Below are positions 1 through 64,000 of a stretch of DNA of 64,000 nucleotides, one piece after another. Source of the stretch: Bombella mellum (GTDB lineage Bacteria; Pseudomonadota; Alphaproteobacteria; Acetobacterales; Acetobacteraceae). Both the position numbers and the translations under genes were made by a program. The stretch covers positions 1-64,000 of the forward strand of contig NZ_PDLY01000006.1 of assembly GCF_014048465.1 (NCBI RefSeq), written 5' to 3'. Positions within the stretch are counted from its first letter, which is position 1; each line of letters opens with the position of its first letter. The notes beneath the pieces were generated by a model. That model was not told where the DNA came from. It did not search any database and saw only the letters and a program-made list of their open reading frames with translations.

Positions 1-336
1 TTCAACGCATCAAACTTAAAGTCAGATACATCAGCTTCCGTCTTCCATCAGCCTTCGCCAACGAAAACGCCGCCAACATATCCCTTCCAGTCTCTACTTT
101 ATAACCCATATTCTCTTGTCAATGATCGCCCCAACCGCCCCAGAACTTCCGCTCCAGCGCCGCCGGTGAATGGGCTTATACGCACCCACCCACACACGGT
201 CAACACGATTCCCGAAACTTTCTCAAAGTTTCTTCACTCAATCCCAAAAAACCCCAGAAAACAGCCACATAAACCCAAAAACACACCCCCAACGAATCAC
301 CCCACCAAAAAAGAATCGACAACAGAAAAAAGACAC
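1..336. other. Left-edge region with no recognisable gene
   Basis: No open frame here has the composition or motifs of a real protein; the frames present are low-complexity reads of an AC-rich stretch. On the minus strand a TTGACA box (117-122) is followed after only 13 bases by TATAAA (98-103), which is too close for a standard promoter. It could be an upstream or leader region of something transcribed leftwards out of the window, but that is only a guess. Confidence 0.3.
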
Positions 337-370
337 AAAAAAAACCGCCCTCTTTCCAGAGAGCGGTTTT
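337..370 (-). terminator. Rho-independent terminator of the atp operon
   Basis: On the minus strand a near-perfect stem (AAAACCGCTCTC pairing with GAGGGCGGTTTT, one G-U pair) is followed by a run of T. It lies 28 bases after the atpC stop codon and closes the atpHAGDC operon. Confidence 0.85.
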
Positions 371-397
371 CCGGAGCTTCAATGCACTACGGAAGTA

Positions 398-829
398 TCA
401 GAGAGACTTCAGATCATTCTGCTGAACTTTCTGGGCAACCTCAATTTCCGCACGGGCAGCCTGAATCTGACGGCTCAGGCTGGCACGCAGCTCAACATCA
501 CCGGGACCAACCTTTGTCCACTGATCCTTCAGCTCATCAAGCGTCTGACGTGCATCATCAATGGAAAGGTCTTCCAGTGCCCGCACCGAATCCGCAAGAA
601 CCGTGCAGTGATCTGCTGTCATGTCGACAAAACCGCCCGTGACGAAGCAGCGTTCCAGAACCTGATCGTCCTTGTACAGGGTGATCACCCCGCCACGAAG
701 CTGCAACATCATCGGGGAACGGCCAGGCATGGCCGCAATGTCCCCTTCTCCCCCCGGCACCACGACCATATCAACCTCACGGTCAATATGACGCTTCTCC
801 GGGCTGACGATCTCGGTGCGAAGCGGCAT
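398..829 (-). CDS. atpC: ATP synthase F1 subunit epsilon
   Basis: This is the epsilon subunit of the F1 central stalk, which couples gamma rotation to catalysis and can inhibit ATP hydrolysis. At 143 residues it has the usual N-terminal beta-sandwich (opening with PLRTEIVSPEK, then VVVPGGEGDIAAMPGRSPMM, the family hallmark) and a short C-terminal helical hairpin (DARQTLDELKDQW). The ATG has a GGAGG eight bases upstream. It is the last gene of the operon, three bases after atpD, and is followed by a strong terminator. Confidence 0.95.
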   Translation of the reverse strand: MPLRTEIVSPEKRHIDREVDMVVVPGGEGDIAAMPGRSPMMLQLRGGVITLYKDDQVLERCFVTGGFVDMTADHCTVLADSVRALEDLSIDDARQTLDELKDQWTKVGPGDVELRASLSRQIQAARAEIEVAQKVQQNDLKSL

Positions 830-832
830 GGA

Positions 833-3215
<2,383 letters not shown>

Positions 3216-3227
3216 GAGCTATGACCC

Positions 3228-4763
3228 TCAGGCGGAAAAACGTTTACCGAAGGCCTCGAGCAGAGCCTTCAGCTCGCTTTCGATTTCCGGCGTCAGTTTC
3301 TGCTCGGTACGGATCTTGTCTAGCACGGCCTTGCCACCATTGCGGAGTTCTTCCAGCAGGGCAGCCTCATAGGCGGTGACCTGGTTCACGGCGATGGAAT
3401 CCAGATAGCCACGGGTACCGGCATAAAGGACGGCCACCTGCTCCTCGACGGCCAGCGGAGACGTTTCCGGCTGCTTCAGCAGCTCGACCAGACGGGCACC
3501 ACGGTCCAGCTGGCGGCGGGTGGCCGGGTCAAGGTCGGAAGCGAACTGGGCGAAGGAGGCCATCTCACGATACTGGGCCAGTTCCAGCTTGATGGTACCG
3601 GCAACCTGCTTCATGGCCTTGATCTGGGCCGCAGACCCCACACGGGACACGGAACCGCCGACGTTCACGGCAGGACGGATGCCCTTGTAGAACAGGTCCG
3701 TCTCAAGGAATATCTGACCGTCCGTGATGGAGATGACGTTGGTCGGAATGTAGGCAGACGTGTCACCGGCCTGTGTCTCGATCACCGGCAGGGAGGTCAT
3801 GGACCCGGCACCGAACTCCTCGGACATCTTGGCGGAGCGTTCCAGCAGGCGGGAATGCAGGTAGAACACGTCACCCGGGAAAGCCTCACGCCCCGGCGGA
3901 CGGCGCAGCAGCAGGGACATCTGACGGTAGGCGACGGCCTGCTTGGACAGGTCATCATAGCACAGCAGGGAGTGCATCCCGTTGTCACGGAAATACTCGC
4001 CCATGGCAGAGGCGGCATACGGAGCCAGATACTGCATCGGGGCGGCATCGGAAGCCGTGGCGGCCACCACGATGGAATATTCCATCGCACCGGCTTCCGT
4101 CAGCTTGCGGACGAGGTTGGCCACCGTGGAACGCTTCTGCCCGACAGCGACATACACGCAGTACAGGGACTTCTTCGGGTCACCTTCCGCATTGACGCCC
4201 TTCTGGGCCACGATGGTGTCGATCAGGATGGCCGTCTTGCCGGTCTGACGGTCACCGATCACCAGCTCACGCTGGCCACGCCCGATCGGCACGAGGGCAT
4301 CAATGGCCTTGATGCCCGTCTGCATCGGCTCACTGACGGACTGGCGGGGCATGATGCCCGGTGCACGGACGTCGGCACGACGGTACTCGACGTTCTCGAG
4401 CGGGCCACGACCGTCGATCGGGTCACCCAGAGCATTGACGACACGCCCCAGAAGCCCCTTGCCCACGGGCACTTCCACAACCTTCCCAGTACGCAGGACG
4501 GTATCACCCTCGCCGATCTGGTCACCTTCACCGAAAATGACGACGCCGACGCTGTCGCTCTCAAGGTTGAGGGCCATGCCACGCACGCCGCTCCCCTCGA
4601 ACTCCACCATCTCACCGGCCTGAACGTTCGTCAGGCCATAGACGCGGGCAATCCCATCCCCAACAGACAGGACGGTGCCTGTCTCCGACACAGCGGCAGG
4701 CTGATCGAAAGACGCAATCTGCTGCTTGAGAATTTCTGAAATCTCGGCGGGACGGATCTCCAT
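3228..4763 (-). CDS. atpA: ATP synthase F1 subunit alpha
   Basis: This is the non-catalytic nucleotide-binding alpha subunit. The N-terminus ([16 protein letters not shown]) is typical of alpha; the P-loop is GDRQTGKT and the signature [17 protein letters not shown] is present. The length is 511 residues. The atpH stop overlaps the start as TGATG, indicating translational coupling; a GTG one codon earlier is the only alternative start. It contacts delta and beta to form the alpha3beta3 ring. Confidence 0.97.
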
Positions 4764-5338
4764 CACGCGGCTCCCTTCATGGCGTTCTGCAGACGGGCCA
4801 GACGCCCGGCGATCGATGTATCAAAAAGAACGGAACCGACACGCACGACCATGCCCCCAAGAAGGGCCTGGTCGACATGTTCGGTCATGGCAATGTTGGC
4901 GTATCCGGCCTGCTGGAGGCTGGTACGGAGGCTCTCACGCTGTCCATCTTCCAGAGGACGTGCGGTTGTCACCTCCACACGCACCTCACCACGCTGGTGG
5001 GAATCCAGAAGAAGGACGGCACACAGGATCTCGTCCAGACCGGACAGACGACGCTGGCGGGCAATGAAACCGACGAAGCGACGCATCGCATCATTGAAGC
5101 CGAGCGCAGACCCCAAGGCCTTCACCAGCCCTTCCGCCTGGCTGGCGTCGAACCGGGGGTCCGCCAGGGCGGCACGCAGGTCCGGGAGCTGAGCGATGGC
5201 CTCACGCAGTGCACGCACCTGCTCGAGAGTGGCCGCCCTGTCCTGTCCGCTTTCCGAGAGATATTCCTCAAAGGCCCGGGCGTAACGCTGCGCCACGTCG
5301 CCTGGCGTCCTGATCTGCTTTTCCTGTGCAACCGTCAC
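4763..5338 (-). CDS. atpH: ATP synthase F1 subunit delta
   Basis: This is the delta subunit (OSCP type), which ties the top of F1 to the peripheral b stalk. Its 191 residues include the N-terminal helical bundle ([18 protein letters not shown]) and the C-terminal motif [26 protein letters not shown] that defines the family. No in-frame ATG lies nearby and the start used is GTG. It is the first gene of the five-gene F1 operon; the F0 genes (a, c, b) are not in the window, as is usual in Alphaproteobacteria where they form a separate locus. Confidence 0.95.
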
Positions 5339-5655
5339 GGGTTCATTCCGTCTTCATGAGGTTCTGCTTTCAAACCGGTTTCCCGGTCTTAACCTAACCG
5401 GCATGCCCCGCTCCCCTGCACGACGTACAGGTCCCCGAGGCCGGAACCCGGCCAGTGTTTCGTTCACGTTCACTAACACGGGCACCATATCCAACGCAAC
5501 CGGAAGGCCGCCCGGCCTGCACCCGTCAGGGCAGGCCCGGTCACGACCACCGGTCCGGTCATGCCACGGTCTCAGAACCATACGTCAGAACGCCAGAACC
5601 TCTCCGACAGACGAAGGGAACCATATCAGAGCAGATGTTAATTTTCGGGAAAAGA
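5339..5655. other. Intergenic region upstream of the atp operon
   Basis: This stretch of about 317 bases lies between the atpH start and tRNA-Gly. It should hold the atp promoter and possibly the tRNA-Gly 3' processing region. I see no convincing -35/-10 pair and no gene; the short open frames are GC-biased shadows. Confidence 0.4.
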
Positions 5656-5730
5656 TGGAGCGGGCGAAGGGAATCGAACCCTCATCAGAAGCTTGGAAGG
5701 CTACTGCATTAGCCATTATGCTACGCCCGC
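5656..5730 (-). tRNA. tRNA-Gly (anticodon TCC)
   Basis: On the minus strand the sequence folds as a cloverleaf: acceptor GCGGGCG pairs with CGCCCGC, the anticodon loop is CTTCCAA giving TCC, and the T arm contains GGTTCGATTCC. The CCA end is encoded (bases 5658-5656). Confidence 0.95.
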
Positions 5731-5745
5731 TCTGTACAGGGCGGA

Positions 5746-5774
5746 CTTATACTGCCTCCTCCACGGCAAGACAA
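5746..5774 (-). promoter_or_regulatory. Sigma-70-type promoter of tRNA-Gly
   Basis: The minus strand reads TTGTCT (5774-5769), a 17-base spacer, then TATAAG (5751-5746), ending 15 bases before the mature tRNA 5' end. Spacing and position fit a stable-RNA promoter. Confidence 0.6.
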
Positions 5775-5834
5775 GAGGGGATTCTGGCAGGTTCCGGAAT
5801 ATGAAAGGTTTTTTCATTTTCTTGGAGATAGTGC

Positions 5835-5861
5835 TTGACTTTGAGGCAGTCTCGTTATCTT
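5835..5861 (+). promoter_or_regulatory. Candidate promoter of the tRNA-Trp/secE/nusG unit
   Basis: TTGACT (5835-5840) and TATCTT (5856-5861) are separated by 15 bases, somewhat short, 56 bases upstream of tRNA-Trp. The boxes are good but the spacing lowers confidence. Confidence 0.4.
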
Positions 5862-5917
5862 TTCCTGCCCATCGTCCGGCCCCGAAGGGCAGGGCGGTTA
5901 GGTCGATTCGACCCTGA

Positions 5918-5994
5918 AGGGGTGTAGCTCAATTGGCTAGAGCGCCGGTCTCCAAAACCGGAGGTTGGGGGTTCGAGACCCTCCACCCCTGCCA
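5918..5994 (+). tRNA. tRNA-Trp (anticodon CCA)
   Basis: Acceptor AGGGGTG pairs with CACCCCT, the D arm is AGCTCAATTGGCTAGAGC, the anticodon loop CTCCAAA gives CCA, and the T loop contains GGTTCGAGACC; CCA is encoded. It lies directly upstream of secE and nusG, a conserved bacterial arrangement. Confidence 0.96.
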
Positions 5995-6062
5995 CGTCAT
6001 ACCTTGCCCACCTGACTGCCCTACCCGGTGACAGGCCTCGGGCCGAGATAGATTTGAGGATA

Positions 6063-6317
6063 ATGGTGTCGGTCACAAAGCCGAAAGGCAATTCACCGAA
6101 GATGCCTCCGGCCCAGAAAGGCCCAGGATTCAGCCTTCGCAGATATTTTGCAGATGTTCGCGCCGAGGCCAGACGTGTCACGTGGCCAACACGCCGCAAC
6201 ACCATCATCACCACTGCCGCCGTGCTGGCCATGGTAGTTGCCACCTGCATTTTCTTTTTCATCGTTGATCAGGTAATCGGCCTGGGAATTAGCAAAATTT
6301 TGGGCATCGGAGGCTAA
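6063..6317 (+). CDS. secE: Preprotein translocase subunit SecE
   Basis: SecE is the small essential clamp of the SecYEG channel in the inner membrane. The 84-residue product has the conserved amphipathic segment (FADVRAEARRVTWPTRRNTI) followed by a single membrane helix (TAAVLAMVVATCIFFFIVDQVIGLGI). The upstream TTG of the longer frame is disfavoured. The ATG at 6063 sits close to its GAGGA, and the GTG at 6066 has slightly better spacing, so the exact start is uncertain by one codon. Its position between tRNA-Trp and nusG supports the call. Confidence 0.93.
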   Translation: MVSVTKPKGNSPKMPPAQKGPGFSLRRYFADVRAEARRVTWPTRRNTIITTAAVLAMVVATCIFFFIVDQVIGLGISKILGIGG

Positions 6318-6326
6318 AGCAGCATC

Positions 6327-6860
6327 ATGGCAAAACGCTGGTACGTCGTTCATGTCTATTCAGGCTTCGAGAAGAAAATTGCCGATCATATCCGCGAGCA
6401 GGCCGAGAAGAAGGGACTGAGCGACCAGTTTGAAGAGATTCTGGTCCCTTCGGAAGAAGTGACCGAGGTCCGCCGTGGCCGCAAGGTAAATACCGAGCGC
6501 AAGTTCTTCCCCGGTTACGTGCTGGTGAAAATGGAGCTGACGGACCGTGCCTGGCATCTCGTCAAGGACACGCCGAAGGTCACGGGCTTCCTTGGCACAC
6601 GCAACAACCAGCCGACCCCCATCAGCAATGCTGAAGCCAAGCGCATCCTCCAGCAGGCCCAGGAGGGTGTCGACCGTCCTCGTTCCAGCCTCTCCTTCGA
6701 GATTGGCGAGCAGGTCCGTGTTTCCGATGGTCCTTTCACCTCCTTCAATGGCAGCGTCGAGGACATCGATACCGAGAACCAGCGTCTGAAGGTCAGCGTG
6801 TCCATCTTCGGTCGCTCCACACCGGTTGATCTGGACTACAACCAGGTCGAGAAGCTCTAA
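6327..6860 (+). CDS. nusG: Transcription termination/antitermination protein NusG
   Basis: NusG binds the RNA polymerase clamp, increases processivity and couples transcription to Rho and ribosomes. The 177-residue protein has the NGN domain ([33 protein letters not shown]) and a C-terminal KOW domain ([23 protein letters not shown]). It follows secE by nine bases and is followed by a terminator, so the ribosomal protein genes often found downstream lie elsewhere. Confidence 0.97.
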
Positions 6861-6888
6861 ACCGGACAGACGGAGCCTCCCGCTTCGG

Positions 6889-6922
6889 AACCACCCCTCC
6901 TGAGGAGCGGGTGGTTTTTTTT
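6889..6922 (+). terminator. Rho-independent terminator after nusG
   Basis: The stem AACCACCC/GGGTGGTT, with further pairing inside the loop, is followed by a run of T, 28 bases after the nusG stop. Confidence 0.85.
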
Positions 6923-6969
6923 ATGGGCTGGATACCCCCTCACCCCGCCCCAGAGCAGCACCGATACAG

Positions 6970-7009
6970 AAAGCCCTGTACCACACTGAGGCGGCACAGG
7001 GCTTTTTTT
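6970..7009 (+). terminator. Second hairpin terminator between nusG and pqiC
   Basis: AAAGCCCTGT pairs with ACAGGGCTTT across a 16-base loop, followed by T7 in plus orientation. The minus orientation has only a short T run, so it mainly backs up the nusG terminator, although it also lies just past the convergent pqiC end. Confidence 0.7.
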
Positions 7010-7037
7010 CAGGCTGTCATGAAAGCGGTCTCGCCAC

Positions 7038-7727
7038 TTACAGGGCGGTGGCTCCCTTTTCCGTCGGCACCGGTGGCAGGGAAGACAGAAGCTGGATCGC
7101 CTGATCGGACAGAACCCCCACTCCCTCAGCCAGCACCCGCACCAGATCAACCGGCTTCGTGCCAACAGCCTGGGGGGACACCCACCGCACCGTCACAGCA
7201 CGGGCCTGCGAGGCTGGCGCATCAGCCCGATGGGCTGACATCACACCCACGATGATGGCCTGGCCAGACTTGTCCTGTTCAAAACGTGTCAGGCTCAGTT
7301 CCAGATAGGCCCCGGCCTTCACCCCCACGGAATCATTCTGGGAAAACACCACATGGCCCGGGAGACGCTCCGTCAGGTTGGCCGCCAGCGTATGGCCAAC
7401 CATCTCGTTGAGCGGCTCACTCCATGCAGCAGCCGGAACCATGTGATCCTGCGAATCACTCATCACCCGCAGCAGACCGTCCCTGTCCAGACGGGCCGTG
7501 GTGGAAGGCGTCAGCACCTCGATCGCCGGAGGCAGCGTCATGGCCTGCATTGGAGACGCCACGTTCCCCGGCTGCGGGGCCAGCACATAATAGGTGATGG
7601 GCGTACTGCTACACCCGGCCAGCATCCCTCCACCCAGAGCCGCCAGCCCCAGAAGGGAAAGCCGCCCCAGACGTTTCGGAGAGAGACGCTCCCGCAGCAC
7701 GGAGGAAGAACGGAAAAAACGCATCAT
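7038..7727 (-). CDS. pqiC: PqiC-type outer-membrane lipoprotein (ABC-type transport auxiliary)
   Basis: This is a 229-residue lipoprotein with a basic N-terminus, a hydrophobic helix and the lipobox LAGC followed by SSTPITYYVLAP. The YYVL opening and the overall layout match the DUF330/PqiC family. PqiC forms an outer-membrane-attached ring that docks with the PqiB needle, carrying lipids between the membranes. It is the last gene of a pqiABC operon, three bases after pqiB. Assignment rests on the lipobox, length and neighbours. Confidence 0.85.
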   Translation of the reverse strand: MMRFFRSSSVLRERLSPKRLGRLSLLGLAALGGGMLAGCSSTPITYYVLAPQPGNVASPMQAMTLPPAIEVLTPSTTARLDRDGLLRVMSDSQDHMVPAAAWSEPLNEMVGHTLAANLTERLPGHVVFSQNDSVGVKAGAYLELSLTRFEQDKSGQAIIVGVMSAHRADAPASQARAVTVRWVSPQAVGTKPVDLVRVLAEGVGVLSDQAIQLLSSLPPVPTEKGATAL

Positions 7728-7730
7728 GAA

Positions 7731-9410
7731 TCAGGGCCCCCGGCCAGTGATGAAGGATGAAGGATGGTGGTCCAGATAATCAGCCAGCATGTGGAAGGAA
7801 CGGGACATCCGTGTGAGCTGGACGATCAGCTCCTGAAGATTCCGGCGGAAGTCCGGATTGCCACCATAGGAGGCCAGCATGCCGTTCGCCTGTGAGAGGG
7901 TCTCATTCAGGCTCTTCATCAGGGTCGGCAGGTGCTCGTCAGCATGATCCAGAAGATGATTCAGGGCCAGCAGGGACCCACGCATGGCCGCCATGGACTG
8001 GGTAAGTTCCGGGCTTCTGATGCGCTCGTCACCATGAGCCAGTATCTCGTTCAGATGATCCCCGATCTGGGTCAGCGGCATCTCGGATATCTTGTCCGCA
8101 ATGACCGAAGCGGACTGGAGGATGCCATCCATGCCACCCGGCTGGCTCGGAATCACGCCGACACCATTCTCAAACTGCATGGAAGGTGTCTGCTGTCCCT
8201 TCTCATGCACGAAGGACAGGGCAATCATGGCCTCTCCCGTCAGGAAGCTGACATTCTGCACGGAGGCCCGCATTCCTTCCTCCACGAGGCGGCCCAGAAG
8301 ATCGGACTGGCGGACGGCTGCCAGCTCATCCTCATCAATGACACGTTCAGGCTCCAGCTGCATCTCGACACGGACACGGGGATTGCGCCGCTTCTCGTTG
8401 CCCAGTTCCAGATGCACGCTCGTCACCTCTCCGACCTGAAGGCCGAACATGGTTACCTTGCTGCCTTCCGTCAGACCGGCCACCGCCGTGTCCACATAGG
8501 TCACGACCGGCATCTTGTGTATGTATCGGGAGTTGTCGGCCGCCTCCTGCGTCTCATAGAGGTGGAACACGGAATTGGGGGCAGCGGCAGGCGTATCCTC
8601 ACTCTGCACCTTGTCAGGACGCCCGAAGGCCACACCACCCGAGAGCAGGGCCTGGAAGGACTGGAGACGGATGTTCATGCCACCGGCCCCGAATCCGATC
8701 TGCATGCCGGACACGTTCCAGAACCGGCTGTCCGACCTCAGATAGTGGTCATATGGTGCCTTGACGAACACCTTGAGCAGCAGGGGGCCTTCCCCTCCCG
8801 GCGGCATGGTGTAGCCCAGAATCTCACCCACCTGCACGTCCCGGTAGAAGATGGGGGAACCGGCTCCCAGAGACTCCAGCCGTGGAGAGACCAGCCAGTA
8901 TGTGCTGCCCGGCTTGTCCGACCGGATGCCCGGAGGATTCTCAAGTCCCCTGAAATGATCCCGGTAATGGCCACCTTCCGGCTTGCCCGGGTCCATGGCG
9001 ATGTAGGCACCGGAGAACAGGGTATCCAGCCCGGTGATGCTGGCTCCGTTGATCCTCGGGCTGACGACCCAGAAACGGGTATGCTCGTTCAGCGTACGGG
9101 AATCGATCCCGCTCATCTGGATGGTCACGTCCGCATGGCTCATGTCCGGACTCAGGGACACGCTCTGCACCGTCCCGAGATTCACGGCCTTGTTCTTGAC
9201 CTGCGTCTGCCCCGGCACGATGCCGTCCGCCGCATCGAAAGAAACGACGATGCGTGGCCCCATGGTGGCAAAATGCCTCCAGGCCAGCCAGCCAGCTATC
9301 ACCAGGGCAAGGACAGGGATAATCCAGAGCACGGAAAAACGTGACAGCCGGGTATTGGCCTCCACACCACGCTTGTCTCCTGGATGTCGCTTCAGCTGCT
9401 CATCTCTCAC
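7731..9410 (-). CDS. pqiB: PqiB, MCE-domain intermembrane transport protein
   Basis: This 559-residue protein has an N-terminal cytoplasmic tail, one membrane helix (FSVLWIIPVLALVIAGWLAW) and three tandem MCE/MlaD domains (beginning near VVSFDAADGIVPGQTQVKNKAVNLG, STYWLVSPRLESLGAGSPIFYRDVQVGEI and PVVTYVDTAVAGLTEGSKVTMFGLQVGEV). A C-terminal helical region of MCE-needle type follows. In characterised relatives, stacked hexameric MCE rings form a tunnel across the periplasm. The start is a GTG that overlaps the pqiA stop as GTGA, implying translational coupling. Confidence 0.92.
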   Translation of the reverse strand: MRDEQLKRHPGDKRGVEANTRLSRFSVLWIIPVLALVIAGWLAWRHFATMGPRIVVSFDAADGIVPGQTQVKNKAVNLGTVQSVSLSPDMSHADVTIQMSGIDSRTLNEHTRFWVVSPRINGASITGLDTLFSGAYIAMDPGKPEGGHYRDHFRGLENPPGIRSDKPGSTYWLVSPRLESLGAGSPIFYRDVQVGEILGYTMPPGGEGPLLLKVFVKAPYDHYLRSDSRFWNVSGMQIGFGAGGMNIRLQSFQALLSGGVAFGRPDKVQSEDTPAAAPNSVFHLYETQEAADNSRYIHKMPVVTYVDTAVAGLTEGSKVTMFGLQVGEVTSVHLELGNEKRRNPRVRVEMQLEPERVIDEDELAAVRQSDLLGRLVEEGMRASVQNVSFLTGEAMIALSFVHEKGQQTPSMQFENGVGVIPSQPGGMDGILQSASVIADKISEMPLTQIGDHLNEILAHGDERIRSPELTQSMAAMRGSLLALNHLLDHADEHLPTLMKSLNETLSQANGMLASYGGNPDFRRNLQELIVQLTRMSRSFHMLADYLDHHPSSFITGRGP

Positions 9411-10849
9411 GCTTTTTCAGGCTCCATATCCTGTAATTCTGTCACACCGCCTCCCTCATCCTGAGCGGAAGGAACCAGCACTTCCTGATTATAACCGGCA
9501 GCATCCCACATGCGCCGGGGATCATACAGATCTGCGGCGAAAATAGTTAACACAACCACCATGGCAAAAAACACCACGCCAAGTTCTGCCGTCACACTCG
9601 CCATGAACCCAAAGCGGACCACGGCCGCCAGAATGGAAATCATGAAGACGTCGATCATGGACCAGCGGCCAATGAACACCACGACCTTGTAAAGACCCGT
9701 GAGACGCTTCAGCGATGCCTCCGAGGCCCGGCCACGGTGCTCGCACCCGATCATCAGGGCCAGCAGGAACACCTTGAGCACCGGGACGGTAATACTGGCA
9801 AAAAGCACAAGCAAGGCCAGAAAATAGAGGCCAGCCTCCCAGAGCTGGATCACGCCGGAAATGATGGTGCTCGGATGGCCATGTCCCATCTTTATGAAAG
9901 CCATGACCGGAAGAAGATTGGCAGGAATGTAAAAGATGAAGGCCGCCACCAGAAAGCACAGGGCCGCCTGAAAGCTGTTCCGCTTGCGGCGGCGCAGTAT
10001 CTGGCCGCAGCGGGGGCAGTCCCCCATGTCCTCGTCATTGTCCACCGGGCCACGGGCCACGAAGGTCAGACCACAGGCATGGCAGGAGAGCATGTGCTTT
10101 TCCGGTGGCATCCGCCGCCCTTCCGCCCGGTACAGCCCCAGCCCCTTCCGCTTCGTGACGGAACGGTGCTTCCAGATCATGTCAGCATCAAAGGCCGAAT
10201 CCATGGCGGCCATCATCACCATCAGCCCACCCAGCAGGTAGACGCCAGGCTGCAACGTGACCAGTGCCAGATCCACCAGCTTGGTATAGGCCACGATCAC
10301 GCCAATGACATACACCTCGATCATGGACCAAGGCCGCAGCTTCTCATACCACGTCAGCAGCGGGCGGACCCACATGGGCATGACCTCACGGGAGGCCCCG
10401 TACAGAATCAGGGCCATGCAGACGAGCACGACACCCGGCATGACGATGCTGGCCAGGGCCACCAGTATGGAGATCGTCCCGAAACCCTGCCTGGCCAGCT
10501 CGACGGGGCCACTCATGAGAGACACCATGTTCTCCCTGCCGAAAATGTTCAGCGTCATGAGCGGGCTCACCAGCAGCACAATGTACAGGGCCAACGAGGA
10601 GAGACAGAAAACCAGCGGACCAGCAATGGCCGATGTCCTGCGCCTGCGGGCCAGTGTCTCTCCACATCGGGCACAGGAGAGGACATGGCCCGGCTTCAGA
10701 TGAGGAACATGCTGGAACTGGCCGCAGACACCACATTCATGCACTCCCTCCACAATCTTGAGGGGGGGCTGGTCCACCTCATGCCGGAGAAAGGAACAGG
10801 CCCCTCCCTGGCTCCAGAGGCCTTTGTGAAAATGGTCTTTCCTGAACAT
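9407..10849 (-). CDS. pqiA: PqiA, paraquat-inducible inner-membrane protein
   Basis: PqiA is the integral membrane partner of PqiB. The protein has two homologous halves, each with a pair of zinc-ribbon-like CxxC motifs (ECGVCGQF and SCARCGET; SCHACGLT and DCPRCGQI) followed by four hydrophobic helices, the classic duplicated PqiA architecture. The ATG at 10849 (MFRKDHFHKG) has an AGAGGA five bases upstream; the 17-codon upstream extension has no such site and is rejected. It is the first gene of pqiABC and is divergent from tRNA-Thr. Confidence 0.92.
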   Translation of the reverse strand: MFRKDHFHKGLWSQGGACSFLRHEVDQPPLKIVEGVHECGVCGQFQHVPHLKPGHVLSCARCGETLARRRRTSAIAGPLVFCLSSLALYIVLLVSPLMTLNIFGRENMVSLMSGPVELARQGFGTISILVALASIVMPGVVLVCMALILYGASREVMPMWVRPLLTWYEKLRPWSMIEVYVIGVIVAYTKLVDLALVTLQPGVYLLGGLMVMMAAMDSAFDADMIWKHRSVTKRKGLGLYRAEGRRMPPEKHMLSCHACGLTFVARGPVDNDEDMGDCPRCGQILRRRKRNSFQAALCFLVAAFIFYIPANLLPVMAFIKMGHGHPSTIISGVIQLWEAGLYFLALLVLFASITVPVLKVFLLALMIGCEHRGRASEASLKRLTGLYKVVVFIGRWSMIDVFMISILAAVVRFGFMASVTAELGVVFFAMVVVLTIFAADLYDPRRMWDAAGYNQEVLVPSAQDEGGGVTELQDMEPEKA

Positions 10850-10925
10850 GTGTTCCTCTTGCGCTGCCAGACATGTGTCCGCAACCCCTCCGGGCCTCAA
10901 TCATGTAAATATTTTACGCACACCA

Positions 10926-10954
10926 TTGCCTGGCCGTCCAATTTTCTGTATAGG
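10926..10954 (+). promoter_or_regulatory. Promoter of tRNA-Thr
   Basis: TTGCCT (10926-10931), a 17-base spacer and TATAGG (10949-10954), with the tRNA starting 12 bases further on. Confidence 0.5.
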
Positions 10955-10965
10955 CTCGTTCGGAC

Positions 10966-11040
<75 letters not shown>

Positions 11041-11067
11041 TTCTCCCCTCACAGGACCAGGGTAGGC

Positions 11068-11931
11068 ATGGCGGCAAGACCGAGCGGTGATTCTATGTCC
11101 CCTTCGGGTCCGTCATTTCCAGTCATCCACCACAGAGCCTTGACCCCCTCTTTCCTTCCCGGACATGGCATTGCTGTCCTTCCTGCGGACAGTCTTCTCC
11201 TTGCTTTCTTCGTTCTTGTCTTCTTCCAGCGGCGAAAACGTGTGCGACGCAGACGCATGGCATGGAAAATGCTCTGCGATCTGATTGCACAGCATCAGTA
11301 TACCCTTGCCCAACGCAAACAGATCTGTCTGACCAAGGATCACTATGGCCTTGTCAACACGAAACGCTGGGAACAGGAACTGGATTACTTCTGCCAGAGC
11401 ATTCTTCTGGCCACCCTGAAGCAGGAAAACCTTGCCGCCTTCTGGCAGCCGTTCCACAGGCGCATCCTGCGGCATATCGCCCATGTCACGGAAACCATCC
11501 TCCAGCAGGAGCAGGACAGGATCAACCAGATCCCTGCCGACACGGCTCCACAGAAATTCAGGGCCAACATGGACCCGCTGGATTATGAACGCCTCTGTGC
11601 CCACCTGCTCTGCAAGGCAGGCTGGAGAGCACAGGCCACGCCACCGGGGGCCGATCAGGGTCTCGACATCATGGCAGAGCAGGACAGTGTCCGGCTTGTC
11701 GTCCAGTGCAAGCTGTACAACCGCCCGGTGGGGAACAAGGCCGTGCAGGAAATCTTCACTGCCCGACAGCACCGTCAGGCCCATTATGCCGCCGTTGTCT
11801 CCAATGCCGGTTACACGCGCTCGGCACGGGAGCTGGCACATGCCACGGGCGTGCACCTGTTCCATCACAGCCAGCTTTCCACCCTGACCATTCTGGACCT
11901 TCAGCCTCAGCAGGATACCCTCTGGTCATAA
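11068..11931 (+). CDS. Mrr-type restriction-endonuclease-fold protein with N-terminal membrane helix
   Basis: The C-terminal half matches the Mrr_cat nuclease fold: LDYERLCAHLLCKAGW opens it, followed by GADQGLDI (Asp200) and VVQCKLY (Gln213, Lys215), the PD-(D/E)XK catalytic pattern in which Q-x-K replaces E-x-K. The middle is helical. The N-terminus has a membrane-like helix (SLLLAFFVLVFF) followed by a very basic RRKRVRRRR, so the protein is probably membrane-anchored with the nuclease domain in the cytoplasm. The longest frame begins inside tRNA-Thr, so the ATG at 11068 is preferred; ATG 11257 would remove the helix. It is a single gene with no methylase partner nearby. Its role (quality control, plasmid or phage restriction) is unknown. 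Confidence 0.7.
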   Translation: MAARPSGDSMSPSGPSFPVIHHRALTPSFLPGHGIAVLPADSLLLAFFVLVFFQRRKRVRRRRMAWKMLCDLIAQHQYTLAQRKQICLTKDHYGLVNTKRWEQELDYFCQSILLATLKQENLAAFWQPFHRRILRHIAHVTETILQQEQDRINQIPADTAPQKFRANMDPLDYERLCAHLLCKAGWRAQATPPGADQGLDIMAEQDSVRLVVQCKLYNRPVGNKAVQEIFTARQHRQAHYAAVVSNAGYTRSARELAHATGVHLFHHSQLSTLTILDLQPQQDTLWS

Positions 11932-11962
11932 AGAAAGACCGGCCCCGGGGCCGGTCTTTCTT
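11931..11962. terminator. Perfectly palindromic bidirectional terminator
   Basis: A 32-base perfect inverted repeat (AAGAAAGACCGGCCCC and its complement) lies between the convergent Mrr-like gene and ahpF. It has T-rich flanks in both orientations and is suited to terminate both transcripts. Confidence 0.8.
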
Positions 11963-11994
11963 CTGGAACGTAAGGCCGGTCAGCCCACCTGGAA

Positions 11995-13560
11995 TCAGGA
12001 GGCGGCCGGGACACGGATGATGTGGTCGAAGGCGGACAGGGCAGCCTTGGCACCCTCACCCATAGCCACGATGATCTGCTTGTACGGCACCGTCGTGGCG
12101 TCACCGGCAGCAAACACGCCGGGGATGGAGGTACGGCAACGCTCGTCAATGCCGATCTCACCGATGCGGGACATCTCGATGCCACCCTTCAGCCAGTCCG
12201 TGTTCGGCAGCAGACCGATCTGGACGAAGATGCCGTCCACGTCGATGCTGTGCTCGCTGCCATCCTTGACATCCTGCCAGCTCAGGCCAGTCATCTTGCG
12301 GCCGTCACCACGGATCTCGGTCGTGCGGGCATTCACCACGATGTCAACGTTTGGCAGGCTGCGGACCTTGTTCTGAAGGACCTCATCAGCCGTCAGCACG
12401 GGATCATACTGAAGCAGCGTCACGTGGGACACGATACCGGCGAGGTCGATGGCGGCTTCCACGCCACTGTTGCCACCACCGGCAACGGCAACCGGACGGC
12501 CCTTGAAGAACGGACCATCACAGTGCGGGCAGTAGGCAACGCCCCGTGTGCGGTATTCTTCCTCACCCGGCACGTTCAGCTGACGCCAGCGGGCACCCGT
12601 GGCCACGATGATGGTACGGGCCTTCAGATGGGCACCGCTCTCCAGCACGATCTCATGCAGGCCACCTTCCTTCTCGGCCGGGATCAGCTTGGCGGCACGC
12701 TGTGCCGTGATGACACGGACATCATAGCTGCGGACATGCTGTTCCAGATTCTTGGCCAGGGCCGGCCCCTCGGTCTCCGGCACGGAGATGAAGTTCTCGA
12801 TGCCAGCCGTGTCCATGACCTGACCACCGAAACGTTCGGCCAGCAGACCCGTGCGGACACCCTTGCGGGCCGTGTAGATGGCGGCGGCACAGCCAGCCGG
12901 ACCTGAGCCGATCACCAGCGTGTCGAACGGAGCCTCGTCATTCAGCTTCTCGGAGGCCTTGGCGGCACCCTCGGTGTCAATCTTGGCCAGAATCTCCGGC
13001 AGCTCCATGCGGCCGGTGGAGAAACGCTCACCGTTCAGGAACACCTGAGGAACGGAACGCACGTCCCGCTCGTTCACCTCGTCCTGAAACAGGGCACCGT
13101 CAATGGCCGTGTGGCGGATGTTGGGGTTGAGCACGCTCAGCGTGTTCAGGGCCTGCACGACATCCGGGCAGTTGTGGCAGGAGAGGGAGAAATAGGTCTC
13201 GAAGTGGAAATCACCCTTCAGGGCCTTGACCTGTGCAACCTGCTCGGCCTCGACCTTCGGCGGATGACCACCGACCTGAAGCAGGGCCAGTACCAGAGAG
13301 GTGAACTCGTGACCCATCGGGATGCCGGCAAAGCAGACCTGAACATCTGAATCTGCGGCACGGATCAGGAAGGATGGACGACGGGCATCGCTGCCACCTT
13401 CCTGATAGGAAACCTTGTCAGAGAGTTCGGAAATTTCGTTAAGAAATTCCTTCATCTCACGGGACTTGTCGCCATCATCGAGGCTGGCAACAAGAATGAT
13501 GTTGTGGCGCAGATGCTGGAGGTACCCTCTCAGCTGGCCTTTGAGTTCGTCGTTCAGCAT
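11995..13560 (-). CDS. ahpF: Alkyl hydroperoxide reductase subunit F
   Basis: AhpF is the NADH- and FAD-dependent disulfide reductase that recycles AhpC. The 521-residue protein has the N-terminal double-thioredoxin-like domain with redox motif CHNC (residues 128-131), an FAD-binding [17 protein letters not shown], a thioredoxin-reductase-like active disulfide CPHC (residues 344-347) and NAD-binding [15 protein letters not shown]. It is full length. It lies downstream of ahpC with a hairpin terminator in the gap, suggesting that it is expressed by partial readthrough or from its own promoter. Confidence 0.97.
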
Positions 13561-13621
13561 GAATTCTCTCTCCAGAGTCTCTGATGCTCAGGGCCTGGCA
13601 GACCGGGGAATCGGCCCCATG

Positions 13622-13654
13622 AAAAAGGAGGCGCACCGCAATACAGCACGCCTC
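13622..13654 (-). terminator. Hairpin terminator/attenuator between ahpC and ahpF
   Basis: On the minus strand GGAGGCG pairs with CGCCTCC across a 14-base loop and is followed by TTTTTC. Placed between two genes of one pathway, it may lower ahpF relative to ahpC. A second stem without a T run (GGTGGGG/CCCCACC, 13663-13683) precedes it. Confidence 0.65.
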
Positions 13655-13706
13655 CCCTCAGCGGTGGGGAGAGGCCCCCCACCAGACTTCCCGTTTCAGG
13701 GCGTGA

Positions 13707-14279
13707 TCAGATCTTGCCGACCAGGTCCAGGGACGGGTTCAGGGTTGCCGTGTCGCCACCCTCTTTCCACTTGGCCGGGCAGACTTCACCCGGGTGAGCG
13801 GCGATGTACTGGGCGGCACGGATCTTGTCGAGCAGCTCGGCGGCACTGCGGCCCACACCCTCGGAGGTGATCTCGATGTACTGGATCTTGCCTTCCGGGT
13901 CGATCAGGAACGTGGCGCGGTCAGCCGTGTGGCTGCCATCGGCACGCAGGGCATCGAAGTTGCGGGCGATGTCACCGGACGGATCACCGATCATGGTGTA
14001 CTGCACCTTGCCGATGGCCGGGGACGTGTCGTGCCATGCCTTGTGGGTGAAGTGCTTGTCCGTGGAGACACCGAAGATCTCGACGCCCATCTTCTGGAAG
14101 GTCTCATAGTTCTCGGCGAGGTCTTCCAGCTCTGTCGGGCAGACAAAGGTGAAATCAGCCGGGTAGAAGAACACGACAGACCACTTGCCGCGCAGGTCTG
14201 CATCGGAGACCTGAAGGAACTTGCCATCACGGAAAGCCTGTGCGGTAAAAGGCTTAATTTCGGAACCAATAGCAGGCAT
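13707..14279 (-). CDS. ahpC: Alkyl hydroperoxide reductase subunit C (2-Cys peroxiredoxin)
   Basis: AhpC reduces hydrogen peroxide, organic peroxides and peroxynitrite. The 190-residue protein carries the peroxidatic cysteine in FTFVCPTE (Cys47) and the resolving cysteine in [10 protein letters not shown] (Cys167). The ATG at 14279 has a strong GAGGAGG and gives the usual [11 protein letters not shown] start; the six-codon upstream extension is rejected. It is divergently transcribed from an OxyR-type regulator, which is expected to control it. Confidence 0.97.
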
Positions 14280-14315
14280 GGAAACCTCCTCATTCACTAT
14301 CAGAATTCTAGACCT

Positions 14316-14330
14316 CCGCAGGGCCTGCGG
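14316..14330. promoter_or_regulatory. Short palindrome in the ahpC leader
   Basis: CCGCAGGGCCTGCGG is a 15-base inverted repeat in the untranslated leader of ahpC. It could be an RNA hairpin or an operator half; no function is shown by sequence. Confidence 0.3.
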
Positions 14331-14410
14331 ATGCCCCTCCTAGGGAGCAGCCCGACCTCTGGAATGTCAAGCATGTTTACCTTCTAGCCCCGGCGGACTG
14401 AAGCGTCTAA

Positions 14411-14450
14411 TTGAGAGTTGTTATCAGTATAATTAAGAATCATTATCACT
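14411..14450. promoter_or_regulatory. AT-rich divergent ahpC/oxyR control region with a Fur-box-like sequence
   Basis: A strikingly AT-rich island in GC-rich surroundings lies between the divergent genes. Read on the minus strand, 14448-14430 begins GATAATGATTCTTAATTAT, close to the Fur-box consensus GATAATGATAATCATTATC. It could equally be an OxyR site, since interrupted T-N11-A dyads are present. The call is by eye. Confidence 0.4.
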
Positions 14451-14512
14451 CTTTATGCGATTTAGGTCTTTTCCCCTTGGCCCTGCCCTCAACTCAGCCT
14501 ATTGGTAGAATC

Positions 14513-15460
14513 ATGTCCTATGTTCCTCTCTCCGGTCTGTCCCTCCGGGACATCGAGTACGTCGTTGCAGTTGATGATCTGCGCAACTTTTCCCGTGCTG
14601 CCGAGCGTTGTGGAGTCAGTCAGGCGGGGCTTTCCGAGCAGGTGAGGAAGCTGGAGCAGCTTCTCAACGTCACCCTGTTCGAACGCTCCCGTCGGCATGT
14701 CGCTCCCACGCCGGAAGGTGAACGCCTCATCGCACTGGGACGGGATGTGCTGGCCTCGGCCCGCAACCTGCTGGAAGTCGCCCGTGCCCATACCGGCCCG
14801 CTGGATGGCCTGCTGCATATTGGTGTCATTCCCACCCTCGGGCCGTATTACATCCCCGGCCTTCTGCCACGCCTGAGACAGAAATATCCCCAGCTCGGGC
14901 TGCGCCTGAACGAGAACACGACGCCCAACCTTGTCCAGCATCTCCGGCAGGGTGATCTGGACGTCGCCTTCATGGCTCCCACGACGGCCACCGAATCGCT
15001 GGAACATGCCCCGCTCTTTCTGGAGCCGTTCCTGGCCGTCTTCCCGAAGGACCATGAGCTGGCAAACAAGAAGCACCTAACCATCTCGGACCTGGCCCGG
15101 CCCGACCTTCTGCTGCTGGAAGACGGACACTGCCTGCGGGATCAGGCCCTATCCCTCTGCCCCAGCAATTTCCGGTCCCAGGACCAGCGTCTGGCGACCA
15201 GTCTGGAAATGCTCTGGCATATGATCGGTGCCGGTGAGGGCTTCTCCCTCATCCCCCGCCTTGCCCTGAACAACCGTCATGAGTTCGACAGCCTCGTGAC
15301 CATCCGGGAGCTGAGCGAGACGGAGGCCCGACGGACCATCAGCCTTGTCTGGCGTCCTTCCGATCCACGGGCCACCTCTTTCCGGGAACTGGCCAACTTC
15401 CTTCGGGTTGCCACGCCTGACGGCTGCCTCCCGCTGCCGAAGACAAAAATACCGAACTGA
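14513..15460 (+). CDS. oxyR: OxyR-type LysR family peroxide sensor/regulator
   Basis: This LysR regulator of 315 residues has an N-terminal winged helix-turn-helix (RDIEYVVAVDDLRNFSRAAERCGVSQAGLSEQVRKLEQLL) and a substrate-binding-like C-terminal domain. The segment LEDGHCLRDQALSLC contains Cys207 and Cys216, which align with the redox-sensing Cys199/Cys208 pair of E. coli OxyR, so disulfide-based peroxide sensing is well supported. The ATG at 14513 gives the normal N-terminus; the long upstream extension has atypical composition. It is divergent from ahpC, its expected main target. Confidence 0.92.
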   Translation: MSYVPLSGLSLRDIEYVVAVDDLRNFSRAAERCGVSQAGLSEQVRKLEQLLNVTLFERSRRHVAPTPEGERLIALGRDVLASARNLLEVARAHTGPLDGLLHIGVIPTLGPYYIPGLLPRLRQKYPQLGLRLNENTTPNLVQHLRQGDLDVAFMAPTTATESLEHAPLFLEPFLAVFPKDHELANKKHLTISDLARPDLLLLEDGHCLRDQALSLCPSNFRSQDQRLATSLEMLWHMIGAGEGFSLIPRLALNNRHEFDSLVTIRELSETEARRTISLVWRPSDPRATSFRELANFLRVATPDGCLPLPKTKIPN

Positions 15461-15501
15461 CGGACAATCCGGGACAGAGGCTGGCGGACGCCAGCCCATG
15501 A

Positions 15502-15538
15502 AAAACGGGTGGAGGAGCGAGGCTCTTCCACCCGTTTT
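15502..15538. terminator. Bidirectional terminator between oxyR and putA
   Basis: AAAACGGGTGGA pairs with TCCACCCGTTTT around a paired GAGC/GCTC core, with T runs on both strands, between convergent oxyR and putA. Confidence 0.85.
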
Positions 15539-15619
15539 CTGTTCGTGCATCTCACGACCGAGAGAACCTTGCGGACAGGGGCCGGACCGACCAGCCCGGC
15601 CCCGCCGCTGAACCAGCCC

Positions 15620-18600
15620 TCAGCTCAGGGTCATCAGCTCGGCGTTGCCACCGGCCGCTGCCGTGTTGATGCTGACCAGCTTCTCCTGAAGCATGGCCTC
15701 CGGCTGAAGCGTGTCCTCATCCGCCAGATAGACCAGCGGCACGGGAGCATCCGGGTTCTTCAGGTGATCGCTGACGATCTGCCACAGCCCTTCATTGATG
15801 GTTTCCGTCAGGATGACGGAACAGCCACCCACATCCTCCAGAGAGTTCGCCGGATGGATCACCTTCCGCAGGACATCAGGCAGCGTATCCAGCGACCGGA
15901 TCACGGCAGGGGCGGCCAGAGCCACGACCCTGTTCCCACAGCTCACGGCATAGCTGATCATGCGCTTCAGGCCACGGGCCGTCTCGGCCACGATCAGGAC
16001 ACTGCCACGAGGTTCCAGCGTGTAGGTGTTGCTCTCGCCCACAGGGGACGGAAGCTCCAGACGGCAGTCCAGCAGGCCATGATCCATCCACGGCGTCACC
16101 TCACGGGACAGCTCACGGTCATCCGAACCGAGCCAGAGCAGCCACGTCCGGGCAATGGCCGGCAGCGCATCCGCCTTGACCAGCGGCGTGCGGGGCGCAT
16201 GGGCCAGCTGACGGCGCAGGGCCAGCGGACCACCGGCCTTCGGACCGGTACCGGACAGGCCATGCCCACCGAACGGCTGGACGCCGACAATGGCACCAAC
16301 GATGTTGCGGTTGACGTAGATGTTCCCGGCCTCGACACGATGGACCAGATAGTCGATCCGTGACGGAAGACGGCTGTGCACGCCAAAGGTCAGGCCGTAA
16401 CCGCCCGCATTGCTGCGGGTGATGAGGGCTTCCAGCTCCTCACGGCGGTAGCGCAGCACATGGAGCACCGGCCCGAATATCTCCCCACCCACATCGGCAA
16501 TGGAATTGACCTCGATCAGGGTCGGCGGAACATAGGTGCCACCCTCGGTTTCCTCTTCCACGGTCGGGGCCTGGAAGACCGGATGGTTCCGGGCACGCAG
16601 GGCCTCGATATGGTCCACGATGCCCTTGCGGGCCACCTCGCTGATGACCGGCCCGACATCCGTCGCCAGCTTGGCCGGAACGCCGATCCGCAGCTCCTCC
16701 ATCGCTCCCTTCAGCAGGGTGATGATGCGGTCGGCAGCGTCTTCCTGCACACAGAGGACACGGAGAGCGGAGCAACGCTGCCCGGCACTGTCAAATGCGG
16801 AGGAGACGATGTCCTTGACGACCTGCTCCGGCAGGGCGGAGGAATCGACCACCATCGCATTCAGGCCACCGGTTTCCGCCACGAGCGGCACGGGCTGGCC
16901 GTTCCGCCCCAGGCGGCCCGTCAGCTGACGGGCAATGATCTGGGCCACGACCGTGGACCCCGTGAACATCACCCCGGCAACACGCTCGTCAGCCACCATG
17001 GCCGCCCCGACATCACCTTCACCAGGAAGGAACTGGAGCACCTCTTCCGGCACGCCCGCCTCATGCAGCAGCTTGACGGCCTGCATGGCGATCAGCGGGG
17101 TTTCCTCGGCCGGTTTTGCCAGCACGGTGTTCCCGGCTGCCAGAGCGGCGGAAACCTGCCCGAGGAAAATGGCCAGCGGGAAGTTCCACGGGCTGATGCA
17201 GACGACAGTACCCAGCGGCAGATGGGTCTTGTTGCTGAACTCCCGACGGACCATGCCACCATAGTACCGCAGGAAGTCGATGGCCTCACGCACTTCCGCC
17301 ACGGCATTGGGGTAGGATTTGCCAGCCTCACGCACGGCAAGCCCCATATAGGCGATGTAGCGTTCCTCAAGCAGATCGGCGGCCCGCTCAAGAATCTCGC
17401 CACGCTCGTCGGAGGACCGAGCAGCCCAGCCGTCAAAAGCCTCTTCCGCCACGTCCACGGCCCGGGTGACGTCTTCCGGCACGGCAAAGGTCACCTCCCC
17501 GACCTGATCACTGCGCTCCGCAGGATTGGTCACCGGGTGGACAGGACGCTTCGCCTTCCCAAGACCGGGGACCAGCGGGGCGGCCTCGTATGTTTCCGGC
17601 AGGGTGTCCAGCTCTTTCCCGAGATGGGCCAGCACGGAATCATCGTGAAGGTCCATGCCCTTCGAGTTCCGCCGCTCCGGCTCGAACATGTCCAGCGGCT
17701 TCTTGATCTCACGATGCGGCGCACCGACCGGGCTGTAGGAGCGCGTGACCTGCACCGGGTCTTCCACCAGCTTTTCCAGTGAAACCTTCGAGTCACCCAG
17801 CAGGTTGATGAAGGACGAGTTGGCCCCGTTCTCCAGCAGGCGGCGGACCAGATAGGCCAGCAGGGTGTCATAGGTTCCGACAGGCGCATAGATGCGGCAC
17901 GGACGGTCCAGATGCTTCGGCCCTACGACACGCTCAAAGAGGGCCTCACCCATGCCATGCAGGCACTGGAACTCGTAATACCCCTCCCGGAAGTCCTGAC
18001 CGGCCATGGCATAGATGGACGCCACGGTGCGGGCATTGTGCGTGGCAAACTGCGGGAAGACCGCATCGGTCGCAGCCAGCAGCTTGCGGGCACAGGCAAT
18101 GTAGCTGACATCGGTATGACACTTCCGGGTGAAGACCGGGAAGTCCGACACGCCATCAATCTGGGCCTTTTTCAGCTCACTGTCCCAGTAGGCTCCCTTG
18201 ACCAGACGGACCATGAGGCGGTGCTGGGTCTCACGGCCAAGGGCGATGATGTAGTCCAGCACGCTGGCTGCACGACGGCCATAGGCCTGCACGACGAACC
18301 CGATGCCATCCCAGTCGGCCAGCTCAGGGTCACGGCAGAGGGCCTCGAGAATGTCCAGGGAGATGTCCAGACGCTCGCTTTCCTCGGCATCGATGTTCAG
18401 GCCGATGTTGTAATGCTTGGCACGCACGGCCAGAGCCTTGACGGTCGGCAGCAGCTCACCCATCACACGCTCACGCTTGGCACGCTCGTAACGGGGATGC
18501 AGGGCAGACAGCTTGATGGACAGGCCGGGACGGTTATAGACCGTGTCACCCCGGGCACTGCTCCCGATGGCTTCCAGGGCGGCATGGTAGGAGGCCTGGT

Positions 18601-19255
18601 AACGCTCGGCGTCCGCACGGTCCAAGGCCGCCTCACCCAGCATGTCATAGGAGTAGGTGAAGCCCTGCTCCTCGCGCTTACGAGAATCCTTCAGGGCACC
18701 CTCGATGGTCTGCCCCAGCACGAACTGCTGGCCCATCATCTGCATGGCGAACTGGACGGCCTGACGGACGACCGGCTCACCCCGACGGCGCAGCATGTCG
18801 TGGATCACGCCCATGCGCTTCTTGGGAGCCACCAGACGGCTCGTGATGTTCAGCCCCCATGAAGCCGCATTGATGATGAGCCCGCTGTCACGCCCCATGT
18901 GGGAAAGCCAGTCACCCACGCTGACCTGATCCCGGATCAGGGCATCACGTGTCTCATGGTCCGGCGTCCGCAGCAGGGCCTCGGCCATGCTCATCAGGGC
19001 CACACCCTCGGCAGAGCCAAGGCTGAACTCCTGCACCAGCGTTTCCACCAGACCGGGCCGACGGTGGTCCCTCAGGGCACGGGCAAGCTGCAAGCTGATC
19101 CGACTGGCCACCCGCTCTTCATCGAACTTCAGCTCGGCGGCAGGAAGCAGGGCTTCCACGCAGGCCTGTTCCGGGTAACGTATCTTCTCAGCAATGGCCT
19201 TCCGCAGGACAGAACGTTCCGGCAATGAACCAAAATGACGTGCAAAATAAGCCAT
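15620..19255 (-). CDS. putA: Bifunctional proline dehydrogenase / delta-1-pyrroline-5-carboxylate dehydrogenase
   Basis: PutA oxidises proline to glutamate in two channelled steps. The 1211-residue protein begins directly with the helical arm and the FAD-dependent proline dehydrogenase barrel (NIGLNIDAEESERLDISLDIL, YGRRAASVLDYIIALG, RLVKGAYWDSELKKAQ). An NAD-dependent aldehyde dehydrogenase domain follows (nucleophile Cys828 in AGQRCSAL), and the C-terminal domain ends in the family-typical NTAAAGGNAELMTLS. It lacks the N-terminal ribbon-helix-helix DNA-binding domain found in E. coli PutA, so it should not repress its own gene. The ATG has a GAAGG upstream. No proline permease or regulator is adjacent. 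Confidence 0.96.
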   Translation of the reverse strand: MAYFARHFGSLPERSVLRKAIAEKIRYPEQACVEALLPAAELKFDEERVASRISLQLARALRDHRRPGLVETLVQEFSLGSAEGVALMSMAEALLRTPDHETRDALIRDQVSVGDWLSHMGRDSGLIINAASWGLNITSRLVAPKKRMGVIHDMLRRRGEPVVRQAVQFAMQMMGQQFVLGQTIEGALKDSRKREEQGFTYSYDMLGEAALDRADAERYQASYHAALEAIGSSARGDTVYNRPGLSIKLSALHPRYERAKRERVMGELLPTVKALAVRAKHYNIGLNIDAEESERLDISLDILEALCRDPELADWDGIGFVVQAYGRRAASVLDYIIALGRETQHRLMVRLVKGAYWDSELKKAQIDGVSDFPVFTRKCHTDVSYIACARKLLAATDAVFPQFATHNARTVASIYAMAGQDFREGYYEFQCLHGMGEALFERVVGPKHLDRPCRIYAPVGTYDTLLAYLVRRLLENGANSSFINLLGDSKVSLEKLVEDPVQVTRSYSPVGAPHREIKKPLDMFEPERRNSKGMDLHDDSVLAHLGKELDTLPETYEAAPLVPGLGKAKRPVHPVTNPAERSDQVGEVTFAVPEDVTRAVDVAEEAFDGWAARSSDERGEILERAADLLEERYIAYMGLAVREAGKSYPNAVAEVREAIDFLRYYGGMVRREFSNKTHLPLGTVVCISPWNFPLAIFLGQVSAALAAGNTVLAKPAEETPLIAMQAVKLLHEAGVPEEVLQFLPGEGDVGAAMVADERVAGVMFTGSTVVAQIIARQLTGRLGRNGQPVPLVAETGGLNAMVVDSSALPEQVVKDIVSSAFDSAGQRCSALRVLCVQEDAADRIITLLKGAMEELRIGVPAKLATDVGPVISEVARKGIVDHIEALRARNHPVFQAPTVEEETEGGTYVPPTLIEVNSIADVGGEIFGPVLHVLRYRREELEALITRSNAGGYGLTFGVHSRLPSRIDYLVHRVEAGNIYVNRNIVGAIVGVQPFGGHGLSGTGPKAGGPLALRRQLAHAPRTPLVKADALPAIARTWLLWLGSDDRELSREVTPWMDHGLLDCRLELPSPVGESNTYTLEPRGSVLIVAETARGLKRMISYAVSCGNRVVALAAPAVIRSLDTLPDVLRKVIHPANSLEDVGGCSVILTETINEGLWQIVSDHLKNPDAPVPLVYLADEDTLQPEAMLQEKLVSINTAAAGGNAELMTLS

Positions 19256-19545
19256 GGCAAACCTTCAAGCTGATAGCGTGACAATCACTTCCTGTTGTTG
19301 GTGGAGAAAGAACTTCTCTGCTTCCAGCCAGACCATGAAACATGGGGTTTTGTCCATATCCAAAAATAAGATTCGTACAAAATATATTCGGAATTCGAAA
19401 CATTCACGAAGGCCGGATGGCCCCATGATGCCGCACGGCCCTTCATTCCGCCCGGAAGGTCCGGCCAGAACTGAGAGAGAAACGTCATTTTCCTGCGGGA
19501 AATAAACAGTGCGTGATGAAGGAGGCAGCCCCTTCTCCCAGCCCC

Positions 19546-20628
19546 TCACCGGTCGGCAAGAATGAATCCTCCACCCAGCACACGGTCACCCTCATACATC
19601 ACGCAGGCCTGACCTGGAGCCGGCAGGGCAGACTCCTCCAGCCGGACCTCGGCCCGGTTCCCCTCCAGCGGCCGTACCAGAGCCTGCCGCAGCCCCTCCC
19701 GTGCCCGGAGCTGCACCCCGCAGCGCACGCCTTCCTCCGGGGCATCAATCAGCCAGTTCATGTCCCGCAGACGGACGACCCGGCGGCTCTCGTCACTGGT
19801 CAGCTTCTGCCGTGGCCCCACAATGATGCGGCGGGAGGACACGTCAATGGCCGTGACCATCTGCCGCTCCCCCGTGCCGGTGTGAATGTCGCCCAGACGG
19901 CGACTCTGCCCAACCGTGTAGCGGGCGATGCCCTCGTGACGGCCCAGCACGTTGCCGTCCTCATCCACAATGTCGCCCGGTCCTTCGATCTCGGGGCGCA
20001 TCCGCTCCACCAGCCCCGCATAGGAACCGTTCGTGACGAAGCATATGTCCTGACTGTCCCGCTTGGTGGCCACATCCAGCCCCAGCTCCTCCGCCAAGGC
20101 ACGCACATGGGCCTTGTCAGGCATCTCGCCCAGAGGAAACCGCAGGAATTCGAGCTGTTCACGGGTGGTGGCGAAGAGGAACCAGGTCTGGTCCCTGTCC
20201 CTGTCCACCGGCCGGTGCATCTCCGCACCCTCCGGCCCTTCCACCCGGCGCACATAATGGCCGGTCGCCATAGCCTCGCAGCCAAGGTCCCGGGCCATGT
20301 TCAGAAGGTCCGTGAACTTGACCCCCTGATTGCAGGCCACGCAGGGGACGGGCGTCTCCCCTCTGGCATAGGCATCAGCGAAACTCTCGATCACGCTTTC
20401 CCGGAAACGGCTTTCCGCATCAATGACGTAATGGGGAAAGCCGATACGCTCCGCCACCATGCGGGCATCCATGATGTCCCGCCCGGCGCAGCAGGCACCG
20501 GCTTTCGCCGGGCCGCCATGGTCATAAAGCTGGAGCGTCGCGCCGATGACCTCATGGCCCTGCCGCTTCAGCAGTGCCGCCACGACGGAACTGTCCACAC
20601 CACCGGACATGGCCACGAGGATACGCAT
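19546..20628 (-). CDS. mnmA: tRNA-specific 2-thiouridylase MnmA
   Basis: MnmA adds sulfur to uridine 34 of tRNA Lys, Glu and Gln, using ATP and a persulfide relay that starts from a cysteine desulfurase. The 360-residue protein has the PP-loop SGGVDSSVVAALL, the catalytic cysteine segment PCVACNQGVKF with its partner in SQDICFV, and the tRNA-binding GQSRRLG region. It lies 12 bases after a ferredoxin and two cysteine desulfurase genes in the same orientation, which makes sulfur supply in one operon likely. Confidence 0.95.
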   Translation of the reverse strand: MRILVAMSGGVDSSVVAALLKRQGHEVIGATLQLYDHGGPAKAGACCAGRDIMDARMVAERIGFPHYVIDAESRFRESVIESFADAYARGETPVPCVACNQGVKFTDLLNMARDLGCEAMATGHYVRRVEGPEGAEMHRPVDRDRDQTWFLFATTREQLEFLRFPLGEMPDKAHVRALAEELGLDVATKRDSQDICFVTNGSYAGLVERMRPEIEGPGDIVDEDGNVLGRHEGIARYTVGQSRRLGDIHTGTGERQMVTAIDVSSRRIIVGPRQKLTSDESRRVVRLRDMNWLIDAPEEGVRCGVQLRAREGLRQALVRPLEGNRAEVRLEESALPAPGQACVMYEGDRVLGGGFILADR

Positions 20629-20640
20629 GATCGAAAAACC

Positions 20641-20955
20641 TCAGCCAGCCTTCGGCAGGTGAACGACAAGCCCGTCCAGCTCTTCCGTCATGACGATCTG
20701 GCAGCCCAGACGGGAGGTCTTCTCCAGCCCGAAAGCGAGGTCCAGCATGTCCTCCTCATCATCGGTCGGGCTTTTCAGCTTGTCCGCCCAGGCCGGGTCC
20801 ACGATCACATGACAGGTCGCACAGGCGAGCGAGCCTTCGCAGGCCCCTTCGAGGTCAATATTATTCTCATGGGCAATCTCCAGCACGGAGAGGCCAGCCT
20901 GTGCCTCCACCTCATGGCGGCTGCCATCACGCTCAACAAAAACCATCCGGGCCAT
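20641..20955 (-). CDS. fdx: 2Fe-2S ferredoxin (adrenodoxin/Isc type)
   Basis: This is a 104-residue plant/adrenodoxin-type ferredoxin. The cluster ligands are in [14 protein letters not shown] and the distal cysteine in RLGCQIV, the Cx5Cx2C...C spacing of Isc ferredoxins. The ATG at 20955 ([11 protein letters not shown]) has GAGGG before it; the upstream eight codons are rejected. Placed between a cysteine desulfurase and mnmA, it probably supplies electrons for Fe-S cluster assembly. Confidence 0.92.
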
Positions 20956-20988
20956 AAATCCCTCACTCCCTGTATCCATGCAGCAGTC

Positions 20989-22134
20989 TCACCTCCCGGC
21001 GAGACCCCGCCCAAAACGGGCCACTGCGCACTCCACATCACCTGCCGAGGTAAAACGTCCTACCGACAGACGCAAGCTTCTACGTGCCTCCGCATCCGTC
21101 AGCCCCATCGCCTTCAGGACATAGGACGGGGCCCCGGATGCCGCCGAGCAGGCCGAACCCGATGAAAAGGCAACCCCCGGCACGGTGGCCATGACCTGCC
21201 GGGCTTCCAGCCCGGCGGACAGGCACACGTTCAGCACACCCGGCAGCCGTGGAGCGGAGGCTCCGTTGCAGCGGGCCGCCGGGAACAGCTGCCGCATACC
21301 CTGCCACAGCCTCTCCCGCAAGTCCGCAAGCCGTTCCGCCTCGGCCTCCCGGTGCTCCATGACCAGCCTGGCCGCCATCCCCATGCCGATGGTCAGCGGG
21401 ACCGGGAGAGTACCGGAGCGCAGGCCACGCTCCTGCCCCCCACCGGACAGCAGGGGCACCAGCCGCACACGGGGCCGCCGCCGGACATACAGGGCACCGA
21501 TCCCCTTGGGGCCATACATCTTGTGGGCCGAGAACGAGGCGAGATCGACCCCTTCCAGCGGGCAGGGCAGCCGGGCGAACATCTGGGCCATGTCCACATG
21601 CAGCAGGGCACCGGCCTGCTTCACCAGCGGCATGAGACGGCCAAGGTCCTGCACCACACCCGTCTCGTTGTTCGCCGCCATGATGCTGACCAGCAGCGTG
21701 GGCGTCGCCAGAGCCTCCGCCAGACGCTCCGGCAGCAGGCGGCCATCCGGCTCCACCGGCAGTATGACAGGCTCGAAGCCCTCCCTTTCCAGAGACCGCA
21801 CGGTCTCCAGAACGCATCTGTGCTCCGTTGCCACGGTGATGATGCGCCGCCGCCCATCGCCCTGCTCCTTCAGGAAACGGGCAGCTCCCTTGATGGCCAG
21901 ATTGTTGGCCTCCGTGGCACCGGAGGTCCATGTCAGCTCCTGCGGACTGACGGAAAGGGCCTCGGCCAGCATGTCCCTCGCCCGCTCCACGGCCTCCTCG
22001 GCCTGCCGCCCCGGCAGATGCAGGCTCCCCGCATTGGCGGGGTGCTGCGTGAACCACGGGAGCATGGCCTCCATGACGGCAGGGTCACAGGGCGTCGTGG
22101 CAAGATAATCCAGATAGATCACCTCATCCTTCAT
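20989..22134 (-). CDS. Cysteine desulfurase (IscS/NifS family), second of two
   Basis: This PLP enzyme takes sulfur from cysteine to form an enzyme persulfide for Fe-S clusters and tRNA thiolation. It shows YLDYLATTPCDPAVMEAM, ATEANNLAIKG, the PLP lysine in FSAHKMYGPKG, and the persulfide cysteine loop SSGSACSAASGAPSYVL. The length is 381 residues. Its start codon lies inside one copy of a 27-base tandem duplication shared with the end of the preceding desulfurase gene. The two enzymes are related but clearly diverged, so this is not a recent gene duplication. Confidence 0.92.
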   Translation of the reverse strand: MKDEVIYLDYLATTPCDPAVMEAMLPWFTQHPANAGSLHLPGRQAEEAVERARDMLAEALSVSPQELTWTSGATEANNLAIKGAARFLKEQGDGRRRIITVATEHRCVLETVRSLEREGFEPVILPVEPDGRLLPERLAEALATPTLLVSIMAANNETGVVQDLGRLMPLVKQAGALLHVDMAQMFARLPCPLEGVDLASFSAHKMYGPKGIGALYVRRRPRVRLVPLLSGGGQERGLRSGTLPVPLTIGMGMAARLVMEHREAEAERLADLRERLWQGMRQLFPAARCNGASAPRLPGVLNVCLSAGLEARQVMATVPGVAFSSGSACSAASGAPSYVLKAMGLTDAEARRSLRLSVGRFTSAGDVECAVARFGRGLAGR

Positions 22135-22178
22135 GCGTCACCGGCCCTCCCTATCCTTCATGCGTCACCGGCCCTCCC
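22126..22178. repeat. 27-base tandem duplication at the junction of the two desulfurase genes
   Basis: The unit starting ATCCTTCATGCGTCACCGGC occurs at 22126 and again at 22153 (26 matching bases). One copy holds the stop of the upstream gene and the other holds the start of the downstream gene. With a single copy, the two genes would overlap by a few codons and keep the same protein ends. Confidence 0.9.
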
Positions 22179-23365
22179 CACATGGGCGTCGGCCTTTTCA
22201 GGAGGCCACGCTCGGCAAACCGCCGGGCCATGAGACCATAGGCACGCCCGAAGGACCGGACATCCCCTGCCCTGACATTCCAGGGCAGGGACACACGGAT
22301 GGCCTGCCCGGCCGCCTCTCCCTGCCCCATGGCCTCCAGAACGTGGGACCGGGCCACCTTGCCGGACGAACAGGCCGAACCGGCCGAGACGCAATAGCCC
22401 TCGATGTCCAGTGCCATGAGCTGCATCTGGGCCGCCACGCCGGGCAGCACGGCACTGACCGTATTCGGCAGGCGGGCCGCCCCATGCCCCATGATGATGA
22501 CCCCGGCTTCCACCATGACGGCCTCCAGCTCGTCCCGAAGGGCTGCCAGCACGCTCCAGTCCTGCATCCGGCTGTCCTCAAGGGCGGCGGCCATGCCCAT
22601 ATGGGACGCAAGGGCCGGGGTGCCCCCACGCCGGCCCCGTTCCTGCCCGCCACCGGGCAGCAGAGGAGCCAGGGGCCTGTCCTCCGGCAGCAGCAGGGCA
22701 CCGGCTCCCTTGGGGCCACCCATCTTGTGGGCAGACAGGGCCAGGCTGGCCCCGGCCAGGGACCCATCCTTCAGGGCCAGCGAGAACTCGTCCTGCTCCT
22801 GCATCCGCCCTGCAGCCTGCACGGCATCCACATGGAGAAAGGCTCCATGCTGACGGCACAGGGCCGCCACATCCCGCAGCGGCGCATGGACGCCCGTCTC
22901 GTTGTTCGCCGCCATGATGCAGACCAGCGGCCCCGGCCCGTCGCCTGCCGCCCCGTGGGCCACCAGCATGGCCTCCAGGGCCGCACGGTCGATCACACCC
23001 TGCCCGTCCACGGGAATCAGTCCGGCCTCCGGGACCGCCCTGCGGATGGCGTCATGCTCCGTGGCTCCCACGAGGATGCAGCGACCCTCCGCACGCCCCA
23101 AGGCATGCAGGGCAAGCGTATCTGCCTCCGTTCCCCCTGACGTGAAGACACAGCCATCCGCCTCCCGCCCGAAAGCAGCAGCAATCCGGCGGCGGGCCTC
23201 CTCCAGCATGATGCGGGTCTTCCGTCCGGCCGCATGAACGGATGCGGGGTTTCCCGTCTGCTCCAGACCGGCCAGCATGGCCTCCCGTGCGGCTGGCCGC
23301 AGAGGCTCCGTTGCATTGGCATCCAGATAGACCGGGCCTTCCCGCAGAGATGTTCCCTGAACCAC
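22151..23365 (-). CDS. Cysteine desulfurase (NifS/IscS family), first of two
   Basis: This is a second group I cysteine desulfurase of 404 residues: YLDANATEPLRPAAREAM, GGTEADTLALHAL, the PLP lysine in LSAHKMGGPKG, and persulfide loop SAGSACSSGKVARSHVL. The start is probably the GTG at 23365 after a GGGGGAG. It is the first gene of the minus-strand run desulfurase-desulfurase-fdx-mnmA. In Alphaproteobacteria, a NifS-like gene is commonly found next to an alpha/beta hydrolase, as here. Which of the two enzymes feeds clusters and which feeds tRNA thiolation cannot be told from sequence. Confidence 0.9.
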   Translation of the reverse strand: MVQGTSLREGPVYLDANATEPLRPAAREAMLAGLEQTGNPASVHAAGRKTRIMLEEARRRIAAAFGREADGCVFTSGGTEADTLALHALGRAEGRCILVGATEHDAIRRAVPEAGLIPVDGQGVIDRAALEAMLVAHGAAGDGPGPLVCIMAANNETGVHAPLRDVAALCRQHGAFLHVDAVQAAGRMQEQDEFSLALKDGSLAGASLALSAHKMGGPKGAGALLLPEDRPLAPLLPGGGQERGRRGGTPALASHMGMAAALEDSRMQDWSVLAALRDELEAVMVEAGVIIMGHGAARLPNTVSAVLPGVAAQMQLMALDIEGYCVSAGSACSSGKVARSHVLEAMGQGEAAGQAIRVSLPWNVRAGDVRSFGRAYGLMARRFAERGLLKRPTPMWGGPVTHEG

Positions 23366-23675
23366 ACTCCCCCTCTTCAGCCCTGAAAGGACAGCTGCGC
23401 CCTCAACACTCCGTGATAGGCTTCACCAGCGTAATGAGACACATACAATCTTCTTTACCAATTTGAAAAAACCATCACGGCAGAGTCGATTTTGGTAGAA
23501 ATTACCAAGATGAAACCGATATACAACGCCGGTATGTTCCTCCCGGGCAGGGGCCATCCCTGCCGCCGGGGGCGTAAAATCATGCCCAGAGTCCTGACCC
23601 GGCCGGGCATAGTCGGTTCGCACATCACTCTGGGCCTCCATCAGGCGGCGGGGTGGACAAGAAGATGAGAGACGC
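23366..23675. other. Divergent intergenic region (desulfurase operon / hydrolase)
   Basis: About 310 bases separate the two divergent units and should contain both promoters. The part around 23440-23525 is relatively AT-rich. No gene, RNA or clear -35/-10 pair was identified. Confidence 0.4.
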
Positions 23676-24368
23676 ATGCCTGAAGTCATGTTCGCTGGCC
23701 CGGATGGGCGGCTTGAAGGCCATTACCATCACTCCGAAGACCCCGATGCCCCTCTCGCCCTGATCATCCATCCGCATCCGCTGCATGGCGGGACGATGAA
23801 CAACCGCATCGCCTACACCATGTACCGCCGCTTCCAGACAATGGGCTTTTCCGTCCTGCGTTACAACTCCCGTGGTGTTGGCCGCTCCCAGGGACGTTAT
23901 GACGGTGGAATCGGGGAAATCTCCGATGCCGCCGCTGCGCTGGACTGGATGCAGATGATCAACCCCAACTCCTCGGAGCTGTGGATCGCCGGATATTCCT
24001 TCGGTGCCTTCGTGGGGATGCAGCTGCTCATGCGTCGGCCGGAGATCCGTGGCTGGATCAGCGTCGCCCCGCCGGCTGATGATTACGATTTCAATTTCCT
24101 TGCCCCCTGCCCGTGCAGCGGCCTGATGATCGCCGGTGGCAAGGACAGCATGGCTCCCGAGCCTGTCATCCGCAAGCTGGTGGACAAGCTGAACACGCAG
24201 AAGAACGTCACGGTCGATTACCGTGTCTTCAACGAGGCCGATCACATCTTCTCCCAGCAGGCCGAGCTGATCGCCGATGCGCTGGAGGACCATGTGACGA
24301 CCCGCCAGCGGAATCTCTTCGCCCCTGAAGAAGCCATGATCCAGCCTGCGGCAGAGGCCGTGGGCTGA
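23676..24368 (+). CDS. Alpha/beta hydrolase (COG2945-like)
   Basis: This is a small cytoplasmic alpha/beta hydrolase of 230 residues. It shows the oxyanion-side [12 protein letters not shown], a [10 protein letters not shown] loop, and the nucleophile elbow GYSFGA (Ser108). The GGKDSM and NEADHIF segments place the acid and the catalytic histidine. Relatives are carboxylesterase or peptidase-like proteins of unknown substrate, frequently next to Fe-S assembly genes in Alphaproteobacteria. The ATG is the first in the frame and has GAGA sequences upstream. Confidence 0.85.
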
Positions 24369-24411
24369 TATCCCTCCCGCCCTGACAGGACATCTACAGG
24401 AAGGCCCCCTC

Positions 24412-26568
24412 ATGACCGACATATCGCTCAAAAGCCCGTTCCTGCGGGAAGCCAAGGCCCGCGGGATGATCTTCCAGTGCACCGACTTCGAGGCACTGGA
24501 CGAGCTGATGCAGGCAGGCCCCATCACGGCCTATATCGGTTTCGACCCCACGGCAGACTCCCTGCATGTGGGCAATGCCATGTCGATCATGATGCTGCGG
24601 CTGCTCCAGAAGCACGGGCACAGCCCCATCGCCCTGATTGGCGGCGGCACGGCGAAGATCGGTGATCCGTCCTTCCGTGATGAGGCCCGCTCCCTGATGA
24701 CGGACGAGACCATCGCCCACAACCTTGCCGGGCTGCGGGCCTCTCTGGGGCAGTTCCTGGATTTTGAGGATGGCAGCTGCCGTCTCGTCAACAATGCGGA
24801 CTGGCTGGACAGGCTCTCCTACATCAGCCTGCTTCAGGATGTCGGGGTGCAGTTCTCCGTCAGCCGGATGCTTTCCTTCGAGAGCGTGAAGCAGCGGCTG
24901 GACCGTGAGCAGGGGCTGACTTTCCTCGAGTTCAACTATTCCATCCTTCAGGCGTTCGACTTCCGGGAGCTGTACCGCCGCCACGGGGCCATTCTCCAGA
25001 TGGGCGGGTCCGACCAGTGGGGCAACATCGTCTCTGGCATCGACCTGGCCCGCCGCACGGATGGGGCACGCCTGTTCGGGCTGACGACACCGCTTGTCAC
25101 CACCTCCTCCGGGGCCAAGATGGGCAAGTCAGCCAACGGGGCCGTGTGGGTCCGCAAGGAGCGGCGGCCTGTCTTCGATTACTGGCAGTTCTGGCGCAAC
25201 ACCGAGGATGCCGACGTGGGCCGCTTCCTGAAGATGTTCACGGACCTGCCCGTGGAGGAATGTGAGCGTCTCGGTGCGCTGGAAGGGGCGGAAATCAACG
25301 AGGCCAAGAAGATTCTGGCCACCGAGGCCACGGCCATCTGCCACGGCCGTGAAGCTGCCGAGGAAGCCGCCGAGACCGCCCGCAAGATGTTCGAACAGGG
25401 CAAAATAAAAAGCAACGTTCAGACCGCCCTACCAGAAGTGACTCTGCCCACCAGCCTGTTTGCCGAAGGCATCCCTGCCTTCAGGCTCTTTGCGGAGGCC
25501 GGACTGGCCGCCAGCGGTGGCGAGGCCCGCCGCCTCATCCGTGGTGGGGGTGCCCGGCTAAATGATGTCGTCATCAAGGATGAAAATGAACTCATCACGG
25601 TAGCGAAGCTAGCAAAATCGGAACTATTACTAGAAATAATAGACCCACTAGACTTGGTGGGTCTTATGGACTTGGCTAACATTTTGGGCCTAGTCTATCC
25701 ACTGTACAAAAATTCAAGAAAAGCCAGTAAAGAGCTCCACGAGAAGATGTATAATAATATCACTAAGAAAGCCAAAATTCCTCTAGGAAATGCTGCACGC
25801 TACCTCTTGTACAAAACAAATGTAATCTGCGAAGATATACACGCCCCCCAGAAGACCCTACTGAAGAACCCCGATATCCTATTAAACATTTTGAAGCTAC
25901 TAATAGGATTGAACCTAGAAGAACTAGTGAAACACACGGAAAGCGTACTGAATACCTTTTCTCAAAATAAGTCTCCCTTTACGGAAATGAACCCTACGCC
26001 TTTCAAATACTATGCGCAGATTACGCCTAAGGCATCCGCCAAATGGAAGGCTAGGCTTTCTGGCCTGATTAACGGCAACAAGCCATCAAAACTCGAAACA
26101 AGGAATAGAGAGATCATAATTTACAACCTATTCGGGCCAGAATGGCTATCAATGCCCTGCAATCCTAATAGAATAAATAAAAAATTTTCTAATGAAGAGA
26201 TGATTTCTTCGTCCCTAGTTTATGCCGGACTGATAAAACTACTGAAACCGGAGATATCTGTAAAAGAAAAATCAAAAATAATAACACAATTACAGAAAAT
26301 TTCAGATGAATTAACTTCTCTCATTTACAAAAATAAGCACTCCTCAAAAACAGGTTCAACTGTCAAGGAAGGCATATCCCGTAACCTCACCTGTAATGAG
26401 TGCTCCTCAAAAACAGGTTCAACCGTCAAAGAAGACGTATCCCGTAACCTCACCTATGCAGAAACCATTCATAGGAACAACCAGCCTCTCCCACTAGAAG
26501 AACTGATGAACAGTACAATAAAACTATCTTCCGGCAAGAAGAAGCACATCCTCATCCGGATGGAGTAA
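24412..26568 (+). CDS. tyrS: Tyrosyl-tRNA synthetase with about 300-residue insertion in the S4 domain
   Basis: TyrS charges tRNA-Tyr. Residues 1 to about 335 are a normal catalytic core: [16 protein letters not shown] (HIGH motif at His52), the GGSDQWGNI tyrosine/tRNA pocket, and KMGKS at 236-240. The S4 RNA-binding domain begins normally ([34 protein letters not shown], to about residue 398) and its expected last strand is present at the extreme C-terminus ([18 protein letters not shown], residues 701-718). Between these lie about 300 residues encoded by visibly AT-rich DNA with different codon use. Subtracting the insert gives about 418 residues, the normal TyrS length. The frame is open throughout, so the insert is either translated within the enzyme or removed afterwards. 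No other tyrS is in the window. Confidence 0.93.
25606..26514 (+). other. AT-rich in-frame insert inside tyrS (unknown function)
   Basis: Boundaries are approximate (by codon use and homology, roughly residues 399-700 of the fused frame). The encoded segment is rich in Lys, Asn, Leu and Ile and looks mostly helical; it starts [20 protein letters not shown] and ends in a 21-residue duplicated unit. No conserved enzymatic motif was recognised. It lacks a Cys/Ser at the N-junction and a His-Asn at the C-junction, so it does not fit a canonical intein. Early in the insert, 25641-25664 is a perfect 8-base inverted repeat (AGACCCAC/GTGGGTCT). Composition points to acquisition from an AT-rich source. 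Confidence 0.8.
26337..26462 (+). repeat. Two tandem 63-base repeats within the tyrS insert
   Basis: Two adjacent 63-base units (26337-26399 and 26400-26462) differ at about ten positions and encode the 21-residue repeat containing [10 protein letters not shown] and SRNLT twice. The period is a multiple of three, so the frame is preserved. Confidence 0.9.
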
Positions 26569-26597
26569 CATCAGCCCCGGCAGGCAGAACGGAAGAA

Positions 26598-26623
26598 ACA
26601 TGGCAGCACGATAACTGCCATGT
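26598..26623. terminator. Hairpin between tyrS and the convergent heparinase-like gene
   Basis: ACATGGCAG pairs with CTGCCATGT around an eight-base loop, 30 bases past the tyrS stop. There is no strong T run, so termination is likely but not certain. Confidence 0.5.
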
Positions 26624-26642
26624 TCAGCATTCCTGAAGCCAC

Positions 26643-28292
26643 TTACAGCGGCACATGCTCCAGCACCCACTCGACCCTCTGCTGGCGTCTGGGGGGCTTA
26701 ACCGCCCTGCTGCTGCCAGACCCGGCCGCCTCTTCGCCTGTAGGAGCAGGCAGGTCACGGCCTGCACAGGCCCGGACGATGATCTGGGACGTCTGCTCAG
26801 GGGCACACCGCCCCATGTAGAAATCGTCCTCCAGGGCGATCACGCCTCCCGTCTGCCGGAAACGCCATATCTCCGAGGGAGCATGAAGGATGATCTCCTC
26901 ATCCTCCCGCTCCACCCGCACGTCCGGATGGACATGGAACCGCAACGTGAAGGGCACGTCACTCTCCCCCTCCACCGTGTCACAGCCTCTCAGCTCCTCC
27001 CCGGAAGGTTCCAGAAACAGGGACCGGTGCCAGATGACCCCGTGGGACGGGTAATAGCCGTTCTGGGACATGTGCACCTCCTGCACACGGCCCTGACGCC
27101 TCTGCTTGCAGCGCACCTGTGAAGGACGGCGGGTCACATGCCCGTCAGCCCCGACATCGGACGACGACTCCCCGTCCACGACCAGAACCGTATGGGCAGC
27201 CGAACTGCGCAGGGCACGCTGCCAGGCCCCTCCCTCTGCCGCACCGCAATTGACGAACAGACGCTGCCGGTGATGGGAAAATTCGAACGACATCGTCCCG
27301 GCATGGGCCAGACGGTCCATTCCATGCGGGGCCGGAGCCGCCACGTCGGCCAGAAGCAGGGACCGCCCGGCCGTCATGCGGACGAACCCGCCCTTGCGCA
27401 GGCTGGACGCCACGACCCTGTAACGCTCCGCCTGTTCCAGAAGCTCCAGAACGGCCTTTTCCCCCCGCTCCTGCGAACCATTGAACAGGGCCAGCCCTCC
27501 ATCCCCGTGACAGAAGGCCCGCAGCACGGCACAGGCCCGCCCCAGCATGACAGGCACGCAGTCCGGCGGCATCCACTGCAACGTGGTGAACATTCCCTGA
27601 ATGGCGGTAAGCTGCTGCACGCAGCGATACTGGGCCTCCGGGCTGCGTTCGGCCACGATGCCGTCCTCTCCCAGAAGCCGCCCCAGCTCCAGCGGAAGCT
27701 GCTGCTCGAACCGTTTGAAAAAGCCGTCATAATGCGGCACGGCCATATAGACGGCCAGCAGTCCCCTCAGCACGGCCAGCCCCTCCCAGCCTATGGGAGG
27801 CAGGGGCAACAGGGCCGAAAGGCGGCGGGCTTCCTTCACGGCGGCATCCAGAACCAGCTGCTGCGTCCCTTCCGTGGCCGTGGAAAGGCAGAACTCGTAG
27901 TGCCCCAGCCAGTTGGAGAGCCGCCGCCCCATCACGCCACTTTCCCGGGCGACCGGATCAGCCGGAGGACGATCAGCCCATGACGCCACCATGGACCGGG
28001 CCAGAAGGCGGGCACCGTTGGTGCCGAAGGTCCGCAGGTCCCTCAGCCAGTCGAACCCATAGAACCAGCGACGCACCTCCACGGGCCAGCTGTTGCTCTG
28101 CCAGACACCACGCAAGGGAAGACTGTAGGTCTTCTGGGCGAAACGGAACACGCCACCTATCAGCAGTGCCCCCTGGTCCACGTCCCCTTCTTCCCTGTCC
28201 TGATAGAGGCAGACAGGGCTTGCCTCCCCATGCTGCCGCTGGGGCAGGGAGACGAGCATCAGCCTGAAATACCGCCGGTAGGAGTTAAACAA
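26643..28292 (-). CDS. Heparinase II/III family protein
   Basis: This 549-residue protein has an N-terminal all-helical toroid region (containing WQSNSWPVEVRRWFYGFDWLRDL and HYEFCLSTATEGTQQLVLDAAVKEARRL). A C-terminal beta-sandwich follows (MSFEFSHHRQRLFVNCGAAEGGAWQRALRSSAAHTVLVVDGESSSDV), the segment typical of the alphaproteobacterial heparinase II/III-like family, which usually sits beside rpe, rsmB and purH. Family enzymes cleave acidic polysaccharides by elimination; the substrate of this subgroup is unknown. No signal peptide is visible. It lies three bases after rpe. Confidence 0.85.
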   Translation of the reverse strand: MFNSYRRYFRLMLVSLPQRQHGEASPVCLYQDREEGDVDQGALLIGGVFRFAQKTYSLPLRGVWQSNSWPVEVRRWFYGFDWLRDLRTFGTNGARLLARSMVASWADRPPADPVARESGVMGRRLSNWLGHYEFCLSTATEGTQQLVLDAAVKEARRLSALLPLPPIGWEGLAVLRGLLAVYMAVPHYDGFFKRFEQQLPLELGRLLGEDGIVAERSPEAQYRCVQQLTAIQGMFTTLQWMPPDCVPVMLGRACAVLRAFCHGDGGLALFNGSQERGEKAVLELLEQAERYRVVASSLRKGGFVRMTAGRSLLLADVAAPAPHGMDRLAHAGTMSFEFSHHRQRLFVNCGAAEGGAWQRALRSSAAHTVLVVDGESSSDVGADGHVTRRPSQVRCKQRRQGRVQEVHMSQNGYYPSHGVIWHRSLFLEPSGEELRGCDTVEGESDVPFTLRFHVHPDVRVEREDEEIILHAPSEIWRFRQTGGVIALEDDFYMGRCAPEQTSQIIVRACAGRDLPAPTGEEAAGSGSSRAVKPPRRQQRVEWVLEHVPL

Positions 28293-28295
28293 CCA

Positions 28296-28970
28296 TCATT
28301 CCCCTGAGGCTGCAAGCACGGCAGGGCGGGCTGCGGCACGCATCCCTTCCACCGCTGCCCTGCGGTCATCCTTGCCAAAGATGGCCGACCCGGCCACCAG
28401 CATGGTCGCCCCGGCCTCCGTCACGAGCGGCGTGGTCGTTTCATCAATGCCACCATCAACGCCCAGAACGATGTCACGGCCACTCTGGCGGATCATGCCG
28501 GCCAGGGTCCGTATCTTGGCCAGCTGCCCATGCAGGAATTTCTGCCCCCCGAACCCCGGATTGACCGTCATGACCAGAATGATGTCCACCATGTCCATGA
28601 CCTCGGACAGGGCCTCCGGCGGCGTGGCGGGGCAGATGGCCACACCGGCCTTGCAGCCCAGCGCATGGATGCTCTGGAGGGTGCGGTGAAGATGGGCGTT
28701 GCCTTCCACATGCACGGTGATATGGTCCGCTCCGGCCTCCGCAACGGCGGCAAGATAGGGGTCCACCGGTTCGATCATCAGATGGACGTCGAAACGTGCC
28801 CGGCTGTGAGGGCGCAACGCCTTGATGACAGGCATGCCGAAAGAGATGTTCGGAACGAAATGCCCATCCATGACATCAAGATGAAGCCATGGAGCTTCCG
28901 CCACGCTGCCCATTTCGTGACGCAGATTGGAAAAATCGGCGGCAAGCAGGCTCGGCGCAATGATGGGCAT
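28296..28970 (-). CDS. rpe: Ribulose-phosphate 3-epimerase
   Basis: Rpe interconverts ribulose 5-phosphate and xylulose 5-phosphate in the pentose phosphate pathway, a main sugar route in acetic acid bacteria. The TIM-barrel signatures are all present: APSLLAADFSNL, LHLDVMDGHFVPNISFGMPV, FDVHLMIEPVDPY, MTVNPGFGGQKF and VDGGID. The ATG at 28970 (MPIIAPSLLAADF) is preceded by TGGAGG, so the 13-codon extension is rejected. It is cotranscribed with the downstream heparinase-like gene. Confidence 0.96.
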   Translation of the reverse strand: MPIIAPSLLAADFSNLRHEMGSVAEAPWLHLDVMDGHFVPNISFGMPVIKALRPHSRARFDVHLMIEPVDPYLAAVAEAGADHITVHVEGNAHLHRTLQSIHALGCKAGVAICPATPPEALSEVMDMVDIILVMTVNPGFGGQKFLHGQLAKIRTLAGMIRQSGRDIVLGVDGGIDETTTPLVTEAGATMLVAGSAIFGKDDRRAAVEGMRAAARPAVLAASGE

Positions 28971-29138
28971 GTAACCTCCATGTAAAGAAATCAGAACAGG
29001 TATTCGCATTTAATATTGGCAGAATGAGGGTTTTTTACAAGAGAATCCGGGCCTTTCCCCCAATCCTGCGGGCGGATGTGAAAGAAACGTGAAAGAAAAT
29101 GGACACGCCCCCCCTCATCTGCTAACGAAAGGCCTGTT

Positions 29139-29231
29139 CCGAGGGGTGCCTTCACCATGCAAGGCTGAGAGGGTGGGTTCAGCTCATCCAACCCTTTGAA
29201 CCTGATCCGGTTCGTACCGGCGAAGGGACAG
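29139..29231 (+). promoter_or_regulatory. TPP (thiamine pyrophosphate) riboswitch
   Basis: The THI-box core is intact: GGGGTGCC (29143-29150), GGCTGAGA (29163-29170), and ACCCTTTGAACCTGATCCGG followed by TACCGGCGAAGGGA (29191-29228). It begins about 190 bases before the TonB receptor ATG in the same direction. Downstream, 29250-29259 contains GGGACGTCCC, which may be part of the expression platform. High TPP is expected to switch the operon off. Confidence 0.95.
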
Positions 29232-29325
29232 GAAAACAGCACGGAACGGGACGTCCCCTTCATCTCCCCTGAACTGACGCCTGCACAGCGAACCTTCACC
29301 ATCGTGCTCCGAAGGCGAAGATTCC

Positions 29326-31725
29326 ATGCGCTCATTTTTTTCCAGCCGCAAGACGGCCCCTCTCTTTCTGCTCCTGTGCAGCCCTGGCTGGGCACTGGCA
29401 GAATCAGGAAAACAGCCCCAGCAGTCCACACCCCACCATCCTCCTGTCAGGCCGCCCGCCCATGCCGGACAGGCAAAGGCCGTACAGGCCCGGAAGGTGG
29501 AGTACCTCACCACCCGGGCGGTCCCCGAGGCCGTGCAGCGTGGCGGCGGGCTGATCCAGCCCCAGCATGGCACGCAGTCCATCAGCGAGGTGGGCCGCAG
29601 CTACATGGACATACAGGCCCCCACGGCCTCGGCCTTCCAGCTCGTGTCCATCCTGCCGGGTGCCAATGTCGTGACGTCCGACCCCTTCGGCATCTCGCCC
29701 AACACCAACATCAGCGTCCGTGGCCTGAACGGTGATGCCCTGGGCTATGTGCTGGAGGGAATGCCACTCAATGACATCGCCGCCTATGGCGGATACCCCA
29801 ACCAGTTCGCCGATACGGAGAATTACAGCAAGGTCGGCCTCCAGCAGGGATCGGCCGATCTGGACAGCCCTGTCCTCAACGCCGCAGGCGGGCTGATGAA
29901 GCTCTCCTTTCTCGACCCGTCCCTGAAGCCCGGCGGCCTCGCCTCCTTCTCCTACGGGTCCTTCAACACACGGCGGGGCTTCATCCGGCTGGAAACCGGG
30001 GAAATGGGCAACAGCGGCATGAGGGGCTTCGTCTCCTACTCCAACACCCATACGGACAACTGGCGCAGCGGCGGCCATGACACCCGCCAGCACATTGATT
30101 TCCGGCTCCTCAAGGAATGGGGACAGGGAAACCAGGCGGGCATTCTGGGGTCATGGAACAGGGCCGACACCAGCTACTACCCTTTCACCTCCCTTGAGGA
30201 CTGGAAAAGTTCCGGCACCCGCAGCGGTCGGCTGACCAGGCATTTCGAACCCGGGGAGAACAGCACGAACTACTGGCGGCTTTCCCGTGATCCGGAAGAA
30301 ACGCTCTATGTCGGGGCACCGGTGCACCTGCATTTCAGCCAGCGTCTGTCCTTCGACATCACGCCCTATGCCCAGCGTGCCTATGGCAACTTCCCCTCCG
30401 GCTCCACACTCTCCAGCACGGGGAACTATTACGGCACCCAGCCCGTTACCTCCCTGCCCGTGACGGACGGCCAGACCGTACGGGCCGACTACACCCAGCG
30501 CAGCTACCGCTCTGGCGTGAACATGGCCCTTCATGCCCGTTACAAGTGGAACGACTTCGTCATGGGCTACTGGTACGACTATTCGGACGACAACGAACCG
30601 CAGCCCTTCACGGCCGTCGGAAATGACGGTTCTGCCGCCAGCATCTGGGCCGACAGGAAACGCAGCCGCATCCTCATGCCGGATGGCAACCCCTATCTGG
30701 CCGGGGGCTTCCACACCATGTCCCAGACCAACGCCCTCTATGTGGGGGATCACATCTCCCTGATGCAGGACAGGCTGGTCATGGACATCGGCTTCAAGGA
30801 GGTCATGATGCACCGCTGGGGAACCAACGACGTACCCGGCCCGCAGCGCAACATCTCTAGCAACAGGCAGGAACCCCTGCCCCGTTTCGGAATGCGCTGG
30901 AACGTCACGAGGAAGGACCAGCTCTTCCTCAACGTGAACACCAACTTCCGGGCACCGGCCATCTCCACCTATTACAACAGCTATGCCGGTGTGGATGCCA
31001 ATGGCGTGCCCAACGGCACCATCAGCCGTACCGGGACCAACCGCCTGAAGAATGAATATTCCGTCTCCGAGGAATTCGGCTACCGCCGCACGGGAGACTG
31101 GCTGACGGCCAGCCTGACCTTCTTCAACTACAATTTCCGCAACCGGCAGATAGAGACGGGGGAAGCCACCAACCCCAACATCACCACGACCATCAATGCC
31201 GGGAAGCAGACCTCCCGTGGTGTGGATGTGGAACTCGGCACACGCCCCTGGCACCATATCAGCCCCTATGCGTCCTTCGAGTATCTCCATGCCACCATCG
31301 ACAGTGACATCTCCGCCGGGGCCGACACCCTGCCCACGGCGGGCAAGACAGCCGTCCGCAGTCCGCATTTCCAGGCGGGAGCGGGCCTGCGCTATGATGA
31401 CGGACATTTCTTCAGCATGATCTCCATGCGTTACATGAGCCATCAATATTCCACCTTCATGAATGACGAGCGCATCCCTGCCATCATGACGGCCGACCTG
31501 ACCCTTGGTTACCGCTTCAACAATGCGGGCTTCCTGCACCAGCCCACTTTGCGGCTGAACCTGAGCAACATCAGCAACCAGCGTTATCTGTCCGGCATCA
31601 ACTCCACCACACTGAATGCCCATGACACGACCGGCCTTCATGGCGGGCGGGTCAGCGGCTCGGCTCCGGGCTATTACATCGGGGCACCTTTCGCCGCCCT
31701 CGCCAGCCTGACGGCCGGGTTCTGA
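29326..31725 (+). CDS. TonB-dependent outer-membrane receptor, probable thiamine transporter
   Basis: This 799-residue protein has a signal peptide (APLFLLLCSPGWALA), a plug domain (ASAFQLVSILPGANVVTSDPFG, ISVRGLNGDALGYVLEGMPLND), then a long beta-barrel rich in Tyr, Asn and Gly ending in an aromatic-terminated strand (ALASLTAGF). It matches TonB-dependent receptors in general. The thiamine specificity is inferred from the TPP riboswitch directly upstream and from the kinase and PnuT-type transporter downstream. The kinase start codon follows two bases after this stop. Confidence 0.88.
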   Translation: MRSFFSSRKTAPLFLLLCSPGWALAESGKQPQQSTPHHPPVRPPAHAGQAKAVQARKVEYLTTRAVPEAVQRGGGLIQPQHGTQSISEVGRSYMDIQAPTASAFQLVSILPGANVVTSDPFGISPNTNISVRGLNGDALGYVLEGMPLNDIAAYGGYPNQFADTENYSKVGLQQGSADLDSPVLNAAGGLMKLSFLDPSLKPGGLASFSYGSFNTRRGFIRLETGEMGNSGMRGFVSYSNTHTDNWRSGGHDTRQHIDFRLLKEWGQGNQAGILGSWNRADTSYYPFTSLEDWKSSGTRSGRLTRHFEPGENSTNYWRLSRDPEETLYVGAPVHLHFSQRLSFDITPYAQRAYGNFPSGSTLSSTGNYYGTQPVTSLPVTDGQTVRADYTQRSYRSGVNMALHARYKWNDFVMGYWYDYSDDNEPQPFTAVGNDGSAASIWADRKRSRILMPDGNPYLAGGFHTMSQTNALYVGDHISLMQDRLVMDIGFKEVMMHRWGTNDVPGPQRNISSNRQEPLPRFGMRWNVTRKDQLFLNVNTNFRAPAISTYYNSYAGVDANGVPNGTISRTGTNRLKNEYSVSEEFGYRRTGDWLTASLTFFNYNFRNRQIETGEATNPNITTTINAGKQTSRGVDVELGTRPWHHISPYASFEYLHATIDSDISAGADTLPTAGKTAVRSPHFQAGAGLRYDDGHFFSMISMRYMSHQYSTFMNDERIPAIMTADLTLGYRFNNAGFLHQPTLRLNLSNISNQRYLSGINSTTLNAHDTTGLHGGRVSGSAPGYYIGAPFAALASLTAGF

Positions 31726-31727
31726 GC

Positions 31728-32852
31728 ATGTCGGCACGCCCCCTTGGTCTGGAAAGCGGTTACAATGGCTGCGTCTGGCCTCCCCTGACAGACGATGACG
31801 TCACGGCCCTTCTGCCACGCTGGGGCGTCCGACCCGCCCGGAATCCTCTCCTCTGGCACAGCCGCCGCCCCTTCTCCGCCTCGGCCATCGTGGCACTGGA
31901 AGACGGGGGACGGCTGTTCCTCAAACGCCACGGACGTGCCCTGCGCTCCGTGGACACACTGACGGAAGAACACCGTTTTGCCAGCCATCTGGCGAAGCGG
32001 GGCCTGCCGGTCGCCGCCCCGCTGCCCATGCTGGATGGCCGGACCGCCCTGGCCACGCCTGAGCATACCTACGAAGCCTTCCCCCTCCATGCGGAGGAAG
32101 ACGCCTACCGGGGGCTGGATTCATGGCGGCCCTATCACGACACGGCACAGGCGGCCTCCAGCGGAACGCTTCTGGCACGGCTGCATCAGGCCAGCGAAGG
32201 GCATCAGGCCCCACCACGCCATGACCCGCCCCTCATTTCCGCCCGGCATCCCCTGCTGGGCGACAGGCTGGCGGACAGCCTGACCCCTTGGGTCACCCGA
32301 CAGGAAGGGCTGACGGACACATACCCCCTTCCATCGCTGCAACGGGATGTCCTGCCCCTTCTGGCCCCGTTCCATGAAGCCCTGCTCCCCCTGCTGCCAG
32401 AGGACCGCCCCCTCTGGGGGCATGGGGACTGGCACGGGGCCAACCTCCTCTGGCACAGGAACGGTGATCGTCTCGTGGCTGCCCGTGCCTTCGATTTCGG
32501 CATGTGTGACCTGACCAGTGCCGCCTTCGACCTCGCCGTGGCCATGGAGCGCAGCTTCATCAGCTGGCTGGACCCTGACGGCTGCCCGACCGTGCATGAA
32601 GAACAGCTAAGGGCCTTCCTGCACGCCTATGATGCCCAGCGGCCCCGCAGCCCCGTCGAGAAACGCCTCACCGCCTGCTGGCTGCCCCTCTGCCATGTCA
32701 CCTTTGCCCTTTCGGAGGTCGCCTATTACGGTCATGTTCTTGGCAACAGGGAGGCCGCCGACATATCCCGGCGGGATTACCTCATCGGCCATGCACGCTG
32801 GTTCCGGACGGAGCGTGGCCGTGCCCTGCTGGCCATGCTGGAAAGAGGCTGA
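31728..32852 (+). CDS. Aminoglycoside-phosphotransferase-fold kinase, probable thiamine kinase
   Basis: This 374-residue APH/choline-kinase-fold protein shows an N-lobe lysine in GRLFLKRHG, the catalytic loop HGDWHGANLL (residues 232-241), and a DFG metal-binding motif (Asp256 in AFDFGMCDLTSAAFDLAVAME). Members of this fold phosphorylate small alcohols such as choline, homoserine or thiamine. Its place in a TPP-riboswitch operon, between an outer-membrane receptor and a PnuT-type permease, makes thiamine the most likely substrate, giving metabolic trapping after uptake. The substrate is inferred, not seen. Confidence 0.8.
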   Translation: MSARPLGLESGYNGCVWPPLTDDDVTALLPRWGVRPARNPLLWHSRRPFSASAIVALEDGGRLFLKRHGRALRSVDTLTEEHRFASHLAKRGLPVAAPLPMLDGRTALATPEHTYEAFPLHAEEDAYRGLDSWRPYHDTAQAASSGTLLARLHQASEGHQAPPRHDPPLISARHPLLGDRLADSLTPWVTRQEGLTDTYPLPSLQRDVLPLLAPFHEALLPLLPEDRPLWGHGDWHGANLLWHRNGDRLVAARAFDFGMCDLTSAAFDLAVAMERSFISWLDPDGCPTVHEEQLRAFLHAYDAQRPRSPVEKRLTACWLPLCHVTFALSEVAYYGHVLGNREAADISRRDYLIGHARWFRTERGRALLAMLERG

Positions 32853-32857
32853 CGCCC

Positions 32858-33436
32858 ATGACGGAACTGATCGCCGCACTGCTCAGTGCTTCAGGTGTCT
32901 GGCTGACCACACACCGCCAGATGCTCGGCTGGCCCATCTCCCTGCTGGCGACGCTGTTCTATGGCACGGTGTTCTTTCAGGCCCATCTCTATGCGGACAC
33001 GGTGCTTCAGGGCGTGTTCAGCATCGCCATCCTCTATGGCTGGGCTCTCTGGGCACGGGAAAGACGGACCGGGCTGCACCTGCCCGAAAGCCGCCTGCCC
33101 CTCCTGCCAGCGGATGAACTCCCCACCCGTCCCCTTTCTCCCGTCCGGGCGATGGTGGAAACGACGTGCTTCCTGATTCTCTCCGTTCTCTGGATTCTGG
33201 CCCTGAAATACTGGAGCGACGACCCCGCCCCGATACTGGATGGCGGGCTGAGCGGAGCCAGCCTGCTTGCCCAGCTCTGGACGGCCCGCCGCCACCGGGT
33301 GAGCTGGCTGCTCTGGTCCGGCATCGACGTGATCTACACGGTCCTCTTCACCAGCCGTTCCCTCACCATCACGGCCCTGCTCTATGCCGGCTATACCGGC
33401 CTCGGCCTCTACGGCTACTGGAAGTGGAGACGCTGA
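32858..33436 (+). CDS. pnuT: PnuT-type thiamine transporter (PnuC family)
   Basis: This is a 192-residue inner-membrane protein with about seven helices. It opens with an SASGVWLTTHRQMLGWPISLLATLFYG segment of the PnuC family and ends LLYAGYTGLGLYGYWKWRR. PnuC-family facilitators import nicotinamide riboside, thiamine or riboflavin vitamers and rely on a cytoplasmic kinase for trapping. The riboswitch and adjacent kinase point to thiamine (PnuT) rather than nicotinamide riboside. It starts five bases after the kinase gene. Confidence 0.85.
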   Translation: MTELIAALLSASGVWLTTHRQMLGWPISLLATLFYGTVFFQAHLYADTVLQGVFSIAILYGWALWARERRTGLHLPESRLPLLPADELPTRPLSPVRAMVETTCFLILSVLWILALKYWSDDPAPILDGGLSGASLLAQLWTARRHRVSWLLWSGIDVIYTVLFTSRSLTITALLYAGYTGLGLYGYWKWRR

Positions 33437-33441
33437 TCCCC

Positions 33442-33461
33442 GGAACGGGCAGGACCGTTCC
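33442..33461. terminator. Weak hairpin after pnuT
   Basis: GGAACGG pairs with CCGTTCC over a six-base loop, just after the pnuT stop and touching the end of the convergent gene. There is no T run, so it may be a Rho-linked or bidirectional terminator. Confidence 0.35.
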
Positions 33462-33805
33462 TACTGGTTCATCCGGTCCAGCTCATCCGGCGTGAGACGC
33501 TGGATGCGGATGGGCTTTCCACTGGCATCATAATAGACGACGGCTGCGCCCCGACGCTCGGCATAGCCATCCGGCTGGCCGCTCTTCTTGCGGAAGAGCA
33601 GGCGGTCATGCTCCGGCTGCACGGTCACCTCGTCGCCCCGGGGCACGAAATGGAACATGCTGTAATCGGCATGCATTCTGGGCAGGGAGGAGCCGGGCAT
33701 GGGCTTCCTGACGACGGAGTCCAGATCATCCGCCTGCGCTGGAGCCAGACCGGCCAGCATCAGGCCAGCCCCGGCCAGCAGACCGGCCTGTTTCACGAAA
33801 CGCAT
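33461..33805 (-). CDS. Small secreted protein of unknown function
   Basis: This 114-residue protein has a clear signal peptide (MRFVKQAGLLAGAGLMLAGLAPAQA). The mature part is small and basic and contains PRGDEVTVQPEHDRLLFRKK and a terminal QRLTPDELDRMNQ. No known domain was recognised. The ATG at 33805 has GGAGAAGG before it; the longer frame would overlap the end of the efflux gene and has no site. It follows the RND operon by 25 bases and may be cotranscribed with it. Confidence 0.7.
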   Translation of the reverse strand: MRFVKQAGLLAGAGLMLAGLAPAQADDLDSVVRKPMPGSSLPRMHADYSMFHFVPRGDEVTVQPEHDRLLFRKKSGQPDGYAERRGAAVVYYDASGKPIRIQRLTPDELDRMNQ

Positions 33806-33830
33806 ATGCCTTCTCCCTTCTCCCGGCCAC

Positions 33831-35324
33831 CTACAGATGGCCGGGCTGCGTGTTCTGTACCGCCTGGCTCTTCCGGCTCCAGCCACCCCCGAGCGCACGA
33901 TACAGGGTCACCATGTTCTGGAACCGTGCCGCCTCGACCATGATGCGGGTCTGCTGGGCCTGATAGAGCTGACGCTCCTGCACCAGTGTGGTCAGGTAAC
34001 TGTCAATGCCAGCATGATAGCGCATCCGGGCAAGATCGTAAGCCCGCTGGGCCTGTGTTTCCAGCACGATCATATGACTGTCCTGCCGCCGGTATGTCTC
34101 CCGTGCCGTCAACGCATCGGACACCTCCCGGAAGGCAGACTGGATGGCCTTCTGATATTCGGCGATGCCCTGTTTCAGCTTGGCCTTGGCCGTCCGCAGG
34201 TTCCCTTCATTGACGCCCCATGTCAGCAGCGGAATGCTGATGTTGGGAGAGACGCCCCATGTCTCGGCCAGATGGCTGAACAGGCGGCGGAACTGGAGGG
34301 AACTGGTCCCCTCGCTCGCCGTCAGCGTCACACGGGGATAGAAAGCGGCCCGGGCCGCCCCGACGGAAGCATGGGCACCCAGCAGGCTGTGCTCTGCCGC
34401 CATGATGTCAGGACGCTGCTGCAGCAGGTCGGACGGCAGACCAGCCGGGAGGTCGGAAATCATCGTCTGCCGTCCCATCGGGAGGGGCGGCGGCAGGTCT
34501 GCGGGCAGGGGCGTGCCGACGAGCAGCTGCAACGCATGTTCGTCATCCGCCACGGCCCTCGTTTCCTTCTCCTCGTCAGAGCGGGCCTGCTCCAGCTCAG
34601 TCGCACTCTGGGCCAGTGTCAGGGCATCCAGCTCGCCATGATCATATTCCAGCCTGTTGAGACGCCATGTATCCGCCCTCGTGCGGGCCGTGCTGTGAGC
34701 AAGGTCCAGCAGACGCCGGTCCGCCAGCCACTGGATGTAGGTGCTCGCCACCTGCGAGACGGTGGTGATCCACAGGTTCCGCAGATTCTCCACCGTGCTC
34801 AGCGTCTGTTCCTTCTGGGCCTGGCTCAGGTTGCGGATGCGGCCCCAGAGGTCGATCTCATAGGAGGAGAAACCGATGGACGTCTGATAGAAACGCAGTG
34901 TGGACACCGATGTGCCAGACCCCGGTGCGAAGGCGAACCCGGCCGTATCGGACGGCCCCATATACTGCGCACCACCCCCGACTGAAATGGTCGGGAACAG
35001 GGCGGCATTCTGCACCTGATACTGCCCCCGTTCTGCCGCAACGGCGGCCATCTGGGCGGCGAGGTCCCGGTTGTTGGCAAGGGAGAGGCCGATCAGGGCC
35101 TTCAGCCTCGGGTCGGTGAAGAAGTCTTCCCAGCCAAGGTCGGACACCTGCTGATGGACAGGCTGGCCCGGCCTGAGCCCGGCATCTGCCGGGTAGGTCT
35201 GCGAGACGGCCGGGTCTGGCCGATGATATTTCGGAGACATGTTGCAGGAGGCCAGCAGCAGGCTGCCCAGCCCCATCACGCCCGCAAGGACGGCCCTGTT
35301 CCTGCCATGCAGCTTCATGGTCAT
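33831..35324 (-). CDS. Outer-membrane efflux channel lipoprotein (OprM/NodT family)
   Basis: This is the TolC-like outer-membrane channel of an RND pump. Its 497 residues start with a lipoprotein signal (GSLLLASC, Cys27) and contain two homologous outer-membrane-efflux repeats with long coiled helices (NNRDLAAQMAAVAAERGQYQVQNAALFPTI, QQRPDIMAAEHSLLGAHASVGAARAAFYPRV), the NodT/OprM signature. The start overlaps the stop of the transporter gene by four bases (ATGA). It ends the mfp-rnd-omf operon order. Confidence 0.93.
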   Translation of the reverse strand: MTMKLHGRNRAVLAGVMGLGSLLLASCNMSPKYHRPDPAVSQTYPADAGLRPGQPVHQQVSDLGWEDFFTDPRLKALIGLSLANNRDLAAQMAAVAAERGQYQVQNAALFPTISVGGGAQYMGPSDTAGFAFAPGSGTSVSTLRFYQTSIGFSSYEIDLWGRIRNLSQAQKEQTLSTVENLRNLWITTVSQVASTYIQWLADRRLLDLAHSTARTRADTWRLNRLEYDHGELDALTLAQSATELEQARSDEEKETRAVADDEHALQLLVGTPLPADLPPPLPMGRQTMISDLPAGLPSDLLQQRPDIMAAEHSLLGAHASVGAARAAFYPRVTLTASEGTSSLQFRRLFSHLAETWGVSPNISIPLLTWGVNEGNLRTAKAKLKQGIAEYQKAIQSAFREVSDALTARETYRRQDSHMIVLETQAQRAYDLARMRYHAGIDSYLTTLVQERQLYQAQQTRIMVEAARFQNMVTLYRALGGGWSRKSQAVQNTQPGHL

Positions 35325-38300
35325 GCGTGGTCTCCTTCCTGCCCTGCCCCGTGCTGTTCCGAAAGCCGCCTGACCCGGAAGACTTTCAGCACGATCACGA
35401 AAAACAGCGGCACAAAATAGATGGCCAGAATGGTGGCGGTGAGCATCCCGCCCACCACACAGGTCCCGATGGCCACACGGGAAGCCGCACCGGCACCCGT
35501 GGCAATGGCCAGCGGGAACACGCCACAGACGAAAGCGATGGAGGTCATCAGGATGGGACGCAGACGCTCCTGCCCGGCCTTCATCACGGCCTCTTCCAGC
35601 GTGTCGCCCTGCTCGTAGAAGGCCTTGGCGAATTCCACGATCAGGATCGCATTCTTCACGGCCAGCCCGACGGTCGTCAGCAGCCCGACCTGGAAATAGA
35701 CGTCATTGCTCAGCCCACGCCAGAGCGTCGAGCCGATGGCCCCCAGCACGCCCAGCGGCAGCACGAGCAGCACGGCGAACGGGATGGCCCAGCTCTCATA
35801 CAGGGCCGCCAGACAGAGCAGGATCACGATGACGGCCAGCGCATAGAGCGGCCCCGTCGCATTGCCGGACGCCAGCTGCTCGAAGGTCAGGCCGGTCCAC
35901 TCATGACCGACACCCGGCGGCAGGGTCCTGATGATCTTCTCGATCTCCTCCACGGCACGGCCGGAGCTGACCCCCACGGCAGGCACACCCTGAATCTCAT
36001 AGGAATTCAGGCCGTTATAGTTCTCCACCTTCTGCGGACCGACAATCCAGTGCCCTGAGGCAAAGGCGTTGAACGGCACCATGTCCCCCACATTGTTGCG
36101 GACGTACCAGCGGTTCAGGTCCTCCGGTGTCATGCGGGAGAAAGGCTCACCCTGAATGTAGACCTGCTTCACACGGTCATTGCGGGTGAACTGGTTGACG
36201 TAGATCGACCCGAACGCCCCCTGGATCGTCGTGTTGAGGTCCGCATTGCTGATGCCCTGCGCATTGGCCTTCTCACGGTTGAGGTCCAGCACGAACTGCG
36301 GAGCATCTTCCAGCCCCATCGGGCGCACGGCAGAAAGGAGCGGATTCCTGGAAGCGGCCGCCAGAAGCTTGTTACGGGCGGCAAGGAAGGCCTGATGGCC
36401 GATATGGCCATTATCCTCCAGCTCCAGATCGAACCCGGTGGCGTTGCCAAGCTCCATCACCGCCGGAGGATTGAGCGCATAGATCTGTGCCGCCGGATCA
36501 CCCCGGAAATGAGCCATGATCCTGTTGGCAATGGCCATGCTGGAATGGGCATAGCCCGGCCGCTTGTCCCACGGTTTCAGCCGGATGAAGAACGCACCGG
36601 CATTCTGCCCCTGCCCGGCGAAGCTGAAGCCGTTCATGGTGAAGACGGACTCGACATCCTGACCGTAGGTGTTCAGCACATAATCCGTGACACGCCGGTT
36701 GACGGCACCCGTCTGCGCATCCGTCGCCCCGGCCGGCATGCTGATCTGCCCGAAGATGAGGGCCTGGTCCTCATCCGGCAGGAAGCCTGTCGGCACCTTC
36801 ATGAACAGGAACACCACCAGTCCGGTCAGGGCCAGGAAGATGAGCATGGCCGGGGTACGGAAATGCAGCATGTGCCGCACGCCCCCGACATACCGTCTCG
36901 TCAGCCAGTCGAACCGTTCGTTGAACCAGACGGCCGGACGGAAATGGACCTCATGCTTCGTGGGCTTGAGCATGGTGGCACAGAGGGCCGGCGTCATGAC
37001 CATGGCCACCAGAACCGACAGCCACATGGCCGCAACCACCGTGATGGAGAACTGCCGGTAGATCACCCCGGTGGAGCCGCCAAAAGCCGCCATGGGCAGG
37101 AACACCGCACTGAGGACAAGCACGATGCCCACCAGTGCCCCGGAGATCTCATCCATGGATTCACGGGCGGCCTCCCGTGGCGAGAGATTCTTCTCGCTCA
37201 TCACGCGTTCGACATTTTCCACCACGACGATGGCATCATCCACCAGCAGGCCCACGGCCAGCACCATGGCCAGCATCGTCAGCGTGTTGATGCTGTAACC
37301 AAGAACCTCCAGCATTCCGAACGTGCCCAGCAGCACCACAGGCACGGCAATGGTGGGGATCAGCGTGGCCCGGAAGTTCTGGAGGAAAACGAGCATCACG
37401 ATGAAGACCAGTGCAATGGCCTCCAGCAGCGTCTCGATCACCTCCTCGATGGAGTGGGTGATGAAGGGTTCCGTATCCAGCGGGTAGACGACCTTCAGCC
37501 CCTTGGGGAAGAACTGCGACAGCTGGGCGATCTTGGCCCGGACGGCCGCCTCCGTCACCATCTGGTTGGCACCGGGAGCCAGCTTCAGGGCCATGGCCGT
37601 GGCCGGCCTGTTGTTGTAGCGGGACGTGAAGTTGTAGCTCTGTGCCCCCAGCTCCACATGCCCGATGTCCCTCATGCGGACCTGGCTGCCATCCTGCTGG
37701 ACCTTCAGCAGCATGTTGCTGAACTGTTCCGGCTCCGTCAGGCGGACAGGACCGATGATGTTGGCATCAAACCCGATCCCCTTGCGGGCAGGCAGGCCAC
37801 CCAGTTCACCGGACGCCACCTGGATGTTCTGGCTCTGGATGGCACTCTGCACGTCACCCACGGTCAGGCCATATTTGTACAGCTTGTCCGGGTCCATCCA
37901 GATGCGCATGGCATATTCGGACCCGAAGAGCGTATGGTCACCCACGCCGGAAATGCGGGACAGCGGGTCCATCACGTTGGACGCCACGTAATCCGAAATG
38001 TCCTTCCCGTTCATGCTCCCGTCCGTGGAGATGAAGCCGATGACGAGCATGAAGTTCTTGGCCGCCTTGGTGACGCTCAGCCCCTGGCTGACCACCTCCG
38101 GCGGCAGGCGAGGCTGGGCAAGCTGGAGCTTGTTCTGCACCTGCACCTGGGCGATGTCGGGATTCGTCCCCTGCTCGAAGGTCAGGTCGATCTCCATGTG
38201 GCCGCTGCCATAGGACTGGGCGGACAGATACTCCAGATGGTCCAGACCGGACATCTGCTGGAGGATGGGCCGCACCACCGTGTTGTTGACCGTGTCGGCG

Positions 38301-38464
38301 GAGGCACCGGGGTCATCCACGCTGACGGCAATCTGCGGCGGGGCAATGGTGGGATACTGGGCAATCGGCATCCGGGTGATGGAGACGCCCCCCACCAGCA
38401 TGATGATCAGCCCGACCACCCAGGCAAAGATGGGACGGTCGATGAAAAAACGTGACAGTGACAT
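35321..38464 (-). CDS. RND family multidrug efflux transporter (AcrB/MexB type)
   Basis: This is a proton-driven inner-membrane pump of the HAE1 family, 1047 residues. It has the typical N-terminus MSLSRFFIDRPIFAWVVGLIIMLVGG, the adjacent transmembrane-4 acidic pair in VGLLVDDAIVVVENVERVM, two large periplasmic loops, and the second-half GLAVKNAILIVEFAK motif. It ejects hydrophobic and amphiphilic compounds such as antibiotics, bile salts or plant phenolics. It follows the adaptor gene by six bases and overlaps the channel gene. Substrates cannot be read from sequence. Confidence 0.96.
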   Translation of the reverse strand: MSLSRFFIDRPIFAWVVGLIIMLVGGVSITRMPIAQYPTIAPPQIAVSVDDPGASADTVNNTVVRPILQQMSGLDHLEYLSAQSYGSGHMEIDLTFEQGTNPDIAQVQVQNKLQLAQPRLPPEVVSQGLSVTKAAKNFMLVIGFISTDGSMNGKDISDYVASNVMDPLSRISGVGDHTLFGSEYAMRIWMDPDKLYKYGLTVGDVQSAIQSQNIQVASGELGGLPARKGIGFDANIIGPVRLTEPEQFSNMLLKVQQDGSQVRMRDIGHVELGAQSYNFTSRYNNRPATAMALKLAPGANQMVTEAAVRAKIAQLSQFFPKGLKVVYPLDTEPFITHSIEEVIETLLEAIALVFIVMLVFLQNFRATLIPTIAVPVVLLGTFGMLEVLGYSINTLTMLAMVLAVGLLVDDAIVVVENVERVMSEKNLSPREAARESMDEISGALVGIVLVLSAVFLPMAAFGGSTGVIYRQFSITVVAAMWLSVLVAMVMTPALCATMLKPTKHEVHFRPAVWFNERFDWLTRRYVGGVRHMLHFRTPAMLIFLALTGLVVFLFMKVPTGFLPDEDQALIFGQISMPAGATDAQTGAVNRRVTDYVLNTYGQDVESVFTMNGFSFAGQGQNAGAFFIRLKPWDKRPGYAHSSMAIANRIMAHFRGDPAAQIYALNPPAVMELGNATGFDLELEDNGHIGHQAFLAARNKLLAAASRNPLLSAVRPMGLEDAPQFVLDLNREKANAQGISNADLNTTIQGAFGSIYVNQFTRNDRVKQVYIQGEPFSRMTPEDLNRWYVRNNVGDMVPFNAFASGHWIVGPQKVENYNGLNSYEIQGVPAVGVSSGRAVEEIEKIIRTLPPGVGHEWTGLTFEQLASGNATGPLYALAVIVILLCLAALYESWAIPFAVLLVLPLGVLGAIGSTLWRGLSNDVYFQVGLLTTVGLAVKNAILIVEFAKAFYEQGDTLEEAVMKAGQERLRPILMTSIAFVCGVFPLAIATGAGAASRVAIGTCVVGGMLTATILAIYFVPLFFVIVLKVFRVRRLSEQHGAGQEGDHA

Positions 38465-38470
38465 GTGCGG

Positions 38471-39646
38471 TTACTCCAGCCCCATCTCGGCCAGATTGGC
38501 CTCATAAGGCTTGACCTCCGCATCAGGCCGGACCTTCTGCAGGCCCTCCACGATGACCTTTTCCCCGACATTCACCCCCCTGGTGACCAGCCAGCTGGAC
38601 CCGACCGTCTGGCCAAGAGACACCATGCGCATGTGGACATGGTTGTTCCCGTCCACCACCATGACATAGGGATCACCCTTGGGTGTCCGCTGCACCCCGA
38701 CCTGCGGCAGGAGCAGGGCGTTCGGGTCGCTGCCTTCCTTGATATGGGCATGGACGAACATGCCCGGCAGGAGCAGTTTGTCCGGGTTGGGCATCACACC
38801 CCGCATCACCAGCGTGCCCGTGCCGGGATCGACCGTCACCTCGGAGAGTTTCAGCTGGCCCGTCTGGCCATAGGTCGAGCCATCGGGAAGCTCCAGCGTC
38901 ACGGCGGCCTCGCTGCCATTCCGCTCCAGCTGACCGGATGCCAGCTCACGCCGCAGACGGATCATGTCCTCGGCGGCCAGATTGACGTCCACATAGATCG
39001 GGTCCAGCCTCGTGACCACGGCGATGGGAGTCGTCTGATTGGCCGTGACCAGTGTTCCTGCCGTATAGAGCGTCCGGCCGATGCGCCCGTCGATCGGTGA
39101 CTGCACGTGGGTATAGTTGAGATTGACCTGGGCCGTTTCCACGGCGGCCTGTGCCTGCACCACCTCGGCGTCCGCCTGACGGGCCGCAGCCAGCGCATTG
39201 TCATACTCCTGACGGCTGATGGCCCGTGGCCCGACAAGGGCCCTGTACCGCTGAAGCTGGGCACGGGCACGGATGGCACTGGCCTGGGCCTCCATCAGCC
39301 GCCCCCGGGCCTGATCATAGGCCGCCTGAAACGGAGCGATGTAAATCTGGTAGAGGGGCTGCCCGGCCTGGACATCCTTCCCCTCCTCGAAGTTGCGGGA
39401 CACCAGAACCCCGCTGACCTGCGGGCGTATCTGAGCCTGTTCATAGGCTTCCGTCCGTCCGGGCAAGGATGTTTCCAGGGCGACGCTCTGCCTGTGCAGG
39501 GTCACCACGGCCACGGACTGCAGCGGCGGGGCCGGAGGGGCCTTCTTCTGACACCCGGCCAGAAGACCGGCTCCCAGCAGGGCCGTGCTGCCATAACAGG
39601 CCGTTCGGGACAGACATGTGGCCAGTTTCAGACGGAACATGGACAT
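38471..39646 (-). CDS. RND efflux periplasmic adaptor (AcrA/MexA family)
   Basis: This is the membrane-fusion protein of the pump: 391 residues, with a lipoprotein signal (LLGAGLLAGCQKK) and the biotinyl-lipoyl half motifs GRTEAYEQAQIRPQVSGVLVSRNFEEGKDVQAGQPLYQI and THVQSPIDGRIG, flanking an alpha-hairpin (RLMEAQASAIRARAQLQRYRALV). A beta-barrel with the LRRELASGQL region follows. It is first in the operon, with the divergent TetR regulator upstream. Confidence 0.94.
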   Translation of the reverse strand: MSMFRLKLATCLSRTACYGSTALLGAGLLAGCQKKAPPAPPLQSVAVVTLHRQSVALETSLPGRTEAYEQAQIRPQVSGVLVSRNFEEGKDVQAGQPLYQIYIAPFQAAYDQARGRLMEAQASAIRARAQLQRYRALVGPRAISRQEYDNALAAARQADAEVVQAQAAVETAQVNLNYTHVQSPIDGRIGRTLYTAGTLVTANQTTPIAVVTRLDPIYVDVNLAAEDMIRLRRELASGQLERNGSEAAVTLELPDGSTYGQTGQLKLSEVTVDPGTGTLVMRGVMPNPDKLLLPGMFVHAHIKEGSDPNALLLPQVGVQRTPKGDPYVMVVDGNNHVHMRMVSLGQTVGSSWLVTRGVNVGEKVIVEGLQKVRPDAEVKPYEANLAEMGLE

Positions 39647-39746
39647 AGACGGGCAGGCTCTCTAAGGAATGGACGCAGAATGACAGGACTACAGGCAAAA
39701 GCTTCCGCCTGCATCATGTCTCACCACGAAAAAATCAGGTGGGAAC

Positions 39747-39764
39747 GGAAACTACTCAGTTTCC
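39747..39764. promoter_or_regulatory. Candidate TetR operator between efflux operon and regulator
   Basis: GGAAACTACTCAGTTTCC is an 18-base inverted repeat (seven-base arms, four-base centre) about 100 bases upstream of the adaptor gene and 140 upstream of the TetR start. Size and location fit an operator for the divergent regulator. Confidence 0.45.
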
Positions 39765-39907
39765 ACCCGTGAGGTCAATCCCGTACCGGTCCGATCTCAT
39801 AAAAAACAGGACAGCCGGAGGCCGGTTTTCTCATGGGACTTGACAGACCCATGCCAGCATCGGGCAGAAACTGGCTTTGTCTTCCATCGTGCAAGGAGCC
39901 TGGTGCC

Positions 39908-40522
39908 GTGCAGCCCCATGATGATACGGATCGCCGCAGAACCATTCTCCAGGTGGCCTGCACCCTGCTGCAGAAGCAGGGCTACCACCACACCACGATG
40001 GACCACATCGCCCACCATGCCGGTATGTCGAAAAAGACACTCTACCTCTTTTTCCCGTCCAAACGGAACCTGCTGGAACAGCTCCTGCTTTCGGAGCTGT
40101 TCACCCCGCTCACGCCCACGCCCATCCCGGAAGCCGAACTGACCGAACAGCTCCGGGGCATGGTCTTCCAGATGGCGGAGATTCTCCTGTGCGAGAAGCG
40201 GCTCAGCCTTATGCGGACCATCATCGGCGAGACCAACCGGTCACCCTCCATCCAGCAGCTCATGACCGAGCTGTTCCACATCTCGGGCAACAAGGCGAAG
40301 ATACAGGGCTGGCTTGATGAGCAGAAACAGGCCGGAAGACTCCATTTTGACAATGCGACCGATGCGGCGGACCATCTCTTCGGCCTGACGGTCGGTGGCC
40401 CCATGCTTTCCCGGCTGGCCCACTGCGGCCCGGCACGGGACCAGGACAGCCTGCACCGTTACCTGAACGAGGGACTCCGCATTTTCCTGCATGGCTGTGC
40501 CCCGGTGCCGACAAACTGCTAA
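39908..40522 (+). CDS. TetR/AcrR family transcriptional regulator
   Basis: This probable repressor of the divergent efflux operon has about 204 residues. The N-terminal helix-turn-helix is typical: RRRTILQVACTLLQKQGYHHTTMDHIAHHAGMSKKTLYLFFPSKRNLLEQL. The C-terminal ligand domain is of the AcrR type and contains EKRLSLMRTIIGETNRSPSIQQLM. I chose the GTG at 39908 because it has AAGGAG upstream and gives the usual short tail before the first helix; the 25-codon longer frame is possible. Confidence 0.9.
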   Translation: MQPHDDTDRRRTILQVACTLLQKQGYHHTTMDHIAHHAGMSKKTLYLFFPSKRNLLEQLLLSELFTPLTPTPIPEAELTEQLRGMVFQMAEILLCEKRLSLMRTIIGETNRSPSIQQLMTELFHISGNKAKIQGWLDEQKQAGRLHFDNATDAADHLFGLTVGGPMLSRLAHCGPARDQDSLHRYLNEGLRIFLHGCAPVPTNC

Positions 40523-40692
40523 CCGGAAAATAACTTATCATTAAAAACAGCTTTCCCGGCCCCACGCATTGGCAAAGCTTCTGCTGTTGTTTATAGAATC
40601 TATTCTTAAAACACATGGCAGACCAGACGGAAACGAAAAGGTACTCCCTGCCGGGCTGCGACCCTCCAGACTGATCATTGCAGGACTATCGC

Positions 40693-42111
40693 ATGACTAC
40701 ATCCCCCCCCGACCAGCACGGCCCCAGACACGCCAGCACCCCCGACGAAGGTTACCAGAAGGACCTGAGCCGGAGGCATGTACAGATGATCGCCATTGGC
40801 GGGGCCATCGGTACCGGGCTGTTCCTGGGGGCAGGGTCCCGTCTCCAGATCGCCGGTCCGTCCCTTGCCATCACCTATGCCATCTGCGGCCTCTGTGCCT
40901 TCATGATCCTGCGGGCGATGGGCGAGCTGGTGATGTACCGCCCCAGCAGCGGCAGTTTCGTCACCTATGCGCGGGAGTTTCTGGGCGAGGGCGCAGCCTA
41001 CGCCGCCGGCTGGTTCTTCTTCCTCAACTGGGCCATGACGGGCATCGTGGACATCACGGCCATCGCCCTCTACGTCCATTACTGGCCGATGTTCGGGCAC
41101 ATTCCCCAGTGGCTCATCGCTCTTGGTGCACTGCTCGTGGTCGGGGCCGTCAACCTCACCGGGGTGCGCTATTTCGGTGAGATCGAATTCTGGTTCTCGC
41201 TGGTGAAGGTCCTCACGCTGGTCATCTTCCTTGGCGTGGGCGGCTACATCCTGCTGAGCGGAACCCATGTCGGCAGCTACACGCCCGGCATCCATCTCAT
41301 CACCGAATCTGGCGGCATTTTCCCGCACGGCATGGTCGCCTCCCTCATGCTGATCCAGGGCGTGGTTTTCGCCTATGCGGCAACGGAACTCATCGGCATT
41401 GCCGCCGGTGAGTGCGAGCAGCCCCGCAAGGTCGTGCCCAGTGCCGTCAACAGCGTGATCTGGCGCATCGTGGTCTTCTATGTCGGGTCCATCGCCCTGC
41501 TGGTCTGCCTCATGCCGTGGTCGGCCTACCATGCCGGGGAAAGCCCGTTCGTCACCTTCTTCCACAAGCTGGGCCTGCCCGCCGCTGACAGCATCATGAA
41601 CTTCGTGGTGCTGACGGCCGCCCTCTCCAGCCTGAACTCCGGCCTGTACTCCACCGGCCGCATCCTCCGTGCCCTGGCCCTTGGCGGCTCCGGCCCGCAG
41701 GCCATGAGCAGGCTCAACCGCAACGCCGTGCCCTATGTCGGCATCGGCGTCACGCTCTTCATCTATCTGGTCGGTGTTCTGATGAACTATCTCTACCCGA
41801 CACAGATATTCGAGATCGTGCTGAGCATCTCGTCACTGGGCATCCTGGGGACATGGGCGACCATCCTGCTCTGCCAGCTGCGCCTGCACAAGGCCATCAA
41901 GCGGGGGCGCATCGCCACCACGGGCTTCTCCATGCCGGGTGCGCCCTATACGGGCTGGCTGACACTGGCCTTCCTGCTGATGGTTCTGGTCATGATGGCC
42001 TTTGACTATCCATCCGGCACCATCACCGTCGGGTCCATCCCCGTGCTGGCCCTGATCTTCTATGGGGGCTGGCTCCTCCTGAAACGGAGCAACGGAGATT
42101 CAGACTCCTGA
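40693..42111 (+). CDS. Amino-acid permease, AnsP-like (APC superfamily)
   Basis: This 472-residue inner-membrane transporter has 12 predicted helices. The signature HVQMIAIGGAIGTGLFLGAG opens the first helix, and the C-terminal half (IFEIVLSISSLGILGTWATILLCQLRLHKAIKRGRI, FSMPGAPYTGWLTLAFLLMVLVMMAFDYPSGT) resembles E. coli AnsP (asparagine) more than CycA. It probably takes up asparagine or a related amino acid with protons. The ATG at 40693 is preferred to a TTG five codons earlier. It is a single-gene unit with a strong terminator. Confidence 0.85.
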   Translation: MTTSPPDQHGPRHASTPDEGYQKDLSRRHVQMIAIGGAIGTGLFLGAGSRLQIAGPSLAITYAICGLCAFMILRAMGELVMYRPSSGSFVTYAREFLGEGAAYAAGWFFFLNWAMTGIVDITAIALYVHYWPMFGHIPQWLIALGALLVVGAVNLTGVRYFGEIEFWFSLVKVLTLVIFLGVGGYILLSGTHVGSYTPGIHLITESGGIFPHGMVASLMLIQGVVFAYAATELIGIAAGECEQPRKVVPSAVNSVIWRIVVFYVGSIALLVCLMPWSAYHAGESPFVTFFHKLGLPAADSIMNFVVLTAALSSLNSGLYSTGRILRALALGGSGPQAMSRLNRNAVPYVGIGVTLFIYLVGVLMNYLYPTQIFEIVLSISSLGILGTWATILLCQLRLHKAIKRGRIATTGFSMPGAPYTGWLTLAFLLMVLVMMAFDYPSGTITVGSIPVLALIFYGGWLLLKRSNGDSDS

Positions 42112-42134
42112 GCCTCCTCCCCCACACGCTGACA

Positions 42135-42168
42135 AAAAACCCCGGCAGAGCAGTCTGCCGGGGTTTTT
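42135..42168. terminator. Bidirectional terminator between permease and phoU
   Basis: AAAAACCCCGGCAG and CTGCCGGGGTTTTT form a perfect 14-base stem with a six-base loop and T runs on both strands, between convergent genes. Confidence 0.92.
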
Positions 42169-42189
42169 CATGTCAGGTTGACTCCGATG

Positions 42190-42915
42190 TCAGCCGACAT
42201 CCTCATCTGATCCAAGACTGCGTGTGGGGCTGCCACCACGGGGCCGTGTCGTAGGCAGGTTCTCACCCGTCACGGCATAATAGACACGCTCGGCCACATT
42301 GGTGGCATGGTCGCCGATGCGCTCCAGATTCTTGGCAATGAAGAGAAGCTCCGTACAGGCACGGATGTTCCGGGCATCCTCGATCATGTAGGTGACCAGC
42401 TCACGGAACACGGTCACATAATGCTCGTCCACGCCCCGATCGGCGTGCCAGACCTCCATCGCCTGGTTGGCATCGTGCGCAATGACGGCATCCACCGTGC
42501 GGCCCAGATTCTCCTTCACCAGACGCCCCATGCTCCGCAGGCCGGACAGGGAAATCTGCCCATCACCGGATGCCGCCTTGATGGCCTTGCGGGCAATGGA
42601 GGCGGCATAGTCACCAATACGCTCCAGATCCCCCGTGATCTTCAGGGCTGCGACGATCTCCCGCAGGTCCGCCCCCATCGGGCTGCGCAGGGCCAGCAGA
42701 CGGATGACCAGACTCTCGACCTCCCGCTCCAGCTCGTCCACCTCCGGGTCAAGCCTCGTGGCCTCTTCGGCGGCGGACTCGTCATGGTCGGAGATGGCAC
42801 GGAGGGCAAGCCCCACCTGCTCCTCCACGATACGGCCAATCTTCACCATCATGGCCCGGAGCTGCTCCAGCTCCTGCTCAAAACTCGAGACGATATGAGA
42901 ACGCTCGTGTGGCAT
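42190..42915 (-). CDS. phoU: Phosphate-specific transport regulator PhoU
   Basis: PhoU restrains phosphate uptake and PhoR signalling when phosphate is plentiful. Its 241 residues form two three-helix PhoU repeats, with metal-binding motifs of the family in KITGDLERIGDYAASIARKA and FIAKNLERIGDHATNVAERVYY. It is the last gene of the pstCAB-phoU operon, 20 bases after pstB. The PhoR/PhoB pair is not in the window. Confidence 0.96.
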   Translation of the reverse strand: MPHERSHIVSSFEQELEQLRAMMVKIGRIVEEQVGLALRAISDHDESAAEEATRLDPEVDELEREVESLVIRLLALRSPMGADLREIVAALKITGDLERIGDYAASIARKAIKAASGDGQISLSGLRSMGRLVKENLGRTVDAVIAHDANQAMEVWHADRGVDEHYVTVFRELVTYMIEDARNIRACTELLFIAKNLERIGDHATNVAERVYYAVTGENLPTTRPRGGSPTRSLGSDEDVG

Positions 42916-42935
42916 GATCTCTCTCCTCTTCCCGC

Positions 42936-43742
42936 TTATCCGAACCGGCCGGTAATGTAGTCCTGTGTCTGCTTCTCACGGGGGTTGGTGAAGATACGGT
43001 CTGCCGTATCCACCTCCACCAGCCTGCCGAGATAGAAAAAAGCGACACGGTCGGCACAGCGTGCGGCCTGCTGCATATTATGCGTCACGATTGCGATGGT
43101 GAACTCTTCTTTCAGCTCATCCAGCAGCTCCTCGATCCGGGCCGTGGAGATCGGGTCCAGAGCGGATGTCGGCTCATCCAGCAGGAGAACCTCCGGCCGG
43201 GTCGCAATGCTGCGGGCAATGCAGAGACGCTGCTGCTGCCCGCCAGAAAGCCCGGTCGCCGGGGCATTCAGCCGGTCCCGCACCTCGTTCCAGAGGGCGA
43301 CACGGGTCAGCACGTCCTGCACCCGCTCGTCCATCTCCGTACGGTTCAGCTTCTCATGCAGGCGCACGCCGAAGGCGATGTTGTCATAGATGGACATGGG
43401 GAACGGCGTCGGCTTCTGGAACACCATCCCGATGCGGGAGCGCAGCATGTCCAGATTGATGGAATCATCAAGGATGTTGCGCCCGTCAAACATCACCTCA
43501 CCCGTGGCCCGCTGGCCGGGGTAAAGGGCGTAAATCTTGTTGAAGACCCGCAGCAGGGTGGACTTGCCGCACCCGCTGGGGCCGATCATGGCCGTCACGC
43601 AGCGTGCCGGAAAGTCCAGCGAAATGCCATGCAGGGCATGGTGCGTCCCATAGTGAAAGTTCAGGTCCCGTACGGCAAGGGCGACATCCTGTGCAGGCTC
43701 CCTGCCTGACGGACTGGCGGGTGACATCGAAGCAGAAGTCAT
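42936..43742 (-). CDS. pstB: Phosphate ABC transporter ATP-binding protein PstB
   Basis: This is the ATPase of the Pst high-affinity phosphate importer. Its 268 residues contain the Walker [10 protein letters not shown], the Q-loop in [12 protein letters not shown] (PstB-specific), the signature [16 protein letters not shown], Walker [13 protein letters not shown] and the H-loop IVTHNMQQA. It lies 20 bases downstream of pstA. Confidence 0.97.
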
Positions 43743-43762
43743 GAAAGTCTCTTCCCTTGATT

Positions 43763-44671
43763 TCAGTGACGGGATGAAAGCCGCACGGTGATGTTAATGA
43801 GCAGCACGCCGAACGTCACCAGCAGGGCACCCGTCCAGGCCAGCTGCACCCAGTCCTCATAGGAGGCCCCGGCATACTGGTAGATGGCGATGGGCAGGCT
43901 GGCCATGGGGCGGGTCATGTCGGTGGACATGGTCTGGTTGCCCAGCGAGGTGAACAGCAGCGGAGCCGTCTCCCCCCCCATGCGGGCCAGGGCCAGCAGG
44001 ATGCCGGTCGTCACGCCCTTGCGGGCCGAACGCAGGCAGAGGAACAGGATGACCCGCCAGCGGGCCGCCCCCAGGGCCGCCCCCGCCTCCCGCATGGCCG
44101 TTGGCACCAGACGGAGCATGTCCTCCGTCGTACGCACGATGAGAGGCAGGGCCAGCACGGCCAGGGCCACCGCACCGGAGAACCCGGAAAAGTGGCCGAA
44201 CGGCACGACGAGCAGCTGATAGATGAACAGGCCGATCAGGATGGACGGAGCTGACATCAGCATGTCCGCCACGAAACGCACGACACTGGCAAAATGGTTG
44301 CCCTTGCGCCCATACTCGGACAGGTAGATGCCGCACATCAGCCCGACCGGAGCCGCCATCAGCAGGGCAAGGCCCGTCTGGAGAAGGCTGCCCACGATGG
44401 CATTGGACAGACCGCCGCCAGAGCCGGGAGGTCCCATCCTGTGCGTCAGCGTCGCCCATGAGAGGCCGACCAGCCCCCGGCTCAGCAGCGTCCAGAGGAT
44501 GGAGACCAGAACCAGCAGCAGGAGGCTGCCCGCCGCAATGCTGACACCCGTCGCCAGATAGTCCAGCATCTGCCGCCGCATGGCCTTGCGCCCCGGCCGC
44601 CACCGCCCCGAGTCAGGAACGGACCGGCCTGTCCTGCTGGAAGCCACCGGAGAGGTTTCTGGTACCGTCAT
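43763..44671 (-). CDS. pstA: Phosphate ABC transporter permease PstA
   Basis: This is a permease subunit of the Pst importer: 302 residues, six helices and the EAA-type coupling loop ([28 protein letters not shown]). The segment [16 protein letters not shown] is characteristic of PstA. The N-terminus carries a hydrophilic tail. Its ATG overlaps the pstC stop by four bases. Confidence 0.96.
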
Positions 44672-45612
44672 TGACGTTTCCCTCTGAGACAGCGTGCCAG
44701 CACGAGGCTGACACAGGAAAGGAGCATGAGGATGAAGCCCAGGGCCATGAGCGAGGAGAGACGCAGGGAGCCTTCCGGGCTTTCCGGGAACTGGAGGGCG
44801 ATCAGCGAGGCCACGGTGCTGCGGGGTGCGAAGAGGGACCAGCCCACGGTCGTCACGTTGCCGATGATGAAGGTCACGGCCATCGTCTCACCCAGCGCAC
44901 GTCCCATCCCCAGCACGACCGCCCCGATCATGCCATTGCGGGACCAAGGAACGACGATCTTGCGCATCATTTCCCAGCGGGTCGCCCCCAGCCCGTAGGC
45001 ACTCTCCCGCAGCATGGGGGGAACCGCCCCGAACACGTCCACCATCACGGCGGTAATGAACGGAGCGATCATCACCGCCAGTATGATGCCGGCCGTCACA
45101 AGCCCCGTCCCGACAGGAGGCCCGGAAAAAACCGGCCCCAGAACGGGCACATGCCGGAAATGATGGTTCAGGAAAGGCTGCACGTCACGGGCGATGAAAG
45201 GCACGATGGTCTGGAAGCCCCACATGCCGAAAATGATGGACGGCACGGCCGCCAGAAGCTGTATGGTCGTCCCGACGATGGACGAAAACCGGCCCGAAGC
45301 GATGTAGGTCAGCCAGAAGGCGGTGCCGAAGGCCATCGGCACGGCGATCAGCATGGCGATGAGCGTGCTGACGAGCGTCCCCAGCAGGGGAGCCAGAATC
45401 CCGTACACGTCCTTGACCGGATTCCAGGCCGACGTCGTGAAGAATGAAAGACCAAATCTGGTGAAGGCCTGCCAGCCACCCGTGGCCATCAGCAGGATCA
45501 GCCCGCCCAGCATGGCCAACACGAGCAGCGAGCACAGAAGGAGCAGCCCATGAAAAACGGTATCAAACCCTGCTCTACGGTGTGATGAACGCAATACGGG
45601 CGTCATGCGCAT
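44668..45612 (-). CDS. pstC: Phosphate ABC transporter permease PstC
   Basis: This is the second Pst permease, 314 residues. Family segments are FFTTSAWNPVKDVYGILAPLLGTLVST, AVPSIIFGMWGFQTIVPF, and the coupling loop LRESAYGLGATRWEMMRKIVVPWSRNGMIGAVVLGMGRALGETMAVTFIIGN. It is the first gene of this operon. The phosphate-binding protein PstS, normally encoded just upstream, is absent; a divergent glycosyltransferase occupies the place. A Pho-box-like site lies about 165 bases upstream. Confidence 0.96.
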   Translation of the reverse strand: MRMTPVLRSSHRRAGFDTVFHGLLLLCSLLVLAMLGGLILLMATGGWQAFTRFGLSFFTTSAWNPVKDVYGILAPLLGTLVSTLIAMLIAVPMAFGTAFWLTYIASGRFSSIVGTTIQLLAAVPSIIFGMWGFQTIVPFIARDVQPFLNHHFRHVPVLGPVFSGPPVGTGLVTAGIILAVMIAPFITAVMVDVFGAVPPMLRESAYGLGATRWEMMRKIVVPWSRNGMIGAVVLGMGRALGETMAVTFIIGNVTTVGWSLFAPRSTVASLIALQFPESPEGSLRLSSLMALGFILMLLSCVSLVLARCLRGKRQ

Positions 45613-45778
45613 ATGTCCGAAGCCTTGGCCGTTTCAACTTCAGGGGCATCACCCTGTCGTGCAGGCTGCCTCCGCCTCCGTGCATTACCGTCCCTGCCAG
45701 CAAAGGACAACCGGCAGGAGAAGCGATTACCTCACTTTAGGGGCGGAACCGCCCAATTTTTTCCATCTTCTCCATGCC

Positions 45779-45796
45779 GTGACAGAGATGCGTCAG
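45779..45796 (-). promoter_or_regulatory. Pho-box-like PhoB site upstream of pstC
   Basis: The minus strand reads CTGACGC-ATCT-CTGTCAC, two seven-base half sites at the four-base spacing of the PhoB consensus (CTGTCAT repeated). The second half matches perfectly and the first has three mismatches. It is oriented toward pstC. Confidence 0.5.
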
Positions 45797-45824
45797 AAAA
45801 TCCCGTGCGCTCGTCCCCGTTTTA

Positions 45825-45840
45825 TTTCATAATTATGAAA
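45825..45840. promoter_or_regulatory. 16-base perfect palindrome before the GT2 gene
   Basis: TTTCATAATTATGAAA is a perfect, AT-only-centred palindrome 40 bases before the glycosyltransferase start codon and may be an operator. The regulator is unknown. Confidence 0.4.
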
Positions 45841-45880
45841 GCGGATTTCCTGCCAGACCCCCACAGTTCAGGAGGGATCA

Positions 45881-48376
45881 TTGTCCACAGACCAGTTCCG
45901 GGGCCATGTCGAAACCGTGGACACCCAGACCGGCATCATGAGCGGCTGGGCCGTTGACCTGCACGCTCCGGGGCGGCCTGCCCTGCTGCATGTGCTGATG
46001 GACGGGCAGGAGATCATGCAGGTTCCCTGTGACCTGCCCCGGAAGGACATCCGCCGGATACTCTCAACGCCCGGGGACAGGCTTGGTTTCCGGTTCGCCC
46101 TGCCGGAGGCGGCACATGACGGCCGTCCGCATGATTTCTCCATACGCTTTGACAACCGCAGCGTCCTGCCCTTTCCGGATGAGGATGAGAGCCTGGACGG
46201 CCGGGACGTCATCAGCCTGACCCTGTCCCCCCACACGGAGTACATGAGCTACGTGGACGGCCCGGAGGAAGGCATCCTCCGGGGCTGGATCGTCTCCCGG
46301 ACACCGTCCAGCGAGGCGTGGAAGGGCGGCGTCACCGTCGCCATCAGGCTAGACGGCGTCACCCTCGGGACCGTCCGTGCCAACCACTACCGGAGCGACG
46401 TTGCCCAGGCCCTGCACTGCGATCCCGACTGCGGCTTCGAGTTCCCCATTCCCCGACGGTTCCACGACGGCCTGCCGCATGAAATCACCGCCGTAACTAT
46501 TCCTGACGGCACGCCCCTTTCTGGCACGCCACTGAAGACCTCGCTGGCCGATGACCTGCTGACCGCCCGGCTTGTGCAGATCGAGACCGGCATGGCCCAG
46601 CTCCACCAGCAGCTGACAGCCCTGCGGAACAGTACCCGGTCCCTGATTCCCCGCAGACGGCTCGACCTGAACCATTATGACCAATGGGCGCAGGACTATT
46701 ACAGACTCCTGCACGAACAGGCAGCCCTCCAGCGGAAAGCCCACCCGCTGACGGAAACGCCCCTCGTGTCCGTCCTCCTCCCGACATGTCGGCCCGATGA
46801 GAACGGTTTCCGCACGGCCATCGAGTCCGTCCTGAACCAGACCCATGAGAACTGGGAACTCATCATCGTCAATGACGGCAGCCGATGCCGACGAACGACG
46901 GCCCTCATCGAGGAATACAGCCGCAAGGACCGGCGTGTCCGGGCCATCACCCTGAAGACGGGTCGGGGCCTCTCCGGAGCCACGGACGAGGCCATCAGGC
47001 AGGCTACAGGCCGTTACATCATGTTCTTCAGCCCTGATGAGGTGCTGGTGGACATCGCCCTGGAACGCATGGTCCGGGCCGCCCTGAAAACCGGAGCCAG
47101 ACTGCTCTACTGTGACGAGGACAGGGTGGACACGGCGGGCCGCTTCCTCAACCCCACCTTCAGACCGTCCTACGATTACCGCTACCTGCTGGGCTGCAAC
47201 TATATCGGCCATCTCACCTTCATGGACGCTGAAACCGTCCGCAGGGTCGGACCTCTGGAAAACTATGATGACGGTTCCTGGACCCACGACTTCCTCCTGC
47301 GGACCACGGAAATCATCCCTCGTGAGGCCATCCTCCATGTTCCGGAAATCCTGCATCACAGGCGGACGACACTTCCCTCCTCCGGCGGCAATGGAGACCG
47401 GGGCCTCAGGGCCGGGGCAGACTGCGTCACGGAACATCTGAAGCGGCGTGGGATGAAGGCCGCCGTCTCCGCACTCGGCCAGCCGGGCCTCCAGGCCATA
47501 GACTGGTCCTTCAGCCATCAGCCCACCGTCAGCATCGTCATTCCCTTCCGGGACCAGCCGGACATGACACGGGCCTGCGTCGGGTCCCTGCTCGCCTCCC
47601 AGACATACCGCCAGTTCGACATCATTCTCGTGGACAATTTCTCCGTCCAGAGAGACACGCTGACATGGCTGGAAGAGATCGGCCAGAACGGGCAGGTCAG
47701 CATCCTGTGCGTGGAAGAACCCTTCAACTATGCCCGGCTCAACAATCTGGCCGCACGGCAGAGCGGAAGCGAGCTGCTCCTCTTCCTCAACAGTGACGTC
47801 ATCATCACGCAGCCGGATTTCCTTGAGAAGATGGTGAAGGAAATGCAGGCATCACCCGATGTCGGAGCGGTGGGAGCACGGCTCCTCTACCCCAACAGCA
47901 CCATCCAGCATGCGGGCGTCGCCGTGGGGCCGGAAACCATCGGCGTTCATCTCCACAGGCTCCAGCCCGCAGCCTCCCCGGGATATGGCGGACGCCTACG
48001 CCTCACCCATGAAGTGACGGCCGTCACGGGGGCCGCCATGCTGGTCTCCCGTTCCCTCTTTGACGGGCTTGGCGGGTTTGACGAGATCGGGCTGGCCGTG
48101 GCCTACAATGACGTCGATCTCTGCCTGAAAATCCGTGAATCCGGGCACCGGATCATCTTCTGTGCCGAGGCCGAGGCCGTCCATCACGAGGGCCATTCCC
48201 GTGGGAGTGACGACCGGCCGGAACATGAGGCCCGCCTCTTCCATGAAAGGCAGGTCATGCTGGAACGCTGGAAAGACAGTCCGCTCTTTAAAAACGATCC
48301 GGCATACCCACATTACTTCAGACAGGACCTGCGGACCTTCTTTGACCTCCGCAGCCCCGAGGAACTATGGTCCTGA
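45881..48376 (+). CDS. Two-domain GT2 glycosyltransferase with N-terminal sandwich repeats
   Basis: This 831-residue protein has two related N-terminal modules (about residues 5-100 and 120-215: GIMSGWAVDLHAPGRPALLHVLMDG...GFRFALP...DGRPHDF and GILRGWIVSRT...GFEFPIP...DGLPHEI), then two GT-A domains. The first (about 295-510) opens PLVSVLLPTCRPDENGFRTAIESVLNQT and has CDEDRVD; the second (about 545-800) opens PTVSIVIPFRDQ and has LFLNSDVIITQPDFLEKM. Such enzymes usually extend rhamnan or O-antigen-like surface glycans. The start is TTG at 45881 with a perfect AGGAGG five bases upstream. No transmembrane segment is evident. Confidence 0.88.
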   Translation: MSTDQFRGHVETVDTQTGIMSGWAVDLHAPGRPALLHVLMDGQEIMQVPCDLPRKDIRRILSTPGDRLGFRFALPEAAHDGRPHDFSIRFDNRSVLPFPDEDESLDGRDVISLTLSPHTEYMSYVDGPEEGILRGWIVSRTPSSEAWKGGVTVAIRLDGVTLGTVRANHYRSDVAQALHCDPDCGFEFPIPRRFHDGLPHEITAVTIPDGTPLSGTPLKTSLADDLLTARLVQIETGMAQLHQQLTALRNSTRSLIPRRRLDLNHYDQWAQDYYRLLHEQAALQRKAHPLTETPLVSVLLPTCRPDENGFRTAIESVLNQTHENWELIIVNDGSRCRRTTALIEEYSRKDRRVRAITLKTGRGLSGATDEAIRQATGRYIMFFSPDEVLVDIALERMVRAALKTGARLLYCDEDRVDTAGRFLNPTFRPSYDYRYLLGCNYIGHLTFMDAETVRRVGPLENYDDGSWTHDFLLRTTEIIPREAILHVPEILHHRRTTLPSSGGNGDRGLRAGADCVTEHLKRRGMKAAVSALGQPGLQAIDWSFSHQPTVSIVIPFRDQPDMTRACVGSLLASQTYRQFDIILVDNFSVQRDTLTWLEEIGQNGQVSILCVEEPFNYARLNNLAARQSGSELLLFLNSDVIITQPDFLEKMVKEMQASPDVGAVGARLLYPNSTIQHAGVAVGPETIGVHLHRLQPAASPGYGGRLRLTHEVTAVTGAAMLVSRSLFDGLGGFDEIGLAVAYNDVDLCLKIRESGHRIIFCAEAEAVHHEGHSRGSDDRPEHEARLFHERQVMLERWKDSPLFKNDPAYPHYFRQDLRTFFDLRSPEELWS

Positions 48377-48461
48377 GGGGTGAGGAAACACGGCAGGGTC
48401 CCGTCCGGTTTTCTGAACTCCTTCCCTTCCATGCGGGGGGAAGAGACCTTGAAGGAATGAC

Positions 48462-48971
48462 ATGATGAGCAAGATCAATCATTATCACACAAGCAACAAC
48501 ACGCCAGACAACACGAAGGCCGTCTCCATCGAGACACTGAACGCCCGTCTGGCTGACCTGATCGACCTGGCTCTGGTGACCAAGCAGGCCCACTGGAACC
48601 TCAAGGGTGTCAACTTCATCGGCGTCCACGAGATGCTGGACGGTTTCCGCAGCGGTCTGGACGGTTTTGTCGACACGGCCGCCGAGCGTGCTGTGCAGCT
48701 GGGCGGTGTCGCCCTCGGCACCGTGCAGAACGTGCAGAAGCACACGAACTGCGCCCCGTACCCCACGGACATCTACACCGTGGCCGACCATGTGAAGGCT
48801 CTGGCAGAGCGTTATGGCGTCGTGGCCAACAAGGTGCGGGAAGCCATCAAGGTGACGGCCGAGGCTGGCGATGAGGACACGTCCGACATCTTCACCGAGA
48901 TCTCCCGTGGTCTGGACAAGAACCTCTGGTTCCTTGAGGCCCACCTCCAGGCTGAAGCCGGTCCTCGCTGA
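48462..48971 (+). CDS. dps: Dps family DNA-binding ferritin-like protein
   Basis: Dps forms a 12-mer that oxidises and stores iron with peroxide and binds DNA under stress. The 169-residue protein has the ferroxidase-site helix KQAHWNLKGVNFIGVHEMLDGF with its downstream DGFVDTAAERAVQLGGVALG, and the last-helix DKNLWFLEAHLQ, all typical of Dps. The N-terminal tail (SKINHYHTSNNTPDNTKA) is polar with two lysines. The start is ATG 48462 or the adjacent ATG, after AAGGA. It is a single-gene unit. Confidence 0.95.
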   Translation: MMSKINHYHTSNNTPDNTKAVSIETLNARLADLIDLALVTKQAHWNLKGVNFIGVHEMLDGFRSGLDGFVDTAAERAVQLGGVALGTVQNVQKHTNCAPYPTDIYTVADHVKALAERYGVVANKVREAIKVTAEAGDEDTSDIFTEISRGLDKNLWFLEAHLQAEAGPR

Positions 48972-49006
48972 GACCGCATGAAGGGGGCCTGTCCCCCTTC
49001 ACGCAG

Positions 49007-49042
49007 AAAGGGCGTGCCCCCATGAGGAGCACGCCCTTTTTT
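49007..49042 (+). terminator. Rho-independent terminator after dps
   Basis: AAAGGGCGTG pairs with CACGCCCTTT and is followed by further T. A second hairpin without a T run (GAAGGGGG/CCCCCTTC, 48980-49000) lies in front of it. Confidence 0.85.
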
Positions 49043-49067
49043 CATGACCTTTCGGCCATCTGTTCCC

Positions 49068-49637
49068 TCAGAGGGACAGGGCCAGATGAAGGCGGGCAAA
49101 ATAGAAGGGGTCTTCCTTCAGGACATCCTTCACCAGCCGCCCGTCCGCCAGAACGTCATTGCCGGCCACTTCATCAGCCGGCATGTAATCGGCCCGCCAG
49201 TCTTCGACCTTCACGTCCGCCGGGAAAGACGGGAAAATGGCCTGTTCAGGCTGTTCAGGCTGTTCAGGCTGTTCAGGCTGTTCAGGCTGTTCAGGCTGTT
49301 CAGGCTGTTCAGGCTGTTCAGGCTCAACCTGCGGGACCGGCTCGACATCATCAAGCCTCAAACTGTTCATGATGGCCTGAAGATCATCTTCCAGCAGGCG
49401 TCCCGGTACACCACCCCGCTCACGCTGGGCAATCCATTCGCCCGTCAGGTCCCGCAGGGCATTCCTGTCGGCACCGCCGCCATCGGCGGCCCGCATGGCA
49501 CGCCAGCTCCGCCGGGCAGCCTCCGCAAGCTGGGTGCAGTCCTCTTCCGTCAGTCTCTGTGGCGCAGAAGAAGGAGACTTCTTGACAATCCAGCCTGCCA
49601 CCAGCTGCTGCAAGGCAGCTCTGTCCATCTCTGGCAT
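49068..49637 (-). CDS. PEQ-repeat protein of unknown function
   Basis: This 189-residue protein is not recognised. The N-terminal part is helical and acidic/basic mixed (RAALQQLVAGWIVKKSPSSAPQRLTEEDCTQLAEAARRSWRAM). A low-complexity linker of nine PEQ units (VEPEQPEQ...) follows, and a C-terminal part contains EDWRADYMPADEVAGNDVLADGRLVKDVLKEDPFYFARLHLALSL. No signal peptide or membrane helix is visible. The ATG at 49637 starts two bases after the stop of the upstream glycosyltransferase, so it is probably translated with it. It is last in the secretion/glycosylation run. Confidence 0.7.
   Translation of the reverse strand: MPEMDRAALQQLVAGWIVKKSPSSAPQRLTEEDCTQLAEAARRSWRAMRAADGGGADRNALRDLTGEWIAQRERGGVPGRLLEDDLQAIMNSLRLDDVEPVPQVEPEQPEQPEQPEQPEQPEQPEQPEQPEQAIFPSFPADVKVEDWRADYMPADEVAGNDVLADGRLVKDVLKEDPFYFARLHLALSL
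49242..49322. repeat. Nine perfect 9-base tandem repeats (VNTR)
   Basis: CTGTTCAGG occurs nine times in a row without a mismatch and encodes Pro-Glu-Gln repeats in the minus-strand protein. The unit is a multiple of three, so copy-number change keeps the frame but alters linker length. Confidence 0.95.
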
Positions 49638-49639
49638 TT

Positions 49640-50875
49640 TTATAACACCTCCCGACCTGTCATCCTGCATACCAACGCCTCATACTGGGCGAGATACTGC
49701 TTCATATCCAACAACTTTTCTGCACGCTGCCGCACATTATGGCTCAACCGTTCGGCCAGGCTCCGGCTCTCCAGCAGGCGCAGCACGGCCTCACCAATTG
49801 CCTCCGGTTTCAGGAACGGCACCATGAGGGCCGTTTCCTCATGGGTGAGATATTCCTGCACCGGTGCCGTGTCGCTGGCCACCAGCGGGCAGCCGACCGC
49901 CATGGCCTCCCTCAGTGACCATGACAGGACAAACGGATAGGTCAGATAGATATGGGCATCGGACCGTTGCAGAACCCGAACCATCTGCTCACGCTCCAGC
50001 CAGCCGACGAAATGGATGCGGGAGAGATCAAGCTTTCCCTTCAGTTCCTTCAGCATGGTCTGCCGCCAGGTTCCTCCCCCGGCGGGGGGAAGCCCGTAGC
50101 TCACATCCTCCTGCCCCATGAGGATGACCTGACAGTCCGGCCGGGCCTTCATCAGGGCCGGCAGGGCACGCATCAGGCTGTGAAATCCCCGGTACGGCTC
50201 CAGATTGCGGGCGGCATAGGTCACCAGCTTCTCATAGGAGGCAATGGTGATGTCCCCGAGCTGGAAGGGCCGCTGCCGTATGGACGGGTCCGGACGGTAC
50301 TGCTCCAGATCGACCCCTTCATCCAGCAGGGTCAGCTTCTCCCGTGCCCAGCGGGGATAAGTGTCCCGCTGGAAGCGGGTGGGCGTCTGCCCCAGGCCGG
50401 GGCCTTCCAGAGCCTGAAGATTGACGGCATTCTTGCAGCGGATCAGCAGGCTGACCTCTTCCGGCATGGGGAACTCCGGGTCAAACCCTATGTCCCGTCC
50501 TTCCAGCCCATAATAGAATTCGAAATAGCCCAGAAGGGGCACGCCAGGGAACACAGAATCCAGATTCAGCAGCTCACCCCAGCCATGATGCCCGATGATG
50601 ATATCCGGCTGGAAACCCAGATTCTTCAGGGACCGTGCCACGGACGCAATGGCCTCCGCCCTGTGGATGGCATGGTCAAACTCCCTGACGAAATGGTGGG
50701 CACCATCCCGCTTCAGCTCCGGGGGGCGGTACATGACACGACGGACACCGGGAATGTCCTCCCCCTTGCCCGCCGTGATGAAAACGACATCATGCTCCGG
50801 CCTGCTGGCAAGATGGGCCACCATGTGGGCGTACTGCGCCGGGAAACTCTGATGAACAAAAAGAAAACGCACCAC
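49640..50875 (-). CDS. GT4 family glycosyltransferase
   Basis: This GT-B-fold glycosyltransferase of about 411 residues has an N-terminal domain opening VRFLFVHQSFPAQYAHMVAHLASRPEHDVVFITAG and a C-terminal GT4 domain with LEPYRGFHSLMRALPALMKARPDCQVILMGQED, the donor-site HFVGWLEREQMVRVLQRSDAHIYLTYPFVLSWSLREAMAVGCPLVASDTAPVQEYL. The acceptor is not known. The start is one of two adjacent GTG codons near 50875. Its stop lies within the start region of the PEQ-repeat gene. Confidence 0.88.
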   Translation of the reverse strand: MVRFLFVHQSFPAQYAHMVAHLASRPEHDVVFITAGKGEDIPGVRRVMYRPPELKRDGAHHFVREFDHAIHRAEAIASVARSLKNLGFQPDIIIGHHGWGELLNLDSVFPGVPLLGYFEFYYGLEGRDIGFDPEFPMPEEVSLLIRCKNAVNLQALEGPGLGQTPTRFQRDTYPRWAREKLTLLDEGVDLEQYRPDPSIRQRPFQLGDITIASYEKLVTYAARNLEPYRGFHSLMRALPALMKARPDCQVILMGQEDVSYGLPPAGGGTWRQTMLKELKGKLDLSRIHFVGWLEREQMVRVLQRSDAHIYLTYPFVLSWSLREAMAVGCPLVASDTAPVQEYLTHEETALMVPFLKPEAIGEAVLRLLESRSLAERLSHNVRQRAEKLLDMKQYLAQYEALVCRMTGREVL

Positions 50876-50948
50876 TTCCCCCGGCCAGCCTGCGGCTATG
50901 ACACCCTGTCAGGACATCCCCGCCTTACGGTCCTACCCTCCGCACCCT

Positions 50949-51881
50949 TTACTTGCTGCGCCCGACGACACCGGCCGCAGCTGCTGCCTTTCCCTGCCCT
51001 TTCACGGGGACAAACTCAAGCCGGAAACTTTCCAGAGGAGCGAGACTCTCGGCCTGGAGAACGTCATCACCTCCATCCAGCGGGCCGACCTTCGTGCCAT
51101 CCGTGAAGGTCGCCGTCAGCCGCACCTTCCATTTGGGAGACAGGCCACCCTTCAGGCGGACCCGCAGCCCCAGGATCGGCAGGGACATGCCCCGTGACCC
51201 GCAGAACTGCCCCCCCTCGGACCAGGGCGACAGCCAGCCACGGCCAAGAACCGCCTGATATTCGATGTCCTTTGCCAGAATGCTGCCCTCAGGCCGGATG
51301 GCGAAACCTTCGATCCAGCGTTTGCTGCCCGACTGGCCGACCCACTCACCGACGGCACCACCGACATCACCCCGACGCTGGACATGGACGACCACCTCCC
51401 GGACCGCCTCACTGCCGATGGCACCGGAGACGGACGCCTTGGTCGCTCCGCCGGTCTTCTGCGGTGCCTCCGCACTGACCTTGGCCACCTCTTCCTCCAC
51501 GGCCTCTTCCGAAGGCTGATCCACCAGCACGCCACCGATGAGACGGATCACCTGAAGGCGGGGCGAGTCACTCCCGGTATCGGCCGGGTCCTGATAGGTC
51601 GTCACCATCACGCCGGCAGGACCACGCCGGACCCGGATCAGGGCTGCACTGTTGGCCGCACCCATCCAGCCATCTGCCTCGAAGGTGACAACCTCGACAG
51701 CATCTTCAGGAACACCCGGTGCCCGGGAGATACGCACGCCCGGCAGACCGCTCGGTCCTGCCTCCGTCTGCCCGGGCGCATGGAACACACAGAAGACACC
51801 GGCGTCCAGCGTCATCACGTGAGCACCTGCCTTCAGGTCTACAATAGGATGACGGGGCTGTTCCTTGTCTGTGTCTGGCAT
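50949..51881 (-). CDS. Protein with ChW-like (hydrophobic-W) repeat
   Basis: This 310-residue protein has no signal peptide. The region from about residue 160 shows two spaced units of the hydrophobic-W pattern (VVVHVQRRGDVGGAVGEWVGQSGSKRWIEGFAIRP, then IEYQAVLGRGWLSPWSEGGQFCGSRGMSLPILGLRVRL), similar to the clostridial ChW domain, which is a surface-protein module. The N-terminal half contains FHAPGQTEAGPSGLPGVRISRAPGVPEDAVE. A middle stretch is acidic (EEAVEEEVAKVSAEAPQK). The ATG at 51881 has GGAG before it. The family match is by eye and moderate. It lies in the secretion/glycosylation run with a 131-base gap upstream. Confidence 0.6.
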   Translation of the reverse strand: MPDTDKEQPRHPIVDLKAGAHVMTLDAGVFCVFHAPGQTEAGPSGLPGVRISRAPGVPEDAVEVVTFEADGWMGAANSAALIRVRRGPAGVMVTTYQDPADTGSDSPRLQVIRLIGGVLVDQPSEEAVEEEVAKVSAEAPQKTGGATKASVSGAIGSEAVREVVVHVQRRGDVGGAVGEWVGQSGSKRWIEGFAIRPEGSILAKDIEYQAVLGRGWLSPWSEGGQFCGSRGMSLPILGLRVRLKGGLSPKWKVRLTATFTDGTKVGPLDGGDDVLQAESLAPLESFRLEFVPVKGQGKAAAAAGVVGRSK

Positions 51882-52012
51882 GGTATCTCCGGTGGCCATA
51901 TTCCCGCATAAGGGCAGAACACTTATGCACAGAAATGCTTAAAACGTCTTTGTAATCATATATTATTTTGCAACGCCCTGCAAAACATCGATCCGGCACT
52001 TTTTGGCCATCA

Positions 52013-54997
52013 TCAGCTGCGGCATTTCATGCTCATGAAAATATCGGCCAGCCGTTCGACGGGCAGGCCCAGCGGCACGAGCTGCCCCCAGTCCGGCCCC
52101 GCCTGCCGGATGCGCTCCGCAGAAGCCCCTATGTCGAACCCGACCACGGCCAGCCGTGCCCGCCACAGCCAACCCAGCGTATAGCACCATGTCTCGGGAG
52201 CTATGGATGACACAAATCCGACATCAGCCTGCATGGCCCGGAGTGCGGGAAGCACGTTCCGGTCATCATAAGGACCCGTCACCTCTATGCCAGCATCAAG
52301 ACAGGCGGCATCATCATGCGTGCCGCCCATCAGGATCAGGCGCAGGGGCAGGGCTTCCTGCTGGACGTGCCTTCCCAGTGACAGAAAGACGTCATAGCCT
52401 TTCCAGCGGCTGATCCCGCCCAGCACCACCACCTTCAGCGGCCGCTCCCGTGTCGGTGGCCTGTCACCCCTTACGGGTGGCGGCCCCGCCCTGATCTGCC
52501 GGTCATCTTCAAGCGGTTCGATCCCAACCGGCGGCAGCCCCGGCATGTGACGTTCCAGCCGACGGGCGGCATCCTGCGAAGGCGCAATGACACGGCGGGC
52601 CTGTCCCAGCTCCGCAGCCGAACGGGCCAGAAAATCGGGCAGGGACAGACCTTCATCAGCAGGTGCGTTTCCCCGGGCCACACAGGCCTCACATCCCCGC
52701 AGGGGAGGTTCCCCACAATAGCGGCCATGCTCATCCAGCAGCGCAATGCGGGGGCAGAACCAGATGTGATCATGCACATGAATGTCATACGGCACGCCCA
52801 GCTGACGGTGCAGCTCACGCAGGCCGGGTTCATGACCCAGCATGTGGTGCCAGACGACCAGCCTCACGCCCATCTCCTTCAGAAAGGCCAGCAGGAGTGG
52901 CCTCTCATCGGGCAGATCGAAGATCATGTTGGGCACGGCCAGTCCCTCGACGGGGCTGACGACCCTGCATCCCTTCTCTGTGGGTTCCAGAATGAGGGAC
53001 AGGCAGTTCTCCTGCCCCAGCCGGGCCGCCTGTTCCTTCACGGCACGGGCCACGCCGCCCCCGCCCCGATGCTGGAACAGGACCACAGCCCCGGAAAAGC
53101 CCTCCCGGTGACGCCCCAGCCGCTGCCAGTCCAGCCTCCTGCGATATGCCCGCAGGGGATTCACCTTCTTCCACTGCCGGATGGCAGCATCATACCCGGG
53201 ATACAGGCGGTTCAGTATGTCGAGATTGCGGAGCAGAAGAGGAGAAGCCTCCGCCCCGAAAGAACAGTGTCCATGATGCAGGACATAGACATCCAGGGCC
53301 ACAAGATGACGGAAACCGGCCTCGCTGGCCCTGAGGCAGAACTCGTTCTCCTCCGCATAACCCTGGGCAAAGAAGGCCCTGTTCAGTCCCCCCATCTCTG
53401 CCAGACAGGCGGCCGATATGCCCATGCAGAACCCGTTGGCCGTGGGCAGCGTGACTTCCGGCATGAGGCCCTCCGCCTGGCTCCGGAACAGCCCGTCCAG
53501 AGCCTCGGCTTCCACCTGAGCCGGGGCAGGATTGTCACGATTGCGGGACGGATAGGCCGTCAGCCCTCCGGCATTGGAAAAGGGCGTGACCGTTCCGACC
53601 TTCTCACGGCGCAGCCAGCGGCACATGCGGTCCACCCAGTCACCGAACACCAGCGTGTCACTATTCAGCAGGATGACATCCCACCCTAGAGGAACATGGG
53701 CCAGCCCCGTGGTGATGCTGGCGACAAAGCCGCCATTTTCTCCGTGGCGGTGCAGTTCGATGCGCCCCGCTCTGGCCAAATCATCAAGATGGTCCCGCAG
53801 TCCCCTCTCGGGCGACGCATCATCCACGACGATGATGCGGCAGGCAGCCGGAACGGTGGCCATGACACTGTCCAGACAGGCCCTCACCACATCCTCGCCC
53901 CGATAGACCGGGATGATGATGGCGCAGCCGGATGCTGGCCGTACTGTAATGACTTCACTCCCTGCCCGCCGCACCGCCGCACGACAGCCCTGTCGTGTCC
54001 AGCCCTTCCGCCCGCTGCCTGCCGCTTCCGGCAGCCGCATCAGGTTCACGAGCGCAGGGTCAAGAGGAGCCCCCATGAGCAGACGCCCATACTGGTCATG
54101 CAGACGGGTTGGCAGGCTCATGAACCGGGGCCAGTCCGCATGGGGCAGGAAGAAACCACGGGGACGTTGCAGAAGGGCCGTGCTGCTGAAACCTTCGGCG
54201 GGCGTGTCAACCTTCAGAGGAGCCTCATGCCCTTCCACCCACAGGGACGAGAGAAAATCCGGCTCCCCAGGATACCACAGCCAGCCCCGCACGCCCTGTT
54301 CCTCGGCCGTCACCAGAGACTGGCACCGTATCACGCTCTGAATGTCGACAGGGCTGCCCAGCAGGGACTGGCCATCACAGGTCGCCGTCAGCCGCTGTCC
54401 CCGCCACCAGGGACCGACTTCAGCCGGAACCAGCTCGGCCATGTCATACAGCCCCGCCGTCAGGCGGCCCAGCGGCCTGCCATCCAGAGCCAGCTCCACC
54501 TGCCCGCCCGTCCGCAGCCAAAGCTCTCCACTATTGGAAAGAACCACCCATCCCGGCACTCCGGCCGGAAAGGACAGGCTGTCCGCCAGCGCATGATGGT
54601 CCACCGCCAGACTGTTACGGGACATGACCTGCCCCATGACGTGAAGAGCCTCCGCCGTCCGCCCTCCACGGAAATAGCCTCCCGCAAGAGCCAGCCCCGC
54701 CTCCCGGACACCATGCTGCGCCCAGAGCGCATCCAGTCGGGGCAGGGCCTGCTGGACATCGCCCTCTTCCAGAAGGGTCACGGCACAGATGAAACTGATG
54801 TTGTCATCACGCCCCGAAAGGGCCTCGGCCCGCCTGAGCCAGAACAGGCCATCCGTCCGCCTGCCCTGTTTCAGACAGGCCATTCCCTGATCGAAAGCCT
54901 CCCGGATGGTTTCCATGTGCCGGATTTTCCAGCGGGCTTCCTCCTGCGGACGATAGAAACGGCCATATCCCGGAATGAAGCTGGCCTGCCGTCTCAC
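52013..54997 (-). CDS. Fused GT2-GT4 glycosyltransferase with N-terminal TPR-like region
   Basis: This 994-residue protein has three parts. Residues about 35-140 are a helical TPR-like region (EAFDQGMACLKQGRRTDGLFWLRRAEALSGRDD). Residues about 355-610 are a GT2 domain (CAIIIPVYRGEDVVRACLDSVMATVPAACRIIVVDDASPERG and LLNSDTLVFGDWVDRM, with a FFAQGYAEENEFCLRA acceptor loop). The remainder is GT4-like (VVWHHMLGHEPGLRELHRQL, VVVLGGISRWKGYDVFLSLGRHV, VSSIAPETWCYTLGWLWRARLAVVGFDIG). It overlaps the Sel1 gene by four bases (GTGA), implying coupling. It probably assembles a surface glycan or decorates a secreted protein. Confidence 0.85.
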   Translation of the reverse strand: MRRQASFIPGYGRFYRPQEEARWKIRHMETIREAFDQGMACLKQGRRTDGLFWLRRAEALSGRDDNISFICAVTLLEEGDVQQALPRLDALWAQHGVREAGLALAGGYFRGGRTAEALHVMGQVMSRNSLAVDHHALADSLSFPAGVPGWVVLSNSGELWLRTGGQVELALDGRPLGRLTAGLYDMAELVPAEVGPWWRGQRLTATCDGQSLLGSPVDIQSVIRCQSLVTAEEQGVRGWLWYPGEPDFLSSLWVEGHEAPLKVDTPAEGFSSTALLQRPRGFFLPHADWPRFMSLPTRLHDQYGRLLMGAPLDPALVNLMRLPEAAGSGRKGWTRQGCRAAVRRAGSEVITVRPASGCAIIIPVYRGEDVVRACLDSVMATVPAACRIIVVDDASPERGLRDHLDDLARAGRIELHRHGENGGFVASITTGLAHVPLGWDVILLNSDTLVFGDWVDRMCRWLRREKVGTVTPFSNAGGLTAYPSRNRDNPAPAQVEAEALDGLFRSQAEGLMPEVTLPTANGFCMGISAACLAEMGGLNRAFFAQGYAEENEFCLRASEAGFRHLVALDVYVLHHGHCSFGAEASPLLLRNLDILNRLYPGYDAAIRQWKKVNPLRAYRRRLDWQRLGRHREGFSGAVVLFQHRGGGGVARAVKEQAARLGQENCLSLILEPTEKGCRVVSPVEGLAVPNMIFDLPDERPLLLAFLKEMGVRLVVWHHMLGHEPGLRELHRQLGVPYDIHVHDHIWFCPRIALLDEHGRYCGEPPLRGCEACVARGNAPADEGLSLPDFLARSAAELGQARRVIAPSQDAARRLERHMPGLPPVGIEPLEDDRQIRAGPPPVRGDRPPTRERPLKVVVLGGISRWKGYDVFLSLGRHVQQEALPLRLILMGGTHDDAACLDAGIEVTGPYDDRNVLPALRAMQADVGFVSSIAPETWCYTLGWLWRARLAVVGFDIGASAERIRQAGPDWGQLVPLGLPVERLADIFMSMKCRS

Positions 54998-56799
54998 GAG
55001 CCGGTTTCACCCTCCTGCCGCTCATGGGATGACATTCCGGAAAAACCGTCCAGCAGCTCCTGCGCCTGCTCCACATCCTGATCCGCCGCCTGCTGGAGCC
55101 AGTACCGGGCCTGTTCCTCGTCCCGGGGGCCTCCCAGCCCCTTGAGCAGGTAGCGGCCGAACATCATCTGGGACAGGCCATGACCACGCTGTGCCGCCTC
55201 CTCGAAATAGTCACGGGCCTTCGGCAGGTCCGGCTGTATGTCGTGGCCCCCACCATACATGGCCCCGAGTGAGAAATAGGCCTCCGTCAGCCCCTCGTCA
55301 GCCGCCGTCTGGTAGAGTTCCAGTGCCCGGGCATGATCCTTCACGCCATCCACCTGACCCGTCACGAGCATCTGGGCCACGCTGACGCAGGCTTCCGGCA
55401 GCCCCTTGCGGGCGGCCTTGTCCATCCATGTCAGGCCGGCCTGCATGTCCTGGGCTACCCCACGTCCTTCGAACAGCATGCGGCCATACCAGTACTGGGC
55501 ATTCACGACACCATCCCGGGCCAGACCAAGCCAGTAGAACGCCTTCGCCTCATCCGGCACTCCCCCGACGCCCTGCGCCAGGCAAACTCCCAGATTGAAC
55601 GCCCCGAGCGGATTCCCGCCCTCGGCCTGCCGCCTGAGCCGCTGCTGAAGGCTGCGCTGCTCCTCATCCGGGCGGGCCACACCGGCAAGGACCAGATTGC
55701 CAAGGTCCGCATCGGCCAGATGGTCACCCAGCATCGCCGCATGATTGAACCAGAACGCCGCCTTGCGCTCGTCCCGTGGCACGCCCGTGCCTGTCAGATA
55801 CAGGACGGCAAGGGCACGGGCGGCTGGCGTGTGCTGCTGCTCCGCCGCAAACTCGTACCAGCGGGCGGCCTCCATCGGGCGGCGGAACAGCTCCTCACCA
55901 CGGATATACAGGTCCCCCAGCAGGGCCGCCGCCTCGGCATCGCCGCCATAGGCCGCCTTGCGCAGCCAGCTTTCGGCCCGTATGGCGTTGGCCTCCTCCA
56001 CCCCGACGCCCTTCAGGAGCATGAGCCCGTAACGGGCCTGAGCGGAGGGAATGTCCTGTTCTGCGGCCTTCAGATAATAGGCCGCCGCCCTGTACGCATC
56101 ACGGCCCTGGCCACTGGCCCCATGCTCGTAAATCCAGCCCATGGCGGCACTGGCCAGCCCCAGATCACCTTCATCCGCCGCACGCTGGAGCAGCTCCACG
56201 GCCTGGGCCTGCTGGCTCTCATCCTCGGCATCATCCAGCAGAATCAGCCCCAGACCAAGGGCACCCTGCATGGAACCGCCACGGACGGATTCCCCGTACC
56301 AGTGGCGAGCGGCCTGCCTGTCCTGAATCCCTTCCGGCCCGTGATTGAAGATATGCCCCAGCAGGGCCTGCGCCTCGACATGCCCGGCCGTGGCACTCTT
56401 CTCCGCCCAGAAGCGGGCCTGGACAAAGTCCGGCTGATAGGTGTCAACGGCCTCGGCCCGGGCATGGTCATACAGCCCCGCACCACCTGCCACAGACAGG
56501 GACGGGTCGAACCCTTCCGGCACTCCCATGGCGAACAGCGTCGCCAAGGTGAAGCTGGCCTCCGGGATGCCTGCCTCCGCCGCACGATAGGTCCAACGTG
56601 CCCCTTCCTCCAGCGAGGCGGCCGTCCCCTGGCCGGAAAGATAGCACTGCCCGACCCTGTAGGCGGCCTCCGGCATCCCGGCATTGGCCAGCTTCGCAAA
56701 CAGGGAGAAGGCCTGCGGGGCCTTTCCGACCTCCAGCAGCCGCAGGCCACGGCTGAGCCTGCGGGAACGGGAAACAAAAAAGGCCAGTCTGCGTACCAT
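54994..56799 (-). CDS. Sel1-repeat (TPR-like) protein
   Basis: This 601-residue protein consists almost entirely of Sel1-like helical repeats, recognisable as AxxxLGxxYxxGxGVxxDxxxAxxWYxxAA units (for example AAYRVGQCYLSGQGTAASLEEGARWTYRAAEAGIPEASFTLA, EAQALLGHIFNHGPEGIQDRQAARHWYGESVRGG). There is no clear signal peptide; the N-terminus is basic. Sel1 proteins act as protein-protein scaffolds. Here it sits between a type I secretion pair and a glycosyltransferase, so a chaperone or assembly role for the exported product is plausible. Confidence 0.85.
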   Translation of the reverse strand: MVRRLAFFVSRSRRLSRGLRLLEVGKAPQAFSLFAKLANAGMPEAAYRVGQCYLSGQGTAASLEEGARWTYRAAEAGIPEASFTLATLFAMGVPEGFDPSLSVAGGAGLYDHARAEAVDTYQPDFVQARFWAEKSATAGHVEAQALLGHIFNHGPEGIQDRQAARHWYGESVRGGSMQGALGLGLILLDDAEDESQQAQAVELLQRAADEGDLGLASAAMGWIYEHGASGQGRDAYRAAAYYLKAAEQDIPSAQARYGLMLLKGVGVEEANAIRAESWLRKAAYGGDAEAAALLGDLYIRGEELFRRPMEAARWYEFAAEQQHTPAARALAVLYLTGTGVPRDERKAAFWFNHAAMLGDHLADADLGNLVLAGVARPDEEQRSLQQRLRRQAEGGNPLGAFNLGVCLAQGVGGVPDEAKAFYWLGLARDGVVNAQYWYGRMLFEGRGVAQDMQAGLTWMDKAARKGLPEACVSVAQMLVTGQVDGVKDHARALELYQTAADEGLTEAYFSLGAMYGGGHDIQPDLPKARDYFEEAAQRGHGLSQMMFGRYLLKGLGGPRDEEQARYWLQQAADQDVEQAQELLDGFSGMSSHERQEGETGS

Positions 56800-56814
56800 G
56801 ACGGATCCTTCGTC

Positions 56815-58317
56815 TCAGGAAGGCTCTCTCATGCCCTCTGTTGCCGCCGGCACCGCACGACTGAACAGGTAGTTCAGGATTGTCCGCTTGCCAACATCAA
56901 TATCAGCCGTCACAGGCATACCTGCGCTGGGATGGAAGAAAGACGGCTGACCATGCAGGGTATATTTGTCAATTTTCAGCCTGACACGATAGAAAAGAAC
57001 GGAGTTGCCCTCCTTGAGGATGGCTGACGGGTCAATCCCGGCCCTAATGTTTCCTTCGACCATCTCCGGTGGCAGGAACGTGTCCGCACTGATGAGATGG
57101 ACCGTGCCCTCCGCCCCGCCATACTGGGCATAGGGGAAGCTGGAGAACTTGATGATGGCATGATGGCCCTGCCGCACATAGGCACTGTCCTGCGGACTCA
57201 TGATGGCTTCCACCTCCAGCCCGCTTGCCGTCGGCTCCAGCGTCACCACGCGCAGGGTCGGGGCCACCATCGCCCCGACGGAAATGGGAGCGACCGTCAG
57301 CACGACGCCATCAGCCGGTGCCCGCAGGTCGATCTCCTTCTGCTGCACACGCCCCTTGCGATACTCGCTTCTCAGCTGGTCCAGCCGCCTCTGCCCCGTC
57401 ACGAGCATGCCGTACACCTTCGTCTTCCAGCTCTGGACATAGCTCTCCCGCAGGGCACGGAGGGCATCAAGACGGTTCTGTGTCCCGCCAGCCGTCTGCT
57501 GGGCAGAGATCAGTGCCCGCTCCGTATCCATCAGGGCATCCTGTGCCCCGAGGGTGGACAGGCGTGACCCCACCTCTTCCTTCTGCTCACGCTCCCTCAT
57601 GTCCAGCACGGCCTGGGTGACCCTCAGCTTGCTGGCATACATGGCGGCACTTCCACGGGCCGCCTGGAGGTCGTTCTGCATCCCGGCGATGCGGCGGTCA
57701 AAATCCTGGATGTGGGCCTGATAGTCCGCCTTCATCTGGAGGAACAGCTGCTCTTCCTGAATGGAGGCAGGAACGTTCATGTCCGCATGATAGTCGACAT
57801 CAGCCGCCTGCGCCTTGAGCCGGGCCACTTCCGCCTGCTGGGATTCCATCTGGGCGGACAGGTTCTCCATGTCCACGTCACTCAGCGTCGGATCAAGCCG
57901 GACCAGCACCTGCCCCTTGCGGACATACTGCCCGACGGACACGTTGATGGACTTGACCTTCCCGGGGGCGACAGGCTGCACGACCACGATCGGAGCCGTC
58001 GAAATAATCCGCCCCGTGACCGTCACGACCTTGTTGAGAGGGAAGAGGGCCATCGCCAGCACGCTGGCCAGCACGAGTGACCCGATGAGCCACGTGATGT
58101 AGCGGGCCGAGGCCGTCATGGGCAGGTTGACCATCCCCAGCGTGGGAGAATGGAACTCCAGCAGGGCCACGGGCATGTCATTGGGAGCGAAGGGATCGTC
58201 AGCCTTGCGTGGCCCCTTCAGGTTGTCCCCGTCCTCCAGCACCTGCTCGCCCTGCTGAGGGGTCTCCTGTCTGGCAGGCTTTGCGGGTCCGGTGCTTGGC
58301 TCTTTTCTCTCACGCAT
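56815..58317 (-). CDS. HlyD family periplasmic adaptor of a type I secretion system
   Basis: This is a membrane-fusion protein of about 500 residues. It has a cytoplasmic N-terminal tail, one membrane helix (ARYITWLIGSLVLASVLAMALF), a lipoyl half motif (VVQPVAPGKVKSINVSVGQYVRKGQVLVRLDP), a long coiled coil, the second lipoyl half (DLRAPADGVVLTVAPISVGAMVAPTLRVVTLEP), and a C-terminal HlyD-type beta domain (SFFHPSAGMPVTADIDVGKRTILNYL). The start ATG overlaps the stop of the ABC gene as TGATG, so the pair is coupled. A TolC partner is not encoded next to it. Confidence 0.92.
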   Translation of the reverse strand: MRERKEPSTGPAKPARQETPQQGEQVLEDGDNLKGPRKADDPFAPNDMPVALLEFHSPTLGMVNLPMTASARYITWLIGSLVLASVLAMALFPLNKVVTVTGRIISTAPIVVVQPVAPGKVKSINVSVGQYVRKGQVLVRLDPTLSDVDMENLSAQMESQQAEVARLKAQAADVDYHADMNVPASIQEEQLFLQMKADYQAHIQDFDRRIAGMQNDLQAARGSAAMYASKLRVTQAVLDMREREQKEEVGSRLSTLGAQDALMDTERALISAQQTAGGTQNRLDALRALRESYVQSWKTKVYGMLVTGQRRLDQLRSEYRKGRVQQKEIDLRAPADGVVLTVAPISVGAMVAPTLRVVTLEPTASGLEVEAIMSPQDSAYVRQGHHAIIKFSSFPYAQYGGAEGTVHLISADTFLPPEMVEGNIRAGIDPSAILKEGNSVLFYRVRLKIDKYTLHGQPSFFHPSAGMPVTADIDVGKRTILNYLFSRAVPAATEGMREPS

Positions 58318-60674
58318 CACTTCTGTCCTCCTCCGGGCCGCCCTTTGCCGGACTGGTCTCCCTGATCAACGGGCCGGACATTGAGCGGGATCGGCGGCTG
58401 TGGGGGTTGAGGTGGCTGCGCTGTCTGCTCAAGATGACGGTTCTGCTGGAGCCACAGGGTCCGGTACACGTCGCAGCGTTCCAGAAGAACGGCATGGGGA
58501 GCGATGTCGATGGCACGCCCCTGCTCCATCACGGCGATCTGGTCACAGTCAACCAGCGAGGACAGGCGGTGCGACACGATCACCATGGTGCGGCCCTTGG
58601 CCAGATTCTTGAGGTTGGCATTGACCAAGGCCTCGGATTCCGGATCGAGAGCCGAGGTGGCCTCATCCAGGATCATGAGCTTCGGATCGGAGATCACGGC
58701 ACGGGCAATGGCCAGACGCTGCCTCTGCCCGCCGGAAATGTTGGTCGAACCTTCCTCGATCCATGTCTCGTAACCGGCCGGCATACGCTCGATGAATTCC
58801 TCGGCTCCGGCCAGACGGGCGGCCCGGATGACGTCATCCAGCGTCAGGCCGGGACGGCCTGCCGTGATGTTGTCATGGATGGTCCCACGGAAAAGGAAGT
58901 TGTCCTGAAGCACCACGCCAAAGGAACGACGCAGATAATGCAGGTTGATTTCCCTCAGGTCGACCCCGTCAAGACGCAGATACCCCTGATAATCCCGGCT
59001 GACCCCCTGAAGAAGACGGGTGATGGTCGATTTGCCGGATCCCGAACGCCCCACGAGCCCCAGCATGGTTCCGGCAGGAACGTCGAAATTCACGTCTGAC
59101 AGGGCACGGGTGGAGGCACCGGGATAGGTGAAGTTGATGTTGCTGAAGCTCAGTGCCCCCTTGATGGGCGGACGCATGCCGTGGGTGAGGGCATAGGTTT
59201 CCGTCGGCTGGTTCAGCACCTCACCGGCTTCACCCAAGGAGACGGTCACTTCATTGAGGGATTCCATGATCTTGGCCAGACTGACCAGCGGCGAGGCCAC
59301 CCGGCCACCCAGCATCATGAAGGCCATGAGCGCACCGCCCTGCATGGAGCTTGAATCCGTCAGCACCAGATAGGCACCGACAAGGATGATGCCCCGGTTG
59401 ATGAACATGTTGAGCGGCTGGACCATCGTGCTGACCCAGTTGGCCAGACGCTGGGAGGCCAGACGCCAATGAATGACGACGGCCGTGCGGTTGTCCCATT
59501 CAGCCCGGCGGGTGTTCTCGAGAGCCAACGTCTTGACCGTCCTGATGCCGGCCACGGTCTCATACAGGGTGGCCCCACGCTGCATCTCGGCACGGACCAT
59601 CTTGCCCGCCACGCGGCTGACCACAGGCAGCATGATGACCACGATCAGACCGATCGCTCCGGCGGCGACCAGGGTCAGCCACGCCAAAGTGGAACTCATG
59701 TAGAACAGCACCGGCATGACGACCATCAGCATGAACATGTCCAGCAGGGTGTTCAGCACCTGCCCGGTCATGAAGTCACGCACCTTGAAGATGGAGTTGA
59801 ACCGCCCCAGCACCTCACCGGCCTGCTGCCGTTCATAGAATTCCAGCGGCAGGGCCAGAAGACGGTTGAAGGCATGGAGGGAAATGCGGGCATCCAGCCG
59901 GGTGGTGACCACCAGCGTCAGCTCCTGCCGGGCATAGGTCAGCAGGATTTCATAAAGGCTGAGGATGACGACGAACCCCGTCAGGGACACGAGGGTGGCC
60001 ATGGAGTGATAGTTGACGACCCTGTCCACCACCTGCATGACGATCATGGCCGGGAACAAGCCCAGCACGCTCAGGACCATGGACGAGAAGACGATGTCCC
60101 GCAGGCCCTGCTTCTCCCGCAGGACCATCTTGGCGAACCAGTAGAAATCAAAATTGGCGTCCGCCTCGGATTCATCACTGCGCTTCTTGATGAGGACGAC
60201 ATCACCCGTCCAGAGCTGCATCAGCCTAAGCTCGTCGATCGGAACGGGAGGCTCCCCCTCGCCCTTGAGGGGGTCACGCAGCCAGACGATGCCCTTTTCC
60301 GGATCGGTACGGATCAGCAGGCCGGCAGACCCGTCACGGAACAGCAGCACGACGGGCGGCGTGTAACCCAGCTTGACAAGATAACGCCAGCGCAGGCGCA
60401 TCCCCTTGGCGACGGCCCCGAAATCTCTCAGCCAGCGGACAAGGGTGGCGGGCGATGGAGACGCCTCACCCGGTTCTGCGGCAAAATCCCGTATGTCCAG
60501 CTCGATCCCATGATAGCGGGCGGCGGCCATGGTGGCACGCAGACGGATGTAGACGGGATTCACCCGATGCGGGGTCGATCCTGCACTGTTGCGCTCCGCC
60601 CCGGGGGCGTTGGACTCACGGCCTCCAGCATCGTGCCCGGAAGACTGTTTGCCAGTTGGAGGCTGGTTCTCCAC
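58317..60674 (-). CDS. Type I secretion ABC transporter with degenerate C39-like domain
   Basis: This 785-residue exporter is the first gene of the run. The N-terminal domain (to about residue 160) resembles the C39 peptidase-like region of RTX exporters but has no catalytic cysteine, which fits cargo with uncleaved C-terminal signals. Six helices follow from about residue 190 (LRDIVFSSMVLSVLGLFPAMIVMQVVDRVV). The ATPase domain has Walker A GRSGSGKST, signature ISGGQRQR, Walker B LMILDEATSALD and H-loop IVSHRLSSLV. The tail is Pro-rich. It would drive one-step export of a large secreted protein. Confidence 0.92.
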   Translation of the reverse strand: MENQPPTGKQSSGHDAGGRESNAPGAERNSAGSTPHRVNPVYIRLRATMAAARYHGIELDIRDFAAEPGEASPSPATLVRWLRDFGAVAKGMRLRWRYLVKLGYTPPVVLLFRDGSAGLLIRTDPEKGIVWLRDPLKGEGEPPVPIDELRLMQLWTGDVVLIKKRSDESEADANFDFYWFAKMVLREKQGLRDIVFSSMVLSVLGLFPAMIVMQVVDRVVNYHSMATLVSLTGFVVILSLYEILLTYARQELTLVVTTRLDARISLHAFNRLLALPLEFYERQQAGEVLGRFNSIFKVRDFMTGQVLNTLLDMFMLMVVMPVLFYMSSTLAWLTLVAAGAIGLIVVIMLPVVSRVAGKMVRAEMQRGATLYETVAGIRTVKTLALENTRRAEWDNRTAVVIHWRLASQRLANWVSTMVQPLNMFINRGIILVGAYLVLTDSSSMQGGALMAFMMLGGRVASPLVSLAKIMESLNEVTVSLGEAGEVLNQPTETYALTHGMRPPIKGALSFSNINFTYPGASTRALSDVNFDVPAGTMLGLVGRSGSGKSTITRLLQGVSRDYQGYLRLDGVDLREINLHYLRRSFGVVLQDNFLFRGTIHDNITAGRPGLTLDDVIRAARLAGAEEFIERMPAGYETWIEEGSTNISGGQRQRLAIARAVISDPKLMILDEATSALDPESEALVNANLKNLAKGRTMVIVSHRLSSLVDCDQIAVMEQGRAIDIAPHAVLLERCDVYRTLWLQQNRHLEQTAQPPQPPQPPIPLNVRPVDQGDQSGKGRPGGGQK

Positions 60675-60983
60675 AGAATATCCTTATCTTGTCTCGTCAT
60701 CCGCATCGGGGCCTCAGGAATTAATACCCCATTCATGGTATGTCATGCAGAAATCTATAAGCAGTTACAACCCACAGCAAGGGCACAGGACGAGATTGGC
60801 CCTGACTTTTTGTTCAGCCTGAAGGCATTCCGCCCTGTCTCTTCCTGTCCCGTCCGGGGGCGGCCATCATCGGTGCGCCCCCTTTTTCCCTCTTCCATTC
60901 CCCCCACCATCTCCCCATCTGGAAGAAAGAAAAATTGGCTGCCCAGAGCCGGACCCTCACAATCGACACCAGAAAGCCGCTTC
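60675..60983. other. Divergent intergenic region upstream of selO and the secretion operon
   Basis: About 310 bases separate the divergent ABC exporter and selO, so both promoters should be here. The first 70 bases are relatively AT-rich. No gene or convincing operator was identified. Confidence 0.4.
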
Positions 60984-62471
60984 ATGCCTGTTCCGCCCCG
61001 CTACGCAACATCCCTGCCTGATTTCTTCCATCGTACCATCAGGCCGGCGGCCTTTCCTGCTCCTCAGATCGTCACCCTGAACGTCCCTCTGGCCCACCAG
61101 CTGGGACTGGACGTGGACTGGCTGCATTCCCCCGCCGGGGTGACCTTCCTGTCCCGCGGGCTGCTGGAGGAGCAGGCGGATGGCGGTCCCCGGGGGCCTG
61201 TCGCCACGGCCTATGCGGGGCATCAGTTCGGTCATTTCGTTCCGTCCCTGGGGGATGGCCGGGCCGCCCTCATCGCAGACTGCCCGACGGCTGACGGTCA
61301 CGTCATGGAGGTGCAGATCAAGGGGACAGGCCCCACCCCCTTCTCACGCAGCGGGGATGGCAGGAACACGGCAGGCCCGGCCCTGAGGGAGTATCTCGTC
61401 AGCGAGGCCATGCACGCCCTCGACATACCCACCACGAGGGCACTGGCCGTGCTGACCACGGGCGAGACGGTCGAACGGGACAGCGGCCCCGTCCCCGGCG
61501 CACTGGTCGTCAGGGTGGCCCGCAGCCATATACGGGTCGGCAGCTTCCAGTATGCCGCCGTTCATGGCGGGCTGGATCACGTCCGGCAGCTGTCCGATTT
61601 CACCATCCAGCGTCTCTTCCCCGAGCTTTCGGACGAAGGGCCGGGCCGCCATCTGGCCCTGCTGAAAACCGTCATCAGACGTCAGGCCCGGCTGGTGGCC
61701 CGCTGGATGGAGGTCGGTTTCATCCACGGCGTGATGAACACGGACAACTGCGCCCTTTCCGGAGAGACCCTGGATTACGGCCCCTGTGCCTTCATGGACC
61801 GTTTCGACCCGATGAAATGCTTCAGCTTCATCGACAGGGAAAGCCGCTACGCCTATGGCCGCCAGCCCGCCCTGGCCCTCTGGAATCTCGGCAGGCTGGC
61901 GGAATGCCTCTTCCCGCTCTTCGATGAGGACGAGAACCGGGCCATAGAACAGGCACAGGAAGCCCTGCACGAATATGACAGCCTCTTCCACCATTACTGG
62001 CTGGCCGGTTTCCGCCGCAAGCTCGGGCTGGAAGAGCAGGACGAGCACGACATCCGCCTTCTGGAACACATCCTGGAAACCATGCACACGGGGAAAGCGG
62101 ACTTCACCAACGCATTCCGGATGCTCGGCTCTCCTGATGTGGCGATCAGGGGTGACCATGCAGCCCTGCGGGAGCTGTTCCCCGGCAACAGGGGACATTT
62201 CGACCTGTGCCGGACCGAAATCCTCCACCGCCTGACGCTTGAAAAACGCTCCGCCGAGGCCCGCCAGCAGGCCATGCAGACCACCAATCCCCGCATCATT
62301 CCCCGGAACCATCAGGTGGAGGCCGTCCTGTCACAGGCCATGAAAGGCAATTACCAGCCTTTCCACGCCCTGCACGAGGCCCTGAAAACGCCTTTTGCAG
62401 AAAAGGATGACGGGCTGGACATTCCGCCACGCCCGGAAGAAGAAGTCAGCTACACGTTCTGCGGCACATGA
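60984..62471 (+). CDS. selO: Protein adenylyltransferase SelO (YdiU)
   Basis: SelO is a pseudokinase-fold enzyme that transfers AMP to Ser/Thr/Tyr on other proteins, linked to redox stress. The 495-residue protein shows the family signatures GHQFGHFVPSLGDGRAALIAD, EVQIKGTGPTPFSRSGDGRNTAGPALREYLVSEAMHALDIPTTRALAVLTTGE and HGVMNTDNCALSGETLDYGPCAFMDRFDP. The longer frame runs through the upstream exporter gene and is not real. I chose the ATG at 60984 because it gives a normal N-terminus (MPVPPRYATSLPDFF). No upstream ribosome site is strong. Confidence 0.93.
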   Translation: MPVPPRYATSLPDFFHRTIRPAAFPAPQIVTLNVPLAHQLGLDVDWLHSPAGVTFLSRGLLEEQADGGPRGPVATAYAGHQFGHFVPSLGDGRAALIADCPTADGHVMEVQIKGTGPTPFSRSGDGRNTAGPALREYLVSEAMHALDIPTTRALAVLTTGETVERDSGPVPGALVVRVARSHIRVGSFQYAAVHGGLDHVRQLSDFTIQRLFPELSDEGPGRHLALLKTVIRRQARLVARWMEVGFIHGVMNTDNCALSGETLDYGPCAFMDRFDPMKCFSFIDRESRYAYGRQPALALWNLGRLAECLFPLFDEDENRAIEQAQEALHEYDSLFHHYWLAGFRRKLGLEEQDEHDIRLLEHILETMHTGKADFTNAFRMLGSPDVAIRGDHAALRELFPGNRGHFDLCRTEILHRLTLEKRSAEARQQAMQTTNPRIIPRNHQVEAVLSQAMKGNYQPFHALHEALKTPFAEKDDGLDIPPRPEEEVSYTFCGT

Positions 62472-62523
62472 CGACGGACAGACATTCCCGCCCCGGAGCC
62501 GAGGCGGAACCTTGCCCTGCCGC

Positions 62524-63072
62524 TCACTGCTGCGTCAGGACACGGACACGCTGGAGAGCCTGAGCCAACCCTCTCGTCGAGAAGAAGAGCTTCATCGGCT
62601 GGCCGGAGAACGTCATGGCCGTGAAGACGGCTTTCTTCTCCTTCAGCAGGCTACTCCACTGCTGGTCATCAAAAGACAGGGGAACAAGGCAGCCTGTCGG
62701 CAGGCAGGTGGAGAAGGAATAGCTGTCGCCCACCGGCTGGGACGCATTGGTCAGGGTCAGACCACGGACGAGGTCCAGCCCGAAAGGAACGGTGGCCAGC
62801 CCCCGCACCTGCACGCCATCCGGTTCCAGACGGATGCTCATGACCCGGCTGTGGGTGTGGGTGTCCAGTGCCTGCTGCCGGGCGAAGCACTGCATGTGCT
62901 GGCTCTCCGCCCCATCCTTCGGCTGGCAGACGACCTGCCAATCCTGGTACCGTTCCGGCAGGGCACCGACCCCTCCGAACGGCCCTGACGCCGCCCGGGC
63001 GGATGCCCCCAGCAGAAGCGTCAGGCCACACAGTCCTCCCAGCAACCGTCCTGCCTTCATGCCTCGTCCCAT
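62524..63072 (-). CDS. IalB-type secreted protein
   Basis: This is an invasion-associated locus B (IalB) family protein of about 182 residues. It has a signal peptide (GLCGLTLLLGASARA) followed by ERYQDWQVVCQ, a cysteine in HMQCFARQQ, VPFGLDLVRGLTLTN and the C-terminal disulfide pair in FSTCLPTGCLVPLSFDDQ, ending in SGQPMKLFFSTRGLAQAL. These are all family features. The start could be 63072 (MGRGMKAG) or 63060 (MKAG). Function in free-living relatives is unknown; the name comes from Bartonella. Confidence 0.85.
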   Translation of the reverse strand: MGRGMKAGRLLGGLCGLTLLLGASARAASGPFGGVGALPERYQDWQVVCQPKDGAESQHMQCFARQQALDTHTHSRVMSIRLEPDGVQVRGLATVPFGLDLVRGLTLTNASQPVGDSYSFSTCLPTGCLVPLSFDDQQWSSLLKEKKAVFTAMTFSGQPMKLFFSTRGLAQALQRVRVLTQQ

Positions 63073-63253
63073 AGCCGTTCGTCCCTGAACCGTTTCAGTC
63101 AATCACGGGTCTTTAGACCACAGAACCCGGCTCTTCACCAGCCTGTCAGTCACTTTACCCCCACCAGTGATGCTGCTCAGGTCCCCGGAACATGGGCACC
63201 ATGCCGCCGCACACCATCAGGCGACGTCACGACATCCCCTGCCTCCGAAACAC

Positions 63254-63865
63254 TCAGTAAGCGGCGGGAGGGTCGGCCTGCGTGCCTCCCTTGGAGAACA
63301 GGGTATGCAGGGTCTGATTCAGCTGCATGATCTGGGGCAGCAGGCCCGGCCTGGACGATGCCTGCTGCCCGGAGGGCTTCGCTCCTCCCTGCTGGGCGGC
63401 GGCTCCCCCCACCCCGGCCTGCTGCTGGGCAAACTCGGCACGCTTCTGTGCAAACTCGGCCTGCTGCTGGGCCAGCTGGGTTTCTTTCTGGATCAGCTCA
63501 AGCCGGAGCTGCTGGTCCTTCAGCTCCTGCTCCAACTTGTCCCGCCGGTCATCCGCTCCGTCCGTCTGACCCTGGCTGCTGCGCTCAGATACGGTACGGG
63601 AGACCGTACCACCCGAAACCTGCCTGCGCTGGGTCTCCTGTCTCTGGGGGGGAGGCTGCTGCATGGCCTGCTGCCGCATGAGCTGCTGCTGGGCTGCCTC
63701 CAGGGCAGCACGCCGCTGGTCCTGGCTGTCCTGAACCCGGGCCAGCGCATCAAGCTGGGCAGGGTCCGTCGTCTGGGCATGAGCCACGGACATCATGCTC
63801 CCGAAACCACCCACGCCCAGCATCAGACACACCAGCCCGACGTACCTCTCAGAAATCCCCCCCAT
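63254..63865 (-). CDS. Secreted Gln-rich coiled-coil protein of unknown function
   Basis: This protein has about 203 residues. The signal peptide (ERYVGLVCLMLGVGGFGSMMSVAHA) is followed by a largely helical Gln/Ala/Glu-rich chain containing DQRRAALEAAQQQLMRQQAMQQ and KLEQELKDQQLRLELIQKETQLAQQQAEFAQKRAEFAQQQAG, a strong coiled coil. A Pro-rich and then hydrophobic C-terminus follows (PGLLPQIMQLNQTLHTLFSKGG). The ATG at 63865 has AGGAGGGG before it. No domain was recognised. It follows the partial gene at the edge by 35 bases and may share its operon. Confidence 0.7.
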   Translation of the reverse strand: MGGISERYVGLVCLMLGVGGFGSMMSVAHAQTTDPAQLDALARVQDSQDQRRAALEAAQQQLMRQQAMQQPPPQRQETQRRQVSGGTVSRTVSERSSQGQTDGADDRRDKLEQELKDQQLRLELIQKETQLAQQQAEFAQKRAEFAQQQAGVGGAAAQQGGAKPSGQQASSRPGLLPQIMQLNQTLHTLFSKGGTQADPPAAY

Positions 63866-63900
63866 CTCACCCCTCCTGCTTTTCAGCAAAAAGCCGTCAG

Positions 63901-63999
63901 TTAACCTCTCGTCGGGCAGGCCGCATTCGGCTGGACACGGGTCCCGTTATCACCCGTGGAAACCAGCAGGGCGGTTCCCGGCTTGTATTCACATGTCCG
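63901..63999 (-). CDS. Partial CDS at the right window edge (C-terminal end only)
   Basis: Reading from the edge, 32 codons are open to a TAA at 63903-63901 and encode a tail beginning RTCEYKPGTALLVSTGDNGT and ending ACPTRG. Two cysteines near the ends could form a disulfide. The start is outside the window and no family was recognised. It has the same orientation as, and sits just ahead of, the coiled-coil gene. Confidence 0.5.
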   Translation of the reverse strand, partial: RTCEYKPGTALLVSTGDNGTRVQPNAACPTRG

Positions 64000-64000
64000 G

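Follow-up and report, generated by a model that had tools for sequence, protein, structure and literature searches.

An orphan 298-codon in-frame segment in the S4 domain of a Bombella tyrosyl-tRNA synthetase, a probable lineage-specific insertion seen in a single genome

Introduction

Inteins are in-frame insertions in essential genes, with HINT motifs that include TxxH and a C-terminal His-Asn. Aminoacyl-tRNA synthetases are reported to be among the preferred hosts of inserted domains (PMC13114784). The apicoplast tyrosyl-tRNA synthetase (TyrRS) of Plasmodium is an active enzyme of the bacterial type that contains insertions of 19 and 56 residues with no known role, one of them 30% Asn (PMC6310243). 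In CYT-18, the fungal mitochondrial TyrRS, Ins 3-5 are located in and beside the S4-like C-terminal domain, and their presence correlates with a new RNA role, splicing (PMC4275181). Foreign DNA is also found in frame within coding genes in Rickettsia, where the palindromic elements are described as about 150 bp long, palindromic and repeated in many genes (PMC10969869).

Here, we describe tyrS of a bee-associated Bombella, located in a window of 64,000 nucleotides, i.e., the whole stretch of DNA that was analysed. As in inteins, the extra segment lies in frame in an essential gene and its excision would restore the normal length of the protein; in contrast to inteins, it has no intein motif or family match and its putative end is Met-Asn. 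Like the Plasmodium apicoplast enzyme, the protein is a bacterial-type TyrRS with a seemingly lineage-specific in-frame insertion. However, the Plasmodium insertions belong to the catalytic domain and the anticodon-binding domain, at sites conserved across eight species (PMC6310243), while here 298 residues are found in the S4 domain of one bacterium. With CYT-18 it shares what appears to be a lineage-specific insertion at an S4-like domain, but the insertions of CYT-18 are small, common to Pezizomycotina and linked to the splicing of group I introns (PMC4275181), and there is no known intron client here. Similarly, foreign DNA in frame is tolerated within a coding gene both here and in the Rickettsia palindromic elements; at 894 bp, as a single copy and with no terminal inverted repeat, the insert is nevertheless unlike those elements (PMC10969869) and unlike a MITE. 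The insert differs from these known cases in its size, its place and its occurrence in a single genome. In the open-licence PMC literature, no paper on the insert and none on Bombella together with tyrosyl-tRNA synthetase was found among the matches listed.

Organisation of the gene

The tyrS gene (24412-26568, +) is a single frame of 718 codons, encoding 718 residues with no internal stop. Along the frame, the full TyrRS catalytic core is followed by the start of the S4 domain, the extra codons, the end of the S4 domain and the stop codon, see Table 1. The NCBIfam model TIGR00234 (tyrS) matches residues 11-399 (E 1.2e-104), which identifies the protein as a TyrRS, and the Pfam match to the S4 domain at residues 361-396 (E 0.00094) is below its cut-off. 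The 16-residue tail was judged to be the S4 end by comparison with relatives. The KIKS insertion in the linker is absent from all ten other Bombella TyrRS in the alignment.

Table 1. Features of tyrS and of the segment inserted in it, in window coordinates
Feature	Position	Strand	Evidence
TyrRS catalytic core, residues 1-325	24412..25386	+	Pfam PF00579 E 8e-76; TIGR00234 E 1e-104; dN/dS 0.081 vs G334
Linker to S4 domain, including 4-residue lineage-specific insertion KIKS	25387..25461	+	Alignment vs 10 Bombella TyrRS
S4 domain, first part, residues 351-400	25462..25611	+	S4 Pfam match 361-396, dN/dS, AlphaFold
Orphan insert, 298 codons, residues 401-698, edges +/- few codons	25612..26505	+	Absent in relatives, no family, open-frame statistics
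Hairpin near insert 5' end, 8-nt perfect arms	25641..25664	+	Inverted-repeat search
Tandem duplication within insert, two 61-nt copies, spacing 63, 89% identical, frame-preserving	26332..26455	+	Repeat search
S4 end, residues 699-718	26506..26565	+	Alignment to C-terminus of relatives; AlphaFold strand 710-717

The gene is the sole tyrS in this Bombella genome, which is rated 100% complete with a contamination of 0.21. One other protein with PF00579 is encoded, on contig C9, and it was taken as a putative TrpRS. A second tyrS, which the initial annotation had named as a reason to doubt its own reading, was sought in the genome and not found. Its view of the locus as an essential single-copy gene with a foreign-looking in-frame module in the tRNA-binding domain, with no recognisable family, is supported.

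From the matched pieces of G334 (the closest relative) and of G273, the net insertion is 894 nt or 298 codons, and the protein lengths agree. The left homology extends to about Leu400 (25611) and the right homology restarts at about Met699 (26506), both edges being accurate to within a few codons. Along the frame, GC drops from about 62-65% to 34-40%, with 39% for the insert as a whole, bearing out the earlier description of about 300 unrelated, AT-rich codons inside the S4 domain. When the window is compared to the syntenic G334 contig, the 913 bases at 25587-26499 are the sole AT-rich unmatched stretch; the remaining five unmatched stretches of more than 80 bases have 57-66% GC.

Distribution of the insert

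All ten other Bombella genomes compared encode an ordinary TyrRS of 416-420 residues without the insert. More widely, 119 TyrRS loci were tried, of which 118 were readable, and the S4 end is ordinary in every one of these (the sets overlap, and some genomes occur twice). An extension already present in the TyrS of relatives, another reason for doubt named at the outset, was thus absent from both sets. The in-frame segment is missing from orthologues, as for a lineage-specific insertion in an aminoacyl-tRNA synthetase, and G334, with 95% identity over the TyrRS core, also lacks it, so the insert is perhaps young. The loop that holds it varies in length, being shorter in Acidocella and longer in L018. 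From these alignments, the insert appears to be a lineage-specific insertion in an aminoacyl-tRNA synthetase, seen in a single genome.

Searches with the insert protein returned the window itself and nothing else in the family (1 of 397 genomes), the order (1 of 395) and the phylum (1 of 398), these sets overlapping, and the one match in its own genome is the insert. At the class level, 6 of 385 genomes matched at E up to 0.05, again in overlapping sets: the window itself, and five more with E of 0.0035-0.034 and scores of 12.9-15.9 bits, which were taken as chance. With the insert DNA, other matches in the genus appear only from E 0.13 upward and span at most 36 nt. In phages and plasmids, tblastn gave no match at E up to 1; one phage record and one plasmid record from blastn, each covering 4% of the query (E 0.9 and 0.2), were also taken as chance.

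Among profiles, Pfam gave only matches below its cut-off (HNH_5 0.23, Wntless GOLD 0.08), NCBIfam only weak ones (oxidative damage protein 0.041, NrfB 0.15) and PHROGs four weak ones (0.0061, 0.017, 0.19 and 0.3). No PADLOC profile matched, nor did any PDB sequence at E up to 10. In the peptide-pattern scans, 4 stretches from IMG/VR and 38 from GTDB r220 fit a pattern and none of them encodes a relative of the insert; each scan used six 8-residue patterns and could thus reveal close relatives only, and records close to the window may be missing. In G031 and G072, alignments of the full protein cross a stop and extend as far as query residues 435 and 443. To see whether such inserts recur across the genome, about 350 kb of its 2.07 Mb was sampled; this sample contains further AT-rich stretches, mostly with short frames and some within long frames (L158, L167).

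Reading frame, composition and repeats

With a first-order Markov model of the insert, the probability that the frame at 25606-26510 is open by chance is about 1e-9, a stop being expected about every 15 codons, and the other five frames of the same stretch have 9-34 stops each. The codon periodicity is weak, as a value at least as high as the observed one arises in 35 of 2000 stop-free simulations; by thirds, the value is reached in 7, 404 and 353 of 1000 simulations, i.e., the signal is mainly in the first third. The residue composition has a chi-square of 30.3 against a random open frame (2000 simulations: mean 18.8, maximum 50.1), and by thirds its value is reached in 32, 264 and 272 of 1000 simulations. 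The other two forward frames deviate equally, with chi-squares of 30.9 and 34.1. Periodicity and composition are therefore only weakly gene-like. The earlier claim that selection keeps the frame open stands in part: the frame is open beyond chance, but the periodicity is weak and the composition no more deviant than in the other forward frames, and selection would be no more than an inference from the openness.

CTA codons are biased in phase, with 17 in frame vs 7 and 4 in the other two frames. CTAG is found 9 times in the 894 nt of the insert vs 5 expected, with 8 of the 9 in codon phase, and is scarce elsewhere: the remaining ~63 kb of the window have 8 vs 35 expected, and the ~350 kb sampled of the genome have 100. 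The excess in the insert may point to a donor in which CTAG is not avoided. The encoded protein (25606-26511) has a computed pI of 9.4 and a charge of about +14.

The two copies of the tandem duplication differ by two silent and five residue-changing differences, read by eye. The insert is single copy in its own genome; its inverted repeats are three short inner ones, and the repeat search found no terminal inverted repeat. The suggestion that it is a mobile selfish element gains no support from its single copy, its lack of a terminal inverted repeat and its lack of relatives. The RNA of the insert folds somewhat more stably than its shuffles, a suggestive but not decisive difference, with a z of -2.8 (60 shuffles) or -3.2 (20 shuffles), vs -2.4 to +1.1 for seven control stretches, and none of 60 dinucleotide shuffles and one of 60 codon shuffles are as stable.

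The flank of the insert

In the first ~950 nt of tyrS, most stretches are 93-99% identical to G334, with 89% in the initial 141 nt; in the last ~300 nt, the identity is 83-89%. These last ~300 nt are 79-84% identical to each of nine relatives, with G350 left out. G334 itself has 81-88% identity to the others at this end, and therefore the 3' end diverges fast in general. Directly downstream of tyrS, about 6.2 kb of extra DNA is present in five of the nine relatives and absent from four, and G350 ends at a contig edge. As the last ~300 nt are diverged and the 3' flank is variable, the insert probably arrived by recombination. The 3' end of tyrS would adjoin an exchange site, and on the sequence comparison the simplest history would be that the insert was imported together with the diverged end. 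A target-site duplication was also weighed, as the loop can be read from either flank. By hand count, the DNA of the left copy agrees with that of the right no better than chance, and the idea was dropped.

In the closest relative (G334:C6, ~52369-58139; L124, 5' end in L125), the DNA after tyrS encodes an MmeI-like methyltransferase that has a target recognition domain. A T5orf172/MUG113 protein is encoded there as well, as is a helicase-like protein whose Pfam match falls slightly short of the cut-off. The content of the cassette was read in G334 only, and the other four Bombella have extra DNA of similar size. The site 3' of tyrS is a candidate defence hotspot in Bombella.

Constraint and predicted structure

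The TyrRS core is under strong purifying selection. Against G334, dN/dS is 0.269 in the linker, 0.035 in S4 residues 351-388 and, from residue 389 onward, 0.237. This last value exceeds the range for G334 vs four others (0.04-0.14), and the S4 end beside the insert is thus less constrained here. TyrRS activity is implied because tyrS is single-copy. The tRNA-Tyr is identical to that of ten other Bombella, one of which is cut at a contig edge; an altered tRNA-Tyr as a partner of the insert was rejected, as the tRNA is unchanged.

The AlphaFold model of the full protein matches solved TyrRS structures. With 64 relatives, the confidence is mostly above 90 in the core, 91-95 for residues 341-400 and 80 for 401-410; it is 26-59 for 411-700, mostly helix, then 40 for 701-710 and 87 for 711-718. 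As in the alignment that it follows, the model places the S4 strand at residues 404-410, which conflicts with the DNA-based edge. We hold, by DNA homology, that the true S4 strand would be the one on the right flank of the insert. For the insert alone, the mean pLDDT is 35.7 and no fold is drawn.

Origin and nature of the insert

We favour, as a reasonably probable reading, a lineage-specific in-frame insertion, i.e., a 298-codon orphan segment in a working TyrRS. The insert site would be a length-variable loop just ahead of the last S4 beta-hairpin. The segment probably came from an unsampled lineage and could have entered Bombella with the diverged tyrS 3' end, by homologous recombination at the exchange site at the end of the gene. 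It would be translated as part of one chain of 718 residues, with the S4 fold closing around it, and might protrude from the tRNA-binding side as a basic appendage, probably helical or in part disordered. The enzyme would still charge the unchanged tRNA-Tyr, judging from its single-copy status and constraint. Our guess is that the enzyme most likely tolerates the appendage, or draws a mild benefit from it as an extra RNA contact or a protein-interaction surface. For this reading speak the single tyrS, the constraint on core and S4 domain, the whole-codon insertion with its open frame, the length-variable loop, the confident AlphaFold core, the basic pI, the drop in identity to G334 toward the 3' end of tyrS, the variable 3' flank and the unchanged tRNA-Tyr. 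Against it count the weak periodicity, the near-random composition, the differences between the repeats, the raised dN/dS at the S4 end, the RNA folding (z -2.8), the conflicting AlphaFold edge and the divergence of the 3' end in G334.

The insert could instead be functionless AT-rich DNA that by chance is in frame and is selected only against stops, since the S4 tail must be translated. Its weak codon periodicity, its near-random composition, its tandem-duplicated stretch without clear constraint and its lack of convincing homologues all fit passive DNA of this kind. However, a random segment of 298 codons would be open at arrival with a probability of only about 1e-9, so a passive segment would need an origin in coding DNA or growth in small steps; the phase bias of the CTA codons also argues against it, and we regard this origin as unlikely. 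As the insert is seen in one assembly only, an assembly artefact or chimera might also be suspected, but both junctions are in frame without a stop, the genome is complete by the rating given above with no other tyrS, and the divergence beside the insert site suggests a real evolutionary event; we regard an artefact as very unlikely.

Removal of the insert would give back a normal TyrRS length, and this could occur at the RNA level, by an unrecognised intron or a segment bypassed during translation, or in the protein. The stability of the RNA against both kinds of shuffles and the hairpin near the 5' edge would suit an RNA element that is removed or skipped before or during translation. On the other hand, one of the seven folding controls, the one at z -2.4, is part of tyrS itself, and an intron needs no open frame of 298 codons. 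No Rfam intron family matches up to E 5 over 25300-26800, where the only two matches, to a plant microRNA and to a snoRNA model, score well under the cut-off, and no intron family reaches gathering level in the 64-kb window. Excisions of exactly 894 nt were considered for start positions 25580-25644; the end bases of group I suit only two of them, both about 30 nt off the homology edge, and those of group II suit none. We consider such an RNA element highly improbable. For an intein-like module that cuts out residues 403-700 and leaves a TyrRS of normal length, the start at Ser403 and the end at Asn700 followed by Ser701 fit the chemistry by eye, but free boundaries make such an end pattern easy to find. 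TxxH is absent, Met and not His precedes the Asn, no intein family in Pfam or NCBIfam matches up to E 1, and the insert is predicted, at low confidence, to be helical rather than a beta-rich HINT fold. We give this module hardly any credence, and the post-translationally removed element proposed in the initial annotation is not supported, with no intein motif or family. A bolder idea is a self-removing module, acting as protein or RNA, that lacks the known intein or intron machinery, or, in a milder form, a new orphan RNA-binding domain that gives TyrRS a second job; we find it improbable.

If the lineage-specific insertion is true, a bacterial tRNA synthetase working with 298 unrelated residues in its tRNA-binding domain would be a striking natural domain insertion in an essential enzyme. 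It would mark a permissive site in the S4 domain of TyrRS and permit a direct test of orphan inserts as passengers, new domains or removable elements.

Other loci in the genome

One of the AT-rich loci in the genome sample (G000:C9:1-20000, L167) contains an open frame of 3159 residues, filamentous haemagglutinin-like by eye, followed by AT-rich DNA with several look-alike small ORFs. It could represent a contact-dependent inhibition locus that includes an immunity-like array. In the window, two adjoining ORFs at 20989-23365 (-) resemble, by eye, cysteine desulfurase (NifS/IscS type) paralogues. A TPP riboswitch (Rfam, 71.7 bits) at 29132-29246 is located upstream of an ORF of 799 residues (29326-31725) that is TonB-dependent receptor-like by eye.
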